Part shown: piece after piece, positions 1-64,000 of the stretch
How the letters are laid out: each line of letters begins with the position of its first letter
Position numbering within the stretch: the stretch's first letter is position 1
From: Lactobacillus sp. CBA3605
Lineage (GTDB): Bacteria; Bacillota; Bacilli; Lactobacillales; Lactobacillaceae
Assembly: GCF_002970915.1 (NCBI RefSeq)
Contig: NZ_CP027190.1
Coordinates: 682,001-746,000 of the forward strand
Length of the DNA: 64,000 nt
Reading direction: 5' to 3'
Position numbers and translations under genes: made by a program
The notes under the pieces: model-generated
What the model was told of the DNA's origin: nothing
Databases searched by the model: none
The model's input: only the letters and a program-made list of their open reading frames with translations

Positions 1-714
1 CTGACATTGCGCCGCTGTTAAGGTATCAATCCCCACAGGTTGAATTTCAGCCACGGTTAATGCCTGTCCAAACGCAAATTGACTCAAAATCATTAATTTG
101 TAAGTGGCATCAAGTCCCAGAACATCATTAGTCGGATTAGCCTCGGCATACCCTGCCGCCTGGGCGGACGCTAACGCCTGATCATAAGGCTGTCCAGCCG
201 TCATCGCACTTAAGATATAATTAGCCGTCCCATTAATAATTCCCACAACTTGCTGAATCTCATCCGTCGCATAACTATCTGCTAAAGTCCTCAAAATCGG
301 AATGCCACCGGCGACACTGGCTTCATAAAACAGATCCACCTGATAATACTGCGCTAATGCGACTAACTCCGGGCCGGCAAGGGCCATCAAATCCTTATTA
401 GCCGTCACCACCGACTTACCATGTTGAAACGCTGAAATAATAGCCGCTTTAGCAGTGGTAATCGTGCCCATCACTTCAATCACAATTTGAATTTCTGGTG
501 CCGTCACGACCGCCTGCAGCGCGGTGGTTAACCGGGTCCCCACGGGCAAGGTTACAGACCGTGCCTGCTTAAAATGGTGCACCGCCACCATTGCCAAGTG
601 AAAATGAACCCCCTGTTGTTGTTCAATCCTCGTCATGGCCTGCGTCAAGCGCGTGACCACTCCACTACCAACGGTTCCGAGCCCTAACAGGCCAACTTCA
701 ATGGTCGTTGCCAT
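1..714 (-). CDS. hom: homoserine dehydrogenase, C-terminus cut by window edge
   Basis: NAD(P)-dependent homoserine dehydrogenase, which makes homoserine from aspartate semialdehyde for Met and Thr synthesis. The frame is open to the window edge, so about the last 190 residues of a usual 425-residue protein are missing. The N-terminus shows the Rossmann motif GLLGLGTVGSGV, followed by TANKDLMA and GGIPILRTL, and then the catalytic-domain GIINGTANYILSAM, all typical of the family. The ATG start has GGAG about 8 bases upstream. It begins 19 bases after the stop of the metY-type gene, so it is the third gene of a metA-metY-hom unit under the Met T-box. A paralogue elsewhere in the genome is possible and cannot be judged here. 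Confidence 0.95.
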   Translation of the reverse strand, partial: MATTIEVGLLGLGTVGSGVVTRLTQAMTRIEQQQGVHFHLAMVAVHHFKQARSVTLPVGTRLTTALQAVVTAPEIQIVIEVMGTITTAKAAIISAFQHGKSVVTANKDLMALAGPELVALAQYYQVDLFYEASVAGGIPILRTLADSYATDEIQQVVGIINGTANYILSAMTAGQPYDQALASAQAAGYAEANPTNDVLGLDATYKLMILSQFAFGQALTVAEIQPVGIDTLTAAQCQ

Positions 715-733
715 TTGCACCACTCCAATCATC

Positions 734-2014
734 TTAAACTTGGGCTAACGCCTGATCTAAATCGGCAATCAAATCGGTGACATTTTCAATCCCCACGGAT
801 AACCGAATTAAGTCGGGCGTCACCCCGGCAGCCAGTAATTCATCATGTGATAACTGGGCGTGCGTCGTGGAGGCCGGGTGAATGATTAACGATTTCGCAT
901 CTGCCACATTGGCTAATAACGAGAATAACTTTAGGTGTTCAATTAAGGCCTTGCCAGCAGTCTCACCGCCCGTAAGGCCAATGGTAAAGATGGATCCTAC
1001 CCCATTGGGAAAATACTTAGTGGCAAGTGCATGGTAGGGGCTATCCGGTAATTCCGGATAATTAATCCAAGCTACTTTGGGATGATTATTCAAGAACGCC
1101 ACGATTTTACGAGTATTCGCAACGTGCCGCTCAACTCGTAATGACAATGATTCTAGTCCTTGCAACAGTAAGAAAGAATTAAAGGGACTAATTGCTGCCC
1201 CAGTATCTCGCAATGCTTCCGCCCGCACTTTTGTCGTAAAAGCACTCTCACCTAAATCAGCAAAGACTAAGCCATTGTACTGCGGACTGGGGGTCGTAAA
1301 TCCTGGATACTTCCCGCTAGCTTGCCAATCAAAATCGCCGCCTTCAACGATGACGCCACCCATGGTCGTCCCATGACCACCGATAAATTTAGTGGCTGAA
1401 TGAATTACAATATCTGCGCCATGTTCCAACGGTCGAACAAGGTACGGGGTCCCAAATGTATTATCCACAATTAAAATAATGTGATGTCGATGTGCAATCG
1501 CACCAAGCGCTTCAAAATCAACTAGATTAATACCTGGATTCCCAATACTTTCTACATATAAGGCTTTGGTATGTGCATTAATTTTAGCTTCAAAATTATT
1601 AGGATCATCAGGATCAACAAAGTGCGTCGTAATGCCTAACTTTTTCAAGGTCACACTTAATAAGTCATACGTTCCGCCGTAAAGTGTCTTCGCTGCAACA
1701 ATTTCATCACCCTGTTCGGCAATCGTGAGGATGGCGGCGGTAATGGCCGCAGCGCCCGTTGCCAGTGTAACCCCGGCAGTCCCATGTTCCAATGCGGCCA
1801 CCCGCTTATCTACGACCGCAGTTGTGGGATTCGTCAACCGGGTATAGATATTCCCAGCATCCGTCAGCGCAAACCGCCCAGCTGCTTGCTTTGCATCTTT
1901 AAATACATACGATGTTGTTTGATAGATTGGTACCGCTCGAGCGCCCGTTTCATCAACTGTCTGACCAGCATGGACTTGTAAAGTTTCAAAGTGTAAATTC
2001 TTTTTAGTTGTCAT
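734..2014 (-). CDS. metY: O-acetylhomoserine sulfhydrylase (MetY/CysD type)
   Basis: PLP enzyme of the Cys/Met metabolism family that condenses O-acetylhomoserine with sulfide to give homocysteine. The PLP lysine is K209 in [15 protein letters not shown], and [10 protein letters not shown] and YTRLTNPTT are also present. At 426 residues it has the extra length typical of O-acetylhomoserine sulfhydrylases rather than the roughly 380-residue cystathionine gamma-synthases, which is the main basis for the call. The start codon overlaps the metA stop by ATGA, indicating translational coupling. The partner MetA is predicted to produce O-acetyl- rather than O-succinylhomoserine, which fits this substrate. 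Confidence 0.92.
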
Positions 2015-2883
2015 TTTTCTAAACCCGCTTTCATTAATTTAAGGGTTGCCACCCAATTCTGATAAAATTGGCAACTGGCCTGTTGCCAGCTATAATCAAT
2101 TGTCCCATGTGAATCGCTAAAATAATGCTGTGGTTGCTGAATCGGTCGGTGTTGTTGCCGATCACGCCGATACTCCAATGCCAACGTTTCAGCCGCATAT
2201 TCCGGATGCCCCGTTACATACACCGCATGTTGGGCCGGGGCTGCTAAGACTAGCGGCCCCACTTGTGCATTGGTCGCAACTAGTTGTAGCTCGGCCGGTA
2301 ATTTAGCTGGCAATACCAATTGTGACTGTCGTGATTGCGGCATCTTCAAACTTGCTGGCTGAGTTAATCCAGCCATTAAGGGCGAGGCCCGGTCCACCGT
2401 AGTTGCGGTATAAACGCCAAAAATCTTATGAGCAACCAGCTGTTTATCGATTCCAAACTGAAGATATAGCCCAGCTTGAGCCGCCCAGCATTCAAATAAC
2501 GTCTGACTAACATGCGTTTGTGCCCACGTGATAATCGTCTGTAATTCTGACCAATAATCGACTGCTGTAAAGGGCAGCTGTTCTACGGGGGCGCCAGTGA
2601 CAATCAAGCCATCAAAATGTTCAGCTTGAATTTGTGCTAACGTCACATAATTAGCCGCAATCGTCGCTTGATCGATACCTTTAAAATGATGGCTAGCTGG
2701 ATACATGAAGGTCACCGCCACATCGGTGGGTCCCATTGCTAACCGTTGTAAGAATTGTTGCTCCGTCGCTTGTTTAGTTGGCATTAAATTCAAAATTAAT
2801 AATTGAGTGGCCGCCGTCGCTAATTTTGGTCGCCGCCACTGTCCTTGGGTCTTTGACAGACCATTACGTGCAATCACCGTCAA
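2011..2883 (-). CDS. metA: homoserine O-acetyltransferase (MetA family)
   Basis: Activates homoserine for methionine synthesis; the fold is the MetA/HTS type. With the chosen start the protein has 290 residues. The catalytic Cys lies in FECWAAQAG (C132) and the His/Glu pair in VTGHPEYA (H226, E228). The acyl-CoA specificity site reads VTGAPVE: Glu here is the known signature of acetyl-CoA use in this family, whereas succinyl-CoA enzymes have Gly. I prefer a TTG start because AGGTGG sits 8 bases before it. The GTG four codons earlier lies inside that Shine-Dalgarno sequence. First gene of the metA-metY-hom operon behind a Met T-box. Confidence 0.9.
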
Positions 2884-2913
2884 CTTACTAACCACCTTTC
2901 ATTCACTTTAAAC

Positions 2914-2969
2914 ACAAAAAAGTTTTCGTCCGTTAATTTCTAAAATAGAAATTAACGGACGAAAACTTT
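2914..2969 (-). terminator. T-box regulated terminator before metA
   Basis: A 22-bp near-perfect stem, AAAGTTTTCGTCCGTTAATT pairing with its complement around a TATTTTA-type loop, is followed by a T run on the minus strand. Its 5' arm follows directly on the T-box core, as expected for the terminator/antiterminator switch. Confidence 0.92.
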
Positions 2970-3206
2970 CGCGTTACCACCGTTATTTATTGGCATTTCA
3001 CAATACCAATCTCGACAAGTGCCCTATTATGCAGGATACTCCGCAAGTTATCGGTTGCGACCGCGTACGTAGCCTTGCGACCCGTACGATGACTCCAAGC
3101 TCATCTTCACCTAATGATTGATTTGCTCCTCACACCACTTCGAAGCTCTCTGAAAAATCATCATTATCGCTACTCTTCTCTTCAACGTCTAATTTGTTCT
3201 TAATTT
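2914..3206 (-). ncRNA. T-box riboswitch, methionine specifier
   Basis: tRNA-sensing leader of the metA operon. Reading the minus strand, an AG-bulge/stem I element (CAGAGAGC) and a distal loop (GTGGTGTGAG) precede the specifier loop GAAG-ATG-AGCTTGGAGT. By alignment to the glyQS pattern this gives codon ATG (3102-3104), i.e. Met. Downstream is the T-box core ACGGTGGTAACGCG (2970-2983), then an intrinsic terminator. Uncharged tRNA-Met should stabilise the antiterminator and switch on metA-metY-hom. The specifier reading was made by eye but is consistent with the genes. Confidence 0.93.
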
Positions 3207-3212
3207 AGAATT

Positions 3213-3241
3213 AATCTACCACGATTGTTTTTAATTGTCAA
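3213..3241 (-). promoter_or_regulatory. promoter of the metA T-box transcript
   Basis: On the minus strand TTGACA (3236-3241) and TAGATT (3213-3218) are separated by 17 bases, placing transcription start just upstream of the T-box stem I. It lies back to back with the plus-strand promoter of the trpX leader. Confidence 0.8.
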
Positions 3242-3277
3242 CTCATAATAAAACAACCTGCATTTTAAAATTTTAGC

Positions 3278-3306
3278 TTGACAGTATTTTTAACTGTGGC
3301 TATACT
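3278..3306 (+). promoter_or_regulatory. promoter of the trpX leader transcript
   Basis: TTGACA (3278-3283) and TATACT (3301-3306) with a 17-base spacer, close to consensus. The transcript would begin around 3313, giving a leader of about 390 bases before trpX. Confidence 0.85.
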
Positions 3307-3341
3307 GAGTTCATTCGATAAATGAAAGCGAGGAACTGGAA

Positions 3342-3404
3342 ATGACAAAGTTAGGACAAGTCAACTTGAATCGTTCATGGCAAAGCCGGCAATTCAGATT
3401 GTAA
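3342..3404 (+). CDS. Trp-containing leader peptide, 20 aa (candidate attenuator)
   Basis: A short frame beginning about 30 bases after the predicted transcription start, with a good Shine-Dalgarno (AGGA, 7 bases before ATG). The peptide reads MTKLGQVNLNRSW followed by QSRQFRL; the single Trp codon is at 3378-3380. The stop codon lies inside the first arm of a strong hairpin (3395-3428), so translation of this frame would control RNA folding downstream. It precedes a transporter family predicted to import tryptophan. The frame and ribosome site are directly visible; the regulatory role is inference. It could also be a chance small frame inside a structured RNA. Confidence 0.6.
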   Translation: MTKLGQVNLNRSWQSRQFRL

Positions 3405-3453
3405 TTCCGTCAACACGGATACAATCTGGCAAACAGTTTGTATCTGTGCCGAC
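3395..3453 (+). promoter_or_regulatory. mutually exclusive leader hairpins
   Basis: Arm 2 (ACGGATACAATCTG, 3415-3428) can pair backwards with arm 1 (CAGATTGTAATTCCGT, 3395-3410) as 14 pairs with a 2-base bulge. It can instead pair forwards with arm 3 (CAGTTTGTATCTGTG, from 3434) as about 14 pairs including the CACGG/TGTG extension. Only one fold can exist at a time. Arm 1 contains the leader-peptide stop codon, the classic layout of translation-coupled attenuation. Confidence 0.7.
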
Positions 3454-3514
3454 TCACTTTGTTATCCAAAGAAGTCTGCATGGGTTTTAACACAGCAGGC
3501 TTCGGTTCCGTAAA

Positions 3515-3549
3515 GGGCAAACCAGAGCTTACTGGTTTGCCCTTTTTTT
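3515..3549 (+). terminator. leader terminator upstream of trpX
   Basis: Perfect 11-bp stem GGGCAAACCAG / CTGGTTTGCCC with loop AGCTTA followed by seven T. It lies 155 bases before trpX, so it must be read through or regulated for the transporter to be expressed from the upstream promoter. Confidence 0.93.
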
Positions 3550-3583
3550 ATTGGTCCAATTTAGTCACGCTGACATGCAGTTA

Positions 3584-3616
3584 CAGTCATGGTGATGAGG
3601 ATGACCATCATGACTG
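3584..3616 (+). repeat. inverted repeat in the trpX 5' region
   Basis: CAGTCATG and CATGACTG (8 bp, perfect) flank a 17-base loop between the leader terminator and trpX. There is no T run, so it is not a terminator. It could be an RNA stem or an operator; nothing else is recognisable between 3550 and 3690. Confidence 0.45.
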
Positions 3617-3704
3617 ACATCATCCCCGCACCAAGCAAGCTAAGTTAGCCTAACTAGCTGCCCGAAAAAAAGAGTTTGAAATAATTAAGTTGAGGTGAAC
3701 CACA

Positions 3705-4709
3705 TTGAAACGTATGCTTGCATTTATTAGCGCTTTGGTCGTCTTCTTAGGTGTCGCTTTTGTCCTGACGAACCAAACAGCCAAAAAAACTACTAGTTCA
3801 AAGAAAGTCCCTACAGTCGGGATTTTACAATTGGAAACCCACCCTGCCTTAGACGCCATTCATCGCGGGATTCTAGCTGGATTAAAAGAATACGGTTATG
3901 TGCCCGGTAAAACCGTTAAGATTGATTATCAAAATGCACAAGGTGATCAGAGTAATCTGAAAACAATGAGCCAAAAATTCATCAATGAAAATGCGGATGA
4001 AACCATCGCTATTGCGACTCCCGCTGCCCAAGCTTTAGCCAATGCGGCTGGAAAACAAACGCCGGTAATTCTCGCAGGGATTACTGATCCAGTTGGCGGC
4101 GGTCTGATTAAAAGTAATACTAAACCCGGCGCTAACATCACGGGGACTTCCGGTGAATCACCATTAAAGTCCCATTTAGCTTTATTACGAAAACTCGTCC
4201 CTAAAGCTAAAAAGATTGGCATTATCTATACGACTTCTGATCATGGTGGCGAATATAACGCTAAGAAATTCGCCAAAATTTGTCACCAAGCTGGGATTGC
4301 ATACAAGTTATATACCATCTCTAGCACTAACGATATGCAACAAGTTGCTGAAACGATGGCGTCACAAGTTGACGCCGTCTATGCCCCTCAAGATAACGGA
4401 GTTGCCAGCGCAATGAAGACCTTGGTTTCAGTCACTAACAAGGCTAACATCCCCGTTATTCCTGCCGTTGATACCATGGTTCAAGATGGCGGGCTCGCCA
4501 CGCTCTCCGTTGATCAATATCAATTAGGGAAATTATCTGGTGAAATGGCAGCCCGGGTCTTGAAAGGAAAAGCTACAGCGACCTATCCAGTTGAACTCAT
4601 TACTAAAGGGAAAATGACACTTAACTTGAGTGAAGCCAAACTATTAGGACTTAAATTCCCAGCTAGCGTCTTGAAAGAAGCCAAACAGAAAGGGGTCATT
4701 TACAAATGA
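3705..4709 (+). CDS. trpX: ABC transporter substrate-binding protein, TrpX family
   Basis: Extracellular substrate-binding component of a COG2984-type ABC importer. Family members are predicted to carry tryptophan or tyrosine; here the substrate is inferred. Residues 4-24 form one hydrophobic N-terminal segment acting as signal or anchor, with no lipobox Cys. The rest is the two-lobe periplasmic-binding fold (VPTVGILQLETHPALD, TPVILAGITDPV, KKIGIIYTTSD). TTG is taken as start because GAGGTG lies 7 bases before it, whereas the in-frame ATG three codons later is 16 bases away. The stop overlaps the permease start by ATGA. Confidence 0.87.
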   Translation: MKRMLAFISALVVFLGVAFVLTNQTAKKTTSSKKVPTVGILQLETHPALDAIHRGILAGLKEYGYVPGKTVKIDYQNAQGDQSNLKTMSQKFINENADETIAIATPAAQALANAAGKQTPVILAGITDPVGGGLIKSNTKPGANITGTSGESPLKSHLALLRKLVPKAKKIGIIYTTSDHGGEYNAKKFAKICHQAGIAYKLYTISSTNDMQQVAETMASQVDAVYAPQDNGVASAMKTLVSVTNKANIPVIPAVDTMVQDGGLATLSVDQYQLGKLSGEMAARVLKGKATATYPVELITKGKMTLNLSEAKLLGLKFPASVLKEAKQKGVIYK

Positions 4710-5611
4710 GTATGATTGTATCAAGTATTGGGCAGGGCCTCTTATGGGCCATCTTAGGCATTGCACTCTTTTTAACTTTCCGAATTTTAGATTTCCCAGA
4801 TATGACCGTTGAAGGCACTTTTCCATTAGGCGCAGCGACCGCCGTAACCGCAATTGCCCATGGCATGGACCCATATACCGCCACACTCTTAGCTTTTGTC
4901 ACGGGTGCCGCCGCCGGTTTAATCACTGGACTCTTATACACTAAAGGGAAGATTCCGATTTTATTAGCCGGGATTTTGGTGATGACCGCATGCTTATCCG
5001 TCAATCTCCGGATTATGGGTAGCGCCAACGTCTCGCTATTAGGCAAACAGACCATCTTTGCCAACCACTTTTTAGCCAGCTTACCAAAATACTTTGACAG
5101 CGTCTTCGTCGGGTTGGTCGTCATTGCAGTGGTCACTGTATTACTCATCCTGTTCTTACAAACTAATCTCGGTCAGGCCTTCATCGTCACCGGTGATAAC
5201 CGGATGATGGCGCGTTCAATTGGCATTAATACCGACAACATGACGATAATGGGACTAATGGTCTCTAACGGCATGATTGGGATGGGCGGTGCTTTAATCG
5301 CACAAAACAATGGCTATGCTGACGTCAACATGGGGATTGGGATTATCGTGATTGCTCTAGCCTCCATCATTATTGGGGAAGTTGTCTTCGGTGACTTAAC
5401 CTTAAATCAACGTTTAATTGCCGTCACACTTGGCAGTATCTTATATCGGTTCGTCTTATTAATCGTGTTACAACTCGGTTTCAGTACCAACGATTTGAAC
5501 TTGCTATCCGCCATCATCTTGGCCGTTTGCCTGATGTTGCCACAGGCTAGCAAAAAGCTCCATCTCAATCATTTATTAAAGAAAGGGGTCGCTAAATATG
5601 ACGAAAACTAA
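4706..5611 (+). CDS. trpY: ABC transporter permease, TrpY family
   Basis: Multi-pass permease (COG4120) of the same importer, with about eight hydrophobic segments. The N-terminal family signature RILDFPDMTVEGTFPLGAA is clear. It overlaps trpX by 4 bases and trpZ by 14, so the three genes form one translationally coupled unit. Substrate assignment rests on the family and on the Trp-containing leader and is not proven. Confidence 0.87.
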   Translation: MSMIVSSIGQGLLWAILGIALFLTFRILDFPDMTVEGTFPLGAATAVTAIAHGMDPYTATLLAFVTGAAAGLITGLLYTKGKIPILLAGILVMTACLSVNLRIMGSANVSLLGKQTIFANHFLASLPKYFDSVFVGLVVIAVVTVLLILFLQTNLGQAFIVTGDNRMMARSIGINTDNMTIMGLMVSNGMIGMGGALIAQNNGYADVNMGIGIIVIALASIIIGEVVFGDLTLNQRLIAVTLGSILYRFVLLIVLQLGFSTNDLNLLSAIILAVCLMLPQASKKLHLNHLLKKGVAKYDEN

Positions 5612-6377
5612 GACACCATTGCTGGCATTAAAAGATATCGTGACTAGGGTGAACGTGGGCACTCCCAATGAAGTGATGATTCTCCGGCATTTAAACTTAG
5701 ACATTTATAATGGCGACTTCGTAACCGTCCTCGGGTCCAATGGGGCCGGCAAATCCACCCTTTTCAATACGATTAGTGGTGAATTACCAGTTAACAGTGG
5801 GTCAATCTATTTAAATGAACACGATATTACGTCCCTCTCCGTTGAAAAACGAACCGCCTTTTTAGCGCGTGTCTTCCAAGATCCTAAAATGGGCACGGCC
5901 CCGCGGATGACGGTGGCTGAAAACTTGCTGTTGGCGAGTCAACGTGGGCAACATCGGACGTTGCGCTTAAGACGCTTAAAGCAACAACTCCCGCATTTCA
6001 AGGACTTAACGGCGACCATGAATAATGGCTTATCGGATCGCTTGAATACGGCGACCGAAAATTTATCCGGTGGACAACGGCAAGCGTTAAGCTTCTTAAT
6101 GGCAACTGCCCAACGCCCCGACTTACTCTTATTAGATGAACATACCGCCGCCTTAGACCCTAAAACGAGTGCCGAATTGATGCGGCAAACCAATGAACGG
6201 GTCACGCAAGAAAAGCTGACTTGTTTAATGATTACCCATCATTTAGATGACGCCCTCAAATATGGAAATCGCTTAATTGTCCTTGACCAAGGAAAAATCA
6301 AATTTGATGTCCAGGGCGCCGAAAAAGCCCAGCTCACCAAAGAAAAACTGTTAACCTTCTTTGACACCATCGACTAA
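5598..6377 (+). CDS. trpZ: ABC transporter ATP-binding protein, TrpZ family
   Basis: Cytoplasmic ATPase (COG1101) energising the TrpXY importer. Walker A GSNGAGKST, Q-loop VFQDPK, signature ENLSGGQRQ and Walker B LLLLDEHTAALD with the switch His (MITHHLDDAL) are all intact, and the 259-residue length is normal. It is the last gene of the unit and is followed by a strong terminator. Confidence 0.9.
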   Translation: MTKTKTPLLALKDIVTRVNVGTPNEVMILRHLNLDIYNGDFVTVLGSNGAGKSTLFNTISGELPVNSGSIYLNEHDITSLSVEKRTAFLARVFQDPKMGTAPRMTVAENLLLASQRGQHRTLRLRRLKQQLPHFKDLTATMNNGLSDRLNTATENLSGGQRQALSFLMATAQRPDLLLLDEHTAALDPKTSAELMRQTNERVTQEKLTCLMITHHLDDALKYGNRLIVLDQGKIKFDVQGAEKAQLTKEKLLTFFDTID

Positions 6378-6388
6378 CAGGTTCAACT

Positions 6389-6445
6389 GAAAAGCTGTTT
6401 TCAGATTTGGTAGTGACCTACCAAACTTTGAAAACAGCTTTTTTA
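6389..6445 (+). terminator. terminator after trpZ
   Basis: AAAAGCTGTTTTCA pairs with TGAAAACAGCTTTT across an inner GGTAG/CTACC stem, followed by a T run. Confidence 0.9.
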
Positions 6446-6503
6446 GTCGCCTTTGCTCCCATTAAGTAAAGCCAGTATAAAAATAGTAATTGGTTTCGCT
6501 TTC

Positions 6504-6517
6504 AATTGTGCACAATT
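6504..6517. promoter_or_regulatory. 14-bp palindrome upstream of NADH oxidase
   Basis: AATTGTGCACAATT is a perfect palindrome 52 bases before the nox start. It contains the TTGTG/CACAA halves seen in Rex operators but lacks their usual central spacer. A redox- or NADH-responsive repressor site is a reasonable guess, not more. Confidence 0.45.
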
Positions 6518-6569
6518 AATGTTACGGTGAATTAGAACAATTATAAACTAAATATTTGGAGGTTTTATC

Positions 6570-7925
6570 ATGAAAGTTATCGTAGTTGGTTCTTCCCATG
6601 GTGGTTATGAAACGGTCCGCGGCATTTTAGCTGAACAGCCTGATACCGAAATTCAATGGTACGAAAAAGGCGACTTCCTCTCATTCCTATCTTGTGGGAT
6701 GCAGTTATACCTTGAAGGTACCGTCAAAGACGTTAACAGCGTGCGCTATGCAACGCCTAAAGACATGACGGCCCAAGGCGTGCATGTCTTTGTGGAACAA
6801 GAGATTACCAAAGTTGACCCAGTAGCGCATACCGTCCACGTGGTCAACCACGTAACTGGTGCTGAACGTGATGAAACTTATGACAAATTAGTCCTCAGTG
6901 TCGGGGCCGTCCCTTTTGAATTACCGGTTCCCGGTCACGATTTAAAGAACATCTATGCGATGCGCGGTCGAGATTGGGCCATCAAGTTAAAGGCTAAGAC
7001 CGTCGATCCAGATATTAAAAACGTGGTAATCATTGGCTCCGGTTATATCGGTATCGAAGCCGCTGAAGTATTTGCAAAAGCTGGGAAACACGTTACTGTC
7101 ATTGACTTATTACCACGCCTATTGAGTTTATATCTCGATACTGAATTTACTGAAGTGTTAACCACTGAAATGGCTGAACACGGGATTCAAGCCGCAACTG
7201 GTCAAAGCGTCAAGTCCTTTGCGGGTGCGGCCGGTAAAGTGACCAAGGTCGTCACCGATCAGGGCGAGTATCCGGCTGACCTAGTTGTCTCAGCCGCTGG
7301 GATTCGAGCCAACACAGCGTGGTTAAAAGATACCATCGACCTAGATGCCCATGGCCTCATTACGATTAACGATTATTTACAAACCAGTGACCCTGATATT
7401 TTTGCCGTCGGCGATGCGACCTTAGTGCCATTCGCCCCAACTGGTCAGGCTAATCGGATTGCTTTGGCAACCAATGCTCGGCGGCAAGGGCGCTTTGCCG
7501 CTAAGAATCTGTTGGGCACTAAAATTGCCATGCCCGCTGTTTCAGGTTCATCCGCCCTGTCTGTCTTTGATTACCATTTTGCTTCGACGGGTATCAAAGC
7601 TGGGACAGCTAAAAACTTTGACTTGCAGACCAAGTCAGTCCTGATCACAGATACGGCGCAACCAAAGTTCGTCCCAACCGCAGCTGGCAATGCTAAGGTG
7701 TGGTTCAAATTAACATTTGATGCCGCCACCGGTCGTATTTTAGGCGCCCAAATCATGTCCAAAGCCAATGTAACTGCTAATATCAATACGATTGCACTCG
7801 CCATTCAGGCTAAGCTCACTGTTTATGATTTAGCTTATACTGATTTCTTCTTCCAGCCAGGTTTCGACCGACCTTGGAATATCATGAATGTGGCCGCCCA
7901 AGCAGCGGTTAAAGCGTTGCAATAG
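6570..7925 (+). CDS. nox: FAD-dependent NADH oxidase (water-forming type)
   Basis: Flavoprotein of the pyridine nucleotide-disulfide family that oxidises NADH with O2. It has 451 residues: FAD motif [10 protein letters not shown] at residues 5-14, active His10, single redox Cys42 in [16 protein letters not shown]-binding [15 protein letters not shown] near residue 155, and FAVGDATLV near 280. The single Cys and length fit H2O-forming Nox; CoA-disulfide reductases share this layout and cannot be excluded. The ATG follows TTTGGAGG by 7 bases. Monocistronic, between two terminators. Confidence 0.88.
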
Positions 7926-7946
7926 ACTTCACTTCATCAAAGCTAA

Positions 7947-8007
7947 ACACACAAAAAGCGGTTGCTACAGGAATTTACAACTTCCTATAGCAACCACTTT
8001 TTTGTGT
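7947..8007. terminator. bidirectional terminator
   Basis: AAAAAGCGGTTGCTA pairs with TAGCAACCACTTTTT around a small inner stem. It has T runs on both strands and serves nox (plus) and the converging dehydrogenase (minus). Confidence 0.9.
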
Positions 8008-8044
8008 TTGCATACCCCACTATGCATAAGGCTTGATTAACCTT

Positions 8045-8905
8045 TTAACGATAACTGTTAATCAGCCCTTGGGTCCCTTGGGAACCTAGCCCTTTAACGT
8101 CAACCATGACTTCATATAACCGTTTTGCCTGCGCAGTTGCAACTAAGTCCAAGCCCATGGCATCCGCTTCGGTTAACGCAATCCGCAAATCTTTTAAGAA
8201 ATGCCGAGCAAAAAATCCGGGTGTATAATCAGCTTTCAAAATTCTTGGCACATAGTTTTCCATACTCCAGTTATCAGCGCCCCCACTAGATAAGGTAGCC
8301 AACACTTTTTCTGGATCTAATCCGGCCGCTTCCGTATAAAGTAGCATCTCCGTCAAGCCCGTCATGGTACCAGCAATCATGATTTGATTCGCCATTTTAG
8401 CATGCTGCCCCGTACCAGCCGCACCAAAGTAATTAACTTTATGCCCTAATATCTGAAACAGCGGTAGCATAGCAGTATAAGTCGCCTCATCGCCACCAAC
8501 CATCACCGTTAAAGTAGCCTTTTGGGCACCAATGTCACCACCTGAAACCGGGGCATCCAAGGCTTGAATGCCATGCTTTTGCGCATAAGCTGCAATTTTT
8601 ACCGCTAACTTCGGCTGACTAGTCGTCATATCAATGACCGTTTTACCAGCAGCTAGCTGACTAAAAATACCTTGCTCACCGAAATAAACTTGTTCAACAT
8701 CTTTCGGAAAACCAACCATTGTAAAGACGACATCACTGGCAGCTGCGACGGCAGCCGGCGTCTCTGCCCAAGTGGCCCCTTGTGCCACCAAAGCATCCGT
8801 CTTACTTTTAGTACGATTATACACCGTCAATGTATGCCCAGCTGCCATCAAATTCTTGACGATAGCTGCGCCCATCACACCCGTTCCAATCCATCCAAGT
8901 TGCAT
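8045..8905 (-). CDS. beta-hydroxyacid dehydrogenase (2-hydroxy-3-oxopropionate reductase / 3-hydroxyisobutyrate dehydrogenase family)
   Basis: NAD(P)-dependent reductase of small beta-hydroxyacids; the exact substrate is unknown. It has 286 residues with Rossmann motif GWIGTGVMGAAIVKNL at the N-terminus, the family substrate motif DAPVSGGDIGAQ near residue 120, and catalytic Lys in GTGQHAKMANQIMIAG near residue 170. The longer frame upstream overlaps the TerC gene. The ATG used here has AAAGGGG ahead of it and begins 17 bases after the TerC stop, so the two are probably cotranscribed. Confidence 0.9.
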   Translation of the reverse strand: MQLGWIGTGVMGAAIVKNLMAAGHTLTVYNRTKSKTDALVAQGATWAETPAAVAAASDVVFTMVGFPKDVEQVYFGEQGIFSQLAAGKTVIDMTTSQPKLAVKIAAYAQKHGIQALDAPVSGGDIGAQKATLTVMVGGDEATYTAMLPLFQILGHKVNYFGAAGTGQHAKMANQIMIAGTMTGLTEMLLYTEAAGLDPEKVLATLSSGGADNWSMENYVPRILKADYTPGFFARHFLKDLRIALTEADAMGLDLVATAQAKRLYEVMVDVKGLGSQGTQGLINSYR

Positions 8906-8922
8906 TATTTTAATCCCCTTTC

Positions 8923-9666
8923 TTAATCTGCTTTTTGATGCCGTTGCCGAATAAAATGAATCACCATCGTCATGACAAAGGCAGCTAAGACAATGATTCC
9001 AAATGCGGCGGCAGGAATATCCCAACCAATCGCTGGAATCGAAACAAACAGCTTAAACGCAATAATGACAATCAGCCCATACGCCATTGGTTCTAGTTCT
9101 GGAATCTTACGCATTAATCGCATAATAATCTCAGCAATGCCCCGCATGCACGCAATCCCAATCATGCCACCAATCAACACGATTACTGGATTATCAGAAA
9201 TTGCTAACGAAGCCAACACTGAATCAATTGAAAAAATAATATCCATCATTTCAATCTGAATCACAACTGACCAAAACTGACTGAGACCAAAAAAACGACG
9301 ACCACGCGGGGCCCGTTCAGGTTTACTTTGGTGCTGGGTGAAGAAACGGTAGACCAAATAAATTAAATACGCCGCCCCGAGCACCTTGATTTCCCAAAAG
9401 CTAATTAAATACGTGCCAATACCAATAATTAAAAAGCGGAAGATATAGGCGCCCCACAAGCCATAAAACAATGACTTTTCACGTTCCTGCAAATTATCCA
9501 GGCGTTGCGTTTGGGCTGCCAGCACCACGGCATTATCAACCGACAATAAACATTCAATAATTGCCAATGATAAAATCACTAACCAATCATTGGGTGAAGT
9601 GATCACCTGGCTCCAATTAGCACCGCTAAAAAACGGGCCGTATAACTGTTCAACAAAGTGTAGCAC
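8923..9666 (-). CDS. TerC-family integral membrane protein
   Basis: Multi-pass membrane protein (247 residues, about seven hydrophobic segments) of the TerC family. Family members have been linked to metal export and metalation of secreted proteins, mainly manganese. The signatures LAIIECLLSVDNAVVLA and DIIFSIDSVLASLA carry the paired acidic residues in the membrane. A GTG start is chosen because AGAGG lies 7 bases before it. The upstream in-frame TTG lies before that Shine-Dalgarno sequence and has none of its own. First gene of a pair with the downstream dehydrogenase. Confidence 0.9.
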   Translation of the reverse strand: MLHFVEQLYGPFFSGANWSQVITSPNDWLVILSLAIIECLLSVDNAVVLAAQTQRLDNLQEREKSLFYGLWGAYIFRFLIIGIGTYLISFWEIKVLGAAYLIYLVYRFFTQHQSKPERAPRGRRFFGLSQFWSVVIQIEMMDIIFSIDSVLASLAISDNPVIVLIGGMIGIACMRGIAEIIMRLMRKIPELEPMAYGLIVIIAFKLFVSIPAIGWDIPAAAFGIIVLAAFVMTMVIHFIRQRHQKAD

Positions 9667-9760
9667 GTCGTGACCTCTTTTCAAATATAGTAACGCACCA
9701 ATCTAGTATACCGGTTATTATTAACATCATAATACAGATAGTTAATTTTATAAATAATCT

Positions 9761-9818
9761 AATTTAAATAGCTGCGCCAAATTGCGAAGATTGCAATTTA
9801 GCGCAGCTATTTAAATTA
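9761..9818 (-). terminator. hairpin at the end of the his operon
   Basis: AATTTAAATAGCTGCGC pairs with GCGCAGCTATTTAAATT, with an inner AAATTGC/GCAATTT stem. It sits just after the hisC stop. The tail is AT-rich but not a clean T run, so termination strength is uncertain. Confidence 0.7.
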
Positions 9819-9824
9819 ACGCTT

Positions 9825-10898
9825 TTATTTGTCGGCATAGCGCGCAATCAACTGACGTAACTTTTGTCCATCGGCCGCCGTACCAAAAGTCATTCGTAAC
9901 CAATTTGGCTGTAAACCGGTGCGGAGGCTGTAGCCTTGGTGCAACAAGTAAGCTGCTAGTTGGGCAGCTTGCGGATACTCGAAGAAAATAAAGTTGGCAG
10001 CACTCTGATCATAATGAATCTGTTGTTGGTCAAAAAATTGTTGCCATAATTGCCGTTCAGCGGCATTCTTAGCGACCGTCGCTTGCAAGAAGCTCTGATC
10101 TTTTGCCGCAGCTATGGCCGCCACTTGCGTTAGGGTATTTAAATTATATGGTAACCGCACTGCCTGCATGGTTGGCGCTAATTGCGTTGAAAAGACAGCA
10201 TAGCCCACCCGAAAATTCGCTAAGCCATACGCTTTTGAGAAAGTGCGCATCACAACCACATTCGGCCATTTTTCTGGCAAATGTAACGCCGTAATGGCAG
10301 CCGCATCCGTGGCAAAATCCAAATAGGCTTCATCAATCAGGACCATGGTGGTCGATGGCACTTGTTGCACAAAAGCCTCAATCGCCGCTAAGCTCTCAAC
10401 CGTCCCCGTCGGATTATTGGGATTACATAGCCAAACTGACTTTACTTGTGGCGTCACAGCGGCAACTAAGGCGTCAAAATCAACCTGTCCCGTGGCCAAG
10501 GTGGGCACGCTGACCAAACTAGCGCCTTCGATTTCAGCATGTAACGCATATTCTGAAAAAGTCGGTGCCGAAACTAAGACCTGGTCACCTGGTGCTAAAA
10601 AGGTTCGTGAGACCATCGCAATCATTTCATCAAGTCCCACACTAAAGACCAGTTGGGCCGGATCGACCGCTAATTGACTTGCTAAAACCTGTCTTAAAGC
10701 AGTCGCATTCCCATCAGGATAACGGTTGCTCATCGTCCAATCCCAATTTTTAATCGCCGTTGCAACTTGCGGGGAAGTCCCATACGGATTCTCATTAGCG
10801 GATAGCCGGACCAATCGTGATAGCCCCAGCTCAGCTTGTAAAGTTGCTAATGGCTTTTCTGGGATATACGGTTGGAGTTTTCGAACACTTTCCTTCAT
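9825..10898 (-). CDS. hisC: histidinol-phosphate aminotransferase
   Basis: PLP aminotransferase converting imidazole-acetol phosphate to histidinol phosphate. It has 357 residues. The PLP lysine is in TFSKAYGLANFRVGY, the Asp that binds the PLP nitrogen is in VLIDEAYLDF, and CNPNNPTGT is present. Last gene of the his operon, 14 bases after hisE. Confidence 0.95.
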   Translation of the reverse strand: MKESVRKLQPYIPEKPLATLQAELGLSRLVRLSANENPYGTSPQVATAIKNWDWTMSNRYPDGNATALRQVLASQLAVDPAQLVFSVGLDEMIAMVSRTFLAPGDQVLVSAPTFSEYALHAEIEGASLVSVPTLATGQVDFDALVAAVTPQVKSVWLCNPNNPTGTVESLAAIEAFVQQVPSTTMVLIDEAYLDFATDAAAITALHLPEKWPNVVVMRTFSKAYGLANFRVGYAVFSTQLAPTMQAVRLPYNLNTLTQVAAIAAAKDQSFLQATVAKNAAERQLWQQFFDQQQIHYDQSAANFIFFEYPQAAQLAAYLLHQGYSLRTGLQPNWLRMTFGTAADGQKLRQLIARYADK

Positions 10899-10912
10899 AT
10901 AATAACCCCCTC

Positions 10913-11236
10913 CTAACGATTCTTGATTTCAGGCCGATCTTTAAAGTCGCTCATTTCGCCTTCACGTTTGGCGAGTTCAACTTTGATTTGGTCAAAGCTC
11001 ACGCCCCGTTGCACGAGTAACACTAACACGTGATAAAACAAATCAGCGGTTTCATAAACTAAGGCATCATCATCAGGATTCTTCGCGGCAACCACAACTT
11101 CAGTTGCTTCTTCGCCCACTTTTTTCAAGATTTTATCCAATCCTTCGGTAAACAGATAGTCGGTATATGACCCTTTTTTAGGTGTTTTTTGGCGATTAGC
11201 GATTAATTGATATAAAGCTTCCATATCTTGCATCAT
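10913..11236 (-). CDS. hisE: phosphoribosyl-ATP pyrophosphatase
   Basis: Second step of histidine synthesis, removing pyrophosphate from PR-ATP. It has 107 residues with the MazG-like helical core [12 protein letters not shown] and [14 protein letters not shown]. HisI and HisE are separate proteins here rather than the fusion found in enterobacteria. It starts 2 bases after the hisI stop, with GAGAGG as ribosome site. Confidence 0.94.
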
Positions 11237-11238
11237 TA

Positions 11239-11568
11239 TTATCCTCTCTTATCTTGAATCGTTTGAAAAAAGCAACTGGTATGCCCGGTGTGACAAGCTG
11301 GACCAGCAGGATTAACGGCAATGAGTAACGTATCATTGTCACAATCCAACTTGATGCTGACGACGGTTTGGCGATTGCCACTCGTGGCTCCCTTATGCCA
11401 CAACGCTTGCCGCGACCGGGACCAGAACCACGTTTCGCCCGAAGTAAGCGTCTGCTGGTAACTTTCAGCGTTCATCCAAGCCACCATCAAGACCGCCTTA
11501 GTCCGCGCATCCGTTATGACGGTTGTGACAAGCCCTTGGCCTTTTTCAAAATCTGGTTTTGCTGTCAT
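11239..11568 (-). CDS. hisI: phosphoribosyl-AMP cyclohydrolase
   Basis: Opens the adenine ring of PR-AMP. It has 109 residues with the zinc/magnesium site residues in [10 protein letters not shown] and the Cys/His residues in [13 protein letters not shown], all intact. The start overlaps the hisF stop by ATGA. Confidence 0.95.
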
Positions 11569-12323
11569 CGGACCACCACGCCTTTCGTTTTTAACACTTG
11601 TTTCACTTGACCAATTGTCAATTCACCATAGTGAAAGACTGATGCTGCTAAAGCCCCATCGACTGATGCCTGTTGAAAAACTGTCACAAAATCAGCCAAT
11701 TGACCTGCACCGCCTGAAGCAATGATGGGAACGGCAACGGCGCCGCCTAATTGCTGATACAACCGCAGATCAAAGCCAGCCTTAGTGCCATCACAATCCA
11801 TGCTGGTAACGAGTAATTCGCCAGCACCTAAGGCAACCGCTTGCTTAGCCCACGCTACTGCTGACAATGCCGTTTTCTGTTGCCCACCATGAGTATAGAC
11901 ACGATAATCCTGTGCTTGATCGTCCCAAGCTACATCAATTGCTACGACAATACACTGATTACCAAATTTTTTGGCCCCGGCGGCAATAAGTTGTGGGTCA
12001 GCCACGGCCGCCGAATTAATGGCAATCTTATCCGCCCCCGCGCGTAACAATCGCTGCATATCGGTGACACTGCCAATGCCCCCACCGATTGTTAACGGCA
12101 TAAAGACTTGGGCTGAAACCTGTTCAACTAAATCAACCATCGTTTTACGGTGTTCATTCGTTGCGGAAATATCTAAAAAGACCAATTCATCGGCCCCTTG
12201 TTGTTGATAGGCTGCTGCAATCGCTACTGGATCGCCCACATCCGTTAGATTAACAAAATTAACCCCTTTTTTTACCCGACCAGCTGCCACATCTAAACAC
12301 GGAATTAATCGTTTTGCGAGCAT
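11565..12323 (-). CDS. hisF: imidazole glycerol phosphate synthase, cyclase subunit
   Basis: TIM-barrel subunit that makes IGP and AICAR from PRFAR using ammonia from HisH. It has 252 residues: catalytic Asp in [17 protein letters not shown] (D11), phosphate loops TIGGGIGS and IASGGAGQ, and the second catalytic Asp in [13 protein letters not shown]. It overlaps hisA by 19 bases. Confidence 0.96.
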
Positions 12324-13042
12324 TTGTCAACCTCCGCTAGGGCCGCTAACGTAACGGTTCCTTCATACAAGGCCTTCCCAATAATGGCGTCTTGAATTCC
12401 CATTGCCTGCAGTGTTTGTATATCGGCAATATCACGAATCCCGCCACTGGCAATGAGCGTTGCTTGTGGTAACTTGGCTTTAAGTGCAGCTAATAAGGTG
12501 ACATTAGGCCCCTGCATCGTGCCATCGCGCGCCACGTCCGTCACAACAAACTGCTTGGCGCCACTCGCCATCATCGTTGCCATCAAGGTGCTCATCTTCG
12601 TTTCGGATTGTTCTAACCAACCATTGATTGCAACTTGACCGTGATTTCCATCCACGCCAATCACAATGCGGTCAGCCCCAAAATCAGCCAGCAACCGTTG
12701 CACCAAGGCTGGCTGAGTTAATGCTGCCGATCCGATAATTAAACGGTCAACCCCTAACTTTAAGTAACGGGCAGCTAAGTCATAACGACGAATCCCGCCA
12801 CCCAGTTCTAAGGTTCCGGTAAAAGCTTGCCGAATCGCCGTAACGGTCGCTAAATTTTCTGGTTGCCCCGACTTGGCCCCATCTAAATCAACTAAGTGTA
12901 ATTGTCCTAATCGTGCGACTTGGATTTGCTGCGCTTGTTTCACTGGGTCGGCATTAATGAGGGTCTTCTGGGTAAAATCACCTTGATACAGGCGGACACT
13001 TTGGCCGGCTTTTAAATCAATTGCTGGAAAAATCATTTGCAC
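12305..13042 (-). CDS. hisA: ProFAR isomerase
   Basis: 1-(5-phosphoribosyl)-5-[(5-phosphoribosylamino)methylideneamino]imidazole-4-carboxamide isomerase, a TIM barrel of 245 residues. It has [18 protein letters not shown] with the catalytic Asp, [21 protein letters not shown] with the second Asp, and IASGGIRD. It overlaps hisH by 26 bases. Confidence 0.95.
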
Positions 13043-13643
13043 TCACCATTTTCTTAAAAGTTGCTAACTGGTCTAAGCCAACTTGACCACTCTTTTCAGG
13101 ATGAAATTGCATCCCAATCACGTTTTCTTTTTGCACGATACTTGGCACAGTCACGCCATGTTGAACACTGGCAACAATCTGATTAGCTGGACTAACGGCA
13201 TAATACGAATGCACAAAATAAGTATACGCACCGTCAATCCCAACAAAAGGCGTTATCGGCTGTTGCACATGGTTCTCATTCCAGCCCATTTGTGGCACTT
13301 TCACTCCTAAATCGGTCGGCAAAGCGGCCACGTTCCCGGTTAACAAACCCAGACCGGGATGCACCCCATATTCAGTGCTGCTCTCAAATAATAACTGCAT
13401 GCCCAAACAAATCCCGAGCATCGGTTTACCGTTGCGGCCCAAACGTTGTAATACCGGGACAAGTTGTCGATTAGCCAAAGCCTGCATCGCAGCTGCAAAG
13501 GCCCCCACACCGGGTAAAATAATGGCCTCAGCTTGGGTTAAAACGGCTGGATCAGCGGTTAGAACCGTCGGCACCTTTAAATACGTCAAGGCTTTTTGAA
13601 GATTACGGGTATTGCCCGTATCATAATCTACAATTGCAAACAT
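13017..13643 (-). CDS. hisH: imidazole glycerol phosphate synthase, glutaminase subunit
   Basis: Class I glutamine amidotransferase feeding ammonia to HisF. It has 208 residues: nucleophile Cys in MLGICLGMQLLFE, His-Glu in GMQFHPEKSG, oxyanion region LPGVGAF. It starts directly after the hisB stop. Confidence 0.95.
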   Translation of the reverse strand: MFAIVDYDTGNTRNLQKALTYLKVPTVLTADPAVLTQAEAIILPGVGAFAAAMQALANRQLVPVLQRLGRNGKPMLGICLGMQLLFESSTEYGVHPGLGLLTGNVAALPTDLGVKVPQMGWNENHVQQPITPFVGIDGAYTYFVHSYYAVSPANQIVASVQHGVTVPSIVQKENVIGMQFHPEKSGQVGLDQLATFKKMVSANDFSSN

Positions 13644-14228
13644 CTAAATCACACCCTTGGTAGAATTGACCCCAATAATATCTGGATTAACCGTGACGGC
13701 TGTCCGCATCGCGCGACCGAAAGCTTTAAACAAGCTTTCAATTTTGTGATGGGTATTGCGGCCATATAAAATCCGCGCATGTAAATTCATTTCGGTTGCA
13801 AATGCGACGGCTTGAAAGAAATCTTCAATCGTTTCCGTATCGAGACCACCTAAGCGGGGATTAGTTAGTTCCGCATCAAACACCAGATATGACCGGCCAC
13901 TTAAATCTACACTCACTTGTCCCAGCGTTTCATCCATTGGGACAAATTCAGTCCCGTAGCGTTCAATGCCAACTTTATTACCCAACGCTTGCTTGAAGCA
14001 TTCACCTAAGACAATGCCGGTATCTTCGGTCGTATGATGCGGATCGACAGCCAAGTCCCCATGCGCTTTGACAACCAGACCAAAGCGACCATGTTTTGCA
14101 AATAAAGTCAGCATGTGATTCAAAAAGCCAATCCCGGTATCAATCTGAATCCCACTTTGTTCGTCCAAATTTAAGCTAATTTCAATTTGCGTTTCTTTAG
14201 TTTCACGTTTAATTGTTGCTTGTCGCAT
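13644..14228 (-). CDS. hisB: imidazoleglycerol-phosphate dehydratase
   Basis: Dehydrates IGP to imidazole-acetol phosphate. It has 194 residues, the monofunctional form without a phosphatase domain, consistent with a separate hisK. The Mn-binding His motifs DPHHTTED and [14 protein letters not shown] are present. It lies 12 bases from hisD. Confidence 0.96.
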
Positions 14229-14240
14229 CTGCTTGACCTC

Positions 14241-15527
14241 CTAGTCGTAATACGTGTCAAAGCGAGCTTCAATCGCACGCGCATGACCCTCTAAACCTTC
14301 AACCCGCGCTAATGTCGTAATCGCATCTGCTTCTTTGGCTAACGCCGCACGCGTATATTGTACGAATGAGGTACGCTTGACAAAGTCGTAGACCCCGAGT
14401 GGTGAGGAAAATCGCGCCGTCCCACTGGTTGGTAAGATATGGTTGGGCCCCGCCACATAATCTCCAAGCGGTTCCGAGGCGTAACGGCCTAAGAAGACTG
14501 AACCAGCATTCTTAATCAAGCTCAAATATTGCGTTGGATTTTCCAATTGAATCTCCAAATGTTCTGGCGCCACTGTGTTCATCAGGTCAAACATCGCAGT
14601 TACTTGATCCACCACTGCAATGAACCCTTTATTATTAACCGCCGCCGTCGCGATTTCAGTTCGTGGTAAAACTTTCAATTGCCGCGTCACGTTATCACTA
14701 ACGGCTTGAGCTAATTTAGGACTATCCGTAATTAAAATGGGTCGCGCCAACGGATCATGTTCCGCTTGGCTGAGTAAATCAGCCGCTAATTCACGTGGCT
14801 TGGCACTATCATCCGCAATAATGCCAATTTCCGATGGGCCAGCCACCATATCAATCGCAACCTGACCAAAGACTTGCTTTTTCGCCGTTGCAACGAAGAC
14901 ATTCCCCGGACCGATAATCTTATCAACTTGTGGAATTGATTCAGTCCCATAAGCTAAGGCCGCAATCGCTTGGGCACCGCCAACTTGATAAATGGCATCC
15001 ACCCCCGCAATTTTGGCCGCCGCTAATACTGCGGGATTAATCCCATCTTTTTGTGGTGGGGTGACCATGATAATTTCATTGACGCCAGCAATCTTAGCCG
15101 GTAAGGCACTCATCAAAATAGTGGAGGGATAAGCGGCAGTACCACCTGGCACATAGAGTCCAACCCGATTCAATGGTAATAGCTTCTGCCCTCGTAAAAC
15201 ACCTGGTTGCTCAGTATCCATAAAGCCAGTCGTCTTTTCCTTTTCATGAAAGCTCGTAATGTTACGCTTGGCTAACATTAATGCTGCCTTCACTTGGGGG
15301 TCTAATTGCTCATATGCTGCATCAATGGTCGCTGCTGATAATTTAAACGCCTCAATATCAATTTGATCAAATTGCTTTTCATAAGCTTTTAAAGCTGTAT
15401 CGCCTTCTTTAATCACCCGGGCAATAATTTTTTGAACGACTAAGCCTACTTTTTCGTCTGTTAATTGTTGTGTTTTAGTTTGGATCAATTTTTTTAAGGT
15501 CGCTAAATCTTCATTAATAATTTTCAT
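14241..15527 (-). CDS. hisD: histidinol dehydrogenase
   Basis: Zinc enzyme catalysing the last two oxidations to histidine. It has 428 residues: VAGPSEIGIIAD, SQAEHDPLA, TVAPEHLEI and GPNHILPTSGTARF carry the zinc and catalytic residues. The ATG is preferred over the GTG three codons earlier because AGGAG lies 9 bases before it and the GTG overlaps that site. The start then overlaps the hisG stop by ATGA. Confidence 0.96.
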   Translation of the reverse strand: MKIINEDLATLKKLIQTKTQQLTDEKVGLVVQKIIARVIKEGDTALKAYEKQFDQIDIEAFKLSAATIDAAYEQLDPQVKAALMLAKRNITSFHEKEKTTGFMDTEQPGVLRGQKLLPLNRVGLYVPGGTAAYPSTILMSALPAKIAGVNEIIMVTPPQKDGINPAVLAAAKIAGVDAIYQVGGAQAIAALAYGTESIPQVDKIIGPGNVFVATAKKQVFGQVAIDMVAGPSEIGIIADDSAKPRELAADLLSQAEHDPLARPILITDSPKLAQAVSDNVTRQLKVLPRTEIATAAVNNKGFIAVVDQVTAMFDLMNTVAPEHLEIQLENPTQYLSLIKNAGSVFLGRYASEPLGDYVAGPNHILPTSGTARFSSPLGVYDFVKRTSFVQYTRAALAKEADAITTLARVEGLEGHARAIEARFDTYYD

Positions 15528-16177
15528 GACAAACACTCCTTTGGTTGCGCCACGACTGTCGCTAAGCGGTCAACTAACTCATAAATAGCGCTTTGATGTT
15601 GTTTCAACGCCAGACGATTCACGACTAAGCGCGTCGAGACCGTCTGTAAATAATCATAAATCTGTAAGTGGTTCTCACGGATAGTCGTCCCAGTCTCCGT
15701 AATATCCACAATGGCATCAGCTAACCCGGTTAGCGGGGCCAATTCCACTGAGCCTTCGATTTTAATAATCTCTACATCTTGCCCTAATTGATCAAAATAA
15801 CGCTTCGTAATTAACGGATATTTTGTGCCAATAATTTTCCGCTTGGGCGCTTGCGGCTCAAAATCCGCCGTGGACGCTAGGACGAACTGGCATTGACCGA
15901 CCCCTAAGTCCAATAATTCATATTGCGTACTCTGATGTTCAATCAAAATATCACTACCGACAATCCCGATATCGGCGGCCCCGCGTTCTAAAAATGTGGT
16001 CACATCTGGGCCCTTTGCTAAAATAAATTCATAGGGTTGCGTCGCTGAATCAAAGATCAAGCGCCGTTGTTTGTTACGGACCAACGAGCAGTCAATTCCG
16101 GCTTGTTCTAGCAACGGCAACACTTGTTGCTCAACGCGCCCTTTAGTCAATGCAATCTTCAAACGTTCTGCTGTCAT
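15524..16177 (-). CDS. hisG: ATP phosphoribosyltransferase, short form
   Basis: First step of histidine synthesis. It has 217 residues, the short form that lacks the C-terminal regulatory domain and works as a hetero-octamer with HisZ. Shown by IALTKGRVEQQ at the N-terminus, GAADIGIVGSDIL and the PRPP loop VDITETGTTIREN. HisZ is encoded directly upstream. Confidence 0.96.
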   Translation of the reverse strand: MTAERLKIALTKGRVEQQVLPLLEQAGIDCSLVRNKQRRLIFDSATQPYEFILAKGPDVTTFLERGAADIGIVGSDILIEHQSTQYELLDLGVGQCQFVLASTADFEPQAPKRKIIGTKYPLITKRYFDQLGQDVEIIKIEGSVELAPLTGLADAIVDITETGTTIRENHLQIYDYLQTVSTRLVVNRLALKQHQSAIYELVDRLATVVAQPKECLS

Positions 16178-16179
16178 AA

Positions 16180-17322
16180 TTAAGCCCTTTCTGTCAAATC
16201 AACCAACGTTGCACCCATTTGTTGGGCTTCCACTTGCGCCAGTGCCAACGTCGGCGCCAAGCTCAAAGTTGCATTCGGCTGAGTGGCTAGCATTTTTTCA
16301 GCTTGCGACCATTGAGCCGGTTCAAAGTAAAGTAATTGTTTAGTCGGTGGCGTCGCTGTATCAAGAGCCAATTCAGTTAATAAATCAACATCTATGCCCA
16401 TCCCAACGGCCGGTTCACTTTGTGCTTGGAAGTTTGCCAGTAATTGATCATACCGACCGCCACTGAATAAGTAACCGGCCCCGGCCTGCGAATAGCCCCG
16501 AAAGGTCAACCCGGTATAATACTTTTGAGGGGCTTGACTACTCAAATCCAGCGATACTGCTTGATTCGGCATGGTCCGTTGCAGCCACGCAACCACCGCT
16601 CGTAACCGTTCGATACTTGGCTTAACGCTGGCTGGTAATGGTGCGGCCGTCAATTGCGCTAAAATCAGGTCCGGCTTACCAAATAGCCGCGGCCATTTTT
16701 GCAAAAAATCATATAACGGTTCGGCCCGATAAGTGGCAATTAAAGCGTCATATTGTGGAATCTGCTTATTGAACAAGGCTTGCTTGATGGCGGCTTGCTG
16801 CGTCACATCCGGCGTTAAGCTTGCCACAACCTGTTGTGCAAACTGGGCATCACCAAGTTCGATTTCAACGGCATCCGCAATTAATGCCGTACTAAGTTGA
16901 TTGGCAATTGCGAGGCATTCCAACTCGGCCTTAATCGAGGCATACCCAATTAGCTCGACCCCCGCTTGCGTGATTTGGTTATAAGACCCTGATAACCGCC
17001 GACTCACTCGGAAAATGTCGCCAACATAGCCAAACTTTTGGGGTAACGGAATCTTAGTTGCACTCAAAAATCGCGCAATTGGCAACGTTAGATCTGGGCG
17101 CAACACCAAGGTCTGCCCCTCCGCATCTAATAACCGATACAGTTGGTAACTGCCCATTTGGTAAGGATCAAAGACGGCTTGATGCTCTAATAATGGCGTG
17201 GCGATGGCCGCTAAGCCCCGTTGTCTAAAATGGGCCTGAATCACCGCGATTAATTGCTGTTTCGTAGCTGCCCGACGACCAAATTCATCACGGGTACCGA
17301 GTGGTAAAAGATTACTTAACAT
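16180..17322 (-). CDS. hisZ: ATP phosphoribosyltransferase regulatory subunit
   Basis: Catalytically inactive class II aaRS-like partner (380 residues) that HisG-short needs for activity and feedback control. It has LPLGTRDEFG, motif-2-like LRPDLTLPIAR and motif-3-like YLFSGGRYDQLLANF. The ATG with GGAGG 8 bases upstream is chosen over the TTG two codons earlier. First structural gene behind the His T-box. Confidence 0.93.
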   Translation of the reverse strand: MLSNLLPLGTRDEFGRRAATKQQLIAVIQAHFRQRGLAAIATPLLEHQAVFDPYQMGSYQLYRLLDAEGQTLVLRPDLTLPIARFLSATKIPLPQKFGYVGDIFRVSRRLSGSYNQITQAGVELIGYASIKAELECLAIANQLSTALIADAVEIELGDAQFAQQVVASLTPDVTQQAAIKQALFNKQIPQYDALIATYRAEPLYDFLQKWPRLFGKPDLILAQLTAAPLPASVKPSIERLRAVVAWLQRTMPNQAVSLDLSSQAPQKYYTGLTFRGYSQAGAGYLFSGGRYDQLLANFQAQSEPAVGMGIDVDLLTELALDTATPPTKQLLYFEPAQWSQAEKMLATQPNATLSLAPTLALAQVEAQQMGATLVDLTERA

Positions 17323-17364
17323 TGTCAATGCCTCCTTAGCTTTCGTTCGACCGACTTAATTCAA

Positions 17365-17655
17365 ATAAAAAAACGTCCCATTAGCAAAATTGCTAAAAGG
17401 ACGTTTAACCGTGGTTCCACCTTAATTCGTTACCAGCTCACACTGGTAGCCTCACGTTGACTGACTGTCAACTTGGCTAACGAGACCATTCGGCTAAGGC
17501 TAATGACGCAGGTTCACCTTAGCAGTTCATAGATGTGGGTTCGCCGATAATATCTGCCCGGTTCTCAGCTACCCGGACTCTCTGGATGATAAATTTATCA
17601 GTTACTTTTTCTAATCAGAACTTTTATTAAAATTTAATTAGTCGTTTAATTTAAA
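17365..17655 (-). ncRNA. T-box riboswitch, histidine specifier
   Basis: Leader of the his operon. The minus strand shows the AG bulge (CAGAGAGTC), distal loop GGTAGCTGAGAA, and the specifier region GAACC-CAC-ATCT-ATGAACTG. Aligned to the glyQS leader this gives codon CAC (17535-17537), i.e. His. The T-box core AAGGTGGAACCACG (17410-17423) precedes a terminator. Uncharged tRNA-His should turn on hisZ to hisC. Confidence 0.93.
17366..17406 (-). terminator. T-box regulated terminator before hisZ
   Basis: AAACGTCC pairs with GGACGTTT with an inner AGCAA/TTGCT stem, followed by a T run on the minus strand directly after the T-box core. Confidence 0.92.
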
Positions 17656-17659
17656 ATTC

Positions 17660-17688
17660 ATTTTAGTAGTCAGAAGCGCCTTTGTCAA
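17660..17688 (-). promoter_or_regulatory. promoter of the his T-box transcript
   Basis: TTGACA (17683-17688) and TAAAAT (17660-17665) with a 17-base spacer on the minus strand. The TGA of TTGACA is the stop codon of hisK, so the operon promoter is embedded in the end of the upstream gene. Confidence 0.85.
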
Positions 17689-18521
17689 CCATTAATTAAA
17701 GCAGTTGCTAAATGTTGCCCTTGACCAACACTTTGAATATCATGGGCATCAGAACCATATATTAGCGGAATGTCACGTTTTTTAGCCCGTGCTAAGATTT
17801 GGTTTCCTGGATAAAAGTCATTACAAAATGGTTTGAATAAACCAGCTAAATTTAAATCAATTTCACGATTTTGCCATTTTATCTGATCTAAAATTTCATC
17901 AACCAACGCAAGATTAATCGCATCTAAGGGCGCAGTTAAGTTAAAACGGTCTTGAAACTTGCGGATTAAGCTCATATGGCCGATGCGTTGCGGCGTAGTC
18001 GGACCTAAATCAGCGAGTACTGAAGCCAAAACAGTTTGATAATACTGATTGAACAGCATCTGTGGCTGCTTGAGCCACGCCTTAAACCCCGCTTTAAAAT
18101 CCGTCAAGGTATCATCTAAGCACCAAAACTTTTGGTCCTTTCCCTGCATAAAGTGTACTGACAAAATATTTTCTTGCGTTTGTGGGCCATATTCATTTAG
18201 AAAGGCCCGCGTCCACGCCACCTGATCTGGCAAAAAGTCCACTTCAAAACCAACAGAAATTTCTAACTTACTGGCATACTTTTTTTGTAACGCCCGCGCC
18301 AGCTTTAGGTAATCCGGTACCATCGCCAACGTTAGCGAGGCCGTGGTAAAACCAGTTAGCCGCCCTGCATATTGCTGCTTGAACTCTGGCGGCAACGGGG
18401 CATGTTCCGTAATGCAATACTTCTGCATCCCTAATTGAATCGCGCGTTGAATCATTTTTTCAGTGGCTTCACCACTCCCATGTGGACATAGTTCAGTATG
18501 CGTATGACCATCCATTAACAT
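17685..18521 (-). CDS. hisK: histidinol-phosphatase, PHP family
   Basis: Hydrolyses histidinol phosphate to histidinol. It has 278 residues with PHP metal motifs MDGHTHTELCPHGSG at the N-terminus, ITEHAP, EVDFL and YGSDAHD near the C-terminus. It supplies the phosphatase that the short HisB lacks. The ATG start follows GGAG by 9 bases. No terminator is visible between it and the his promoter, so some readthrough into the T-box leader is possible. Confidence 0.92.
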   Translation of the reverse strand: MLMDGHTHTELCPHGSGEATEKMIQRAIQLGMQKYCITEHAPLPPEFKQQYAGRLTGFTTASLTLAMVPDYLKLARALQKKYASKLEISVGFEVDFLPDQVAWTRAFLNEYGPQTQENILSVHFMQGKDQKFWCLDDTLTDFKAGFKAWLKQPQMLFNQYYQTVLASVLADLGPTTPQRIGHMSLIRKFQDRFNLTAPLDAINLALVDEILDQIKWQNREIDLNLAGLFKPFCNDFYPGNQILARAKKRDIPLIYGSDAHDIQSVGQGQHLATALING

Positions 18522-18761
18522 TTTGCTCAGCTCCTTTTAAAGTTAGCCTATGGCCCTAATTGCCCATAATTCAAACACACCTGCTTAAAAATAGCAATCG
18601 GTTTCAAAAGTATCAGCCCCACTTTTACCGGTTTTGACCTCAAATAAATCACTAAATTTTCACTAATTTAGTTATATTATGAGAAAAAAAGCCTTATTAA
18701 CCATCATTCAGTCACACTTCTCCGTTACAATAAGACTAACCAATCATCGGGGGGATATCAC

Positions 18762-19925
18762 ATGCAAGATATAATCACTAAACTCTATCAACTTGGCTTA
18801 TCAAGCCAGATTGTCAAAACTTTATTGGAACCCGTCCATATTATTATTCTCGGCTTACCTTTTATCACATTATTAATTGCCATGGTCATTTTAAGTTTCC
18901 AATTACACACAAAAGATACGTTAACTGAACGCAATATTATCAGCACGTATTCTTTCATTTGGTACTTATCAGCGGCCTATTTATTGATTATCTTGCCGTT
19001 GCCTTCACGTAGTTCGGTCGCCAGCTTAACTACAGCCGAATACAACTTACAACCGTTTTTCTTTTTAAGTCAATTAAAGCTTTTAACTGCCTTTCAATTT
19101 AGCGATCCCAGCACTTGGCTGGCAGCGTTCAAATCTTCAACTTTCTTCCAACCCTTTTTTAACATCATCTTTTTCATGCCCATCGGCGCTTACTTAAAAT
19201 GGCGCCATCATTGGCCACTCTGGTTAATTACATTAACCAGCTTTGCCATTTCATTATTCTTTGAAACGACCCAACTCACCGGCCTATACGGGTACTACAC
19301 CCGTGCTTATCGGATGTTTGATGTTGATGACTTGATGACTAACACGTTCGGCGGTTGGGCTGGCGCTGTTGCCTTAAGTTTCATTCCTCATCGTTGGCGT
19401 GAAACTGATCACTCAACGCGGTTAGATCCGCAGACTCATCCCATTAATTGGCGCCGCATTTTAGCACTGGTGATTGATTGGCTCGCTATCGCCGGCTTTG
19501 ATGTCATCTATTTCGTCCTCGTTAAACACTTTGCTTGGCCGTTACCCCATGACTTCCGTTGGTTATATCTAGCTGACATTGTCCTATTCTTCTGGCTACC
19601 AGCAACCTTTAGCGGTGGTAAAACCCTCGGTGGCTGGCTCATGCATAGTCGCCTAGTCGCTAGTGATGGGCAACCAGCCCGTGGTTGGCAGTTATTGATC
19701 CACTATGCCGGCCTCTACCTGGTCAGTTTACCCTTACTATTCCTAGATTTGTGGCTATTCAACCGTCTGGGTAATGTTCCTAGCGCTGCCTTGAACCGAC
19801 TCGATATTTACCTGGTCATCGTCTCGCTGATACTGTTGATTATTAGTTATGATCTTTTACTGGCTTTCTTTAGTCGCAAGCACCAGCTCTGGTGTGAACG
19901 GCTTAGTCGCACTACGGTTGTCTAA
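18762..19925 (+). CDS. VanZ-like and RDD domain membrane protein
   Basis: Integral membrane protein of 387 residues with two recognisable parts. Residues 10-205 are VanZ-like (FFNIIFFMPIGAYLKW, SLFFETTQL, FDVDDLMTNTFGGWAGA). Residues 220-385 are an RDD-type domain (RRILALVIDWLAIAGFD with the Arg and Asp residues, then GGKTLGGWLMHSRLV). VanZ proteins are associated with lipoglycopeptide tolerance and with envelope homeostasis, but no substrate can be assigned. The ATG follows a GGGGGG run by 8 bases. About eight to nine membrane segments in all. Confidence 0.85.
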   Translation: MQDIITKLYQLGLSSQIVKTLLEPVHIIILGLPFITLLIAMVILSFQLHTKDTLTERNIISTYSFIWYLSAAYLLIILPLPSRSSVASLTTAEYNLQPFFFLSQLKLLTAFQFSDPSTWLAAFKSSTFFQPFFNIIFFMPIGAYLKWRHHWPLWLITLTSFAISLFFETTQLTGLYGYYTRAYRMFDVDDLMTNTFGGWAGAVALSFIPHRWRETDHSTRLDPQTHPINWRRILALVIDWLAIAGFDVIYFVLVKHFAWPLPHDFRWLYLADIVLFFWLPATFSGGKTLGGWLMHSRLVASDGQPARGWQLLIHYAGLYLVSLPLLFLDLWLFNRLGNVPSAALNRLDIYLVIVSLILLIISYDLLLAFFSRKHQLWCERLSRTTVV

Positions 19926-19993
19926 ATAGCGCTTTACGTTGACCCGTAAAACATGTTAAATTTAGAGTAAATCAAACTTCTGGAAGTAAGCAA

Positions 19994-20902
19994 ATGATAA
20001 AAGTACAAGCACTAAGCGACGATTTTCGCTGGGTCGCAGTTAATAACTATACTGATAACGATTATCAACAACTGGTTAATGAAGAACACGTCACCGATGA
20101 AATGTTAGGTTATGCCACCGACCGTAACGAACGGGGCCGATTAGAATATGATGACAAGAGTGCCATCACGACTATTATTTTTGATGTCGTCACTAAGAAT
20201 GCTGATGAGGGCACCCATACCGCCCAAGTTAGCTTTATGTTGGTCGATCACACACTCTTAACCTTTACTACCGATCACACGGCATATGTCGACGATTTGT
20301 TAGCAGATATCATTGATGCTGACTGGGAAAAAGTGAAACATCCATTTGATTATATTTTCGATGTCTTATATCAACTGTCACGGCAGTATTTTCAAGCCAT
20401 CAATACCATCAATAGAGAGCGCCAAAACATCCAGTCAAAAATGCAAAAACAAATTCAACGATCAGTTATTCTACAATTAATGGAATTAGAAACAACCTTA
20501 GTCTACTTTTTGACCTCTTTAAAAACGAATAATGACTTGTTGCAATCCCTCAAACGGTTTGCCCCCATTAAATTCTCAACAGCTCAAAAAGAACGGCTTG
20601 ATGACATCATCGTCGAAGCACAACAAGGGTTAGAGATGGCCAACATTGCCTCTGATATTATTGGCCGCGTTTCAAATGCCTACTCGAATATTTTAGATAA
20701 CAGCCTGAACAACACCATGTGGTTATTAACCATTTTTTCAATCGTTTTAACCATTCCAAATATTGTTTTTGGCTTTTTCGGGCAAAATGTCGATCTCCCA
20801 TTCATGAAGAATCCTTTTGGCTGGGAAATTACCGTCTTAATCACAATTGGACTTTGTGTCCTAACAATTTGGCTGTTACGCCGCAACTCGTTTCATAAAT
20901 AA
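19994..20902 (+). CDS. CorA-family divalent cation transporter with altered GMN motif
   Basis: CorA-type protein of 302 residues: a soluble N-terminal alpha/beta region, a long helical region (residues 110-225) and two C-terminal membrane helices. The pore signature, normally Gly-Met-Asn, reads GFFGQNVDLPF, with Gln at 264 in place of Met. Known CorA relatives tolerate some changes here (for example GVN or GIN in Zn/other transporters), so activity is likely but ion choice is open. It lies 68 bases after the VanZ gene with its own GGAAG ribosome site. Confidence 0.88.
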   Translation: MIKVQALSDDFRWVAVNNYTDNDYQQLVNEEHVTDEMLGYATDRNERGRLEYDDKSAITTIIFDVVTKNADEGTHTAQVSFMLVDHTLLTFTTDHTAYVDDLLADIIDADWEKVKHPFDYIFDVLYQLSRQYFQAINTINRERQNIQSKMQKQIQRSVILQLMELETTLVYFLTSLKTNNDLLQSLKRFAPIKFSTAQKERLDDIIVEAQQGLEMANIASDIIGRVSNAYSNILDNSLNNTMWLLTIFSIVLTIPNIVFGFFGQNVDLPFMKNPFGWEITVLITIGLCVLTIWLLRRNSFHK

Positions 20903-20931
20903 CACGTTTGACCATTAGGAGGTCTTTTTAA

Positions 20932-21279
20932 ATGCCTAGTCGAATTCCAGTTACTGATACTGCTGATTATATTAGTAAAGCAGTACCGATTGCCCAGCCG
21001 CTGCTCCAAGCCTTGCAACAACTCATTACCACTGAGTTACCCCAAGCCACGCCAAAAATCAAATGGAACTTGCCATTTTATGACATGGACAAAAAATATG
21101 TCAGTATCGCCGCTTATAAGGCACACGTCAGCCTCAGTATTTCCACAGATTTATCGCCAGCAATCATAACAACTGCCAAAGCGGCTGGCTATGCAACTGG
21201 TCAAAAACGCTTAAACATTGCTTTTGATCAACCACTACCAGTTGCTTTAGTCAAAGCCATCTTAAATTTATTAAAATAA
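20932..21279 (+). CDS. DUF1801 domain protein
   Basis: Small soluble protein of 115 residues of the DUF1801/YdhG-like family (LPQATPKIKWNLPFYDM, KKYVSIAAYKAHVSLSI). Function unknown. Possibly cotranscribed with the CorA gene 29 bases upstream; the ribosome site is GGAGGT. Confidence 0.82.
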   Translation: MPSRIPVTDTADYISKAVPIAQPLLQALQQLITTELPQATPKIKWNLPFYDMDKKYVSIAAYKAHVSLSISTDLSPAIITTAKAAGYATGQKRLNIAFDQPLPVALVKAILNLLK

Positions 21280-21317
21280 AACGTGATCAGCAACGGATTT
21301 CGTCGACGACCACGTTT
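21278..21317. terminator. imperfect hairpin between convergent genes
   Basis: AAACGTGATC and GACCACGTTT pair with one mismatch across a 20-base loop. The T tail is short, so this is a weak terminator candidate. Confidence 0.4.
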
Positions 21318-21320
21318 GGG

Positions 21321-22316
21321 CTAGTTCAACACTTGATAGCTAGCTGTTTTATTTAATTCATAAACTCGTGGGTCACTTACTTGGGCATCATTGTCCTGGT
21401 AGGTGACTTTTTGAATGGCTAGATTTTCATATAACTTAAGGTACAGCTCACGCTTAGTTTGATTATAAATGACCGTATATTGCGTGTATTCTACCGAGCC
21501 ATCGGCACACAGCATAGTCCCCTTGGGAATGTCCGATAAACTTAACAGATGGAATCCAGTCTCCACAGCTGTGGTAGCTGTCGGTAGTTGCATGAGATTT
21601 AATAACAGACTGGCTTTCACAAACCGTGAAGTTGAGGTGAAATCACCCGGTAAACCGAGTAACCCAGCCCCTTTACCAGCTGCAGTCAGGTTCATCTGCC
21701 GCAAAGGTAAATCCGGTTGTAGCGCTGCCGTCAGACCAGCGTACTGGCGTAAATTAGTGACTTGCCAATCAAAAGCTGGCGCATTCGTCATCACACCAAT
21801 CGAATTATCATAGACCTTAAACCCAACGGTTGCATCTGGTTCGATGACAATGCTAGCCCCCGTCGCATCTTTGATAAAAAAATGTTGCGGCAAGCCCGTT
21901 GCTTGCACGATTGATTGATCTGGAATCGCAACTTTTTTAAGAACTGCTTTGACTTCAGTAATATTTTGACACATTGACAACAAGTAAAAAATAAATTGTT
22001 CCGCATAAATGGGCTTTTTGCCAGCCGTGATAACATTTTTCAAAGGTTGATATAAATCATCCACCGCAAAATATTGTGTCGACCCGGCTAGACCACTGCC
22101 GTTCACCCCATCTAAAACCATTGGCATGAGCTCATTTTTCAGTCGTGTTCCCATCCCTAAAACCGAATACCGCGTCTGCCAATCACTAATCCCCAGCTGC
22201 ACGTGAAACTCACTTGGAAATTGAGCCACCACATAATCATAATCTAAATTATATTCCTGCGTCCGACCAAAGAATTCTTGCTGATCCGTTGATGAATAAC
22301 TGATGCCAGTACACAT
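21321..22316 (-). CDS. choloylglycine hydrolase / penicillin acylase family protein
   Basis: Ntn-hydrolase of 331 residues. Cys2 becomes the N-terminal nucleophile after Met removal (MCTGISY), and Arg18 is kept in FGRTQE. The position that is Asp21 in bile salt hydrolases is Glu21 here. LDGVNGSGLA and the later LGLPGDFTSTSRFVKA match the family. In L. plantarum a similar protein beside asd is annotated bsh4, but the paralogues of the main Bsh are thought to prefer other amides such as penicillin V. Cytoplasmic, no signal peptide. Bile salt activity should not be assumed. Confidence 0.85.
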   Translation of the reverse strand: MCTGISYSSTDQQEFFGRTQEYNLDYDYVVAQFPSEFHVQLGISDWQTRYSVLGMGTRLKNELMPMVLDGVNGSGLAGSTQYFAVDDLYQPLKNVITAGKKPIYAEQFIFYLLSMCQNITEVKAVLKKVAIPDQSIVQATGLPQHFFIKDATGASIVIEPDATVGFKVYDNSIGVMTNAPAFDWQVTNLRQYAGLTAALQPDLPLRQMNLTAAGKGAGLLGLPGDFTSTSRFVKASLLLNLMQLPTATTAVETGFHLLSLSDIPKGTMLCADGSVEYTQYTVIYNQTKRELYLKLYENLAIQKVTYQDNDAQVSDPRVYELNKTASYQVLN

Positions 22317-22422
22317 TACAATGCCCCCCTAAATGACTGATTACCGTTAGTGTAACCGAATTCACGTTGGGCTTCAAAGATACACCTTTATAACCACTTT
22401 TAGTCACGCAGATGCACCGATA

Positions 22423-22463
22423 GCAAAAAAAACGTTGTAAAACCGCATTGGTTTTACAACGTT
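22423..22463 (-). terminator. terminator after asd
   Basis: Perfect 14-bp stem AACGTTGTAAAACC / GGTTTTACAACGTT with a 5-base loop and eight T on the minus strand. Confidence 0.93.
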
Positions 22464-22497
22464 AATTCATAATAGGCTATTTAATCAGTTAATGCGC

Positions 22498-23559
22498 TTA
22501 TTGCATGTGTAATAAGCCTAACTTATCTAAATGTTCCGCAATCTGAACTGAATTCCAAGCGGCACCTTTTAGTAAGTTATCTGAAACATCCCATAAATGG
22601 AATGCTTTCGGCGTTTCTTGGTCTGGACGCACGCGGCCAACAAAAGTCTCCTTTGATCCTTCGGCATTATGGGCCAATGGATAAATCTGATTGGCTGGAT
22701 CATCTTGTAATACAATACCAGGTGCCGCATCTAAAGCAGCTTGGATTCCTTTGACATTAGCTTGATCGTCTTCAACCTCAAAGTAAACTTCTTCTGAATG
22801 ACTGACTGGGACCGGAATCCGAACACAGGTTGCGGTGACTTTAATCGCCTTACTATCCATATCGCCGCCACACATAATTTTCTTGGTTTCATGAATCATT
22901 TTCCATTCTTCATGCGTATAACCGTCTTCTTCAAAGACATCAATCTGTGGCAACGCATTGAAAGCAATTGGATAATGTTTCTTTTCACCAGCTACGGGCA
23001 AGATATGGGCTTCCATATCCTTGCCATCAAGATAAGCTTGCGTCTCATCTCGTAATTCTTGGAGGGCCCGATTACCAGCACCGCTAACCGCTTGATACGT
23101 TGAAACGATCACACGCTTCAAGCCATATGCTTTACGGATTGGTTCCAAGGCGACCACCATTTGGATTGTTGAGCAGTTTGGATTCGCAATAATCCCATGA
23201 TGTTGATACAAGGCATCTTCGTTAACTTCTGGAACCACCAATGGCACGTTCGGGTCCATCCGAAAAGCACTCGTGTTATCAACAACTACGGCTCCACGTT
23301 TAACTGCTTCGGGAGCAAACTTCTTTGAAACTGATCCACCAGCTGAAAAGAGCGCTAAATCCACGCCTTCAAATGATTCTGGAACCGTTTCTTCAACCGT
23401 CAAGTCTTGACCATTGAATTTGAGTTGCTTCCCCGCTGACCGACTTGATGCTAAAAGTTTAACCGAATTAACCGGCAAACTCGTTTGTTCAACCATTTTG
23501 ATCATCCGGGCACCAACTGCGCCAGTAGCACCGACAATCGCGACGTTATATCCACTCAC
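22498..23559 (-). CDS. asd: aspartate-semialdehyde dehydrogenase
   Basis: NADP-dependent reductive dephosphorylation of aspartyl phosphate, the branch point to lysine/diaminopimelate, threonine and methionine. It has 353 residues: [13 protein letters not shown] at the N-terminus, catalytic Cys in NPNCSTIQM, and substrate His in [15 protein letters not shown]. The GTG start has GAGG 8 bases upstream. Monocistronic: it carries its own extended -10 promoter and terminator and is flanked by two unrelated Ntn-hydrolase genes. Its product feeds the hom gene at the start of the window. Confidence 0.96.
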
Positions 23560-23594
23560 AATGAAGACCTCGCTTTGATAGTTATTGAAACTTT

Positions 23595-23603
23595 ATTATA
23601 GCA
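23595..23603 (-). promoter_or_regulatory. extended -10 promoter of asd
   Basis: On the minus strand TGCTATAAT, a TG-N extended -10, lies about 36 bases before the GTG start; the -35 is poor (AGTTTC with an 18-base spacer). Confidence 0.6.
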
Positions 23604-23712
23604 CAATTTCAATCGTTAGAAACTTATGAGACCATTTCAGTTACTATCGGTCAACTAGTCGTAATTTGGCGTATACTAACCTTATCTAATCAACCGAAAG
23701 GTGACCTCAAAA

Positions 23713-24666
23713 ATGTGCACTAGCTTAACTTATACCAATCTGGACCACCAGCATTTTTTTGCCCGTACCATGGATTTCCCAACAACGACCCCGTGGCGAC
23801 CCATCTTTTTGCCACGTCACTATGCTTGGCAGACCGGGCTAGCAACTCAACGGACGACTCAGCTCGCCATCCTAGGTGGTGGCCGGTTACCCGCTCACTT
23901 TTCCACCCCATTAATGGCTGACGGCTTAAATGAAAGCGGCATCACGTGTGCTGAGCTCTATCTCCCACATGCCGTCCATTATGCTGCGCAGATTCGTCCA
24001 GACCAAGTCAATTTGACGCCGCAAGACTTCATCTTGTGGGCTTTAGGCGAACACACGACATTGGCTGCCATTGTGGCAGACTTGCCTCACGTTAATCTTG
24101 TTGGTCAAAATTGGGGCGATGCGCCCTATGTTTACCCTTTCCATTGGGTCTTAAGTGACCAAAGTGGGCAGACTTTAGTGATTGAACCCACGGGTGGCCC
24201 GCTAACCGCCCAAGTTAATCCCAGTGGCATTCTCACGAACACACCTATTTTAGCCACGCACTTGAGTCGCCTGAATCAGACTTTACACGTTGCCGGAACT
24301 ACTTTTAATGCCCAGACCCAGGCAGCAGCCAAAAACTGGTTGGTAACAAACCACCCCCTGCCCACCGGTAGCATCCCCACGGAACGTTTTGTTCAGATGG
24401 CAATTCGTCGTTGGGGCACCCCGACTTTATCCGCAGCAGCCACGGTGCCAACCATTTTGACTTGGCTAACCGCTGTCAGTCTCCCTTACGACCCTGCTCG
24501 TCGCAATCAAGTTAGTCACAATTATACGCATTACCAGGGGCTCATTAACTTAACGACGCAAACTTACTACTTCCGACCACGTACCACACAACGGCTACAA
24601 ACAATTGCGCTAACGTCGACCATGATCGCACACTGGACCCAGCCTAAAGTCTATTCAGCCGATTAA
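23713..24666 (+). CDS. second choloylglycine hydrolase / linear amide hydrolase family protein
   Basis: Ntn-hydrolase of 317 residues: Cys2 (MCTSLTY), Arg18 and Asp21 in FARTMDF, MADGLNESGI and ILTNTP. The catalytic Cys must be residue 2, so the ATG directly before it is the start, with AAAGGTG 9 bases upstream; the GTG four codons earlier is rejected. It is divergent from asd and paralogous, at low identity by eye, to the protein at 21321. Linear carbon-nitrogen hydrolase activity is likely; the substrate is unknown. Confidence 0.82.
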   Translation: MCTSLTYTNLDHQHFFARTMDFPTTTPWRPIFLPRHYAWQTGLATQRTTQLAILGGGRLPAHFSTPLMADGLNESGITCAELYLPHAVHYAAQIRPDQVNLTPQDFILWALGEHTTLAAIVADLPHVNLVGQNWGDAPYVYPFHWVLSDQSGQTLVIEPTGGPLTAQVNPSGILTNTPILATHLSRLNQTLHVAGTTFNAQTQAAAKNWLVTNHPLPTGSIPTERFVQMAIRRWGTPTLSAAATVPTILTWLTAVSLPYDPARRNQVSHNYTHYQGLINLTTQTYYFRPRTTQRLQTIALTSTMIAHWTQPKVYSAD

Positions 24667-24678
24667 ATCAGCCTACGA

Positions 24679-24711
24679 AAAAAGCGTTTGGCATGCGAGT
24701 CAAACGCTTTT
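24679..24711. terminator. bidirectional terminator
   Basis: AAAAGCGTTTG pairs perfectly with CAAACGCTTTT across a 10-base loop between convergent genes. Confidence 0.85.
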
Positions 24712-24725
24712 GAACCGCCTTAATA

Positions 24726-24947
24726 CTAATGGCGTTGCTTTAAAAACCGGTCAAATTGATCGGCAATTTTTTGTAGAACAATCGGATCATGGAGATCGGC
24801 TTGTGTGGCTTGCTTGCCACTAGTCACGTCACTCACAACTTGCAAATAACCAAATAAAACTTGGCTAGGATCAAGATGGTACTGTTGGGCAATTTTGACC
24901 GCTAAATCATAACGGTCCGGGCCCAATAAAGCAGCATAATTAGGCAT
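24726..24947 (-). CDS. hypothetical protein, 73 aa
   Basis: Not recognised. A soluble, probably helical protein with no membrane segment or Cys; it begins MPNYAALLGPDRYDLAV and contains HLDPSQVLFGYLQVV. The start is decided by AAAGGAG 6 bases before the ATG; a longer frame upstream lacks a ribosome site. It is monocistronic before a strong terminator, which supports it being real. Confidence 0.65.
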   Translation of the reverse strand: MPNYAALLGPDRYDLAVKIAQQYHLDPSQVLFGYLQVVSDVTSGKQATQADLHDPIVLQKIADQFDRFLKQRH

Positions 24948-25150
24948 GATGAGCTCCTTTCGATAAGTCAAGTTGCTTTCAGACAAAAATCATCAGTAAA
25001 AGTTTTCACAATCATCCAAGAATAGCACAAACCGACTCGCAATGTCGGAATTAACTTTTGCACCCTTTAACCGGTTTTAAAATAGGCCACTACCTATATT
25101 AATTATATGGTATGATATTAAAATCAACGACGAGGGGACGTCATATTAAC

Positions 25151-27781
25151 ATGGGAAAATTTTTCAAAATGAAGTTTTTATACTTAGGCTTTTGGCTTTT
25201 AATTAGTTTGACCAGCATCGCCGTATTACCAAACATGGCCACTTTTTTGGACTCACATCAAGCCACTACCCGCAATCAGACTCACACCACTAAGTTAGTT
25301 CAGTTACAAAATAATTGGGGCCGTCATTTGTCAAGTACAAAGCCGGTAACGATGGTTTTTAACAATCCAAATGCTACTTTATCGCAGCGTCAACAAGCTA
25401 GCATTCAACGACGCTTAGCCGCTATTGAACAAAAAGCTGATTACTACAGCGTAAAACAGCTACGCACCAGCACCACTTCGTCTAACGATCGCCAGTTATT
25501 GACCGCTAAAGACGGCTCAACTATACTCGCGGTCGCCGCAATCGATACGCGCCAAACAGACTTACCCATTGTCGCTAAACAATTAGCGGCTGCAATTCAG
25601 GTAGCGGGACTAAAAACAGCCGTCACCAGTCCGGAACTAGACACGCTTAATCAGCATCGCACCCAACAACACCAAATCCGACTGATTCTAGGGCTAGTTT
25701 TTGGAAGTGCCTTTTTATTACTGGCACTAATTTTTCGTTCTGTACTGATACCCCTGATTAACCTTTTAATTCAGACAGTTGGCTTAGTCGTCACCACTAG
25801 TATGGCCACCAATGCTAGTCAACACTGGCACTTGCCAATCACAAGTAATAGCATCTTGCTCGTCGGTTTAACCGGATTACTCCTGAGTACCGGGCTAACT
25901 TGGACCTATATGCAGGTTTATTTAACGACGGGACGCTTAGCTACCATGCCTTTACGCCAAACACATCAAATCTGGGGGCTGCCATTAGTTACCTTGGCAG
26001 CCATGACACTTGGGCTTAGTTGGACTCCCTTCTTAGCGCTCGCTTCTGCTTGGCTGATTACCTTGACCATCGTGATTATGACCTTGGTGGCACTGACCCT
26101 AAATGAAGGATTTGCGACTTTATTATTACCCGCGGAACTCCATTGGCCAGGAACGCACGCTTGGCCGCATTGGCCCAAAAATGCTTGGGGACAATTAAGT
26201 CGCTACGGACAACGTTGGCCGCTAAGTGGTATTTTAGTGACCCTCCTCTTGCTAATTTTTGGGGTAAGCTTAGGGCACCCTTTGACTGACACCAATCAAA
26301 TCACCCCGACAACGGGGACCCGCTTAGTAACTGCTCACTTTGGGCCCGGCGCCGCTACCAAAACGACGCTCTATTTAGCGACGCCCACTAAGCTGACGAG
26401 TCAAACTAGCTTACAAGCTATTGATACTTTAACGACTAAATTACAACAGATTCCAGGGGTTGCGACTGTGACGTCGGTGACCCAACCCACCGGTAAACGG
26501 CTGACGGGATATTATGTTGAGACCCAACTCAAGTTAATCAATACTAACTTGGATGCTAATCGGCAAACTTTGAAGGAGTTGCAAAAGGACTTAACTACCA
26601 ATCAAGCAGCTATCACCGCAACTGCCATTGACACTCAATTAACTGATTTGCAAACCTTACAGGCCAAATTGGCCCAATTAGCCACTTTAAACGATGCCAT
26701 TGCCCGTCATTTAACGCGCCTGACCGCTGATGAAGTCGATCCGATGACGCAACCAACTTTAACTGAACAACTGACGATGGCAACGGATTTAATCACGACC
26801 ATTACCGACTTAACCACCACGATTCAAGCCGATCAAACGACATTGCTGGCGACGCTTGATGCGACGGCCCAGCAACTCACAATAATTCAACAAAGTCTCA
26901 CCCATACTACCGACCAATTAAAAACGGTCACTAATTCAATTACTGCGACTAATGCCTATCTGACAGCCTTAAAAGCAAGTCAAGTTGGTAAACTATTCTA
27001 TTTAACCCAGCCAGCTCGGCAGGATCCTATTTTAAAAACCAGCTTAGCAACCAATATGAGTCAAGGTGCTAAAATAACCCAACTAGTCATCACGTTTAAA
27101 ACTGCTGCTACTGATCCGGCCAGCTTTGCGGCGCTTAAGCAAGTTCAACAAACTGTTCAAGCCGCACAATTAGCATCGCCATTAGCTCATGCAACCGCCA
27201 CTTATAGCGGCGAACCTGAACAGCAAGCCACTAACTATCAACAGTTAACTACTCACGCTTGGGAATGGGCCTTAATCACATTACTCATCATGGCTATTTG
27301 TCTTTGGCTAGGATGCCGTTCATTAGTCATTAGCGGTTATTTGACGACTGGATTAGTCCTCATCATTGCTGCTAGCCTGGGCGTGACGCAATTTATTTAC
27401 GCGCATTGGCTACCGACAATGTCACTCCCTTGGTTAGCCCTTGGGTGGAGTAGTCTCTGGCTGAGTCTGCATTGGATTTTAGTCAGTCTCACCCTGATTG
27501 ACCGTCGTAGTTGGCGGCGGATAGCGACTGAACGCACTTGGCCGCAACACTTTTATCGTTGTAGTCATCGTGTCTGGCCGTTAACACTTTTGGAATTAAG
27601 TGGCCTTTTACCAATGCTTATTCTATCGGATACAACCCTAGCGGCAACTGGGCTAATGACCACCTTAGGGATTGGCCTAATCCAGTTAGGTCTGCCGTTA
27701 ATCCTACCGGGACTACTGACTTGGACCGTTCAGCCGCCGCAACTCAATCCTAAAACTTGGTTCCATTCAACTAACGCTTAA
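25151..27781 (+). CDS. MMPL/RND-family membrane transporter
   Basis: Large membrane protein of 876 residues with the MMPL layout. One N-terminal membrane helix is followed by an extracellular domain (30-180), a bundle of helices (185-370), and a second extracellular region (380-690). That region is very rich in Thr/Gln and predicted coiled coil at 470-600. A final helix bundle follows (690-870). Family members export lipids, siderophores or peptides; no substrate can be named. The in-frame ATG 13 codons upstream lies in a TATGAT box and has no ribosome site. GAGGGG lies 13 bases before the chosen ATG, a little far. Monocistronic. Confidence 0.85.
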   Translation: MGKFFKMKFLYLGFWLLISLTSIAVLPNMATFLDSHQATTRNQTHTTKLVQLQNNWGRHLSSTKPVTMVFNNPNATLSQRQQASIQRRLAAIEQKADYYSVKQLRTSTTSSNDRQLLTAKDGSTILAVAAIDTRQTDLPIVAKQLAAAIQVAGLKTAVTSPELDTLNQHRTQQHQIRLILGLVFGSAFLLLALIFRSVLIPLINLLIQTVGLVVTTSMATNASQHWHLPITSNSILLVGLTGLLLSTGLTWTYMQVYLTTGRLATMPLRQTHQIWGLPLVTLAAMTLGLSWTPFLALASAWLITLTIVIMTLVALTLNEGFATLLLPAELHWPGTHAWPHWPKNAWGQLSRYGQRWPLSGILVTLLLLIFGVSLGHPLTDTNQITPTTGTRLVTAHFGPGAATKTTLYLATPTKLTSQTSLQAIDTLTTKLQQIPGVATVTSVTQPTGKRLTGYYVETQLKLINTNLDANRQTLKELQKDLTTNQAAITATAIDTQLTDLQTLQAKLAQLATLNDAIARHLTRLTADEVDPMTQPTLTEQLTMATDLITTITDLTTTIQADQTTLLATLDATAQQLTIIQQSLTHTTDQLKTVTNSITATNAYLTALKASQVGKLFYLTQPARQDPILKTSLATNMSQGAKITQLVITFKTAATDPASFAALKQVQQTVQAAQLASPLAHATATYSGEPEQQATNYQQLTTHAWEWALITLLIMAICLWLGCRSLVISGYLTTGLVLIIAASLGVTQFIYAHWLPTMSLPWLALGWSSLWLSLHWILVSLTLIDRRSWRRIATERTWPQHFYRCSHRVWPLTLLELSGLLPMLILSDTTLAATGLMTTLGIGLIQLGLPLILPGLLTWTVQPPQLNPKTWFHSTNA

Positions 27782-27785
27782 CCTC

Positions 27786-27826
27786 AAAACGACCAGCACT
27801 GATTAATTCAGTACTGATCGTTTTTA
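27786..27826. terminator. terminator between MMPL and LPXTG genes
   Basis: AAAACGACCAGCACTGA pairs with TCAGTACTGATCGTTTTT with two mismatches and a 5-base loop; usable on both strands, best on plus. Confidence 0.8.
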
Positions 27827-27852
27827 GTTTTTCCAACTGAAAATTGATTTGA

Positions 27853-29778
27853 TCAATAACGACGTACCAACCAACGACCAAATCCAATCAAGCTAAACAA
27901 TAACAGTAATCCGATTGCCATAACCCAAACAACTTGGTGACTTGCTTCAGCCGTTTGTGGTAATTTGACCGGCTTAGTTGTTACCGGCGTATTGTCTTGC
28001 ACTGTTACCGTGGTACTTGGTTGCCCCGGCAATGTCACACTTGGAACCGTCGGCTTAGGCGTCGTTGTCCCAGGTAAGCTTGGTTCCTTTGGGGTTACCG
28101 GTTCACCTGGTACGACTGGCTCTTTGGGTACCATTGGCAATCCTGGTTCTACCGGAGTTTCAGATTCTCCCGGTTTAATCGGCGCTTCTGGTTCACTTGG
28201 TTCGCCTGGTACGACTGGAAGTGCCGGTTCGCCAGGCTCAAGCGGTGTGCCAGGTTCCTCAGGTTCACCTGGTACTTCCGGTTTGCTTGGTTCTGTCAAT
28301 TGCTTAACATCCTTAGCCGTTACCGTCACGGCCGCCGTTTGACCCGCTACAATCTTAAACACAAGTGGTGTTGTACTTAAGTCATAACCAATTGGCGCTT
28401 GGGTCTCAACTAACATGTAGTCAGCTGGACTAAGCCCCGTAATTTCAAGTTGGCCTTGCGCATCCGTTGTCAAACCACTTTTAAGCACAGTACCGGCTTG
28501 ATTTTGAAGGTCATAAGTCGCCCCAGCTAACTTTTCACCTGAAGTGGCATCAGTTTTAGTTAAAATAACCGCTCCTGTCGTCGGACGTTCAACATCTTTT
28601 TGTGTGACTTGGACTGGCGTACTCAAGTCACCTGCTGTAATTTCAAACCTAATCGGCGTCTGATTTAAATCATAACCAGTCGGCGCTTTGGTCTCAACAA
28701 AGCTATAGGTACCAGGATTCAGATCATCAACAAACACCTTTCCTTTAGCGTTCGTCTGAATATCGCTAGCAATTACGGTCCCATCACTGGCACGCAAGTC
28801 ATAGCTTGCGCCAGGAAGTACTGCGCCAGTTGTCGCATCTTTTTTATTCAAAACAACTGACCCAGTTGCATCTTCGTCATCGTCACCATCGCCTTGACCG
28901 GACCCAGTTCCAGCACCGCCCCAACTGACATGACCGCTGACAGTTGTCCCTTGCATGCTAGCGGTATTGGTCCATGAATTACTATTAGTCGTGACATTTT
29001 CCAGCTGCGTATTATAAACCATATTGACCGCCGTCGTGACATTACTAAAAATAAATTTCACTTGATTCCCTTGATAAATCACTTGGGGCGTCAACGGCTC
29101 ACCACTACTAATAAATGAGCCGGCTGAATCATATTGACCAGCCATTGCTGAAACAGTTGTCGGCAAAAAGGTCTGATTGGGTCCTAATGTATCTGTTACC
29201 ACAACCGTCCCCAAGTTAGCTCCGGTGGGATTGAATGCGACATTCCAAGTCAGTTGTGATGGCTTGCCTTGTTCATCATAACTGCCAATCCAACCGATTT
29301 TGTTAAGCTGCCAACCAAAATGAGTATCACCAGCAGCTGTTCCTTTCGCATAAAAGTTTAAAGTACCGTGCCGATCAATCGTTTTCGTAGCTAACTCATC
29401 ATTAAATGTGATGGTCCCAGTCGTTTCACCGGCCTTAATGACAAACGTCCCAATCGTCGTGCCATCGGCATCTGTCAATGGAAAATTCAAATCAGATGCG
29501 GCGACTGCCCCGTTAGGTAACGTGACTGGCGCCGTATCACCAGCTGCTAGCGACTCTCCATCCGGAATCGCCCATTGATACTGAATACTATAGTTTTCCC
29601 ATTTGCTTAACGTACTGGGATCTTTCACAACTGTGCCATAACGGTCCGTGACTTGTGCGTCCGTGCCAGCCAAACCAGTCGTCGTGATGGAGGCCGCTTT
29701 TGCAACCTGGCCTGTTGCTAAAACGACTAACATGACTGTTAATAATCCCAATAAAGCTAAATAAACCTTCGTTCGCAT
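27853..29778 (-). CDS. LPXTG surface adhesin with SpaA/Cna-B domains
   Basis: Cell-wall anchored protein of 641 residues. A signal peptide covers residues 1-28 (hydrophobic stretch ending in VAKAAS). A head domain of roughly 30-290 follows; its first part (ITTTGLAGTDAQVTD) is homologous to the head of the second LPXTG protein in this window. An acidic linker leads to two SpaA/Cna-B-like domains at about 305-395 and 400-490 (VVLNKKDATTGAVLPGASYDL, with ETKAPTGYDL). These are typical isopeptide-stabilised stalk domains. A Pro/Glu-rich wall spanner and the sortase signal LPQTAE, a hydrophobic helix and RRY end the protein. ATG is preferred over an upstream TTG because of GGAGG spacing. Ligand unknown; mucus or matrix adhesion is a guess. 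Confidence 0.88.
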   Translation of the reverse strand: MRTKVYLALLGLLTVMLVVLATGQVAKAASITTTGLAGTDAQVTDRYGTVVKDPSTLSKWENYSIQYQWAIPDGESLAAGDTAPVTLPNGAVAASDLNFPLTDADGTTIGTFVIKAGETTGTITFNDELATKTIDRHGTLNFYAKGTAAGDTHFGWQLNKIGWIGSYDEQGKPSQLTWNVAFNPTGANLGTVVVTDTLGPNQTFLPTTVSAMAGQYDSAGSFISSGEPLTPQVIYQGNQVKFIFSNVTTAVNMVYNTQLENVTTNSNSWTNTASMQGTTVSGHVSWGGAGTGSGQGDGDDDEDATGSVVLNKKDATTGAVLPGASYDLRASDGTVIASDIQTNAKGKVFVDDLNPGTYSFVETKAPTGYDLNQTPIRFEITAGDLSTPVQVTQKDVERPTTGAVILTKTDATSGEKLAGATYDLQNQAGTVLKSGLTTDAQGQLEITGLSPADYMLVETQAPIGYDLSTTPLVFKIVAGQTAAVTVTAKDVKQLTEPSKPEVPGEPEEPGTPLEPGEPALPVVPGEPSEPEAPIKPGESETPVEPGLPMVPKEPVVPGEPVTPKEPSLPGTTTPKPTVPSVTLPGQPSTTVTVQDNTPVTTKPVKLPQTAEASHQVVWVMAIGLLLLFSLIGFGRWLVRRY

Positions 29779-30001
29779 AACCAATTGCCTCCTCGCTAAT
29801 TACCCCTCACTAACTTAAATTTTTAGCGCCTCACTCCTAACCGATAGCTTTCATCAACAGTAACCGCTCACTGCTCATATCCCATTCCAAAAGCACGTCA
29901 GCCGCTACGCTTAACGTTGCCTGTACAATACCGTAATCAACTAGTTAAGTTATAGTTAAAAGTTTTAATTGGTTATTAAACAAACTAATTGAGTGATGAC
30001 T

Positions 30002-30035
30002 AAAAAAGCGTTTGGACTAAAATCCAAACACCTTT
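30002..30035 (-). terminator. terminator after the GNAT gene
   Basis: GTGTTTGGA / TCCAAACGC stem with flanking AAAG/CTTT and a T run on the minus strand. Confidence 0.8.
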
Positions 30036-30056
30036 GAGGTCACACTATTTCACCAC

Positions 30057-30491
30057 TTACAAGGCTAATATCATCGTTTGATGTGCCAATCCAGCCTCAA
30101 CAAAAGGGGCGCCTTGCGGTTCAAATCCGAGTTGCGCATAAAAACTTTGCGCCGAAACTTGGGCACCTAAGACTAAGCGCTGTGCCCCTTGTTGGCGGCC
30201 ATCCATCATCATTCGTTGCAAGATGGCTTGCGCATAACCGTGACCACGGGCAGCTTTCAAAGTTGCAACCCGTTGTATATGTAACTGTTGGTCAGTGACC
30301 GGCGTCATCCGGGCGGTTGCCACCGCCTGGCCAGCATCATTATATAAGACGTAGTGCCAAGTAGCCGGCGTAACGGTGTCTAATTCCAAGGCTGGCGTAA
30401 TCTTTTGCTCCGCAATAAACACCGCTCGTCGAATCATCAGCGCATCTGCATAAACTTGTGACGTCGTCTGATTACTCATTTTAATTTCCAT
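30057..30491 (-). CDS. GNAT family N-acetyltransferase
   Basis: Acetyl-CoA dependent transferase of 144 residues, ElaA-like. It has IRRAVFIAEQ at the N-terminus, VATARMTPV, and the acetyl-CoA loop RVATLKAARGHGYAQAIL. Substrate unknown. Two starts are possible; the first ATG has AGGGTGAG close upstream and is used, a second lies four codons later. Monocistronic. Confidence 0.85.
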   Translation of the reverse strand: MEIKMSNQTTSQVYADALMIRRAVFIAEQKITPALELDTVTPATWHYVLYNDAGQAVATARMTPVTDQQLHIQRVATLKAARGHGYAQAILQRMMMDGRQQGAQRLVLGAQVSAQSFYAQLGFEPQGAPFVEAGLAHQTMILAL

Positions 30492-30682
30492 TTTCTCACC
30501 CTACCTTAATAATACCCTTTTGAGAATACACGTTCCACCCCCTATCGTCAAACCCTGCTAGACAGCCAACCGACACCATTTAACCGAATGTTAACGATTA
30601 CGCCCACATGAGGTATGGTAGAATGACATGATGACTGATTTTCAGTCATCTCCAAATTTGTCACAAATGAGGTCTTATAAAC

Positions 30683-32839
30683 ATGTTTACGAAACTCCGC
30701 CGACACGTCGACACGCGGATTGGGTTCTTTTGGTTACTCATTTTCCTATTTTGGGCCAAGACCCTCTTCGCCTACTTTGTAGAATTCTCCCTAGGTGTTT
30801 CGGACATTCTACAAGTCTTGCTAATGCTTGTTAATCCGTTAGCAACGACTGTATTTTTATTTAGCTTAGCGTTATACATTCGCAAAACTGGCTTTTATTA
30901 CTACATCTTATTATTAATTGATGCGCTTAATACGGTCCTGATGTATGCCAACGTAATTTATTACCGCGAATTTACTGATTTTATGACCGTCAGTACCATT
31001 ACGGGTTATTCCAAGGTTAATCAAGGGTTAACCGGCTCTTCATTAGCGTTAACCAATTGGTACGACTTTATTTATTGGATTGATATTATTGTTTTACTCG
31101 TCTTATTCATTTTTCACCGGATCAAACACGATGACCGCCCCATCAAAAAACGGACGGCCTTTGCGTATACTTCTGTGGCAATTGCTGGCTTTGCGTTGAA
31201 CTTAACCTTAGCCGAATCGAATCGGCCTCAACTGTTGACCCGGACTTTTGATCGCACTTATATCGTCAAATATCTTGGCTTAGATGCATTTACCGTTTAT
31301 GACGGTATTAAAGATGAACAAACAAATCATCAGCGCGCCAGTGCCAAAAAATCGGAACTCGATACGGTTAAAGCTTTCACGCAGTCGCATTACGCCGCCC
31401 CGAATGCCAAAATGTACGGCATTGCCAAGGGGAAGAATGTGATTGTCATTCACTTGGAAAGTTTCCAGCAATTCCTAATTGATAAGAAAATCAATGGCCA
31501 AGAAGTGACACCGTTTTTGAATAAGCTCTACCATAGTAATTCAACTTATTCGTTCAAAAACTTCTTCCATCAAGTGGGCCAAGGCAAGACCAGTGATGCT
31601 GAGAACATGCTAGAGACCAGTACTTATGGCCTAGCAACTGGTTCCTTGTTTGCCCAATTAGGTTCTGATAATACGTTCCAAGCTGCTCCTGCGATTCTAA
31701 ATCAACGTGCGAAGTATTCTTCGGCGGTCTTCCATGGCAACGTGGCCAGCTTCTGGAACCGCAACAACACTTATAAAAATATGGGCTATCAATATTTCTT
31801 TGATGCCAGTTACTTTGACACGACCGGTGATAAGTCAACCGGCTACGGCTTAAAAGATAAGCTGTTATTTAAGAATTCGGTTCAATATCTGGAACGGTTA
31901 CAACAACCGTTTTACGTCAAATACATTACCGTCACGAATCACTTTCCATTCAGTATGGATTCTGAAGATACCGACTTTAAAACGACTGACACGAGTGATT
32001 CAGCCATTAATGGGTACTTCCAAACCGCCCATTATCTGGATCAATCCGTTAAAGAATTCTACGCCTATCTCAAAAAGGCCGGACTCCTTAAGAATTCAAT
32101 GATTGTCTTGTATGGCGACCATTATGGGCTCTCTAATAGTGAGAATACGACATTGGCACCCATTCTAGGTAAATCAGCTAAAGATTGGACGTCCTATGAC
32201 AATGCTCAGCTTCAGCGAGTGCCATTCATGGTCAATATTCCGGGCACCACTGGTGGTAAGATTGAGTCCACTTACGGTGGTGAAATAGACGTCTTGCCGA
32301 CGATCCTACATTTATTAGGCATCTCCAGCAAACGTTATATCCAGTTTGGGACCGACTTATTCTCAAAAGACCATGATCAGGTCGTCGCCTTTCGGAATCG
32401 TGATTTCGTGACCCCGAAGTATACTGTCCTTAGTGGGAAAATCTATAGTAATGCCACCGGTGAAGAGCTAACGGCCACGGACGCAGTCAAAAAAGCCGTC
32501 GCCAAGGATCAAACCAAGGTCAATAAGGAATTAAGCTTGTCAGATTCCTTAAACTCTAAAAACCTGTTACGTTTCTATACACCGAAAGGCTTTAAGAAGA
32601 TTACCGCTTCAAACTATAATTATGCGGACGGTCTTCAAAAAGAAATCAAGATTGAAAATGCGTTGAAGAATGCCTCAACTAGTCTGTATTCCAAGAATGG
32701 TGATAAATCAACTACCGAGTTCTATGAAACAGATGCACCTGAAGCAACGCATAAGAAGACTGATTCGACTCGAATCCAGATTACCAATCCGGATGACACT
32801 GACAGTAACACCAGCACTTCCAGCAGCAGTTCCAAATAA
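30683..32839 (+). CDS. ltaS: lipoteichoic acid synthase (LtaS family)
   Basis: Polymerises glycerol phosphate from phosphatidylglycerol outside the membrane. It has 718 residues: five N-terminal membrane helices (1-190), then an extracellular sulfatase-type domain. The nucleophile Thr is in GQGKTSDAENML and metal ligands are in HLESFQ and LYGDHYGLS. The C-terminus ends in a Ser/Thr-rich tail. The ATG start follows GAGGTC by 8 bases. Monocistronic with a strong terminator. Paralogues that prime or modify LTA share the fold, so the exact role is inferred. Confidence 0.88.
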   Translation: MFTKLRRHVDTRIGFFWLLIFLFWAKTLFAYFVEFSLGVSDILQVLLMLVNPLATTVFLFSLALYIRKTGFYYYILLLIDALNTVLMYANVIYYREFTDFMTVSTITGYSKVNQGLTGSSLALTNWYDFIYWIDIIVLLVLFIFHRIKHDDRPIKKRTAFAYTSVAIAGFALNLTLAESNRPQLLTRTFDRTYIVKYLGLDAFTVYDGIKDEQTNHQRASAKKSELDTVKAFTQSHYAAPNAKMYGIAKGKNVIVIHLESFQQFLIDKKINGQEVTPFLNKLYHSNSTYSFKNFFHQVGQGKTSDAENMLETSTYGLATGSLFAQLGSDNTFQAAPAILNQRAKYSSAVFHGNVASFWNRNNTYKNMGYQYFFDASYFDTTGDKSTGYGLKDKLLFKNSVQYLERLQQPFYVKYITVTNHFPFSMDSEDTDFKTTDTSDSAINGYFQTAHYLDQSVKEFYAYLKKAGLLKNSMIVLYGDHYGLSNSENTTLAPILGKSAKDWTSYDNAQLQRVPFMVNIPGTTGGKIESTYGGEIDVLPTILHLLGISSKRYIQFGTDLFSKDHDQVVAFRNRDFVTPKYTVLSGKIYSNATGEELTATDAVKKAVAKDQTKVNKELSLSDSLNSKNLLRFYTPKGFKKITASNYNYADGLQKEIKIENALKNASTSLYSKNGDKSTTEFYETDAPEATHKKTDSTRIQITNPDDTDSNTSTSSSSSK

Positions 32840-32851
32840 TCACTTTCATTT

Positions 32852-32900
32852 CCGCTAGCCTAATCAAGACAAAAACTTGATTATGGCTAGCGGATTTTTT
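32852..32900 (+). terminator. terminator after ltaS
   Basis: CCGCTAGC / GCTAGCGG with an inner AAG/CTT stem, followed by seven T. Confidence 0.92.
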
Positions 32901-32910
32901 TCACGATAAT

Positions 32911-32944
32911 AAAAAAGAACTCGGGTTTTAAGCCCGAGCTCTAA
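32911..32944 (-). terminator. terminator of the hcr-like operon
   Basis: CTCGGGCTTAAAACCCGAG hairpin extended by AGA/TTC, followed by a T run on the minus strand. Confidence 0.85.
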
Positions 32945-33003
32945 AAAATTGATTGTCCAACTACCAGTCACACTTAACCGGTGGTTATTGCCTTAACACT
33001 GAT

Positions 33004-34233
33004 TTATTTGTTACCGACTGGTTTTCCTTCAACCGATACTTTTTTTAACCGCATGTAGATTAAGTTAAGCACCAGCCCAACAACCGCAACTGCAATTGCT
33101 ACATAGAAGGCTTTGGAAAAATCGCCACCATTACTAGTCGCCATGTTGGCTGCAACTTTAGGCCCAAAGAAAGCCGCTGCTGAGTAACCACAGAAGATAA
33201 TCCCATAATTAACCCCTTGATTGGCAGGACCATAATTTTCCATCACCATCGGTGGGAAAACACCCATCACACCACCAAAGCAAAGCCCTAAAACAATGAT
33301 CCCTAAGGCAAATCCAAATTGAGAAACCCAACTTATTAAGATAACGAAAGCAACAATAACTGCCCCCAAAATGATCGTTAGCGTATGATTCCGACCAAAC
33401 TTATCAGAAATAGTCCCCCAAACAACGCGACCTGCACAATTACTTAGCGAGTATAGACTGACATACAACGCGGCAGTACCAGCAGTTAATTTAAACATTT
33501 GCTGTCCAATTACAGCGGCATTTGAAGCAATCATCAACCCAGAAAAAGCGCCAGTGAACATCATCAAGAAAATTAGATAGAAGTACGGACTTTTCAACAT
33601 CGCCACCCAATTTTGATTAACCGCGACACGCTGATGACCAGTCGGCGTCCATCCAGCTGGTTGATAATTCACTGGGGTATTCTTAATAAAACAACTCGCA
33701 ATCAACACAACAATTAGGTAAGCAACTCCTAAAACTTTAAACGCATAACTAGCATCATGGCTTTGAATTAAACTATTCGCAATTGGCGCAGCAATAATCG
33801 CAGCACCGCCCATTCCAGCCGTAATAATGCCGGCAGCCAACCCCTTCTTATCTGGAAAGAGCTTAATGGTATTACTCAAGCATCCTGAATAAGCGAGCCC
33901 TTGACCGAGGCCACCAATCAATCCATAAGTGAGATATAACATCCCAGGACTAGTGGCGAGACCCGTTAAGAAGAATCCCAAACCAAACATGACACCCCCG
34001 ACAACAATGGTCCACTTAGCTAACCCTTTATCGGTTAAAAAACCACCTAGAATCATTGGAATCGGGCTAATCGCTGAATTAATAGTGAAAGCTAACATAA
34101 TTTCACTCATTGACCAGCCTTTTGAAGCACTTAATGGTCCGGCAAATACACTGAATGCATATACAGCACCGGTACAAAGCAAAATGGCAGTTGAAGCAAT
34201 TAATACTTGCCAACGATTTATTTTCTTAACCAT
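33004..34233 (-). CDS. hcrC: MFS transporter, oxalate/formate antiporter (OFA) family; HcrC-like
   Basis: Twelve-helix MFS protein of 409 residues with the OFA-family N-terminus (LCTGAVYAFSVFAGPL) and IGGLGQGLAYSG. OFA members exchange carboxylates. It lies 28 bases after the flavoreductase gene and shares its terminator, so it probably imports the acid substrate or exports the reduced product. In L. plantarum the hydroxycinnamate reductase operon hcrRABC has, as far as I recall, a transporter in this place. The symbol rests on gene order and is tentative. SD is GGGAGG. Confidence 0.75.
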   Translation of the reverse strand: MVKKINRWQVLIASTAILLCTGAVYAFSVFAGPLSASKGWSMSEIMLAFTINSAISPIPMILGGFLTDKGLAKWTIVVGGVMFGLGFFLTGLATSPGMLYLTYGLIGGLGQGLAYSGCLSNTIKLFPDKKGLAAGIITAGMGGAAIIAAPIANSLIQSHDASYAFKVLGVAYLIVVLIASCFIKNTPVNYQPAGWTPTGHQRVAVNQNWVAMLKSPYFYLIFLMMFTGAFSGLMIASNAAVIGQQMFKLTAGTAALYVSLYSLSNCAGRVVWGTISDKFGRNHTLTIILGAVIVAFVILISWVSQFGFALGIIVLGLCFGGVMGVFPPMVMENYGPANQGVNYGIIFCGYSAAAFFGPKVAANMATSNGGDFSKAFYVAIAVAVVGLVLNLIYMRLKKVSVEGKPVGNK

Positions 34234-34261
34234 GATATTGCCTCCCTAAAGTTGCGTCAGC

Positions 34262-36679
34262 CTACTTAGTCATTTCGTCGACCGCTGTTTTACCAGCAAC
34301 CCGACCAAACGTGAAGATATCCGATAATGAATTTCCACCTAAACGATTACCAGCATGTAGGCCGCCAGCAACTTCTCCAGCAGCATACAGACCATTAATA
34401 ACTTGACCTTTTTTAGTCAAAACGTGCGTTTGCGTATCAATCTTTAAGCCACCCATCGTATGATGAATCGCTGGTTTTCTTGGCGTCGCATAGAACGGTG
34501 CTTTTTCAACTTTCAAATCAAAGGCACTCTTACCAAACTCAAGATCCTTGCCGGTCTCAACGTACGAATTGTATGCCTTAATCGTTTGTGTAAAGATTGC
34601 TGGATCCATCTGTAATTGTTGGGCTAAGCCTGCCAAGGTGTCATCGCGATATAAAGTACCGGCTTTAACCTGTTGATCGAGTTTAGCTTGCGATGTATTG
34701 TAAGCCGTTTTTTTAATTTCATCATCAGCGATTAGATAGAATAAGCTACCGTTATCAATCGCTGCTTGGGTCAACTCATCTCGACTCCCATACTCATTAA
34801 CAAAACGTTTTCCCTGTTGGTTAACCATCACAAAATTCTGTGGTGGCACTTGTAAACCGGTAAACAGCTCACCTGTATCAGGATCAGACACCGGCATCAT
34901 CTGTGAAAAGCCCATACCGACTAAATCAGCGCCGGCACTTTGACCAAGCTTAATGCCGTCCCCTGTGATGGCTGGTGAATTCGACGTTTGAATATCATCG
35001 TCAATTTCGGTCCAATACGTGTTATATTTTTTCAGCATTTGGGTATTGGCACCAAAACCACCCGAAGCAAGCACGACTGCTTGTGCGTGAATGATTACTT
35101 CTTGACCGTTGGCACCTTTGCAACTCACACCACGAACTTGACCATCTTCAATGATTAATTTTTGGACTGGTGTTTCCAACATAATCTGACCATCATGAGC
35201 TTCCACAAATTGCTTCAAAGCAGAAATATAAGCAAACCCCTCACTGCCTAAAGGCTTGTGTCCACGCCGCCACAATGCCCCAACCGGCATCGTCACATCC
35301 GTTTGATCAAATTTAACCCCAATCTTTTCGAGCCATTTAACTGATTCTAGTGCATGGTCGGTTAGAATTTTAACTAAGTCATATTGCCCATAGATCTTAG
35401 TTCCATTTAAATCAGTCCGCTTACCCCCGAGATACGTTTGAATCCGGTGTAAGAGTTTAGAATCAAAAAGATAGTCATCACCCTTTGCTAAATAAGTGTT
35501 GATTTGGCGCTTTAATTCTCTAAAATCAGCTAAATAGTCAGCGTCAATCTGGCTTTCATCCATCTTAGCTAGTGTCGCTAAGGTGTGACTTTCGCCTGCA
35601 ATCGATTCAAACTGATTTTGCCAAGTTGGATCAGCGGCATTCATTGGGCCCCCTGCTCGAACGGTATTACCACCCAAAGCTGGAAACTTCTCGACTAGAA
35701 TGACCTTTTTGTGTGCCATCAGTGCACTGGCTGCGGCTGTTAAACCGGCCCCACCGCCACCAACAACGACCAAATCAGTATGATACTCAGCCGCTTTAAC
35801 TTTAGTGACCATCGCCGGCTTAGGACGTTTCTTTAAAATGTCGGGATTACCACCCGCCATTTTGACTGCTTGAGCGACACCATCAAGAACCCCATGACTG
35901 GTAATTGAAGCGCCTGAAAGGATGTCCACATTCAGCGTTTGACCATCAATAATTTCTTGCGGGATTTTTGTAAAGACGACATCTGCGATACCGGCCGTCT
36001 CGCCCGTAGTATCAATTTTGATATCTTCAATCCGATCTTTAGATAACGTCACTGCCATTGGTAGTTCCCCATTATGGCCTTTAGCTGTGACCTCAAAAGT
36101 ACCAGGCTTAAACTCGAGGTCTTCGGGAACATTTAATAAGTTAGCAATTTCAGTAAAATGCATAAACCGATTAAAACAAGTTTCCAGAAAGGCCACCGTC
36201 CCGCTGGCCTTTAAATTACCGGCGTCATCAAAAGCCGTCTGCGCATTACCCAATAAGAATTCAAACCCAGGCATGACAGAAGCATTGACCCCCGGTGCAT
36301 CTAACACTTGGCGCAAATGAAGCTGCGCCCGTGACGATCCTTGACTTTGAACAGAAGCCCCCACAATCATCACTGGCTTACCATCAAGCGAATGCAATTT
36401 GAATGATAGCCATTCTAAGATACTATTTAGAGCTGACGGTATCGAGTGATTATGTTCAGGGGTGGCAATAATGACCCCATCGGCGGTTTGAATTTTAGTA
36501 TTAAAGTTTTGAATGACTGCACTATCTGATTGATCGTCCGATTCATCAAATAGCGGCACATCTGTTAATTCCAGAATTTCAATGGTGGCTTTAGCTGCAA
36601 AATGAGTTTGCATAAATTGCAATAACTGGCGATTATATGATTTGCTCGCATTTGTCCCAACAATTCCAATAAATTTCAT
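34262..36679 (-). CDS. hcrB: flavin-dependent acrylate-type reductase: FMN reductase + FMN_bind + flavocytochrome c domains; HcrB-like
   Basis: Three-domain reductase of 805 residues. Residues 1-175 are an NADPH-dependent FMN reductase domain ([25 protein letters not shown]). Residues about 205-285 are an FMN_bind domain with the flavinylation motif LSGASITSH, where the Thr is expected to carry covalent FMN. Residues 300-805 are a fumarate-reductase/urocanate-reductase type FAD domain ([48 protein letters not shown]). No signal peptide, so cytoplasmic. It probably reduces an alpha,beta-unsaturated carboxylate; hydroxycinnamates are the best guess by similarity of layout to L. plantarum HcrB, but fumarate or urocanate-like acids are possible. 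Start and hcrA stop share one base (TAATG). Confidence 0.8.
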
Positions 36680-37299
36680 TAGTGTTGCCCTCCATTAGTT
36701 GGTTCCCACGTAAACCGTTGATTTTTTTCCGCTTGAAATGGCTGACTGGCTACCAATTGCGCGGTAATATCAACAAATAAACAAAACTGCTTAAAACAAG
36801 CTGTGAGTTCCGTGACTTTAGCTTGATCAATCAAATTACCCGCATCATCAAAAGCTTCCAATGCATGCCCTAATAAGAATTCTTCACTTGGCATGACGCG
36901 CGCTTTTAATTCTGGTGCATCTAAAATTTGGCGTAAGTGCGCTTGTGCGCGTGATGACCCTAAAGCCCCGTATGATGCGCCGACAATCATAACCGGCTTA
37001 TCAATTAATGGTCGTGTCGTGTAAGACAACCATTCCAGAACACTTTTCAAAGGTGCCGGAATCGTGTGATCGTATTCTGGCGTGGCAATTATCACCCCAT
37101 CGGCGGCTTGAATTTTAGCAGCCAAGGTTGTAATCCCCGCTGGTGCCACCCGATTTTCAGGTTGATTGAATGCCGGTAATCCCCGAATTTCACAAACCTC
37201 AATTTCCACTTGGGCATTAAATTGAGTTTTCATAAACTGTAATAACTTTCGATTAGCTGATTTGACAGCATTCGTCCCAACGATTCCAATAAATTTCAT
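36679..37299 (-). CDS. hcrA: NADPH-dependent FMN reductase; HcrA-like
   Basis: Flavodoxin-like reductase of 206 residues, clearly homologous to residues 1-180 of the next protein ([38 protein letters not shown]). It could supply electrons to the larger reductase or form a complex with it. GGAAGG 5 bases before the ATG fixes the start 12 codons inside the longest frame. First gene of the minus-strand unit, divergent from a LysR regulator. Confidence 0.8.
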
Positions 37300-37551
37300 G
37301 TTAGCCTTCCTTTCACGAGCTGTTCTGATTTTCACAAACTTTTACAAAAAAATACGGCAACTTCTAACCTTGAATCGGCGTTAATTGAATTGTGCAAAAC
37401 TCTTATTTAATCGGCTATAATTAAAATCAACCAACTTTTTGTTAGCGTTTTACTTACCCTTACAGTCTAATTTAATTCGGTTAGTTTGTGAAATATTCGT
37501 TTAGTTATCACGTCATAGGCTATTTGCTATTAAATTTCGGTCTTTACGCGG

Positions 37552-37557
37552 TATAAT
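37552..37557 (+). promoter_or_regulatory. -10 box of the LysR regulator gene
   Basis: A perfect TATAAT 31 bases before the start codon; no convincing -35 is visible. The 289-base divergent intergenic region (37300-37588) is AT-rich and should hold the LysR sites for both directions, but I could not single out one T-N11-A box. Confidence 0.5.
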
Positions 37558-37588
37558 AGCATTAGTTTTTAACTGAAGGGAGCGTCAC

Positions 37589-38527
37589 ATGACCCAATTC
37601 AATTCACCCAACATGTTGCACTATCTGGATACGCTACTAAAGTACGGTAATTACACCAAAGCTGCGAAAAGTCTGTATATTTCGCAACCTTATCTCACTC
37701 AGCTAATTCAAAGAACTGAGAAAGAACTCGCCATTGAAATTATTAACCGCCAAAATAGCCCCTTACAGCTCACCGAAGCGGGCCAATTATATTATCAATA
37801 TTTGAGTTCCCTAGAAACTGAGCAAGCCACTTTCCGTAAAACAATTGCAAAGTACTCGGCAGTTAAACAGACTGTTATTCGGATTGGCGTCTTATCCAGT
37901 CTAGGAACCTACTTGTTACCCTTATTCCTACCGCAATACCTTACCGCTCATCCACAAATTAAGGTTGAATTGTACGAGGATATCCCAACTAATAATGAAC
38001 AAAAAATTTTAGCCGGTGATTTAGACTTATTAATCGGTCAAAATCCCGAAACCATTTCGCCAAAGTTAACCAGCTATCATCGCGGTCCTCACGGTTATAA
38101 CGCTATTATTCCAGCATTCTCGCACTTGTATCAACCAGATCGGCTACTTTTAGAACCTAATACGGTCCCCATTAAGACCTTATTACAAGAAAAGCTCATC
38201 TTAACCACGCGTGGCTCTGCGATTCGACGTCAAGTTGATTATCTCGCTCACAAATATAAGATCCAACCGACCATTACGTTGGAGAGCAATAACATTTTTA
38301 CTATTGTTAATTTAGCTAAACGTGGCTTAGGTCTTACTTTTTTGCCAGAAAGCGTCCAGATTACACCACAACCAGGTATTGCACCTAATTTCAATATCTA
38401 CCCATTGCCTTTGGACCTCCTCTCTTTGAATTATTTTATTGCCCATCCGGCCGACAAAACACTGCGCCCGGCTGAAAAGGAACTGATTCAAACTTTTTTA
38501 GAACAACTGACAGCTGCGCTAAACTAA
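37589..38527 (+). CDS. hcrR: LysR family transcriptional regulator; HcrR-like
   Basis: DNA-binding regulator of 312 residues. The N-terminal winged helix-turn-helix is at about 8-65 (LKYGNYTKAAKSLYISQPYLTQLIQRTEKELAIEII); an effector-binding domain follows. It is transcribed divergently from the FMN reductase and flavoreductase genes, the normal arrangement for a LysR activator of its neighbours, with the substrate acid as likely co-inducer. The symbol is given by analogy to hcrRABC. Confidence 0.8.
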   Translation: MTQFNSPNMLHYLDTLLKYGNYTKAAKSLYISQPYLTQLIQRTEKELAIEIINRQNSPLQLTEAGQLYYQYLSSLETEQATFRKTIAKYSAVKQTVIRIGVLSSLGTYLLPLFLPQYLTAHPQIKVELYEDIPTNNEQKILAGDLDLLIGQNPETISPKLTSYHRGPHGYNAIIPAFSHLYQPDRLLLEPNTVPIKTLLQEKLILTTRGSAIRRQVDYLAHKYKIQPTITLESNNIFTIVNLAKRGLGLTFLPESVQITPQPGIAPNFNIYPLPLDLLSLNYFIAHPADKTLRPAEKELIQTFLEQLTAALN

Positions 38528-38528
38528 A

Positions 38529-38572
38529 AAAATAGCTGGTCAATAATCGGTTGATTATTGACCAGCTATTTT
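38529..38572. terminator. bidirectional terminator overlapping apbE end
   Basis: AATAGCTGGTCAATAAT pairs perfectly with ATTATTGACCAGCTATT across a 7-base loop, with A and T runs outside. The apbE stop codon is inside the stem, so the gene ends within its own terminator. Confidence 0.92.
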
Positions 38573-39496
38573 GATTCGATCAGCTAATTGGGTCGTATAA
38601 GCCAGTTCACCTTGCTTAGTAATGACCAAGCCTTCGATTCCCGGAACTTGATTTAATTGCGTGATAATCGCCCGGGGCGTTTGATTGAACAAACGGGTCG
38701 TCCAAATCTCACCCGCTAAAGATTGCGCTGAGACAATCGTCAAGCTTTCTAAATCCGTCTTAATTGGATAGCCGGTCTGGTCATCAAAAATGTGATGATA
38801 AGTCTGACCATGCCACGTCAATTGACGTTCATAAATTCCCGAAGTCACCACTGATTTATCCTTAATCTGAACCGCCGCCGCATCGTTACCTCGCGCTAAG
38901 AACGGATTTTGAATCCCAACGCGCCAGTAATCGACGGCTCGCTGTGGTGGCTTGCCGTAAGTTAACACATTACCACCCAAGTTGATAAATGCGGCCGTTG
39001 CTCCTTGTGCCTTAAATAGCGCAATTATTTTATCCGCAAAGTAGCCTTTCGCTAACGCCCCTAAATCCAGCTGCATGCCGACCTTTTTGAGTAACACGGT
39101 CTGTTTACTGGCATCTAAACTAATCTCATGAGGATCAATTAGCTTAAGCACTGTTTTAAGCTTGGCGGGGGTCGGATAATGGGCATCATCAAAGCCAATC
39201 CGCCACGCTTTGATGAGCGGACCAATCGCAATGTTTAAAGCTGTCCCTGGCACTAAGCTTTGCGCCGTCCCAATTTGAATCAGCTCAAATAAATCTGCAT
39301 CAACCGTCATCGGTTTAAGTCCTGCCTGTTGATTAAGCCGACTCAATTGCGACTGCTCATCATTAGCACTAAACCGCTGTTCATAGTCAATCAAGCGCCG
39401 CTCAGCATCCGCCAATAAGGATGCTGGTTGCGGATGAGCCACCCAAATCGTAATCACGGTACCCATTAAATGTAAGGTTCTAGTCCCCGTCTGCAT
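38555..39496 (-). CDS. apbE: FAD:protein FMN transferase (ApbE)
   Basis: Transfers FMN from FAD to a Thr/Ser of FMN_bind domains. It has 313 residues: LGALAKGYFADKII, INLGGNVLTYG, and Mg-site residues near DDQTGYPIKTD. No lipobox or signal peptide, so it acts in the cytoplasm. The neighbouring hcrB-like protein carries an FMN_bind flavinylation motif and also lacks a signal peptide, making it the obvious client. It follows the reductase gene 39533-40534 by 36 bases. Confidence 0.9.
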   Translation of the reverse strand: MQTGTRTLHLMGTVITIWVAHPQPASLLADAERRLIDYEQRFSANDEQSQLSRLNQQAGLKPMTVDADLFELIQIGTAQSLVPGTALNIAIGPLIKAWRIGFDDAHYPTPAKLKTVLKLIDPHEISLDASKQTVLLKKVGMQLDLGALAKGYFADKIIALFKAQGATAAFINLGGNVLTYGKPPQRAVDYWRVGIQNPFLARGNDAAAVQIKDKSVVTSGIYERQLTWHGQTYHHIFDDQTGYPIKTDLESLTIVSAQSLAGEIWTTRLFNQTPRAIITQLNQVPGIEGLVITKQGELAYTTQLADRIKIAGQ

Positions 39497-39532
39497 GCCA
39501 TTCCCCCCTAATGCTTAACTATGGACATTAAG

Positions 39533-40534
39533 CTAATGCGCGCGTTTTTCAAACAACGTTGTACTGTGTAATGGGCTACGGCGTTCTGGATAGAGTTGCA
39601 TCATTAATTGATTGACCGCATTCGGCGCCTCGCCAAAACCACTCGCAATTAGCCCCAGCTTACCGGCATACGTGACAATATCCCCAATGGCCGCCATTCC
39701 AGGCACATCGGTGTTCATTTGCGTATCCACCGTAATTAACCGGTGTGCCAAAGTCGGCGTGACTTGCCACGCTTGCAAGAGCTTATTATCGGCAATAAAG
39801 CCATAATTAACGACCAATTTATCCACCGCTAAAGTTTCTTCCGCTGTCCCCCGAACTTCCTTCATGGTCAATTGAACTTGACCATGAGCCAACGGCGTCA
39901 ACGCCTTAATCAAAAACGGGGTTTTAATCTGAACTGGCGATGCTTTTAATAAATCAACATTATGCTCCATGCCACGAAACTGATCACGCCGGTGCATGAT
40001 ATAAACTTGCTTCGCCACTGGCGCTAACATAAGCGCCATATCAATCGCTGAATCGCCACCACCAGCCACCAACACTGTTTGATTTTGAAATTGGTCACGG
40101 CTAGGCAAGTGATAAAATAATTGTTGCCCTTCAAACTGCGCTGCATTGTCAACGGCGAGCTTCCGGGGTTGAAATGCCCCACTCCCGGTAGCCACAATCA
40201 CCGCTTGGCTATGTGAAACAGCTCCCGTCTTGGTCGTAATCGTAAAATCACCTAGTTGACCTGTAATATTAGTGACTGCGCTATTCAACTGCACCGCAAT
40301 CGGAAACTGCTGCATTTGGGTCGCCAGTTGTTGCACGAGGTCCCGCCCGCGAATGGCCGGATACCCTGCAATATCGTGAATCATTTTTTCAGGATAAAGT
40401 GCCTGAACTTGGCCACCCAATTCTGGCAAGCTTTCCAACAATTGGACCCGGGCATTACGCATGCCGGCATAAAAAGCCGCAAACATTCCCACGGGGCCCC
40501 CACCAATAATGGTTAAATCGTACTTTGCAGTCAT
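39533..40534 (-). CDS. type 2 ferredoxin/flavodoxin-NADP reductase (thioredoxin-reductase-like)
   Basis: FAD protein of 333 residues with TIIGGGPVGMFAAFYAG at the N-terminus, LGGQVQALYPEK, NADPH motif LVAGGGDSAIDMAL, and AAIGDIVTYAGK near the end. It lacks the CxxC of thioredoxin reductases, which places it with the YumC-type ferredoxin-NADP reductases. Beside apbE it may feed electrons to flavoproteins of this cluster; that link is inference. Confidence 0.87.
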   Translation of the reverse strand: MTAKYDLTIIGGGPVGMFAAFYAGMRNARVQLLESLPELGGQVQALYPEKMIHDIAGYPAIRGRDLVQQLATQMQQFPIAVQLNSAVTNITGQLGDFTITTKTGAVSHSQAVIVATGSGAFQPRKLAVDNAAQFEGQQLFYHLPSRDQFQNQTVLVAGGGDSAIDMALMLAPVAKQVYIMHRRDQFRGMEHNVDLLKASPVQIKTPFLIKALTPLAHGQVQLTMKEVRGTAEETLAVDKLVVNYGFIADNKLLQAWQVTPTLAHRLITVDTQMNTDVPGMAAIGDIVTYAGKLGLIASGFGEAPNAVNQLMMQLYPERRSPLHSTTLFEKRAH

Positions 40535-40664
40535 TCGTCAACCAACTTTCTCAATTAATCATTAACTGTCCTCAGTTTAGTGGATTCTGCGACCATTTGC
40601 AAAAACATTGCCACGACTTTCAACTATAATAGTCTTAACTTAGTTGAGGAGGCTTACCGACAAC

Positions 40665-41423
40665 ATGACACGGCAAAAAATCATTTTGATAATGGCTATG
40701 ATGAGTAGTTTAATCGTCACGGGTAGTGGTGCTTATTGGCATTACCGGTTAGCGCCACTGCGGTCAGCCAAAGTTCAAACAACCAACATTCCCACGATCT
40801 TTATTGCTGGTGATTATGCGCGGGCTTTCTCAACAGACGGTTTCGTCCATCGCTTAAGCGCCGCTCACCTTGCAACTAAGGCCCTCGTCGTTAATGTCGG
40901 GCAACACGGGCAAGTGCACGTTCATCAATTCGCCCCATTACGACATAATCCGACGATTCAAGTTGTCTTTGCTGATAATCATCATCCCACACGGCAGGCC
41001 CACCAATTAGTCACCGTGATGCGGCTGCTAAATCAACGCTACCATGTTCGCCGATACAATGCTGTGGGCCATTCATCTGGGGGTAATATTATCTTTGATT
41101 ATTTAACGCATCAGTCCAATCAATCTCCTAAAATCAATAAGTTTGTGACCATTGCGTCAACTTATCCACAGGCCACCGCGGCCATCAAACGGCTGCCAGC
41201 CAAGTTGCCTATTTTAACCATTGCTGGGCACGTTTGGCAAAGTAATGGCGACGGGACTGTCCAGCTGAAAGCAGTACTCGCATTCAATACGGCGTTACGG
41301 CGCCAAGGTCGTCATCCCAAAACCAAGTTAATCCAGGGAAGTCCGTTAACCGCCGCCCATTCTATGTTGCATATCAACCCGACCGTGGATCGTGCGGTCA
41401 TTACTTTCTTATACGGCTACTAA
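40665..41423 (+). CDS. alpha/beta hydrolase, DUF915 family, membrane-anchored or secreted
   Basis: Protein of 252 residues with a hydrophobic N-terminal segment (residues 5-20, IILIMAMMSSLIVTGSG) as anchor or signal. It has the nucleophile elbow AVGHSSGGNIIFDYL, a DGTVQLK acid region and a late His (AAHSMLH). Lactic acid bacteria carry several such DUF915 hydrolases of unknown substrate. The ATG is 12 bases after GGAGG; the TTG in the longest frame lies within that ribosome site. Monocistronic with a TATAAT at 40625-40630. Confidence 0.82.
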   Translation: MTRQKIILIMAMMSSLIVTGSGAYWHYRLAPLRSAKVQTTNIPTIFIAGDYARAFSTDGFVHRLSAAHLATKALVVNVGQHGQVHVHQFAPLRHNPTIQVVFADNHHPTRQAHQLVTVMRLLNQRYHVRRYNAVGHSSGGNIIFDYLTHQSNQSPKINKFVTIASTYPQATAAIKRLPAKLPILTIAGHVWQSNGDGTVQLKAVLAFNTALRRQGRHPKTKLIQGSPLTAAHSMLHINPTVDRAVITFLYGY

Positions 41424-41445
41424 TAATCAAGAACTGGTCCCCCGC

Positions 41446-42123
41446 CTAATCATGCTGAAACGCTTGTAAAAATGGCGCGGTCACAGCTTGCGCTTCAAAA
41501 TCAGCGCGCGTTAGACTGGCTTTGATTTTGTGATCAGCTAACCAAAGAACTTGATACTTTGAAAAAGCCCGCACATCACGAACATCATGCGTAATCATCA
41601 GATAAGTACGCTCTGGATGCGCTTGGATCACCTTGACTAATACCCCCACATGCTCACGATCAATAAAAGCCGTTGGTTCATCTAGCACGACCAGCTCGCG
41701 GTCTAATTGCAAAAAAAGCAATAGCTGGACTAACTTCTGTTGCCCACCAGATAAGTCATGATACCGGTAATGCCAAAGTGGGGTTAAAAAGGCTAAGGTT
41801 GGGGCATCTAGTCGACTGGTTAGCTGAGCTAACGTTACCTTAACCTGTCCATATTCAATGCCTAAAATAAGCTGCGCAGCATCGCTCACTCGAATCGCCG
41901 TTAACATCGGTAACTGCTGGCTTAAATAAATGGCCGTTAATTTAGGGGTGAGCGTTCCTTGACACGGTCGTAATCCCACCAGAATATCAGCGAGCGTCGT
42001 TTTGCCACTCCCATTTTGCCCAATCAGAAAATTGACTTGCCGTTCCGGCAGCTCAAAATTCAGCTGGTCAAAAAAGGGCTGTTTGGCATGTGGAAAAGTA
42101 TAACTAACTTGCTGAATTTGCAT
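41446..42123 (-). CDS. ABC transporter ATP-binding protein
   Basis: ATPase of 225 residues: Walker A LIGQNGSGKTTL, signature HDLSGGQQKLV, Walker B ELVVLDEPTAFID, switch MITHDVRD. It starts directly after the stop of the permease gene. The two make a simple exporter of unknown substrate. Confidence 0.88.
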   Translation of the reverse strand: MQIQQVSYTFPHAKQPFFDQLNFELPERQVNFLIGQNGSGKTTLADILVGLRPCQGTLTPKLTAIYLSQQLPMLTAIRVSDAAQLILGIEYGQVKVTLAQLTSRLDAPTLAFLTPLWHYRYHDLSGGQQKLVQLLLFLQLDRELVVLDEPTAFIDREHVGVLVKVIQAHPERTYLMITHDVRDVRAFSKYQVLWLADHKIKASLTRADFEAQAVTAPFLQAFQHD

Positions 42124-42876
42124 TTAAAGGGCCTCCGTTGGTAATAACTTAAACCGGCGATAACTGAAGTGACCGATCAAGAGACTCACCACTAAAACAC
42201 TGACATAAGTCGGTAAAAATTGCATCCAATGTCCACTTACCAGCACTGAAAAGCTATTTGTCACAAAGAAAATCGGGTTCACCAAATTCATCCAAATATT
42301 GTTTAAACTGATACTAAAAGTCGCCACAAGCCAAGCTGAACCAATCGCCAACCCTAACATCACGAGATTCATAATAGCATTGATAGTTTTATAGCGTAAT
42401 GCCCAGCTTAACAACGGTAAGCAGCCACTAACAATGGGCAAGTACACGATTAACAACACCACCCACAGTCGCCAGATAATAGTAAACGGCGCCAGCTTGA
42501 AAAATAAGCCACCACCAAGCCCCACTAGCGTTAACACAACACCTAAAAGCAACAAATTAATTAACGCCTTACTCACAATAAAAACGGATGGCTTCACGAC
42601 TAATGCTTGATATTGCTTCAAGTACCCTTGCTCACGCAACATTGCGATATCCGCAATCACAATTAGGGTATTCGAAAAAATCATCCACGCCACAAAAGGC
42701 ATCACGGTTGTCGTAAATTGTGCTAATGTCAATGCCTTAAACCACTCTCCTCGTGTATTCAAGGCAAACAAAATAATCGGTACTAGCACGGTATACGTTA
42801 GAACCGTCAAATTAGCTAGCATGACTTTCAGAAAATATTGGCTATAAAGTAAAACCTGTATGCCGTATTTCCGCAT
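42124..42876 (-). CDS. ABC-2 type permease
   Basis: Six-helix membrane protein of 250 residues, partner of the following ATPase. No family-specific substrate is recognisable. The ATG follows AAGGGGAC by 6 bases. A good promoter with a 16-base inverted repeat over its -10 lies just upstream. Confidence 0.82.
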   Translation of the reverse strand: MRKYGIQVLLYSQYFLKVMLANLTVLTYTVLVPIILFALNTRGEWFKALTLAQFTTTVMPFVAWMIFSNTLIVIADIAMLREQGYLKQYQALVVKPSVFIVSKALINLLLLGVVLTLVGLGGGLFFKLAPFTIIWRLWVVLLIVYLPIVSGCLPLLSWALRYKTINAIMNLVMLGLAIGSAWLVATFSISLNNIWMNLVNPIFFVTNSFSVLVSGHWMQFLPTYVSVLVVSLLIGHFSYRRFKLLPTEAL

Positions 42877-42925
42877 GTGACCGTCCCCTTTTCAGTCAAA
42901 ATATGTGATTAAAATTAGTTTTCTA

Positions 42926-42965
42926 ATCATTCTATAATGATACGAGCTATTATCGAACCTGTCAA
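42926..42965 (-). promoter_or_regulatory. promoter with overlapping inverted repeat, ABC pair
   Basis: TTGACA (42960-42965), 17-base spacer, TATCAT (42937-42942) on the minus strand. ATCATT-ctat-AATGAT (42926-42941) is a perfect inverted repeat covering the -10, suggesting a repressor site. Confidence 0.65.
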
Positions 42966-43093
42966 TCGGTTAAATTAGTCAGGCTTACGAATAAACCTTA
43001 TCAATCATACTCTTATGTACAAACGTGGTATTTTATGGGTGCTAGGTAAGTAAATTTGACTTAGCAAATAAAAGTATAAAGGACTGATGATAG

Positions 43094-44452
43094 ATGCAAA
43101 AATTTTGGCGGCAGATTCTACTAGTCGTAGTTGGTGTGGGGTTAATTGTGCTGAGTCCCGCGATAATAGGACATGCTCAAGTCATTACCACGGTAACCGG
43201 GCTAGATGCTGATAGTGCCATTATTAAAGATACAAGTGGACAAGTCTATAGCCATGACGCAGAATTACCAGAGCAAAATAAGTACACGGTCAGTTACAAG
43301 TGGCGGATTCCAAACACCGCAATCATTAAAGCGGGTGACACAATGACTGTGACTGTTCCTGATAATGTCCGGATTCCAGCCGATGCGAGTTTTCCAATGA
43401 AGAGTACCTCTGGTTTATTAACGATTGGCTCTTTCTTCATTGCCAAGGGGTCCCATACCGGTACCATTACGCTTAACAGTAACCTACAGTACAATACGCT
43501 TAATCGTAACGGTTACATTAATTTAAACGTCTATGGTACTATTCCTGACGATGAGGATGGTGAGGCTCCCAGTGTTTCCAATCCAGGACCGGAAGAGCCC
43601 GATGAAGAAGACCCTGGTGAAGAGACTCCGGGCGTAACTGAACCAGGAACCGAGGAACCTGGAACTGAGGAACCTAATACCGAAGAACCTAGCACCGAAG
43701 AACCTGGGACTGAAGAACCTGGAACTGAAGAACCTAATACCGAAGAACCTGGGACTGAACAACCTAGCACTGAGGAGCCTGGAACTGAAGAACCTAATAC
43801 CGAAGAACCTGGGACTGAACAACCTGGAACTGAAGAACCTAACACCGAAGAACCTAGCACTGAGAAACCTGGAACTGAAGAACCTAATACCGAAGAACCT
43901 GGGACTGAACAACCTAGCACTGAGGAGCCTGGAACTGAAGAACCTAATACTGAGGAACCTGGGACTGAGAAACCTGGAACTGAGGAACCTAGCACTGAGA
44001 AACCTGGAACTGAAGAACCTAATACTGAGGAACCCAGCACCGAAGAACCCAGCACTGAGAAACCTGGAACTGAAGAACCCAATACCGAAAAACCTGGAAC
44101 CGAAGTACCCGGGAAAGAAGAACCTAACACTGAAAAGCCTAGCACCGAGGTACCAAATGCTAAACAACCGGTCGTTAATCAACCTAAACCAGTAACACCT
44201 AAACAGCCAAATCTTGATACAACACCGGCGTTAGTTACGACACCTGCTAATCAAGGAAAAGCGTCTAAAACTAATAACAATCAAGCTTTGCTCAAACCAA
44301 CCCTTGATACCGCCAACGCTAAGCCCAACAACCAGCAGTTACCTCAAACTGGGGAACGGACTAGCAATCGTGCCTTTTTAATTGGCTTGTTAGGATTAGG
44401 TCTACTTTTGATGGTTGGATTCTTTGGTTTTCGACGTCAAAAAAAGAATTAA
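43094..44452 (+). CDS. LPXTG surface protein with 34-unit repeat stalk
   Basis: Cell-wall anchored protein of 452 residues. A signal peptide covers residues 1-31 (ending GHAQV). A single head domain of about 32-155 is homologous to the first part of the head of the LPQTA protein at 27853 (shared ITT.TGL, IKAGDT, TGTITLN, LNRNGYINLNVYGT). An acidic linker is followed by 34 pentapeptide units of the type E-P-(G/N/S)-T-E (183-352), a Thr/Pro/Asn spacer, and LPQTGE with a hydrophobic helix and RRQKKN. It lacks the SpaA/Cna-B stalk domains of its relative. The head is presumably displayed through the wall on an extended, strongly charged stalk. Ligand unknown. Confidence 0.88.
   Translation: MQKFWRQILLVVVGVGLIVLSPAIIGHAQVITTVTGLDADSAIIKDTSGQVYSHDAELPEQNKYTVSYKWRIPNTAIIKAGDTMTVTVPDNVRIPADASFPMKSTSGLLTIGSFFIAKGSHTGTITLNSNLQYNTLNRNGYINLNVYGTIPDDEDGEAPSVSNPGPEEPDEEDPGEETPGVTEPGTEEPGTEEPNTEEPSTEEPGTEEPGTEEPNTEEPGTEQPSTEEPGTEEPNTEEPGTEQPGTEEPNTEEPSTEKPGTEEPNTEEPGTEQPSTEEPGTEEPNTEEPGTEKPGTEEPSTEKPGTEEPNTEEPSTEEPSTEKPGTEEPNTEKPGTEVPGKEEPNTEKPSTEVPNAKQPVVNQPKPVTPKQPNLDTTPALVTTPANQGKASKTNNNQALLKPTLDTANAKPNNQQLPQTGERTSNRAFLIGLLGLGLLLMVGFFGFRRQKKN
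43640..44149 (+). repeat. 15-bp tandem repeat, 34 units, coding for E-P-x-T-E
   Basis: Exactly 510 bases in 34 in-frame units. The third residue alternates Gly/Asn/Ser, and the first is mostly Glu with Gln, Lys or Val variants. A higher order of four units (60 bp: PGTE-PNTE-PGTE-PSTE type) repeats several times between about 43715 and 43985, so unit gain and loss by recombination or slippage is likely. Confidence 0.95.
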
Positions 44453-44536
44453 TCTCAATGAAAAAAATTCATGACATTAATTCTTAGTTACCTTTTTTAA
44501 TTGCTAGAATAAGTGGCTATATTCTTGATTACTTGG

Positions 44537-44587
44537 CACCCTAACCCATTGGTTCTTACAAAACTGATGAGTTAGGGTGTTTTTTTA
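44537..44587 (+). terminator. terminator after the repeat-stalk LPXTG gene
   Basis: CACCCTAACCCAT pairs with ATGAGTTAGGGTG (one mismatch), followed by a run of T. It overlaps the stop of the converging PPK2 gene. Confidence 0.88.
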
Positions 44588-45469
44588 ATCAGCTTCTTGA
44601 TCCAATTGATCTAAGGCTGTTTTTAATTGCGCTTGGTCAGCGGCATCTAATGATGGGTACGCCAACGGTAACTCGCTCAACCGCTGATTAATAATCTCGG
44701 ACACGCATAACCGTGAATACCATTTACTATCCGCCGGAATAACATACCATGGGTTCGCTTTAGTTGCAGTATGAGTGATGGCATCATCGTAAACACGTTG
44801 ATAATCATCCCAATAGTTACGTTCCCGAATATCAGCCGCTGAGAATTTCCAATTATGACTAGGAATTTCAATCCGGCGAATAAAACGTTGCTTTTGTTCG
44901 GCTTTGGACATATGCAAGAAGAATTTCAACACAGTAAAGCCATTATGTTGTAAGTAATCTTCAAAAAAGCGCATGTCCTGGAAGCGTTGGGTAAAGAAGT
45001 CATCATCAACTTGCTTACGCTCAGTTGTATCACCAACATGGGCATTCACGATGATTTCCGGATGCACTCGGCTAACTAAGACATCCTCATAATAAGAGCG
45101 ATTAAAAATACCAATCATGCCACGCTTAGGCACCGCATTATGAATCCGCCATAAGTAATCATGATCCAATTCTGTACTGGTTGGTTGCTTAAATGACGTG
45201 ACTACACATCCCTGCGGATTCACGCCACTCATAATATGAGCAATCATGCTATCTTTGCCCGCCGCATCCATCGCCTGAAAAATGATTAAGACACCATGTC
45301 TATTTTGCGCGTAGAGTTTGCCTTGCAACTCCTTTAATTGTTTAATGTTTTTTTCGATTTGAGATTTAATTAGCTTCTCATCATCATACTTTTCATCTGG
45401 ACCTGTTGCTAATTCTGTCAGCCCTAATGTTTGTTTGCCAGTATACCGATATTGCTTTTCAAAATTCAT
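44585..45469 (-). CDS. polyphosphate kinase 2 family protein
   Basis: PPK2 enzyme of 294 residues that uses polyphosphate to phosphorylate nucleotides (or the reverse). Walker A is IIFQAMDAAGKDSM, with KQPTSTELDHDYLWR, lid motif NRSYYEDVLVSRVHP and HMSKAEQKQRF. The single-domain length suggests class I or III; AMP versus ADP preference cannot be decided here. GGAGG 8 bases before ATG fixes a start ten codons inside the longest frame. Monocistronic. Confidence 0.9.
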   Translation of the reverse strand: MNFEKQYRYTGKQTLGLTELATGPDEKYDDEKLIKSQIEKNIKQLKELQGKLYAQNRHGVLIIFQAMDAAGKDSMIAHIMSGVNPQGCVVTSFKQPTSTELDHDYLWRIHNAVPKRGMIGIFNRSYYEDVLVSRVHPEIIVNAHVGDTTERKQVDDDFFTQRFQDMRFFEDYLQHNGFTVLKFFLHMSKAEQKQRFIRRIEIPSHNWKFSAADIRERNYWDDYQRVYDDAITHTATKANPWYVIPADSKWYSRLCVSEIINQRLSELPLAYPSLDAADQAQLKTALDQLDQEAD

Positions 45470-45614
45470 CCTGATGACCTCCTCATAGCCAGCTGCCATT
45501 CAATCGTAATTAGCCGCTTAAGCTAAAGTATAAGTCAGCGGTTACATTTTGACCAGTCAGCTTGATTTAATCCAGTTTCCGGTAAAATTTGCTAGTCGGC
45601 GTTGTCACACTCTG

Positions 45615-45629
45615 TTGAAACGTTTACAA
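45615..45629. promoter_or_regulatory. LacI/CcpA-like operator candidate
   Basis: TTGAAACGTTTACAA is a near-perfect palindrome centred on AAACGTTT, of the kind bound by LacI-family regulators. It is one base shorter than a cre consensus. It lies about 100 bases before the nucleoside hydrolase start and overlaps a possible -35 (TTGAAA). Confidence 0.4.
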
Positions 45630-45730
45630 TTAAGCTAGTATTAATCGTTATTTGGTAAAGGTCCCAGTTGTCGGCCAATTGACTGCAATTGGGGATTCGC
45701 AACACCTGAAAACTAGGGAGGAATTTGCAC

Positions 45731-46690
45731 ATGGCAAAACGTAAAATGATTTTAGATTTGGATACCGGGATCGACGATGCAATGGCTATCGCCTATGCGG
45801 TTGGCGCCCCAGATGTTGATTTAATTGGCATTATCAGTTCATATGGTAATGTGGTCGTTGACCAAGCTGCATATAACAGTCTCCAAATTTTAGCCTTATT
45901 AGGTGCGACCGACGTGCCCGTCTTTGTCGGTGAACCACATGCGAGCACCACTGAACATTTTGACGTCATGGCAATCTCCGAACAAATCCACGGCAAAAAC
46001 GGCATTGGTGAAGTGGACTTACCAACACCAACTCGGCAACCAGAAACCCAATCAGGCGTTGACTTCTTAATTGAGGCCGCCCATCAATACGGCGCCGACT
46101 TAACCTTGATTCCTACGGGACCCTTAACTAACTTAGCGGCAGCCCTGGAAAAATCACCTGATATTGCTCACTTAATTGGCAATGTCACGCTTATGGGTGG
46201 TGCCTTAACCGTTCCCGGTAACGTTAGTCACTATGCCGAAGCGAATATCAATCAAGATGCCGAAGCCGCTAATGCCGTTTTCACTAGTGACCTCGACTTA
46301 ACGATGGTCGGCTTAGACGTGACTTTGCGGACCCTACTAACTAAGACAGAAACTAGTCAATGGCGTGCTTTAAAGACAACGGCTGGTGAGAAATTCGCCG
46401 ACATTGTTGACTATTATATTGCCGCTTATGATATTACCAGTCCTGACCTCCACGGTTGTGCCCTACATGATCCTTTGGCTGTAGGCGTCGCCTTAGACCC
46501 TACTTTCGTTACCACGTTAGGCCTCAACATGTATGTTGAAACAACCGGTGAAGATTATGGCCGCACCATCGGGGACCCCGCTCGCTTGGATGATCCTAAG
46601 ACGAACGTGACCGTGGCCCTAACTGTTGACAAAGATCGCTATTTGAAGACTTTCATGACTTACTTAACCACATTATTTAAAGCCAACTAA
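45731..46690 (+). CDS. inosine-uridine preferring nucleoside hydrolase family
   Basis: Hydrolyses nucleosides to base and ribose. It has 319 residues: Ca-binding DLDTGIDDAMAIAYA at the N-terminus, TLIPTGPLTNLA, LMGGAL, and HDPLAVGVAL near the C-terminus with the second Ca-site Asp. The ATG has GGAGG 9 bases upstream; a TTG two codons earlier is too close. Cytoplasmic salvage enzyme; base preference unknown. Monocistronic. Confidence 0.92.
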   Translation: MAKRKMILDLDTGIDDAMAIAYAVGAPDVDLIGIISSYGNVVVDQAAYNSLQILALLGATDVPVFVGEPHASTTEHFDVMAISEQIHGKNGIGEVDLPTPTRQPETQSGVDFLIEAAHQYGADLTLIPTGPLTNLAAALEKSPDIAHLIGNVTLMGGALTVPGNVSHYAEANINQDAEAANAVFTSDLDLTMVGLDVTLRTLLTKTETSQWRALKTTAGEKFADIVDYYIAAYDITSPDLHGCALHDPLAVGVALDPTFVTTLGLNMYVETTGEDYGRTIGDPARLDDPKTNVTVALTVDKDRYLKTFMTYLTTLFKAN

Positions 46691-46720
46691 TCGGCTTAAG
46701 ACATTGCAGATTTACTTATA

Positions 46721-46781
46721 GACGCTCCTCTAAATAGACAAGCAACTAACAAAAGCTTGTTTATCTAGAAGGGCGTTTTTT
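46721..46781 (+). terminator. terminator after the nucleoside hydrolase gene
   Basis: Long hairpin GACGC..TCTA.ATA.ACAAGC / GCTTGT.TAT..AGA..GCGT with a few mismatches, followed by six T. Confidence 0.85.
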
Positions 46782-46899
46782 ATAGGCCAAATTTACAATT
46801 GAAATAGAACCCCTCAGTCAAATAAGTCGTCAATACTACTTCCCAGCCAAATGGTTTTCTTCCATTTAGTTTTTTCGCCTCACGTTCTAACTGGTTCAT
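46780..46899 (-). CDS. possible small ORF or gene remnant, 39 aa
   Basis: A short frame starting 6 bases after the MFS stop. It encodes MNQLEREAKKLNGRKPFG then a hydrophobic/aromatic end (WEVVLTTYLTEGFYF). There is no good Shine-Dalgarno and I do not recognise it. It runs into the terminator of the converging gene. It could be the leftover of a truncated gene or chance; it is listed because its position suggests coupling to the MFS gene. Confidence 0.25.
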   Translation of the reverse strand: MNQLEREAKKLNGRKPFGWEVVLTTYLTEGFYFNCKFGL

Positions 46900-46905
46900 A
46901 ATTTT

Positions 46906-48129
46906 TCACTTTTCAGTATTAATTTTTGTATGCCATTTTTCAAACCCACTTGCCGTAAAAAAGAGCACTATGGGCACTAACAACATTAAACCTGTACTTC
47001 TAAATACATCATTAATCGCCAATTTTTCTGATAACAGGCCACCTATAATCGTCCCGAGCACAAATCCTAATACTGTAATAAGGCCCTTAAAAGCATAAAC
47101 CTTGCCGACAACCTTATCATTAGCAGCAAATTGAAAGTTTAAATTATTTAAAATATTAAATATTGCAGTAACTAGGCCGAGAGAAAAGTACGATGCAGCA
47201 ATCAGATAGACATTATGATATGAACTACCAATGAGAAGCAAACATAGACCAATAATGCCAGTACTGATATAGCTAACCACTTCCATTTTCTTTTCTAACA
47301 AAATCATTTTCTTTAGTCTCAGAAATAAATAAGCACTAACTAGTAACCCGACTGATTCAAATGCGCTAACGGCTGTATAAATTGTAGTGATATTCATACT
47401 GAATCCTTGCTGTATTAAAGGCAACAATAGCGGACTAACTATCCCGAACGCCAAATTCGTAATTAACAAAGTCACACTTGCAACTAACAGCTGATTATTC
47501 TTTAAGATATATTGATAACCACTTAACATTTCATCGCACTTGGCTTTAATGCCTGACCTTGACGAACCTAATCGCCCTTTACCATAGTCTGGTAAAAGAC
47601 TGATAAACACTAGTGAAATCAGCAATACAACTATAATCAAACCATAAGCATAGACGTGAAATAACGAATACGAAAGAAACAATAAAACAATTGGTGCAAT
47701 GACAGACATTAGTTGATCTGAAAGCTCAAGTACTGAATTCACTTTAGTAAGTTCACTTTTGGAAAAATAATGATAAATTAATCGAATCTCGGCTGGATGA
47801 AAGATTGGTTCTGCTAGCCCTATAAGAGTCATAATAGCAACATAGATTACTCCTGACATTGCGTTTCCAACCAGCAAGATGAGAGTAACACCAACTAAAA
47901 TCAAACGTATAATTTCAGAAAAAAACATCGCCTTTTTTGGAATAATGCGATCTATAAATAACCCCATTAACAGATGCGATAAAAAGCTACCAAAATAATA
48001 CATTCCCCAAAGCAAGCTAAACCAAATTGCTTTTTCACCTTTCATCGAAAGTGTAAAAACATATATAATAGCAGCATTCGAAAAATCGGAGAAAAAGGTT
48101 GTTGAAATAAGAATCCTTTTTTTGTCCAA
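46906..48129 (-). CDS. MFS transporter, efflux type
   Basis: Twelve-helix MFS protein of 407 residues resembling the macrolide-efflux/MFS_3 group (LLWGMYYFGSFLSHLLMGLFIDRI, PAEIRLIYHYFSKSEL). Substrate unknown. The likely start is a TTG with AAGG 7 bases upstream; a GTG just before and an ATG six codons earlier are alternatives. The gene is visibly richer in A+T than its neighbours and begins an accessory-looking stretch, which suggests transfer. Confidence 0.8.
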   Translation of the reverse strand: MDKKRILISTTFFSDFSNAAIIYVFTLSMKGEKAIWFSLLWGMYYFGSFLSHLLMGLFIDRIIPKKAMFFSEIIRLILVGVTLILLVGNAMSGVIYVAIMTLIGLAEPIFHPAEIRLIYHYFSKSELTKVNSVLELSDQLMSVIAPIVLLFLSYSLFHVYAYGLIIVVLLISLVFISLLPDYGKGRLGSSRSGIKAKCDEMLSGYQYILKNNQLLVASVTLLITNLAFGIVSPLLLPLIQQGFSMNITTIYTAVSAFESVGLLVSAYLFLRLKKMILLEKKMEVVSYISTGIIGLCLLLIGSSYHNVYLIAASYFSLGLVTAIFNILNNLNFQFAANDKVVGKVYAFKGLITVLGFVLGTIIGGLLSEKLAINDVFRSTGLMLLVPIVLFFTASGFEKWHTKINTEK

Positions 48130-48368
48130 CACACCACCTTCTCTCATCAGTATGCCACCATTTTATCATTTTAAAATGTGCCTGCAAACAAATTTTTACA
48201 TAATGGTATTGTTAATTAGATTTTTTCGCTAAAAATCGCTCTACATATCTTATGGTTGGCAAGTCAATGCGAGTTTCTTACTTTATTTGCCTCAAATTTT
48301 AAAACCTACAAATTTACTTCAGCATTAGCATAGTTGGACAGACATGCACTTACCAAGTGAATCTGTAC

Positions 48369-48417
48369 AAAAAAGATGAAGCTAGCAATTAATAGACTTA
48401 CTGGCCTCATCTTTTTT
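48369..48417. terminator. orphan bidirectional terminator
   Basis: AAAAAAGATGAAGCTAG pairs with CTGGCCTCATCTTTTTT (one mismatch, one G-U), with T runs on both strands. No gene ends here: the nearest stop codons belong to genes that start, not end, on either side. Confidence 0.75.
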
Positions 48418-48538
48418 GTCATACATTATTTAACTCGCTTTTGTCATTTTAGGAACGATTAATACTAGTTCAGGACAAGTTTGCCTACACACACCTTAAT
48501 TTAATTATTATATGTAAATATGGGGAAGTATAAATAAA

Positions 48539-48553
48539 GTCATTAATGATGAC
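48539..48553. promoter_or_regulatory. inverted repeat before the ABC cassette
   Basis: GTCAT-taatg-ATGAC lies 15 bases before the first start codon, between the presumed promoter and the ribosome site; operator candidate. Confidence 0.35.
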
Positions 48554-48568
48554 ACTATGGGGGAAATC

Positions 48569-49366
48569 ATGGCTTTCACAATAAAAAGAAGTTTAGTTCC
48601 TAAATACTTTATCGGCTTATGGATTGGTCTACTAATTGCGCTAATCCACGTTATCGCGACTATGTTACCATTACTATCACAACTTGATGGTAATAACTTT
48701 TGGTTTTCAACTTATAACCGCTGGATCAGCTTTGACAGTAGTAGCTGGACCATTGCTTTCTTCTGGGTCATTCCAATTATCAGTGCCTTAAGCGCTAGTC
48801 AGATCGTAAGTGATGATATCAAGAGCGGTTTCTTCTGGCAACAAATTAGTAAACAAGGCATCATCAAGTATTTTTGCTACACCTTTCCGATTAGCTTTTT
48901 CAGTGGTTTATTGACTGTCTTAATCCCACTGCTAGTCAATCTTTTCTTTGCTTGGAGCTTATTTCCAACGCTTAAACCTGATTTAATTCTAAATGCTAAT
49001 GCCGCAATTTTACCACAATCTACTTTTTTAGCTTCTGAATACTATACTAATCCAGCACATTTAGTCCTACTATATTTGCTATTACCTGCCTTATTGGGCG
49101 GTGGTTTTGCATTGTTTTCAGCTACTTTAGCTTTCTTCATTAACAACCAATTTGCTAATCTAACCGCTGGCTTTTTAATCACCTTACTCCTAACAATATC
49201 AGCAACAATTTTTCCGCAAAAGATATTTTCACCGATTCTACTAGTTGCTGGCGTTGGTTTTGGCTATGTTCCTTCACTTTTAACCTATCTATTGGTTTAT
49301 TTGATAAGCCTAATAATTATGCTATTATTTTTCATTTGGGGAGTGCGCAAACATGCTTATGTTTAG
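48569..49366 (+). CDS. ABC-2 type membrane protein, cassette gene 1
   Basis: Hydrophobic protein of 265 residues with about six membrane helices. It contains SALSASQIVSDDIKSGFFWQQISK, the kind of cytoplasmic loop seen in ABC-2 exporters. No family closer than ABC-2 permease recognised. The ATG follows GGGGG by 5 bases; a first ATG four codons earlier precedes that site. It overlaps gene 2 by 14 bases. Probable permease of a peptide or lipid exporter, by layout only. Confidence 0.75.
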   Translation: MAFTIKRSLVPKYFIGLWIGLLIALIHVIATMLPLLSQLDGNNFWFSTYNRWISFDSSSWTIAFFWVIPIISALSASQIVSDDIKSGFFWQQISKQGIIKYFCYTFPISFFSGLLTVLIPLLVNLFFAWSLFPTLKPDLILNANAAILPQSTFLASEYYTNPAHLVLLYLLLPALLGGGFALFSATLAFFINNQFANLTAGFLITLLLTISATIFPQKIFSPILLVAGVGFGYVPSLLTYLLVYLISLIIMLLFFIWGVRKHAYV

Positions 49367-50066
49367 TTACCTTAGAAAACGCACGACCTTTCAAAATAAA
49401 TTGCTGGTTGTATTTTTCATGCTCATCTTAAGTATATTTACTTTTGCACTACTGGTTAACACCACTAGTGCCATGGCACCAGCGCACTTAGACTTAATAC
49501 CCTTACTTGTCATGACCATTCAAAGCTTTCACAATCAGACAGTCTATCTCTTGCCAATAACGAGTGCCTTAATCGTCTTGGCCTTGCAAAAAGCAACGCC
49601 AATAGAACTATATTGGCTTACCCTCAATAACACACTGAAATCCTTTTGTCTTACCCAAATCATAAAAGTATTATTAATATACATGGGTTGTCTTTTGCTT
49701 GGCACCACTGCTTTTGGGCTGATTTATCATCAATTCGCATTGTTTTCATTCACCAATGTTCTTTTAGGACTGGGCTTTTTAAGCTTACACTTCGTTTGCT
49801 TCTTACTTAGCAGTTATATCCTAATGTTGCTGTTGATTTTCTTTAAAAAAATAATCGCCTATCTTTTATTTCTATTATTGCTGTATTTAGATGCCAGCTT
49901 ATTCACACACTTCAATGTGTCCTTAATTATTGGCAATGGCTTAACGATGTCGGTTGATACCTTTGATTTGATCATAGCGCTCAAAGACTTAAGTCTAGCT
50001 GCACTATATTTCATTATACTGACAAAATACAGTCAGCCTTTATTATCGCGGGGGTTACGACTATGA
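49353..50066 (+). CDS. membrane protein, cassette gene 2
   Basis: Protein of 237 residues with about six membrane helices and few charged residues outside the N-terminus (YLRKRTTFQNK). Unrecognised by itself. It overlaps gene 1 and, by ATGA, gene 3, so it is translationally coupled and likely a subunit of the same exporter. Confidence 0.7.
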   Translation: MLMFSYLRKRTTFQNKLLVVFFMLILSIFTFALLVNTTSAMAPAHLDLIPLLVMTIQSFHNQTVYLLPITSALIVLALQKATPIELYWLTLNNTLKSFCLTQIIKVLLIYMGCLLLGTTAFGLIYHQFALFSFTNVLLGLGFLSLHFVCFLLSSYILMLLLIFFKKIIAYLLFLLLLYLDASLFTHFNVSLIIGNGLTMSVDTFDLIIALKDLSLAALYFIILTKYSQPLLSRGLRL

Positions 50067-50704
50067 TTGCTACCTTACGTTTAATCTTACAAAGAAATAA
50101 TCAACTCATGTGGCAAAATGGTCATGTTAGAGGCCTCATAATTATACTAATTGATGGTCTGATAATCTTTAGAACCGGCTCCATCACCAATGCACTAACT
50201 GGCGCTGTCATCTCGATTACCACCCCTGCCATCCCAATCAATTGGTTTTTCCTAGTCTTATCACCACTATTAATAGTAGGTAATTACAGTGAACAAGTTG
50301 TTAAGACTGACTATCTTCTTGTCAGTACGACCAAGCTAACCCTCTATCTTAGTAGTCTCGTTTTACAACTTGTTGGGTTAACTTCGGGGCTCGTACTTAG
50401 TTGGGTATTAATCGCCCCTACACCTTTTAATTTTGTTTTTTGCCTTTACCTATTAATTACGCTAAATGTACTCACTTTATTTTATAGTATGCTATCAATT
50501 TTGATTGGCAGTATCTACAGCTTGATTATCTTTATTGTTGCTTTACTAGTCACCACCGGTAGTATTTACATCCCAATTCTGGCGCCACTAATGTTCATTC
50601 ATTTTTCAGCCAACCAATTAGGCTGGTATTTAAGTGCCTTATTGCCAATCATTGGGCTAATCTTAATGTTACCAACCTTATTAAAAAAAATTGATTTCAA
50701 TTAA
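50063..50704 (+). CDS. membrane protein, cassette gene 3
   Basis: Protein of 213 residues with about six membrane helices; unrecognised. It is the third hydrophobic subunit before the ATPase gene. Two or three different permeases plus one ATPase is the layout of lantibiotic-immunity (LanFEG) and phenol-soluble-modulin-type exporters. Confidence 0.7.
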   Translation: MIATLRLILQRNNQLMWQNGHVRGLIIILIDGLIIFRTGSITNALTGAVISITTPAIPINWFFLVLSPLLIVGNYSEQVVKTDYLLVSTTKLTLYLSSLVLQLVGLTSGLVLSWVLIAPTPFNFVFCLYLLITLNVLTLFYSMLSILIGSIYSLIIFIVALLVTTGSIYIPILAPLMFIHFSANQLGWYLSALLPIIGLILMLPTLLKKIDFN

Positions 50705-50728
50705 CTAGTTATTTAAGGAGTGCTCATT

Positions 50729-51379
50729 ATGACCTTACCATTAATTAAATTAACCCAAGTTTCAAAAAAATATAAACACAATTTTGCCTTAAAAAATATC
50801 AATTTAGAAATTAAACATCCCGGCGTTTATGGTTTTAGCGGTCCTAATGGTTCTGGAAAATCAATGACCTTTAAAACAATTCTGGGCTTTATCCGACCAA
50901 CTACCGGTACGGTATTAGTCAATGGCGCTATTATTCGCAAGGACACCCTCTTTGCAAATAACATCGGCTTCTCAATGGCCGAGTATGGCGTCTTACCCAG
51001 CAAAAGCGGTCCTGCTAATTTAGAACTGCTTTGTATCCTAGCTAAGTATCCAGTTAACGAAATTCCAGTATTACTAAAATACGTTGGTTTAGACCCGACC
51101 GACAATCGTAAAGTTTCAGCTTATTCATTGGGCATGCAACAGCGACTATCAATTGCAACAGCGCTGATTGGCAATCAAGCAATCATTATTTTGGATGAAC
51201 CTACTAATGCTTTAGATGAGGATGGTCAACATTTTTTACAAGCCTTAATCCGAGACCTACGTCAAAAAGGGAAGACAATCTTAGTTTCTAGTCATGATGC
51301 GAGCTTCCTGCGTTCAGTGTCTGATTATATTTATTTTCTCAACGAAGGTTGTATTACGCGGGAGGAAGCCATTTCATGA
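50729..51379 (+). CDS. ABC transporter ATP-binding protein, cassette gene 4
   Basis: ATPase of 216 residues: Walker A FSGPNGSGKSMTF, signature YSLGMQQRLSIA (C-loop with Leu-Gly-Met, as in exporter ATPases), Walker B AIIILDEPTNALDEDG, switch VSSHDASFL. Bacteriocin-immunity and drug-export ATPases share the SLGMQQRL form. The ATG after GGAG is chosen over the GTG overlapping it. The stop overlaps gene 5 by ATGA. Confidence 0.88.
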   Translation: MTLPLIKLTQVSKKYKHNFALKNINLEIKHPGVYGFSGPNGSGKSMTFKTILGFIRPTTGTVLVNGAIIRKDTLFANNIGFSMAEYGVLPSKSGPANLELLCILAKYPVNEIPVLLKYVGLDPTDNRKVSAYSLGMQQRLSIATALIGNQAIIILDEPTNALDEDGQHFLQALIRDLRQKGKTILVSSHDASFLRSVSDYIYFLNEGCITREEAIS

Positions 51380-51840
51380 GAGGTAAAAAACTATCGCTTT
51401 TATTACTGCCAATAATCGCTATTGTGGCTTTATTAATTGTACACAAAGCTAACGTTGATCAACGCTATCACAATTTTTCAATTAACACTGTCCACGTTTC
51501 ACCAGTAGCTAATCAATTAACACCTAATGTAACACTTAAAAGCTTTAGCCAGTATCGTAAAAAAAATCACTATTATGCAAAATTAACCGTCACAGCAACT
51601 AAAAAAATGCCCTTCACTTTAGACCATTGGTACCTTATGGAAGGAACGGCTATCCAACCAAATCAATTTTTGACAGATGATTTAACAATTAATGGCACGC
51701 CATCAACTAGCTTAAGTCAGGGAACTAATGTCATCAAAGTCAATACTCAAGTTGATCCACAGGTTCAACCTAATCTGGTTATCGTGACTAATCCCGCTAA
51801 AGGCCACTATCGAAAACTAGTATTCAAGACTTTGAACTAA
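51376..51840 (+). CDS. membrane-anchored extracellular protein, cassette gene 5
   Basis: Protein of 154 residues: an N-terminal membrane helix (LSLLLLPIIAIVALLIVHKA) without a lipobox Cys, then a predicted extracellular beta-rich domain (TVHVSPVANQL, YYAKLTVTATKK). Unrecognised. GGAGG 10 bases before the ATG and the ATGA overlap with the ATPase gene place it in the cassette. It could be an accessory, sensor or immunity subunit; this is inference. Confidence 0.7.
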   Translation: MRGKKLSLLLLPIIAIVALLIVHKANVDQRYHNFSINTVHVSPVANQLTPNVTLKSFSQYRKKNHYYAKLTVTATKKMPFTLDHWYLMEGTAIQPNQFLTDDLTINGTPSTSLSQGTNVIKVNTQVDPQVQPNLVIVTNPAKGHYRKLVFKTLN

Positions 51841-51862
51841 CTTTTAAATCTAACTATTTTTG

Positions 51863-51896
51863 CAGCGCTTGGGATAAAAACCAAACGCTTTTTTAT
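51863..51896 (+). terminator. terminator after the ABC cassette
   Basis: AGCGCTTGG / CCAAACGCT stem (one mismatch), 8-base loop, then six T. Confidence 0.85.
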
Positions 51897-51916
51897 TTTC
51901 CTTACCTCGCAACAAC

Positions 51917-51951
51917 AAAAAAAGTATCTAGACGAGTGCCATCTAGATACT
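51917..51951 (-). terminator. terminator after the HAD gene
   Basis: AGTATCTAGA / TCTAGATACT perfect stem, 9-base loop, T run on the minus strand. Confidence 0.9.
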
Positions 51952-51965
51952 GCTTTGACAACGAT

Positions 51966-52736
51966 TTAAATCCACCCAATCGACTTCAAACCATTTGCAA
52001 TCCCATCGTGATCACAATCCGTTGTCGTTAAATCTGCATAAGCTTTAATCTCAGGCGTCGCATTGCCCATTGCAATGCCGATGCCAGCGTGCTTCAACAT
52101 TTCACGATCATTTTGATTATCGCCAAAAGCAACGACATCCGCCGGTGCTACATTTAAAGCCGCCGCCAACTTCGCAATCCCTGCTGCCTTAGAACCCACT
52201 TTTGGAATAACATCCACGCCGAACTCGTGAAAACGCACGAATGAGAATTCAGTGGCATGTGGTAACCGTTGATGCATCGCATGGTCATAAAACATCATGG
52301 CTTGATAAGTATCATGCGTTAAATAATAATCCGGATCATAAGTCATTTCAGGCGCATGAAACGTTGATAAGACCGCTTGCGTCGCCGCTGACGGATGCGT
52401 ATGGGCATGCAAGCCATCCAAAGATTCGAAGACAATGTCCACATGCTGTTCATCCGCCGCTTTTACTAAAGTTGCCATATTCGCTGTTGATAGAGTCTGC
52501 TGATGGACTTGTTGATGGTTCGCAAATGCTGCGGACCCATTGCACAAGACGAAATCTCTTAAATCTAGCGCTGAAATCACCTTTTTAGCCATCGCTAAGT
52601 TCCGACCCGTAGCAATTGCCACGTTAATGTTTTGTTGCTTTAATTTTTCAATACTCTTAATGGTACTAGGTAATAATTTTTTATTCCGAGCCAACAACGT
52701 ATCATCAATATCAAAAACTGCTAATCTCGCTACCAT
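51966..52736 (-). CDS. HAD-superfamily phosphatase, Cof type
   Basis: Haloacid-dehalogenase-like hydrolase of 256 residues: nucleophile motif VFDIDDTLLARNKK at 8-21, motif II ATGR, motif III Lys, motif IV FGDNQNDREML, with a C2-type cap between. Members dephosphorylate sugar phosphates or flavin/PLP intermediates. It lies 17 bases after a LacI-type regulator with which it is probably cotranscribed. Confidence 0.88.
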   Translation of the reverse strand: MVARLAVFDIDDTLLARNKKLLPSTIKSIEKLKQQNINVAIATGRNLAMAKKVISALDLRDFVLCNGSAAFANHQQVHQQTLSTANMATLVKAADEQHVDIVFESLDGLHAHTHPSAATQAVLSTFHAPEMTYDPDYYLTHDTYQAMMFYDHAMHQRLPHATEFSFVRFHEFGVDVIPKVGSKAAGIAKLAAALNVAPADVVAFGDNQNDREMLKHAGIGIAMGNATPEIKAYADLTTTDCDHDGIANGLKSIGWI

Positions 52737-52753
52737 TTCTCCAGGCCTCCAGC

Positions 52754-53692
52754 CTACCGTCTAATAAATTCTGATTTTATTAACTCATGTTGCGTAGTGG
52801 TACTAATCGCCAATTGGAACGCCGCTTGTCCCAAGGCTTCTAAATGATGATCAATTGTTGAAAATTTTAATAATCGACTTGATAACAGGTTTTCTTGTCC
52901 AATCACCGGTATCGGTGGTAACCCCTGGTCGACAAAATACTGATGGACTCCCGCCCCAATATCATCCCCGTTAGCGAAAATGGCATCGACCGTTGGCGTC
53001 AGCTTTGCAAAGTATGCCCCGGCACGGTAACCATCGTCATAAGTCACGGCCCCGACAAATAAATTACGGGCTAACAAAGGCCCATAAACTTGTTCATAGG
53101 CACGCCGGGTCACCCGGGTACTCGCACTAATTTCACTACTACGACTAAGCACAACACCCATTTTCTGATAACCAGTCGTTTGGGCCCAAGTCAAGGCGCG
53201 CACATAAGAAGCCATGCGGTCCGTATAAGCCGCTGCCAGTGGTTCTTCATCACCGGGGTCTTCGCAACAGACAATCTGACCGTACTTGCGATACTGCGTC
53301 AATACTGCCAGTGAGCTACTTCGTGATGTAAAAATTAACGCATCATACGCTTTACTGCGTAACTGATCTAAGTAAGCTTGTTCAACCGTCCGATCATAAT
53401 TTGTCGGCAGTAACGTAATCTTATAACCAGCCGCAAAAGCCGCCCTGACAATGCCATCAATAATCCGCGCAAAATATGGATGGTTCGCATAAGGCAACAC
53501 CACCCCAATCGTCTTCGTTCGGCCACTACTTAAATCTCGAGCTACTCGATTCGGCGCGTAATCCAGTTGTTGCATAATGGCTTCAACCTTGGCACGTTTG
53601 TCATCGGCAACATATTTTTGATGATTAATAACACGTGAGACCGTTGAAACGGAATATCCGGAAAGGCGCGCAATATCATGAATATTTGTCAT
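52754..53692 (-). CDS. LacI family transcriptional regulator
   Basis: Regulator of 312 residues with N-terminal helix-turn-helix IHDIARLSGYSVSTVSRVINHQKYV, hinge YAPNRVARDLSSG, and a periplasmic-binding-like sugar-sensing domain. It precedes the HAD gene. A LacI-type half-palindrome lies upstream, compatible with autoregulation. Effector unknown. Confidence 0.92.
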   Translation of the reverse strand: MTNIHDIARLSGYSVSTVSRVINHQKYVADDKRAKVEAIMQQLDYAPNRVARDLSSGRTKTIGVVLPYANHPYFARIIDGIVRAAFAAGYKITLLPTNYDRTVEQAYLDQLRSKAYDALIFTSRSSSLAVLTQYRKYGQIVCCEDPGDEEPLAAAYTDRMASYVRALTWAQTTGYQKMGVVLSRSSEISASTRVTRRAYEQVYGPLLARNLFVGAVTYDDGYRAGAYFAKLTPTVDAIFANGDDIGAGVHQYFVDQGLPPIPVIGQENLLSSRLLKFSTIDHHLEALGQAAFQLAISTTTQHELIKSEFIRR

Positions 53693-53724
53693 CGGTCTTC
53701 AACTCCTATCAGTTCCATTTTACC

Positions 53725-53740
53725 GTTTAACCGCTTTCAA
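53725..53740 (-). promoter_or_regulatory. cre/LacI-type operator candidate
   Basis: The minus strand reads TTGAAAGCGGTTAAAC, close to the cre consensus (TGAAAGCGNTTNCA with one change near the end), about 33 bases before the LacI-type gene. Confidence 0.45.
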
Positions 53741-53887
53741 TGCACGATTAATTCTTAACGGCGCTCACTGACCTTAAAATTAGTCAGTAGGTCTAGCCTA
53801 ATTTATGAAACCGGTCCCAGGTCAAGGCGTAAGTTGGTCGTCACCGGCCTGAACTCATGGTAAACTAGGATTTAAGAGGTGGCTTCT

Positions 53888-54745
53888 ATGTTAATTCTAA
53901 CGGCACTCACTAAGCAGGCCGACTTTACCACAACCGAAAAACGCATTGCCGATTATATTCTTCAAAATTTAACGACGGTGACGACTGGGTTCATTAAAGA
54001 CCTAGCCACCGCCACCTATACATCACATTCAGCTATTATTCGCCTAGCACAAAAGCTGGGATACCGTGGTTTTCGGGACTTTCAACGCGCCTTAACCACA
54101 GCAGCAGCGGCCCAAACTCACGCCCCGGTCGACGCGAACTTCCCGTTTGATGCTACCGATTCCACCAAAGCAATTGCCCAAAAGATGGCGACCTTGACGA
54201 TTACCGCTATCCAATCTACTTTAGCGCAGATTGATGTGACGACCCTAACAACCCTTGCACAACAATTAAATACGGCGGAGCGAATCTTTCTATTTGCCGA
54301 GGGTGATTCCCAATTACGCGCCCGTAGTTTTCAAAATAAGCTAGTGAAAATTAATAAATTTGCCATCATCGCCGATGAATACCACGATGAAGCCTGGAAT
54401 GCCGCCAACCTGACGACTCATGATTGGGCCTTTTTCATTTCTTATGCGGGCACCATTAAAACACAGTGCCAATTTGCCCGTTACTTCCAGGCCCAACAGA
54501 TTCCAAGTGTTGTCTTAACTGGTAATCAGCATTCCCCCCTGATTCCATTAACAACCCATCATTTAATTACCGCCCAAAATGAAACTGATTTTGCTAAAGT
54601 AGGGACTTTTGCCTCCCAAGCGGCCTTTGAGTATCTATTGGATACCTTATTTGCAAAGATGTATGCGCAAAATTTCCATCAACATCTAACCCGGTTGCAG
54701 CAGGCTCAAGGACTCATGCAAGCCGGCCCTTTAACCACCAAATAA
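53888..54745 (+). CDS. RpiR/MurR family transcriptional regulator
   Basis: Regulator of 285 residues: N-terminal helix-turn-helix of RpiR type (TTTEKRIADYILQNL, YTSHSAIIRLAQKLGYRGFRDFQ) and a C-terminal SIS sugar-phosphate domain (RIFLFAEGDSQLRARSFQNKL). The ATG follows GAGGTGG by 5-6 bases; an upstream GTG is part of that site. No adjacent sugar operon; the target is unknown. Confidence 0.9.
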   Translation: MLILTALTKQADFTTTEKRIADYILQNLTTVTTGFIKDLATATYTSHSAIIRLAQKLGYRGFRDFQRALTTAAAAQTHAPVDANFPFDATDSTKAIAQKMATLTITAIQSTLAQIDVTTLTTLAQQLNTAERIFLFAEGDSQLRARSFQNKLVKINKFAIIADEYHDEAWNAANLTTHDWAFFISYAGTIKTQCQFARYFQAQQIPSVVLTGNQHSPLIPLTTHHLITAQNETDFAKVGTFASQAAFEYLLDTLFAKMYAQNFHQHLTRLQQAQGLMQAGPLTTK

Positions 54746-54755
54746 GACCAACCCA

Positions 54756-54803
54756 AAAATGACCACTAGTAATCGTCGTAATGACGTTACCAGTGGTCGT
54801 TTT
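54756..54803. terminator. bidirectional terminator
   Basis: AAATGACCACTAGTAA pairs with TTACCAGTGGTCGTTTT (mismatches at two positions) between convergent genes. Confidence 0.85.
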
Positions 54804-54818
54804 AATTTAAGTTATCAG

Positions 54819-55466
54819 TTAACGTTGTGGTCGTACCACCGCTAAAAAGGCGGTCAGTGCTTGTGGATCGGTTAATTGCCGATTACACTGAGCACTATCC
54901 CGACAGATATAGTTACCCTTACGCGTATAAGTTCCCAAACCAGAACGCTTAGTCGTTGCCATGAATACAGCCACGTTGCCAATCGTCTGACAAATCGCAC
55001 AAACGCCTTTAACAGTCGTCGGCGCTAATGACCCCTGAATTCCAATTAAGCGGTCACTATCTGGCATTACCAAATATTTCTTTTGATTGCCACCATCGTT
55101 CCAGCCTAGATAGGTCAACTCATGCAAATTCAAGTCGGCCCAAGTAGGCTGTTTGAGCTTCTTCACTTTGCGAAATAGCTTTGTTAATTGTTTCGCTGAC
55201 AGCTGCGGAAACGGGACGACTAACGGAATCAATTGGGTTAACATCTGCGTCGCCGTGGCTCGTGAAAGCCGATCGGGTGCCAATTGTGTCAAAAAAGCTT
55301 GCGTGATAGGATCCCCACTAGGCAGAATGGCGGCAACTCGTTCCACCGTCATCGCTCGGACAGTGGCTCTAATTTGCCAATCATTAACGGCCAGATAGGT
55401 GCTCACTAAGTGATTGATTTGCTGGGTAATATAACTATACTCGTAAGTGGTGATTGTCGGTCTCAT
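54819..55466 (-). CDS. FusB/FusC-family EF-G-binding protein
   Basis: Protein of 215 residues: N-terminal helical domain and C-terminal zinc treble-clef domain with CAICQ and CRDSAQC supplying four Cys. It has YLGWNDGGNQKKY, typical of the FBP/FusB family. Family members bind EF-G and release it from the ribosome, giving fusidic acid protection in staphylococci. In lactobacilli the natural role is less clear. The ATG lies after AAAGGA by 9 bases, and that site is held in a hairpin (55477-55511). Monocistronic with a leader peptide upstream. Confidence 0.85.
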   Translation of the reverse strand: MRPTITTYEYSYITQQINHLVSTYLAVNDWQIRATVRAMTVERVAAILPSGDPITQAFLTQLAPDRLSRATATQMLTQLIPLVVPFPQLSAKQLTKLFRKVKKLKQPTWADLNLHELTYLGWNDGGNQKKYLVMPDSDRLIGIQGSLAPTTVKGVCAICQTIGNVAVFMATTKRSGLGTYTRKGNYICRDSAQCNRQLTDPQALTAFLAVVRPQR

Positions 55467-55476
55467 AAGTTGGTTT

Positions 55477-55511
55477 CCTTTCAGATTCAAACCAGACACT
55501 TCTCTGAAAGG
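55477..55511 (-). promoter_or_regulatory. hairpin sequestering the FusB-family ribosome site
   Basis: CCTTTCAGA (55503-55511 on the minus strand) pairs perfectly with TCTGAAAGG (55477-55485), 9 bp, 17-base loop. The second arm contains the Shine-Dalgarno of the FusB-family gene, so the closed form would block initiation. Confidence 0.75.
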
Positions 55512-55529
55512 TTTTGCAGAAAAATGTCG

Positions 55530-55571
55530 CTAACTAGCAGCACTTTTCCGTACCAATAACGATGCCATCAT
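55530..55571 (-). CDS. leader peptide of the FusB-family gene, 13 aa
   Basis: MMASLLVRKSAAS, with AAGGAG 10 bases before the first of two ATG codons, between the promoter and the SD-sequestering hairpin. Its 3' end overlaps an arm (GAAAAGTG) that can pair with CATTTTTC downstream. Part of that second arm (TTCTG) can instead pair with CAGAG of the SD hairpin. The layout equals translational attenuators in which a drug-stalled ribosome frees the resistance gene's start. The frame and pairings are visible; the mechanism is inference. Confidence 0.6.
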   Translation of the reverse strand: MMASLLVRKSAAS

Positions 55572-55618
55572 CGTTGATCATCTCCTTATCACTCACCTGC
55601 TTGGTGGCGATAAGTAAT

Positions 55619-55647
55619 AGTATATAAAAATTTCCACGACTTGGCAA
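55619..55647 (-). promoter_or_regulatory. promoter of the FusB-family leader transcript
   Basis: TTGCCA (55642-55647), 17-base spacer, TATACT (55619-55624) on the minus strand, about 150 bases before the gene. Confidence 0.8.
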
Positions 55648-55664
55648 TTCACTGAACCACTGGC

Positions 55665-56642
55665 TTACCCTAAAGTTAATTGCGCAGAAGCCAAAGCCTG
55701 GTCTACCACCGCCATGACTTGTTGCGAATGCGCCAACTGTTGTCGCACGCGCGGCATATCATGGGTCGTAATCATCCGATCAAACTCAGCAAACTCAGCG
55801 AACATCCGATGGGCGTGTTGATTTTGATTGACGGTCGTCGCAGCGGTCTCACGTAACGTCGTCGTGTAACTCGCCACCGTATTAGTGGGACCAGCCACGA
55901 CAATAGAACCATCAGTCCCCTGAATTGTTGACTGGATTGGCGCCGTACAATCCTTAGCACCGATGCAAACAACCTTGGTCGTTGGATAAGTTAAGATTAG
56001 CATGCCCGAAGTATCAATGCCGCGGTCGAGATTAGCCAGATACTTAACCGCAGTAGGCGCTCCTAATAAGCCGACGACAAAGTGAATATTGTAAATATTC
56101 AAATCCATCAACGCCCCACCACCCATTTTAGGATCAAATGCTGGTAAAACGATGCCCGCTTTAAACCGATCATATCGTGATGAATACTGAGAATAATTAC
56201 ATTCGATCACTTTTAAATCACCAAGCTTAGCTAAGTTAGCCTTAATGCCTTGATAGTTGGCTAAATACTGATTCGTAATGGCCTCAACTAACACTAAATC
56301 CCGTGATTGCGCTAACGCTACTAACTCATCTAATTGACTAGCGGCCAAAGTAAACGGCTTCTCACAGATGACATTTTTTCCTTGTTGCAATGCCTGTTTC
56401 GTGAATTGATAATGCAATACGTTGGGTAAGGCCACATAGACGGTATCAATTGCCGGATTGGCTAATAACTCATCATAATCCGTATACACGTGTTTAATGC
56501 CATAAGTGCCTTGTAACTTTTGCGCTCGGTCTACACTGTGTGGCGTACTCAAGATACCTTCCAACTTAATCGCTGGCAAGTCGCCGACCATGGTTAACAT
56601 ATCTTGAACAATCATACCGGTTCCAATTAATCCTAAGTGCAT
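55665..56642 (-). CDS. Gfo/Idh/MocA family oxidoreductase
   Basis: NAD(P)-dependent dehydrogenase of 325 residues: Rossmann motif LGLIGTGMIVQDM, VYVALPNVLHY, catalytic-region CEKPFT (EKP motif) near residue 95, GGGALMDLNIYNIHF with the His. Substrate is a sugar, inositol or dihydrodiol type; unknown. It lies 11 bases after a second member of the family, with GGAGGT as ribosome site. Confidence 0.9.
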   Translation of the reverse strand: MHLGLIGTGMIVQDMLTMVGDLPAIKLEGILSTPHSVDRAQKLQGTYGIKHVYTDYDELLANPAIDTVYVALPNVLHYQFTKQALQQGKNVICEKPFTLAASQLDELVALAQSRDLVLVEAITNQYLANYQGIKANLAKLGDLKVIECNYSQYSSRYDRFKAGIVLPAFDPKMGGGALMDLNIYNIHFVVGLLGAPTAVKYLANLDRGIDTSGMLILTYPTTKVVCIGAKDCTAPIQSTIQGTDGSIVVAGPTNTVASYTTTLRETAATTVNQNQHAHRMFAEFAEFDRMITTHDMPRVRQQLAHSQQVMAVVDQALASAQLTLG

Positions 56643-56653
56643 GTTGCCACCTC

Positions 56654-57676
56654 CTATGCGTTTTGCATGGCTTGAATGCCACCTTCTAATAATTCAATCT
56701 GTAAAATAGTTTCTTCATCTTTAACCGTCTTAGGTTGCCCATCAATAATGGCCTCGTACAGGCCAGCATAGACCCGACTATAATCGCCCACCGCTGAGAC
56801 TACTTTTTCTTCATGATACTGAGCCGCATCGTCCATATACGTTAACGTGCCATAATCAGCTGGTTGGTCCAACCCAAAGTCCGGATGATCTGGTAAATAA
56901 AAATGTTTTAAATCCGTTTCTTGCCGGTCTTTACCTGCTTTTAAGAACATGCCTTGCTTCCCATACACCACGAAACTTGGCCGCGGCTTAATCCGGAAAT
57001 AACTGGATTTAACGGAAACTTTTAAAGTGCCATAATACAGATCTAAATCAAAATAATCATTCATCCGGTCGGTTCCAAGCAATTGCCGTACATCATAATG
57101 AACTTTATCCGGACGACCAAAATAGGAAATGACTTGATCTAAGGTATGACAAGCATGCCCGTATAAATAGCTCGTCCCAATGGAAAAGTGCGTAACACTA
57201 GCCGGTACTTCTGGTCGAAAATAATCAAAATGCATTTCAACTTCTAGCAAGTCCCCTAAACGACCACTTTCAATCACCTTTTGGACGGTCAAAAAATCGG
57301 AATCATAGCGACGATTTTGATAACATTGAATCAGTAAGTTCTTTTGTTTTGCTAGTGCAAACAACGCTCGTGCTTCTGCCGACGTTTCTGTAAAAGGCTT
57401 TTCAACTAACGCATTTTTACCGTGCATTAAGACATCTTTCGCCATCGAATAATGCGACTGACTCGGCGTGGCGACCACAACTAATTGAATTTCAGGGTCA
57501 CCGTAAATATCGTTGAGGTCCGTGGTATAATGAATGCCGGCAATTGGGGCCCAGTCTGAATGACCAGACCGTGAATAGATTGTTTTTACTTTAATTTGCT
57601 GATCGAGTTTCAAAGCAAAGGGTAAGTGATAGCGATTCGTACTCTTCCCATTACCGATATACGCAATTGTTAACAT
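56654..57676 (-). CDS. Gfo/Idh/MocA family oxidoreductase
   Basis: Family member of 340 residues: IAYIGNGKSTNRYHLPF, VVVATPSQSHY, VEKPFTET, SYLYGHACHTLDQVISYFG with the catalytic-region His. It resembles the YvaA/YhhX (scyllo-inositol-dehydrogenase-like) subgroup. The start is the ATG 9 bases after GGAGG, 31 codons inside the longest frame. Upstream partner of the other oxidoreductase; only distantly similar, so not a recent duplication. Confidence 0.9.
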   Translation of the reverse strand: MLTIAYIGNGKSTNRYHLPFALKLDQQIKVKTIYSRSGHSDWAPIAGIHYTTDLNDIYGDPEIQLVVVATPSQSHYSMAKDVLMHGKNALVEKPFTETSAEARALFALAKQKNLLIQCYQNRRYDSDFLTVQKVIESGRLGDLLEVEMHFDYFRPEVPASVTHFSIGTSYLYGHACHTLDQVISYFGRPDKVHYDVRQLLGTDRMNDYFDLDLYYGTLKVSVKSSYFRIKPRPSFVVYGKQGMFLKAGKDRQETDLKHFYLPDHPDFGLDQPADYGTLTYMDDAAQYHEEKVVSAVGDYSRVYAGLYEAIIDGQPKTVKDEETILQIELLEGGIQAMQNA

Positions 57677-57890
57677 GACTAAGTACCTCCAAGTTGATTT
57701 GATGCTTTCATTATACCGGGTTATGCCGGGTATCCAAGCGTTTTCACTTAAACTGGTCACCATGTTCAAAGTTCATGCCTTTAACTGCGCCAGTTTAAAC
57801 GTTAGGTTCAATCCATTGGGACTTACTTTCAATCATGAGTTAACTTGCGTTAAAATTAAGCCAATTAACTAACTTAAGGGGGAACACCAG

Positions 57891-59894
57891 GTGCAAACTG
57901 TCTTCTTAGTGCTCTTATTAGTCGCGGCTGTCGTCGCAGCCAACGCGGTCTATGCACGCTTTAATCATATTCCCGTAGCTTTTTTACAAATTGCTGCCGG
58001 GCTCATTTTGTCGTTTATTCCATTATATCGACATTTTGAATTGGAACCAGAACTCTTCTTATTGGTCATCATTTCCGTTCTCATGTTCAATGACGGTCAG
58101 AATACAAGTATTCGCAAGTTGACCCATCGACTAGGGACGACACTCTCATTAGCGGTCGTCTTAGCCATCATCACCATCTTAGTCGTGGGGGTCGTGACCC
58201 ACTTACTCGTCCCAGCATTTTCATTAGCTTTGGCTTTTGCGCTAGGGGCCATTATCACGCCAACCGATGCGGTCGCCGTTTCGTCAATCACGACGAAGGT
58301 TTCCGTCCCCGGTGAAGTTATGGATACCCTGGAAAATGAATCCTTATTCAATGATGCCTCCGGAATTGTGGCCTTCAACTTAGCCATTGCAGCCTTAGTC
58401 ACCGGAGAATTTTCAATCTGGCACGGTATCGGTAACTTTCTCTACGTCTTTGTCGGCGGAATTATCGTCGGGTTAGTCCTAGGCTACATCATTGTGGCTG
58501 GCCGCCTAATGCTCATCCGTATTCATGTTGATACCCCGTCGGTCATTGTCCCTTATACCTTACTCACTCCATTCATCGTTTATTTATTAGCCGAAGCGGT
58601 TGGGGTTTCAGGGATTCTAGCTGTCGTTACCACCGGCTTAATGCACGGGGTCCAGCAAGAACACTTGCGCCTCACCACCTCGCGATTACAAATTGTCATG
58701 TCCACGACTTGGTCGATTGTCGCCAGTATTTTAAACGGGATTGTCTTTGTCTTATTAGGGGTCTCACTGCCTGAAGTAATCGTCCATCTGCAACAACGTG
58801 ATACCCGCTCGGTCACGATTCTGGTCGGTATTGGTCTCGTCCTCTATGTTGTCATGACTCTGATTCGCTTCTTATGGACCCGGCTCGACTTCGCTAAGAT
58901 TCGGGCGTGGGATACCCATGGCAAAAACATCAATAGTCTCGTCTTAGCCCTGAGTGGCGTGCATGGGACGATTACATTAGCCATGGCTTTCTCGTTGCCA
59001 TTAACCTTAGGCAATCACGCTTTCACCTATCGTAACGATATTATCTTTATTGCAGCCGTGGTCATTCTAACCAGTTTACTAGTGCCGACGCTCTTATTGC
59101 CCTTAATCTTGCCGCAAAAGAAAACCAAGATTACGGCCGCCGAACTTGCAAATGCCAAGTCAGAAATGGTGGCGGATGCAATTCACATGATTCAATCTCG
59201 CTACGGTGATACACCGAATGCCAGTCAAGTCACCATGACTTTAGAAGGCCAACGGGCCGTTGATGGTCGTCCGAATCGTGCAAAGCTAGCTGCCCTCTTC
59301 GATAAAGTCTTTATGCTTGAACGCCAAACAATTGAAACGATGGTTGCTAATGGCGATACGGACGTTGAGACTGCCGAACGCTACATTCGGGTAGCGGCGC
59401 AGACCCGCTTACAATATCAGCAAAGTGCCGGTCGGCGAGTGCTAATCTTTATCAAATTCTTGTTCATAAAAAAGCTATCCTTTGGTAAAGGGGCTCGTCG
59501 GCGCCGGCAATACTTCCGTCAGATCAAAAGAGCCCACCTGACCCGTGAACAAGTCATCGCTCAAGGACAAGAATTTTGGGCACAAATGCGGGCGGTGGAA
59601 AAGCAACCTTATACCGCCATTATCGCTTATCTCGATGACCAACTCACCGCTGACAATCGCCAAGAAACCGAACTAGTCCGGCGGGCTTATGATGAACGCC
59701 ATCGCCGTTTTTCTGGTCAACGTGATTTCCGTGCAGTCCAAAATGAGTTATTAATTGAAGCCTTTCAACAAGAATATAACTTTATTCAAGCACAAACGGC
59801 CGCTAAAAAATATTCTAAGGCGTTAAGTAATGAATTATATGAACAAATTTCGACCGATCAATTAGTCTATCTTCAATCCGTCAATACCGATTAA
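57891..59894 (+). CDS. Na+/H+ antiporter, CPA1 family, with long cytoplasmic tail
   Basis: Membrane protein of 667 residues. Twelve or so helices cover 1-415 with the ion-binding acidic residues in AIITPTDAVAVSS and LENESLFNDASGIVAFN, both hallmark CPA1 motifs. A charged, largely helical C-terminal domain of 250 residues (415-667) follows, as in NhaK-type antiporters. It starts with GTG, AAGGGGG 8 bases upstream. Possibly followed by the nicotinamidase gene with a 70-base gap. Confidence 0.92.
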   Translation: MQTVFLVLLLVAAVVAANAVYARFNHIPVAFLQIAAGLILSFIPLYRHFELEPELFLLVIISVLMFNDGQNTSIRKLTHRLGTTLSLAVVLAIITILVVGVVTHLLVPAFSLALAFALGAIITPTDAVAVSSITTKVSVPGEVMDTLENESLFNDASGIVAFNLAIAALVTGEFSIWHGIGNFLYVFVGGIIVGLVLGYIIVAGRLMLIRIHVDTPSVIVPYTLLTPFIVYLLAEAVGVSGILAVVTTGLMHGVQQEHLRLTTSRLQIVMSTTWSIVASILNGIVFVLLGVSLPEVIVHLQQRDTRSVTILVGIGLVLYVVMTLIRFLWTRLDFAKIRAWDTHGKNINSLVLALSGVHGTITLAMAFSLPLTLGNHAFTYRNDIIFIAAVVILTSLLVPTLLLPLILPQKKTKITAAELANAKSEMVADAIHMIQSRYGDTPNASQVTMTLEGQRAVDGRPNRAKLAALFDKVFMLERQTIETMVANGDTDVETAERYIRVAAQTRLQYQQSAGRRVLIFIKFLFIKKLSFGKGARRRRQYFRQIKRAHLTREQVIAQGQEFWAQMRAVEKQPYTAIIAYLDDQLTADNRQETELVRRAYDERHRRFSGQRDFRAVQNELLIEAFQQEYNFIQAQTAAKKYSKALSNELYEQISTDQLVYLQSVNTD

Positions 59895-59964
59895 CTTTGC
59901 AATCAGTTGCCAGTCATCGCCCCACTCGACATACTGGAACCAAGTTAGTTTAAGGAGGCTTTTT

Positions 59965-60519
59965 ATGGCAACGAAACAAGCATTACTAATCATTGATTAT
60001 ACGAATGACTTTGTCGCAGACAATGGTGCCTTAACCTGTGGACAACCGGGACAGGCCTTAGCGCCAACGATTGTTGCCCTAGCTGATCAGATGGCTGCGC
60101 AGGGCGATTGGATTCTGTTACCTACCGATGTGCATACGCCGAATGACCCTTATCATCCAGAAAGTAAGCTATTTCCACCCCATAATGTCCGTGGAACTTG
60201 GGGGCGCGAGTTATATGGGCCTTTGAAGACTTGGTATGCCAAGCATCAACAAGAAGACCAAGTTTGGTTGTTCGACAAAACTCGCTACAGCGCTTTTGCG
60301 GGTACCGACCTTGATTTACGGTTACGAGAACGTCATGTAGATACCCTTCATTTAGTGGGCGTCTGTACCGACATTTGTATCTTGCATACTGCGATTGATG
60401 CCTATAACCTCGGGTACCAATTAGTGATTCATCAGGCTGGCGTTGCTAGCTTTAATCCCACCGGTCACGCTTGGGCCTTGGACCATTTTAAAAATAGCTT
60501 AGGTGCGACGCTTGTTTAA
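59965..60519 (+). CDS. pncA: isochorismatase-family cysteine hydrolase, probable nicotinamidase
   Basis: Enzyme of 184 residues with the Asp-Lys-Cys triad D11 (LLIIDYTNDF), K105 (LFDKTRYSAF) and C138 (VGVCTDICILHTA). A metal-site segment DVHTPNDPYHPESKLFPPH matches Gram-positive nicotinamidases, which feed NAD salvage. Other amidohydrolases of the family are possible. Ribosome site AAGGAGG. Confidence 0.85.
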   Translation: MATKQALLIIDYTNDFVADNGALTCGQPGQALAPTIVALADQMAAQGDWILLPTDVHTPNDPYHPESKLFPPHNVRGTWGRELYGPLKTWYAKHQQEDQVWLFDKTRYSAFAGTDLDLRLRERHVDTLHLVGVCTDICILHTAIDAYNLGYQLVIHQAGVASFNPTGHAWALDHFKNSLGATLV

Positions 60520-60577
60520 ACTCACAAGTTAGCTCAATCAAATTAAATAGCTTCAAAAAAATACCTATTTTGATACC

Positions 60578-60628
60578 AAAAAAATGACGTAGTAGCAACT
60601 CATCAATCAAGTTGCTACTACGTCATTT
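60578..60628 (-). terminator. terminator after the GntR-ABC operon
   Basis: AAATGACGTAGTAGCAACT pairs perfectly with AGTTGCTACTACGTCATTT (19 bp), 8-base loop, T run on the minus strand. Confidence 0.93.
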
Positions 60629-60655
60629 AATTATCCGGTTGAACACTATCATTGC

Positions 60656-61420
60656 TTAATTAGCGGCCGTTTCAACCCATTTGTGTAATAAGAAAATGTT
60701 AGCGGCCGTTTCTAGTGCGATAATAATGACCATCACTAATAGTCCCACCAACCACTGACTACTACCACTTGAGCCTAACAACGTCTGTGACACGGTCGCA
60801 ACTTGATGCATCACGAAACTGACAATGCGGAATGTTAGGAAGATGACCACGATGTACACAATCACATTCACTAACCGTTGCCGTGCACTTGGCAAGAAGT
60901 TGCTAGCAGCACTCGTAATCAGATGAACTAAACTAATCGTACTCCAAGCTAACAAGTACAATACCAGCACCGTGACCAGCGTCCCCAAGCCATACCAAAG
61001 TAGATTAGCTGCACTTTGATAAACTAAGAGCGTATCATAATACGTTGATAAATGTGACCAGCCAATTAACGCCGTTACAACGCTTAAAACGACTTGCGCT
61101 AGTAAAAGGTAGATAAAATTAGCTAGCGTCGATAAAATATTAACCGCGTAAAACTTAAGATTACTGATTGGCACTAAGCGGAACGTATCTTGTCGAAACG
61201 CCCGTTCATTACTAACTGACAACATCACGAATGCAATGAAATAAGGTAATACCGACCAACCGGCAACCGAATAAAATAAAGTCGCACTCGTAAAGTTACC
61301 TTTAATCGCAATCCAAATTGCTGAGACCGCAGTGGCGGCCAGTTCTAGTAACAGTAATTGATTCATGCCTCGGAATTTAGTCCGACTCATTTCTTTAAAA
61401 ATCGCCCAAAAACTAGTCAT
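60656..61420 (-). CDS. ABC transporter permease of the GntR-ABC operon
   Basis: Six-helix membrane protein of 254 residues, partner of the ATPase upstream. GGAGG 8 bases before ATG, inside the end of the ATPase gene, fixes the start; the genes overlap by 8 bases. In related YtrA-type operons such transporters respond to cell-wall antibiotics, but no substrate can be derived here. Confidence 0.83.
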   Translation of the reverse strand: MTSFWAIFKEMSRTKFRGMNQLLLLELAATAVSAIWIAIKGNFTSATLFYSVAGWSVLPYFIAFVMLSVSNERAFRQDTFRLVPISNLKFYAVNILSTLANFIYLLLAQVVLSVVTALIGWSHLSTYYDTLLVYQSAANLLWYGLGTLVTVLVLYLLAWSTISLVHLITSAASNFLPSARQRLVNVIVYIVVIFLTFRIVSFVMHQVATVSQTLLGSSGSSQWLVGLLVMVIIIALETAANIFLLHKWVETAAN

Positions 61421-62123
61421 CACTGACGCCTCCTTCATATAAGCTTTCATAGTAAGTCTCAATATCCATGCCCGCATCGTTACGAATTTCGTCCGCACGC
61501 TTATGCACCGCAATCCCTTGATCCTTCACAATCACAACTTCATCTAAAATAGCGGCAATCTCTGCGACATAATGATCACTAATTAGAATCGTCGCCGTGG
61601 CAGGTTTCCACTTTAGAATACTGCTAATGATGCGTTTACGACTCATACTATCAATCCCGCTGAAAGGTTCATCAAGTAAATACAAGTCAACTTGTCGGGC
61701 CAGCGTTAAGGCAATCACGACTTTTTCTTTCATCCCTTTTGACAAGGCACTTAATTTCTTAGTGCCGTCAATTTCAAGGAACCCGGCAATTTCTTGGTAA
61801 CGAGCTTGGTCAAAATCTGGATAAACCGTCTCGTAATAACTAACGACCCGATCAACTTTAACAGCACTGGAAAAACCATGGAGTTGTTCAGAAAAACTCA
61901 AATGACTCTTCCGCTTCGACTCATCGGTTTCATCACTGACGGTAATCGTGCCACTGCCTTTAGCGCTACCCGTGATTAACCGCATCAATGTCGTTTTGCC
62001 GGCACCGTTCTCACCTAATAAACCGACGATTTTGCCGGCCTGAATCGTTAAGTTAACCGTTGATAGAATTGTTTTACGATTATGACGATAATTTAAATCT
62101 TTAACTGCTAATACATTACTCAT
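61413..62123 (-). CDS. ABC transporter ATP-binding protein of the GntR-ABC operon
   Basis: ATPase of 236 residues: Walker A GLLGENGAGKTTLM, degenerate signature SALSKGMKEKVVIA (LSKGM, common in YtrB/bacitracin-type exporters), Walker B YLLDEPFSGIDSMS, switch ISDHYV. The start after GAGGGG overlaps the GntR gene by 8 bases. Confidence 0.9.
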   Translation of the reverse strand: MSNVLAVKDLNYRHNRKTILSTVNLTIQAGKIVGLLGENGAGKTTLMRLITGSAKGSGTITVSDETDESKRKSHLSFSEQLHGFSSAVKVDRVVSYYETVYPDFDQARYQEIAGFLEIDGTKKLSALSKGMKEKVVIALTLARQVDLYLLDEPFSGIDSMSRKRIISSILKWKPATATILISDHYVAEIAAILDEVVIVKDQGIAVHKRADEIRNDAGMDIETYYESLYEGGVSDD

Positions 62124-62490
62124 GTTGTGCCCCTCTCTGCTCAATATACCGTTGTAAACTAGCCATAATTTCTGAATCATCTAAATTTAGCGCATGGAGT
62201 TGTTCATAAACAGTCGCCAACTGGGCCATGACTAACTGCTCTTTTAATTGAGCAATTCGTGCGGTATCCGTCGTAACAAAGTTACCTTTTCCCCGTTGCG
62301 ACGTCAAGGTACCCTCCGCAATCATCTCACTCAAAGCCCGTTGCACCGTGTTCACATTAACCGTCAAATCCACAGCTAACTGCCGTACTGCCGGTAACTG
62401 GTCACCTGGTTTTAGTTGATTCATCATTATTTCATGGTAAATATGCGTTTTAATCTGTTTATAAATTGGGATCTTGTCGTCAAATTGCAC
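62116..62490 (-). CDS. GntR family regulator, YtrA subfamily
   Basis: Repressor of 124 residues: winged helix with KIPIYKQIKTHIYHEI, LKPGDQLPAVRQLAVDL, NVNTVQRALSEMIAEGTLTSQRGKGNFV, and only a short C-terminal dimerisation segment, which defines the YtrA subfamily. First gene of a coupled three-gene operon with the ABC transporter. It most likely represses its own promoter through the inverted repeat at 62507-62530. Confidence 0.92.
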   Translation of the reverse strand: MQFDDKIPIYKQIKTHIYHEIMMNQLKPGDQLPAVRQLAVDLTVNVNTVQRALSEMIAEGTLTSQRGKGNFVTTDTARIAQLKEQLVMAQLATVYEQLHALNLDDSEIMASLQRYIEQRGAQHE

Positions 62491-62506
62491 TTTGTAACGC
62501 CTCCCT

Positions 62507-62530
62507 AGTGTTCTATTTGTCTAGAACACT
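62507..62530. promoter_or_regulatory. operator of the GntR/YtrA-type regulator
   Basis: AGTGTTCTA-tttgtc-TAGAACACT is a perfect 9-6-9 inverted repeat. It lies between the -10 box and the GntR start and touches the -10, the usual place for autorepression by YtrA-type proteins. Confidence 0.8.
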
Positions 62531-62556
62531 ATAACACAACTATTTTTAAACCACAA
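62528..62556 (-). promoter_or_regulatory. promoter of the GntR-ABC operon
   Basis: TTGTGG (62551-62556), 17-base spacer, TATAGT (62528-62533) on the minus strand; the -10 overlaps the operator. Confidence 0.65.
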
Positions 62557-62566
62557 GTTGACACTA

Positions 62567-62611
62567 AAATGATCCGCTTGTAGGGTTAAACCATTACAAG
62601 CGGATCATTTT
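62567..62611. terminator. terminator after the gdh gene
   Basis: AAAATGATCCGCTTGTA pairs perfectly with TACAAGCGGATCATTTT across an 11-base loop; serves the minus-strand SDR gene. Confidence 0.9.
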
Positions 62612-62632
62612 AAGGTGTCCTTTAATCTAAAT

Positions 62633-63418
62633 CTAACCTTGACCATCCTTGAAAGCAGGATATAGCGTCATCCCACCATCAATAAATAGCGTTGTTCCAG
62701 TCACATAGCTCGACTCCGATGATGCTAACCAAGCTGCCCCAGCGGCGACTTCGGCGGGAGTGCCAATCCGATTCATTGGCACCATCGAAACTGTTTGGTC
62801 ATATTGCGCTTGATCCGCAAACTTTTTCGCATTAATCGGTGTATTAATGGCGCCCGGACCAATGGCGTTCACGCGAATCCCATCTTTCGCATATTCCATC
62901 GCAATTGTTTTCGTAAATAGCTTAACGCTGCCCTTAGCCGCTGCGTAACTAGCAAAGGTCGGCCACGGAATCTGTTCATGAACCGAAGACATATTAATAA
63001 TAGTCCCCTTAACATGATTAGCTTTGAAATACTTCAACGCCATTCGTGCGCCCAAAAAGACCCCCGTTTGGTCAACTGCGGTCACTTTATTCCAATCCGC
63101 TAAGGATAATTCATGGGTTGCCGCCTTAATTTCCATCCCGGCATTATTCACCCAAATATCGAGTTTGCCAAAATGATCCAGTGCCGTTTGACACAACTTT
63201 TCAGCGCCGGCTTCCGTACTGATATCGGCTTGGACAATTTCAGCTTGACCGCCACTTTTAACCACAGCGGCAGCGGCAGTTTCGGCGCCAGCCCGATCAC
63301 GATGATAATTAATGACCACATTCATCTTTTCAGCACCAAACCGTTCTGCAATCGCATTCCCGATTCCTTTGGAACCACCTGTAACGACGGCAACCTTACC
63401 TTTTAAATCTTGATACAT
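62633..63418 (-). CDS. gdh: SDR family oxidoreductase, glucose 1-dehydrogenase type
   Basis: Short-chain dehydrogenase of 261 residues: cofactor motif VTGGSKGIGNAIAERF, NNAGMEI, catalytic Ser in NMSSVHEQIPW and Tyr-x3-Lys in SYAAAKGSVKL, and the C-terminal GTTLFIDGGMTLYP typical of Bacillus glucose dehydrogenases. It lies 16 bases after a GlcU-type transporter gene, the same pairing as glcU-gdh in bacilli, which supports glucose or a related sugar as substrate. Confidence 0.82.
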   Translation of the reverse strand: MYQDLKGKVAVVTGGSKGIGNAIAERFGAEKMNVVINYHRDRAGAETAAAAVVKSGGQAEIVQADISTEAGAEKLCQTALDHFGKLDIWVNNAGMEIKAATHELSLADWNKVTAVDQTGVFLGARMALKYFKANHVKGTIINMSSVHEQIPWPTFASYAAAKGSVKLFTKTIAMEYAKDGIRVNAIGPGAINTPINAKKFADQAQYDQTVSMVPMNRIGTPAEVAAGAAWLASSESSYVTGTTLFIDGGMTLYPAFKDGQG

Positions 63419-63434
63419 CTTAGCATCCCTCCAT

Positions 63435-64000
63435 TTATTTGATTACGGTCGTTAGTACCGCACCAACCACAATCAAGCCTAAACCTAACAACGTTAGCAC
63501 TAAGGCCCGACCATGGCGAGCCTCATGTAAAAACAATAACCCACCGAGTGTCGAAATAACCACAGACAATTGTGAAACAACAAAGGCAATATTTACCCCA
63601 TTTAGGCTAACTGAATAGATATAAGCAATCGCCCCAATTGAGAAAAACACCCCAGCAATCATCGTTTGCCAACTAGCTGGTTCCTTAATCACTCTAAAAT
63701 CATGTGTCACTAGCAAATAAATCAGCACAGCCAAGACCATGCCCACGGCTTCTGGTAAAAATAACGCAATCCCAGATGTGCTGGCAACCTTGGGAATGGC
63801 ACTGTACACCCAATACCCAATTGTCGTGAACACCAAGGTCACCAAAGCTTGATGGCTACGCCCCGTTGTTTGCGTCGGCTGATGCACCGACGTTAATACA
63901 ATTCCGAGCACGAGTAACAAAATACCAATGAATCCCAGTAACTTAGCAGCTGCACTATGCCATTCACCAAAAATAATAACGCCAATCAAAGTCGTCCCAA
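63435..64000 (-). CDS. glcU: GRP/GlcU-type sugar transporter, N-terminus beyond window
   Basis: Last 188 or so residues of a membrane protein of the glucose/ribose porter (DMT-related) family. The frame continues in phase past the window edge (reads ..TTLIGVIIFGEWHS), so the apparent TTG start inside is not real. The remaining part has six hydrophobic segments, with ALFLPEAVGM, and ends GLGLIVVGAVLTTVIK. The usual length is near 285 residues, so about a third is missing. Probably proton-linked sugar uptake coupled to the gdh product. Confidence 0.82.
   Translation of the reverse strand, partial: GTTLIGVIIFGEWHSAAAKLLGFIGILLLVLGIVLTSVHQPTQTTGRSHQALVTLVFTTIGYWVYSAIPKVASTSGIALFLPEAVGMVLAVLIYLLVTHDFRVIKEPASWQTMIAGVFFSIGAIAYIYSVSLNGVNIAFVVSQLSVVISTLGGLLFLHEARHGRALVLTLLGLGLIVVGAVLTTVIK

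Follow-up and report, generated by a model that had tools for sequence, protein, structure and literature searches.

A probable Trp-codon attenuator upstream of trpXYZ in Lactobacillaceae coincides with the trpB motif, a published riboswitch candidate

In the trp operon attenuator of Escherichia coli, a leader peptide with two adjacent Trp codons accompanies four RNA arms that form alternative hairpins, and the position of the ribosome picks the terminator. A different device is described for tryptophan uptake in streptococci, where trpXYZ is preceded by a Trp T-box; in the available part of the source, Trp-tRNA charging is the proposed signal and the tRNA binds the RNA directly (PMC9382623). 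The available part of another report has an entry, in its Table 1, for an ABC transporter with a Trp T-box in L. plantarum WCFS1 (PMC2494555). The histidine attenuators of Firmicutes use leader peptides in place of T-boxes, with runs of His codons, other genes and other taxa than those treated here, as far as the available parts of the two reports go (PMC9413887, PMC2965389). The closest described RNA is the trpB motif (RF04312, also SRC-39-1), presented as a strong riboswitch candidate with an unknown ligand and reported from Firmicutes and Fusobacteria with over 900 members (Narunsky et al. 2024, PMC11109978). The available part of that report assigns an antiterminator to the hairpin's right shoulder, gives an ABC transporter as the commonest gene, leaves a classic attenuator or a protein open as alternatives and makes no mention of a leader ORF (PMC11109978).

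We analysed a stretch of 64,000 nucleotides from Lactobacillus sp. CBA3605 (NZ_CP027190.1, positions 682,001 to 746,000), here called the window, whose first letter is position 1. The element lies upstream of three plus-strand genes: trpX, encoding a tryptophan ABC transporter substrate-binding protein (3705..4709; NF041285 score 442.8 bits, cut-off 390, and PF04392), a trpY-like permease gene (4706..5611; PF02653) and a trpZ-like ATPase gene (5598..6377; PF00005). This genome holds only one PF04392 gene. On the same strand, a sigma-70 type promoter, TTGACA-17-TATACT, was assigned by consensus at 3278..3306 with 11 of 12 matches. It is followed by the Shine-Dalgarno sequence GAGGAA (3330..3335, read from the sequence) and by a leader ORF of 20 codons, MTKLGQVNLNRSWQSRQFRL and a stop (3342..3404), in which the single Trp codon, the putative sensor UGG, occupies 3378..3380. 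The leader pattern has a single match in the window, against none in 100 shuffles. The original prediction had described this promoter, a 20-residue frame containing one Trp codon behind a good ribosome site, a stop codon inside the first of three arms, and a perfect terminator about 155 bases before trpX. All four descriptions agree with the coordinates: the stop codon lies within arm 1 (CAGATTGTA, 3395..3403), and the intrinsic terminator at 3512..3545 has 14 pairs and a T run to 3552. Between this terminator and trpX, the window also contains a palindromic stretch, CAGTCATGGTGAT...ATCATGACTG (3585-3635), which is partly visible in one relative (L002) and was not seen by eye in the other relatives' stretches listed.

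The prediction had further taken TrpXYZ to be usually under T-box control in Firmicutes, while seeing no T-box core here. The second statement was borne out by the plus strand of the window leader, which gave no match to RF00230. For Lactobacillaceae the first was not, since none of 40 regions upstream of trpX contained a T-box at E 0.001; T-box control thus seems not to be the norm for trpXYZ in the family, and on these two results we rejected a T-box as the window's switch. T-boxes do occur elsewhere in the window. One match on the minus strand at 2952-3194 (80.4 bits, below the gathering score of 93) is divergent from the trpX leader and faces genes for a MetA-type acyltransferase (metA) and an O-acetylhomoserine sulfhydrylase, and a T-box leader at 17394-17627, also on the minus strand, scored 115 bits.

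In a BLASTN search within Lactobacillaceae, the leader DNA had matches in 68 of 301 genomes, spread over 14 of 40 genera, the window's own genome included. The exact core was present in 66 of the 68 loci, with an in-phase ATG in 66 of 66; L038 has a variant core with the leader present, and at the L066 locus the leader was identified by way of L219. Scanning named genomes with a pattern yielded at least 118 stretches, at least 17 of them outside Lactobacillaceae and at least 101 within the family, where Lactiplantibacillus, Limosilactobacillus, Ligilactobacillus, Liquorilactobacillus, Companilactobacillus, Lapidilactobacillus, Paucilactobacillus, Furfurilactobacillus, Loigolactobacillus, Pediococcus and Weissella were represented. 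Downstream of 113 of 115 unique Lactobacillaceae copies we found trpX, and the sequence of the two copies without trpX in view (L059 and L156) ends 133 and 99 bases past the core; among the pattern matches listed, trpX was absent behind 17 of 17 stretches from outside the family. A covariance model of the leader, R1, built from TGG-bearing copies, had matches in 186 of 395 Lactobacillales genomes, covering 54 of 80 genera. In 40 fetched R1 matches from outside Lactobacillaceae or from second copies, the next gene was trpX in 33 and a leader frame was present in all 40, with Trp codons in 37, Tyr/Phe codons in two and neither in one (L249). The 40-locus sets used in this study were hand-picked among the matches listed and are not random samples, being aimed at genera without a BLASTN match or at non-Lactobacillaceae families and second copies, and locus counts are not counts of independent events because many copies are related.

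Some copies depart from the common arrangement. Companilactobacillus kimchiensis and C. mindensis carry two copies each of leader plus trpX (L086/L137 and L177/L186, some cut at the locus end). Two leader copies without trpX are followed by a group II intron reverse transcriptase-like gene (L248) and by no recognised gene (L258). At L252, L254, L262 and L275, another very short frame containing a Trp codon, for example MRQWTSQRWQSK or MKRRWHSTHTEN, each with its stop, was seen by eye between the terminator and trpX.

Conservation of the leader frame and its Trp codon had been named as a check on the prediction, and both proved to be kept. A Shine-Dalgarno sequence and ATG frame in phase with the Trp codon was present in 114 of 115 unique Lactobacillaceae copies, against 0 of 115 for the other two phases; the TGG codon was part of the search pattern behind this set, and the fixed letters around TGG stem partly from the searches. 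When upstream regions were chosen through the TrpX protein, 36 of 40 had a Trp leader. R1 matched 35 of these regions, all 35 with a Trp leader; the 36th, L205, was read by eye as MSNDRSFSQINLWWRG and a stop, and no leader was found in the other four (L195, L210, L211 and L214). Among the unique Lactobacillaceae copies, the distance from ATG to the Trp codon ranged from 9 to 14 codons. Only one Trp codon was present in 109 of 115 Lactobacillaceae leaders, and Leu-Asn at about codons -4 and -3 before the sensor, also seen in many Tyr/Phe leaders, was often kept at the amino acid level through several codons. A pure codon model does not account for a single Trp codon and conserved Leu-Asn.

Downstream of the sensor codon the RNA offers a series of mutually exclusive pairings. 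Arm 2 (CACGGATACAATCTG, 3414..3428) can pair with arm 1 or with arm 3 (3434..3454), and the 3' part of arm 3 (3442-3454) can pair in part with arm 2, with the 5' strand of helix P1 or with arm 4 (AGTCTGCATGGGT, 3473..3485). The P1 5' strand, AGCCGG at 3384..3389, has its partner at 3449-3454, with one mismatch in the window. A further helix, P0, has its 3' strand at 3453..3465, complementary to the leader start (in the window, 3456-3465 with 3342-3351). Arm 5 (GCTTCGGTT, 3499..3507) can either close hairpin 4:5 (3471..3503) or pair, at 8 of 9 positions, with 3520-3528 in arm 6, the loop-side half of the terminator formed by arms 6 and 7.

Arm 3 is a strand for which three helices, 2:3, 3:4 and P1, compete, and each of them covaries. 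In 2:3, 96.9% of cells were paired and 37 were double-changed, where shuffles averaged 12.2; 3:4, which has 12 of 13 pairs in the window, gave 93.4%, with 31 against 7.4; and P1 gave 93.4%, with 26 against 5.7. None of 500 shuffles reached these counts of double-changed cells. Counted by pairs instead, double changes (three pairs in each helix) do not clearly exceed shuffles, since values as high occurred in 377, 46 and 232 of 500 for 2:3, 3:4 and P1. When partners were slid, pairing fell to 0-47%; 3:4 slid by +2 still had 23 double-changed cells, at 39.5% pairing. Two P1 positions showed GC 52/AU 16 and GC 58/AU 8/GU 2. Alignment column 103 takes part in two covarying pairs, 15:103 in P1 and 103:151 in 3:4, and the pair 106:148 covaries in 3:4.

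As an alignment-free measure, we compared the pairing energy of each arm with its own partner and with partners from foreign genera at 82 unique loci of 11 genera. For 1:2, these energies are the only test applied because MAFFT aligns arm 1 badly; own partners gave -15.0 against -11.3 kcal/mol and were better in 11 of 11 genera. The same held in all 11 genera for 5:6 (-12.0 against -8.2 kcal/mol; advantage in Lactiplantibacillus -3.4 kcal/mol) and 6:7 (-21.2 against -10.9 kcal/mol, with an advantage in 82 of 82 loci). Own partners were better in 10 of 11 genera for 2:3 (-13.2 against -10.7 kcal/mol), nine for 3:4 (-14.1 against -12.8 kcal/mol), nine for P0 (-9.6 against -5.6 kcal/mol, not in Companilactobacillus and Paucilactobacillus), seven for 4:5 (-16.2 against -12.1 kcal/mol) and six for P1 (-7.7 against -6.7 kcal/mol). 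For six control pairings, the difference stayed below 1 kcal/mol. Counting permutations is too liberal a test when used alone, since 0 of 1000 permutations were as low for control 1:3 (effect 0.9 kcal/mol, 5 of 11 genera) and 5 of 1000 for control 2:6. Of 90 genus-labelled loci 82 were used, duplicates and loci without both hairpins being dropped; 11 of 101 loci of the named scan, labelled only Lactobacillus sp. or similar, were left out, and L083 was assigned to Liquorilactobacillus by judgement.

Taken with the covariation of 2:3, 3:4 and P1, these energies uphold the mutually exclusive hairpins formed by arms 1, 2 and 3 near the sensor codon, and the covariation that the original prediction had asked for was found. 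Its tentative antiterminator, GGTTT near 3484 with AAACC at 3519-3523, is replaced by a better candidate, arm 3 with arm 4 (3442-3454 with 3473-3485) and then arm 5 with 3520-3528. A T-rich tail follows hairpin 4:5 in 16 of 18 Limosilactobacillus, 16 of 17 Companilactobacillus, 5 of 7 Pediococcus, 5 of 5 Furfurilactobacillus and 4 of 4 Paucilactobacillus copies and is rare in Lactiplantibacillus (0 of 13), Liquorilactobacillus (1 of 11) and Ligilactobacillus (2 of 7). In Lactiplantibacillus, 12 of 13 copies were seen to have the second terminator. The order 1:2, 3:4, 5:6 versus 2:3, 4:5, 6:7 fits the right sense in both terminator layouts.

We consider it very likely that the element is a ribosome-mediated transcription attenuator that reads charged tRNA-Trp. 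With ample charged tRNA-Trp, the ribosome would reach the stop codon and mask arm 1; arms 2 and 3 would then pair, as would 4 and 5, leaving terminator 6:7 to form and trpXYZ off. With scarce charged tRNA-Trp, it would halt with UGG in the A site. Beyond the codon in the A site, a ribosome shields about 12 further bases, and for this reason one stalled at UGG would mask the P1 strand AGCCGG and leave arm 1 free. Helix 1:2 could then form, releasing arm 3 for arm 4, and in the last step arm 5 would be freed to pair with arm 6 and RNA polymerase would read through. In RNA that carries no ribosome, P0 and P1 would sequester arm 3 as well as the leader start. As in the E. coli trp attenuator, the proposed device combines a Trp-codon leader peptide with alternative hairpins and a terminator chosen by ribosome position, but it has one Trp codon, up to seven arms and tandem hairpins, and the likeness would be one of function.

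The effect of ribosome position was modelled by greedy co-transcriptional folding of the 82 loci, using a locking rule of our own, with the ribosome at the Trp codon or at the stop. Helix 1:2 formed in 73 of 82 loci at Trp versus 4 at stop (second setting, 69 versus 4) and 2:3 in 8 versus 65 (5 versus 48), whereas smaller shifts were obtained for 3:4 (51 versus 31; second setting, 48 versus 35), hairpin 4:5 (42 versus 52; 41 versus 49) and 5:6 (25 versus 22; 34 versus 29). In Pediococcus, Furfurilactobacillus and Ligilactobacillus, 4:5 shifted in the wrong direction. The last terminator was not switched, forming in 50 of 82 loci at Trp and 49 at stop (second setting, 42 versus 38), and in Lactiplantibacillus in 10 of 10 versus 9 of 10. 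The simulation therefore supports the first half of the relay, 1:2 versus 2:3, and 3:4 in part; since it leaves the last terminator unswitched, the step from 6:7 to 5:6 is suggested by complementarity. Equilibrium folding showed no switch, favouring 2:3 and 4:5 at either ribosome position, and was dropped as a switch test. The original reasoning, that a ribosome finishing the peptide would favour 2:3 and one stalled at the Trp codon 1:2, thus agrees with the co-transcriptional simulation and not with equilibrium folding.

By position, arms and downstream gene, we identify the window element with RF04312, although by score it is not a member: it reaches 31 bits, below the gathering score of 59, and is missed by Rfam. 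In the alignment of L219, the two have in common the hairpin formed by arms 2 and 3, a GGCU shoulder and the terminator behind, whereas the leader ORF, arm 1, P1 and P0 of the window element are all absent from the RF04312 model. Sub-threshold RF04312 matches lay at the leader in 6 of 40 Lactobacillaceae loci, and matches above the cut-off were found in 52 of 295 Lactobacillales genomes. R1 and RF04312 matches coincide in G308, G389, G412, G418 and G542, as judged by eye from coordinates. A scan of the phylum with RF04312 matched 4 of 398 genomes, with leaders at G308 (L288) and G979 (L289); the matches L290 and L291 were set aside as chance-like by eye.

The RF04312 match begins past the leader, so the model itself is blind to the ORF, and yet a leader frame was present at 38 of 40 RF04312 loci, with Trp codons in 35 and Tyr/Phe codons in three. 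The two loci with none, L318 and L331, were rejected as false matches, having no such leader and unrelated genes. At L306 and L317, an ATG frame with Trp was taken over the best-scored non-ATG start, and a recount restricted to ATG starts again gave 35 Trp and three Tyr/Phe leaders of 40. When the same upstream DNA was dinucleotide-shuffled, 3.05% of 8000 sequences passed the Trp-leader criterion.

The sensor codons follow the pathway of the downstream genes. At the R1 loci L267 and L283 and the RF04312 locus L311, Tyr/Phe leaders of the type LNNYYFSYFR, with these codons in the place of the Trp codon, precede a shikimate dehydrogenase-like gene; aroE follows Tyr/Phe leaders at these three loci and at L341 and L342, and a Tyr/Phe leader that also has a Trp lies before an aminotransferase gene at L343. 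Three leaders with two Trp codons each (L287, L297 and L314) precede trpB, with TrpB identity confirmed for L297 and assigned by likeness for L287 and L314. In another family of the phylum, a Phe-rich leader lies before a transporter that, judged by eye, resembles the sodium symporter type (L289). A pattern for Tyr/Phe leaders had matches in 96 of 350 genomes, drawn from 33 of 79 genera, with none for the reversed control among the matches listed. All 30 fetched loci of this pattern, which itself selects the codons, had an in-phase leader. Downstream lay 24 PF04392-like genes, two aroE, one aminotransferase gene and three genes for family 3 solute-binding proteins, assigned by Pfam on four representatives and for the others by likeness and tree.

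A tree of 83 length- and motif-filtered PF04392 proteins, in which Lactobacillaceae are represented by the window and L250 only, on long branches, gathered the Tyr/Phe-leader proteins (26 rows for 24 loci, two having been fetched twice) in one clade with 100/100 support and put the 57 Trp-leader rows, L317 counted among them, on the other side, also with 100/100. All five tested proteins of the Tyr/Phe clade fell below the TrpX cut-off, and four of five Trp-leader proteins lay above it; the NCBIfam cut-off was rejected as a clean divider, as the Trp-leader protein L281 scores 335. From the leader codons, the clade behind Tyr/Phe leaders (L332-L360) is predicted to be a Tyr/Phe importer. One locus departs from both codon types. 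At L249 (G008 C1:1145579-1145722, minus strand), the leader reads MINSYLSQLNIRLRSR and a stop, ending in LNIRLRSR with Trp-Gln replaced by Leu-Arg, and the next gene resembles, by eye, a polar amino acid binding protein fused to a permease. Some 4.5 kb away, this genome carries a further R1 match. L249 is possibly an arginine-type sensor. On the whole, we lean slightly towards an ancestral Lactobacillales cassette that was re-aimed by codon swaps: with Trp codons to trpXYZ and trpB, with Tyr/Phe codons to aroE-aroF, the aminotransferase and the would-be importer clade, and once, at L249, with Arg-rich codons, one stalled ribosome driving a domino of up to seven arms that relieves two terminators in series.

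A metabolite-binding riboswitch, in which the hairpin binds an amino-acid-related ligand and the ORF is incidental, is the reading that the available part of PMC11109978 gives the same RNA, and the letters of arms 2 and 3 are indeed highly conserved. That conservation is equally explicable by three pairings sharing one strand, and an incidental ORF would hardly be in phase in 114 of 115 copies or recur at RF04312 loci picked by a model that lacks it. Because these loci carry Trp or Tyr/Phe leaders matched to pathway genes, we favour attenuation and regard a metabolite riboswitch as highly improbable. Binding of the leader by a TRAP-like or other protein, which the available part of the same report could not exclude (PMC11109978), seems least probable of all: no repeated trinucleotide array was visible by eye in the leader, and neither a codon swap nor coding constraint would be expected of it. 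The peptide itself could also be the sensor, nascent LN..WQSR and free tryptophan stalling the ribosome with RNA folding to follow. The conserved Leu-Asn and a WQS(R/Q) end nearly fixed in Lactobacillaceae (where TGGCAAAG was part of the search pattern) speak for such an arrest peptide, but the same kind of RNA carries ends such as YYFSYFR or FYFSYFR in paralogs and WQNWRR, WRNWRR or WQSH outside Lactobacillaceae, and the final Arg/Gln tracks the P1 partner base (CGG, CAG, CGA). In TnaC, arrest is caused by free Trp and induces at high Trp. An uptake operon induced at high Trp would be controlled in the wrong sense, and we judge a TnaC-like arrest unlikely, marginally less so than the riboswitch.

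The final step of attenuation is where a departure from our model has a better claim. Attenuation could proceed through arms 1 to 4 alone, the Lactiplantibacillus terminator at 3512-3545 being relieved otherwise or partly constitutive and the 5:6 relay unused; this alternative is compatible with ribosome-mediated attenuation in everything but the last step. It would account for a simulation that does not switch this terminator and for the 13 of 13 Lactiplantibacillus copies in which 4:5 is without a T-rich tail. It fits poorly with the better own fit of arms 5 and 6 in every genus, Lactiplantibacillus included, and with the place of arm 6 in the loop-side half of the terminator, where nucleation would probably occur. 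We therefore hold an unused relay to be a serious but doubtful alternative.

The RNA part of this element has already been published as the orphan trpB motif; we found no publication on the leader in the open literature, subscription papers and preprints being outside the scope of the search. If it holds when tested, the leader ORF reading would explain the orphan class, and the 900 or more members reported for this published riboswitch candidate would gain a function. The search for a ligand of the trpB motif could then be spared, as the ligand may not exist. Leader-peptide attenuation would possibly be common for aromatic amino acid sensing in Lactobacillales, where T-boxes are expected; leader codons would predict the substrates of transporters, and the codon swaps would make the re-aiming of one attenuator directly testable.
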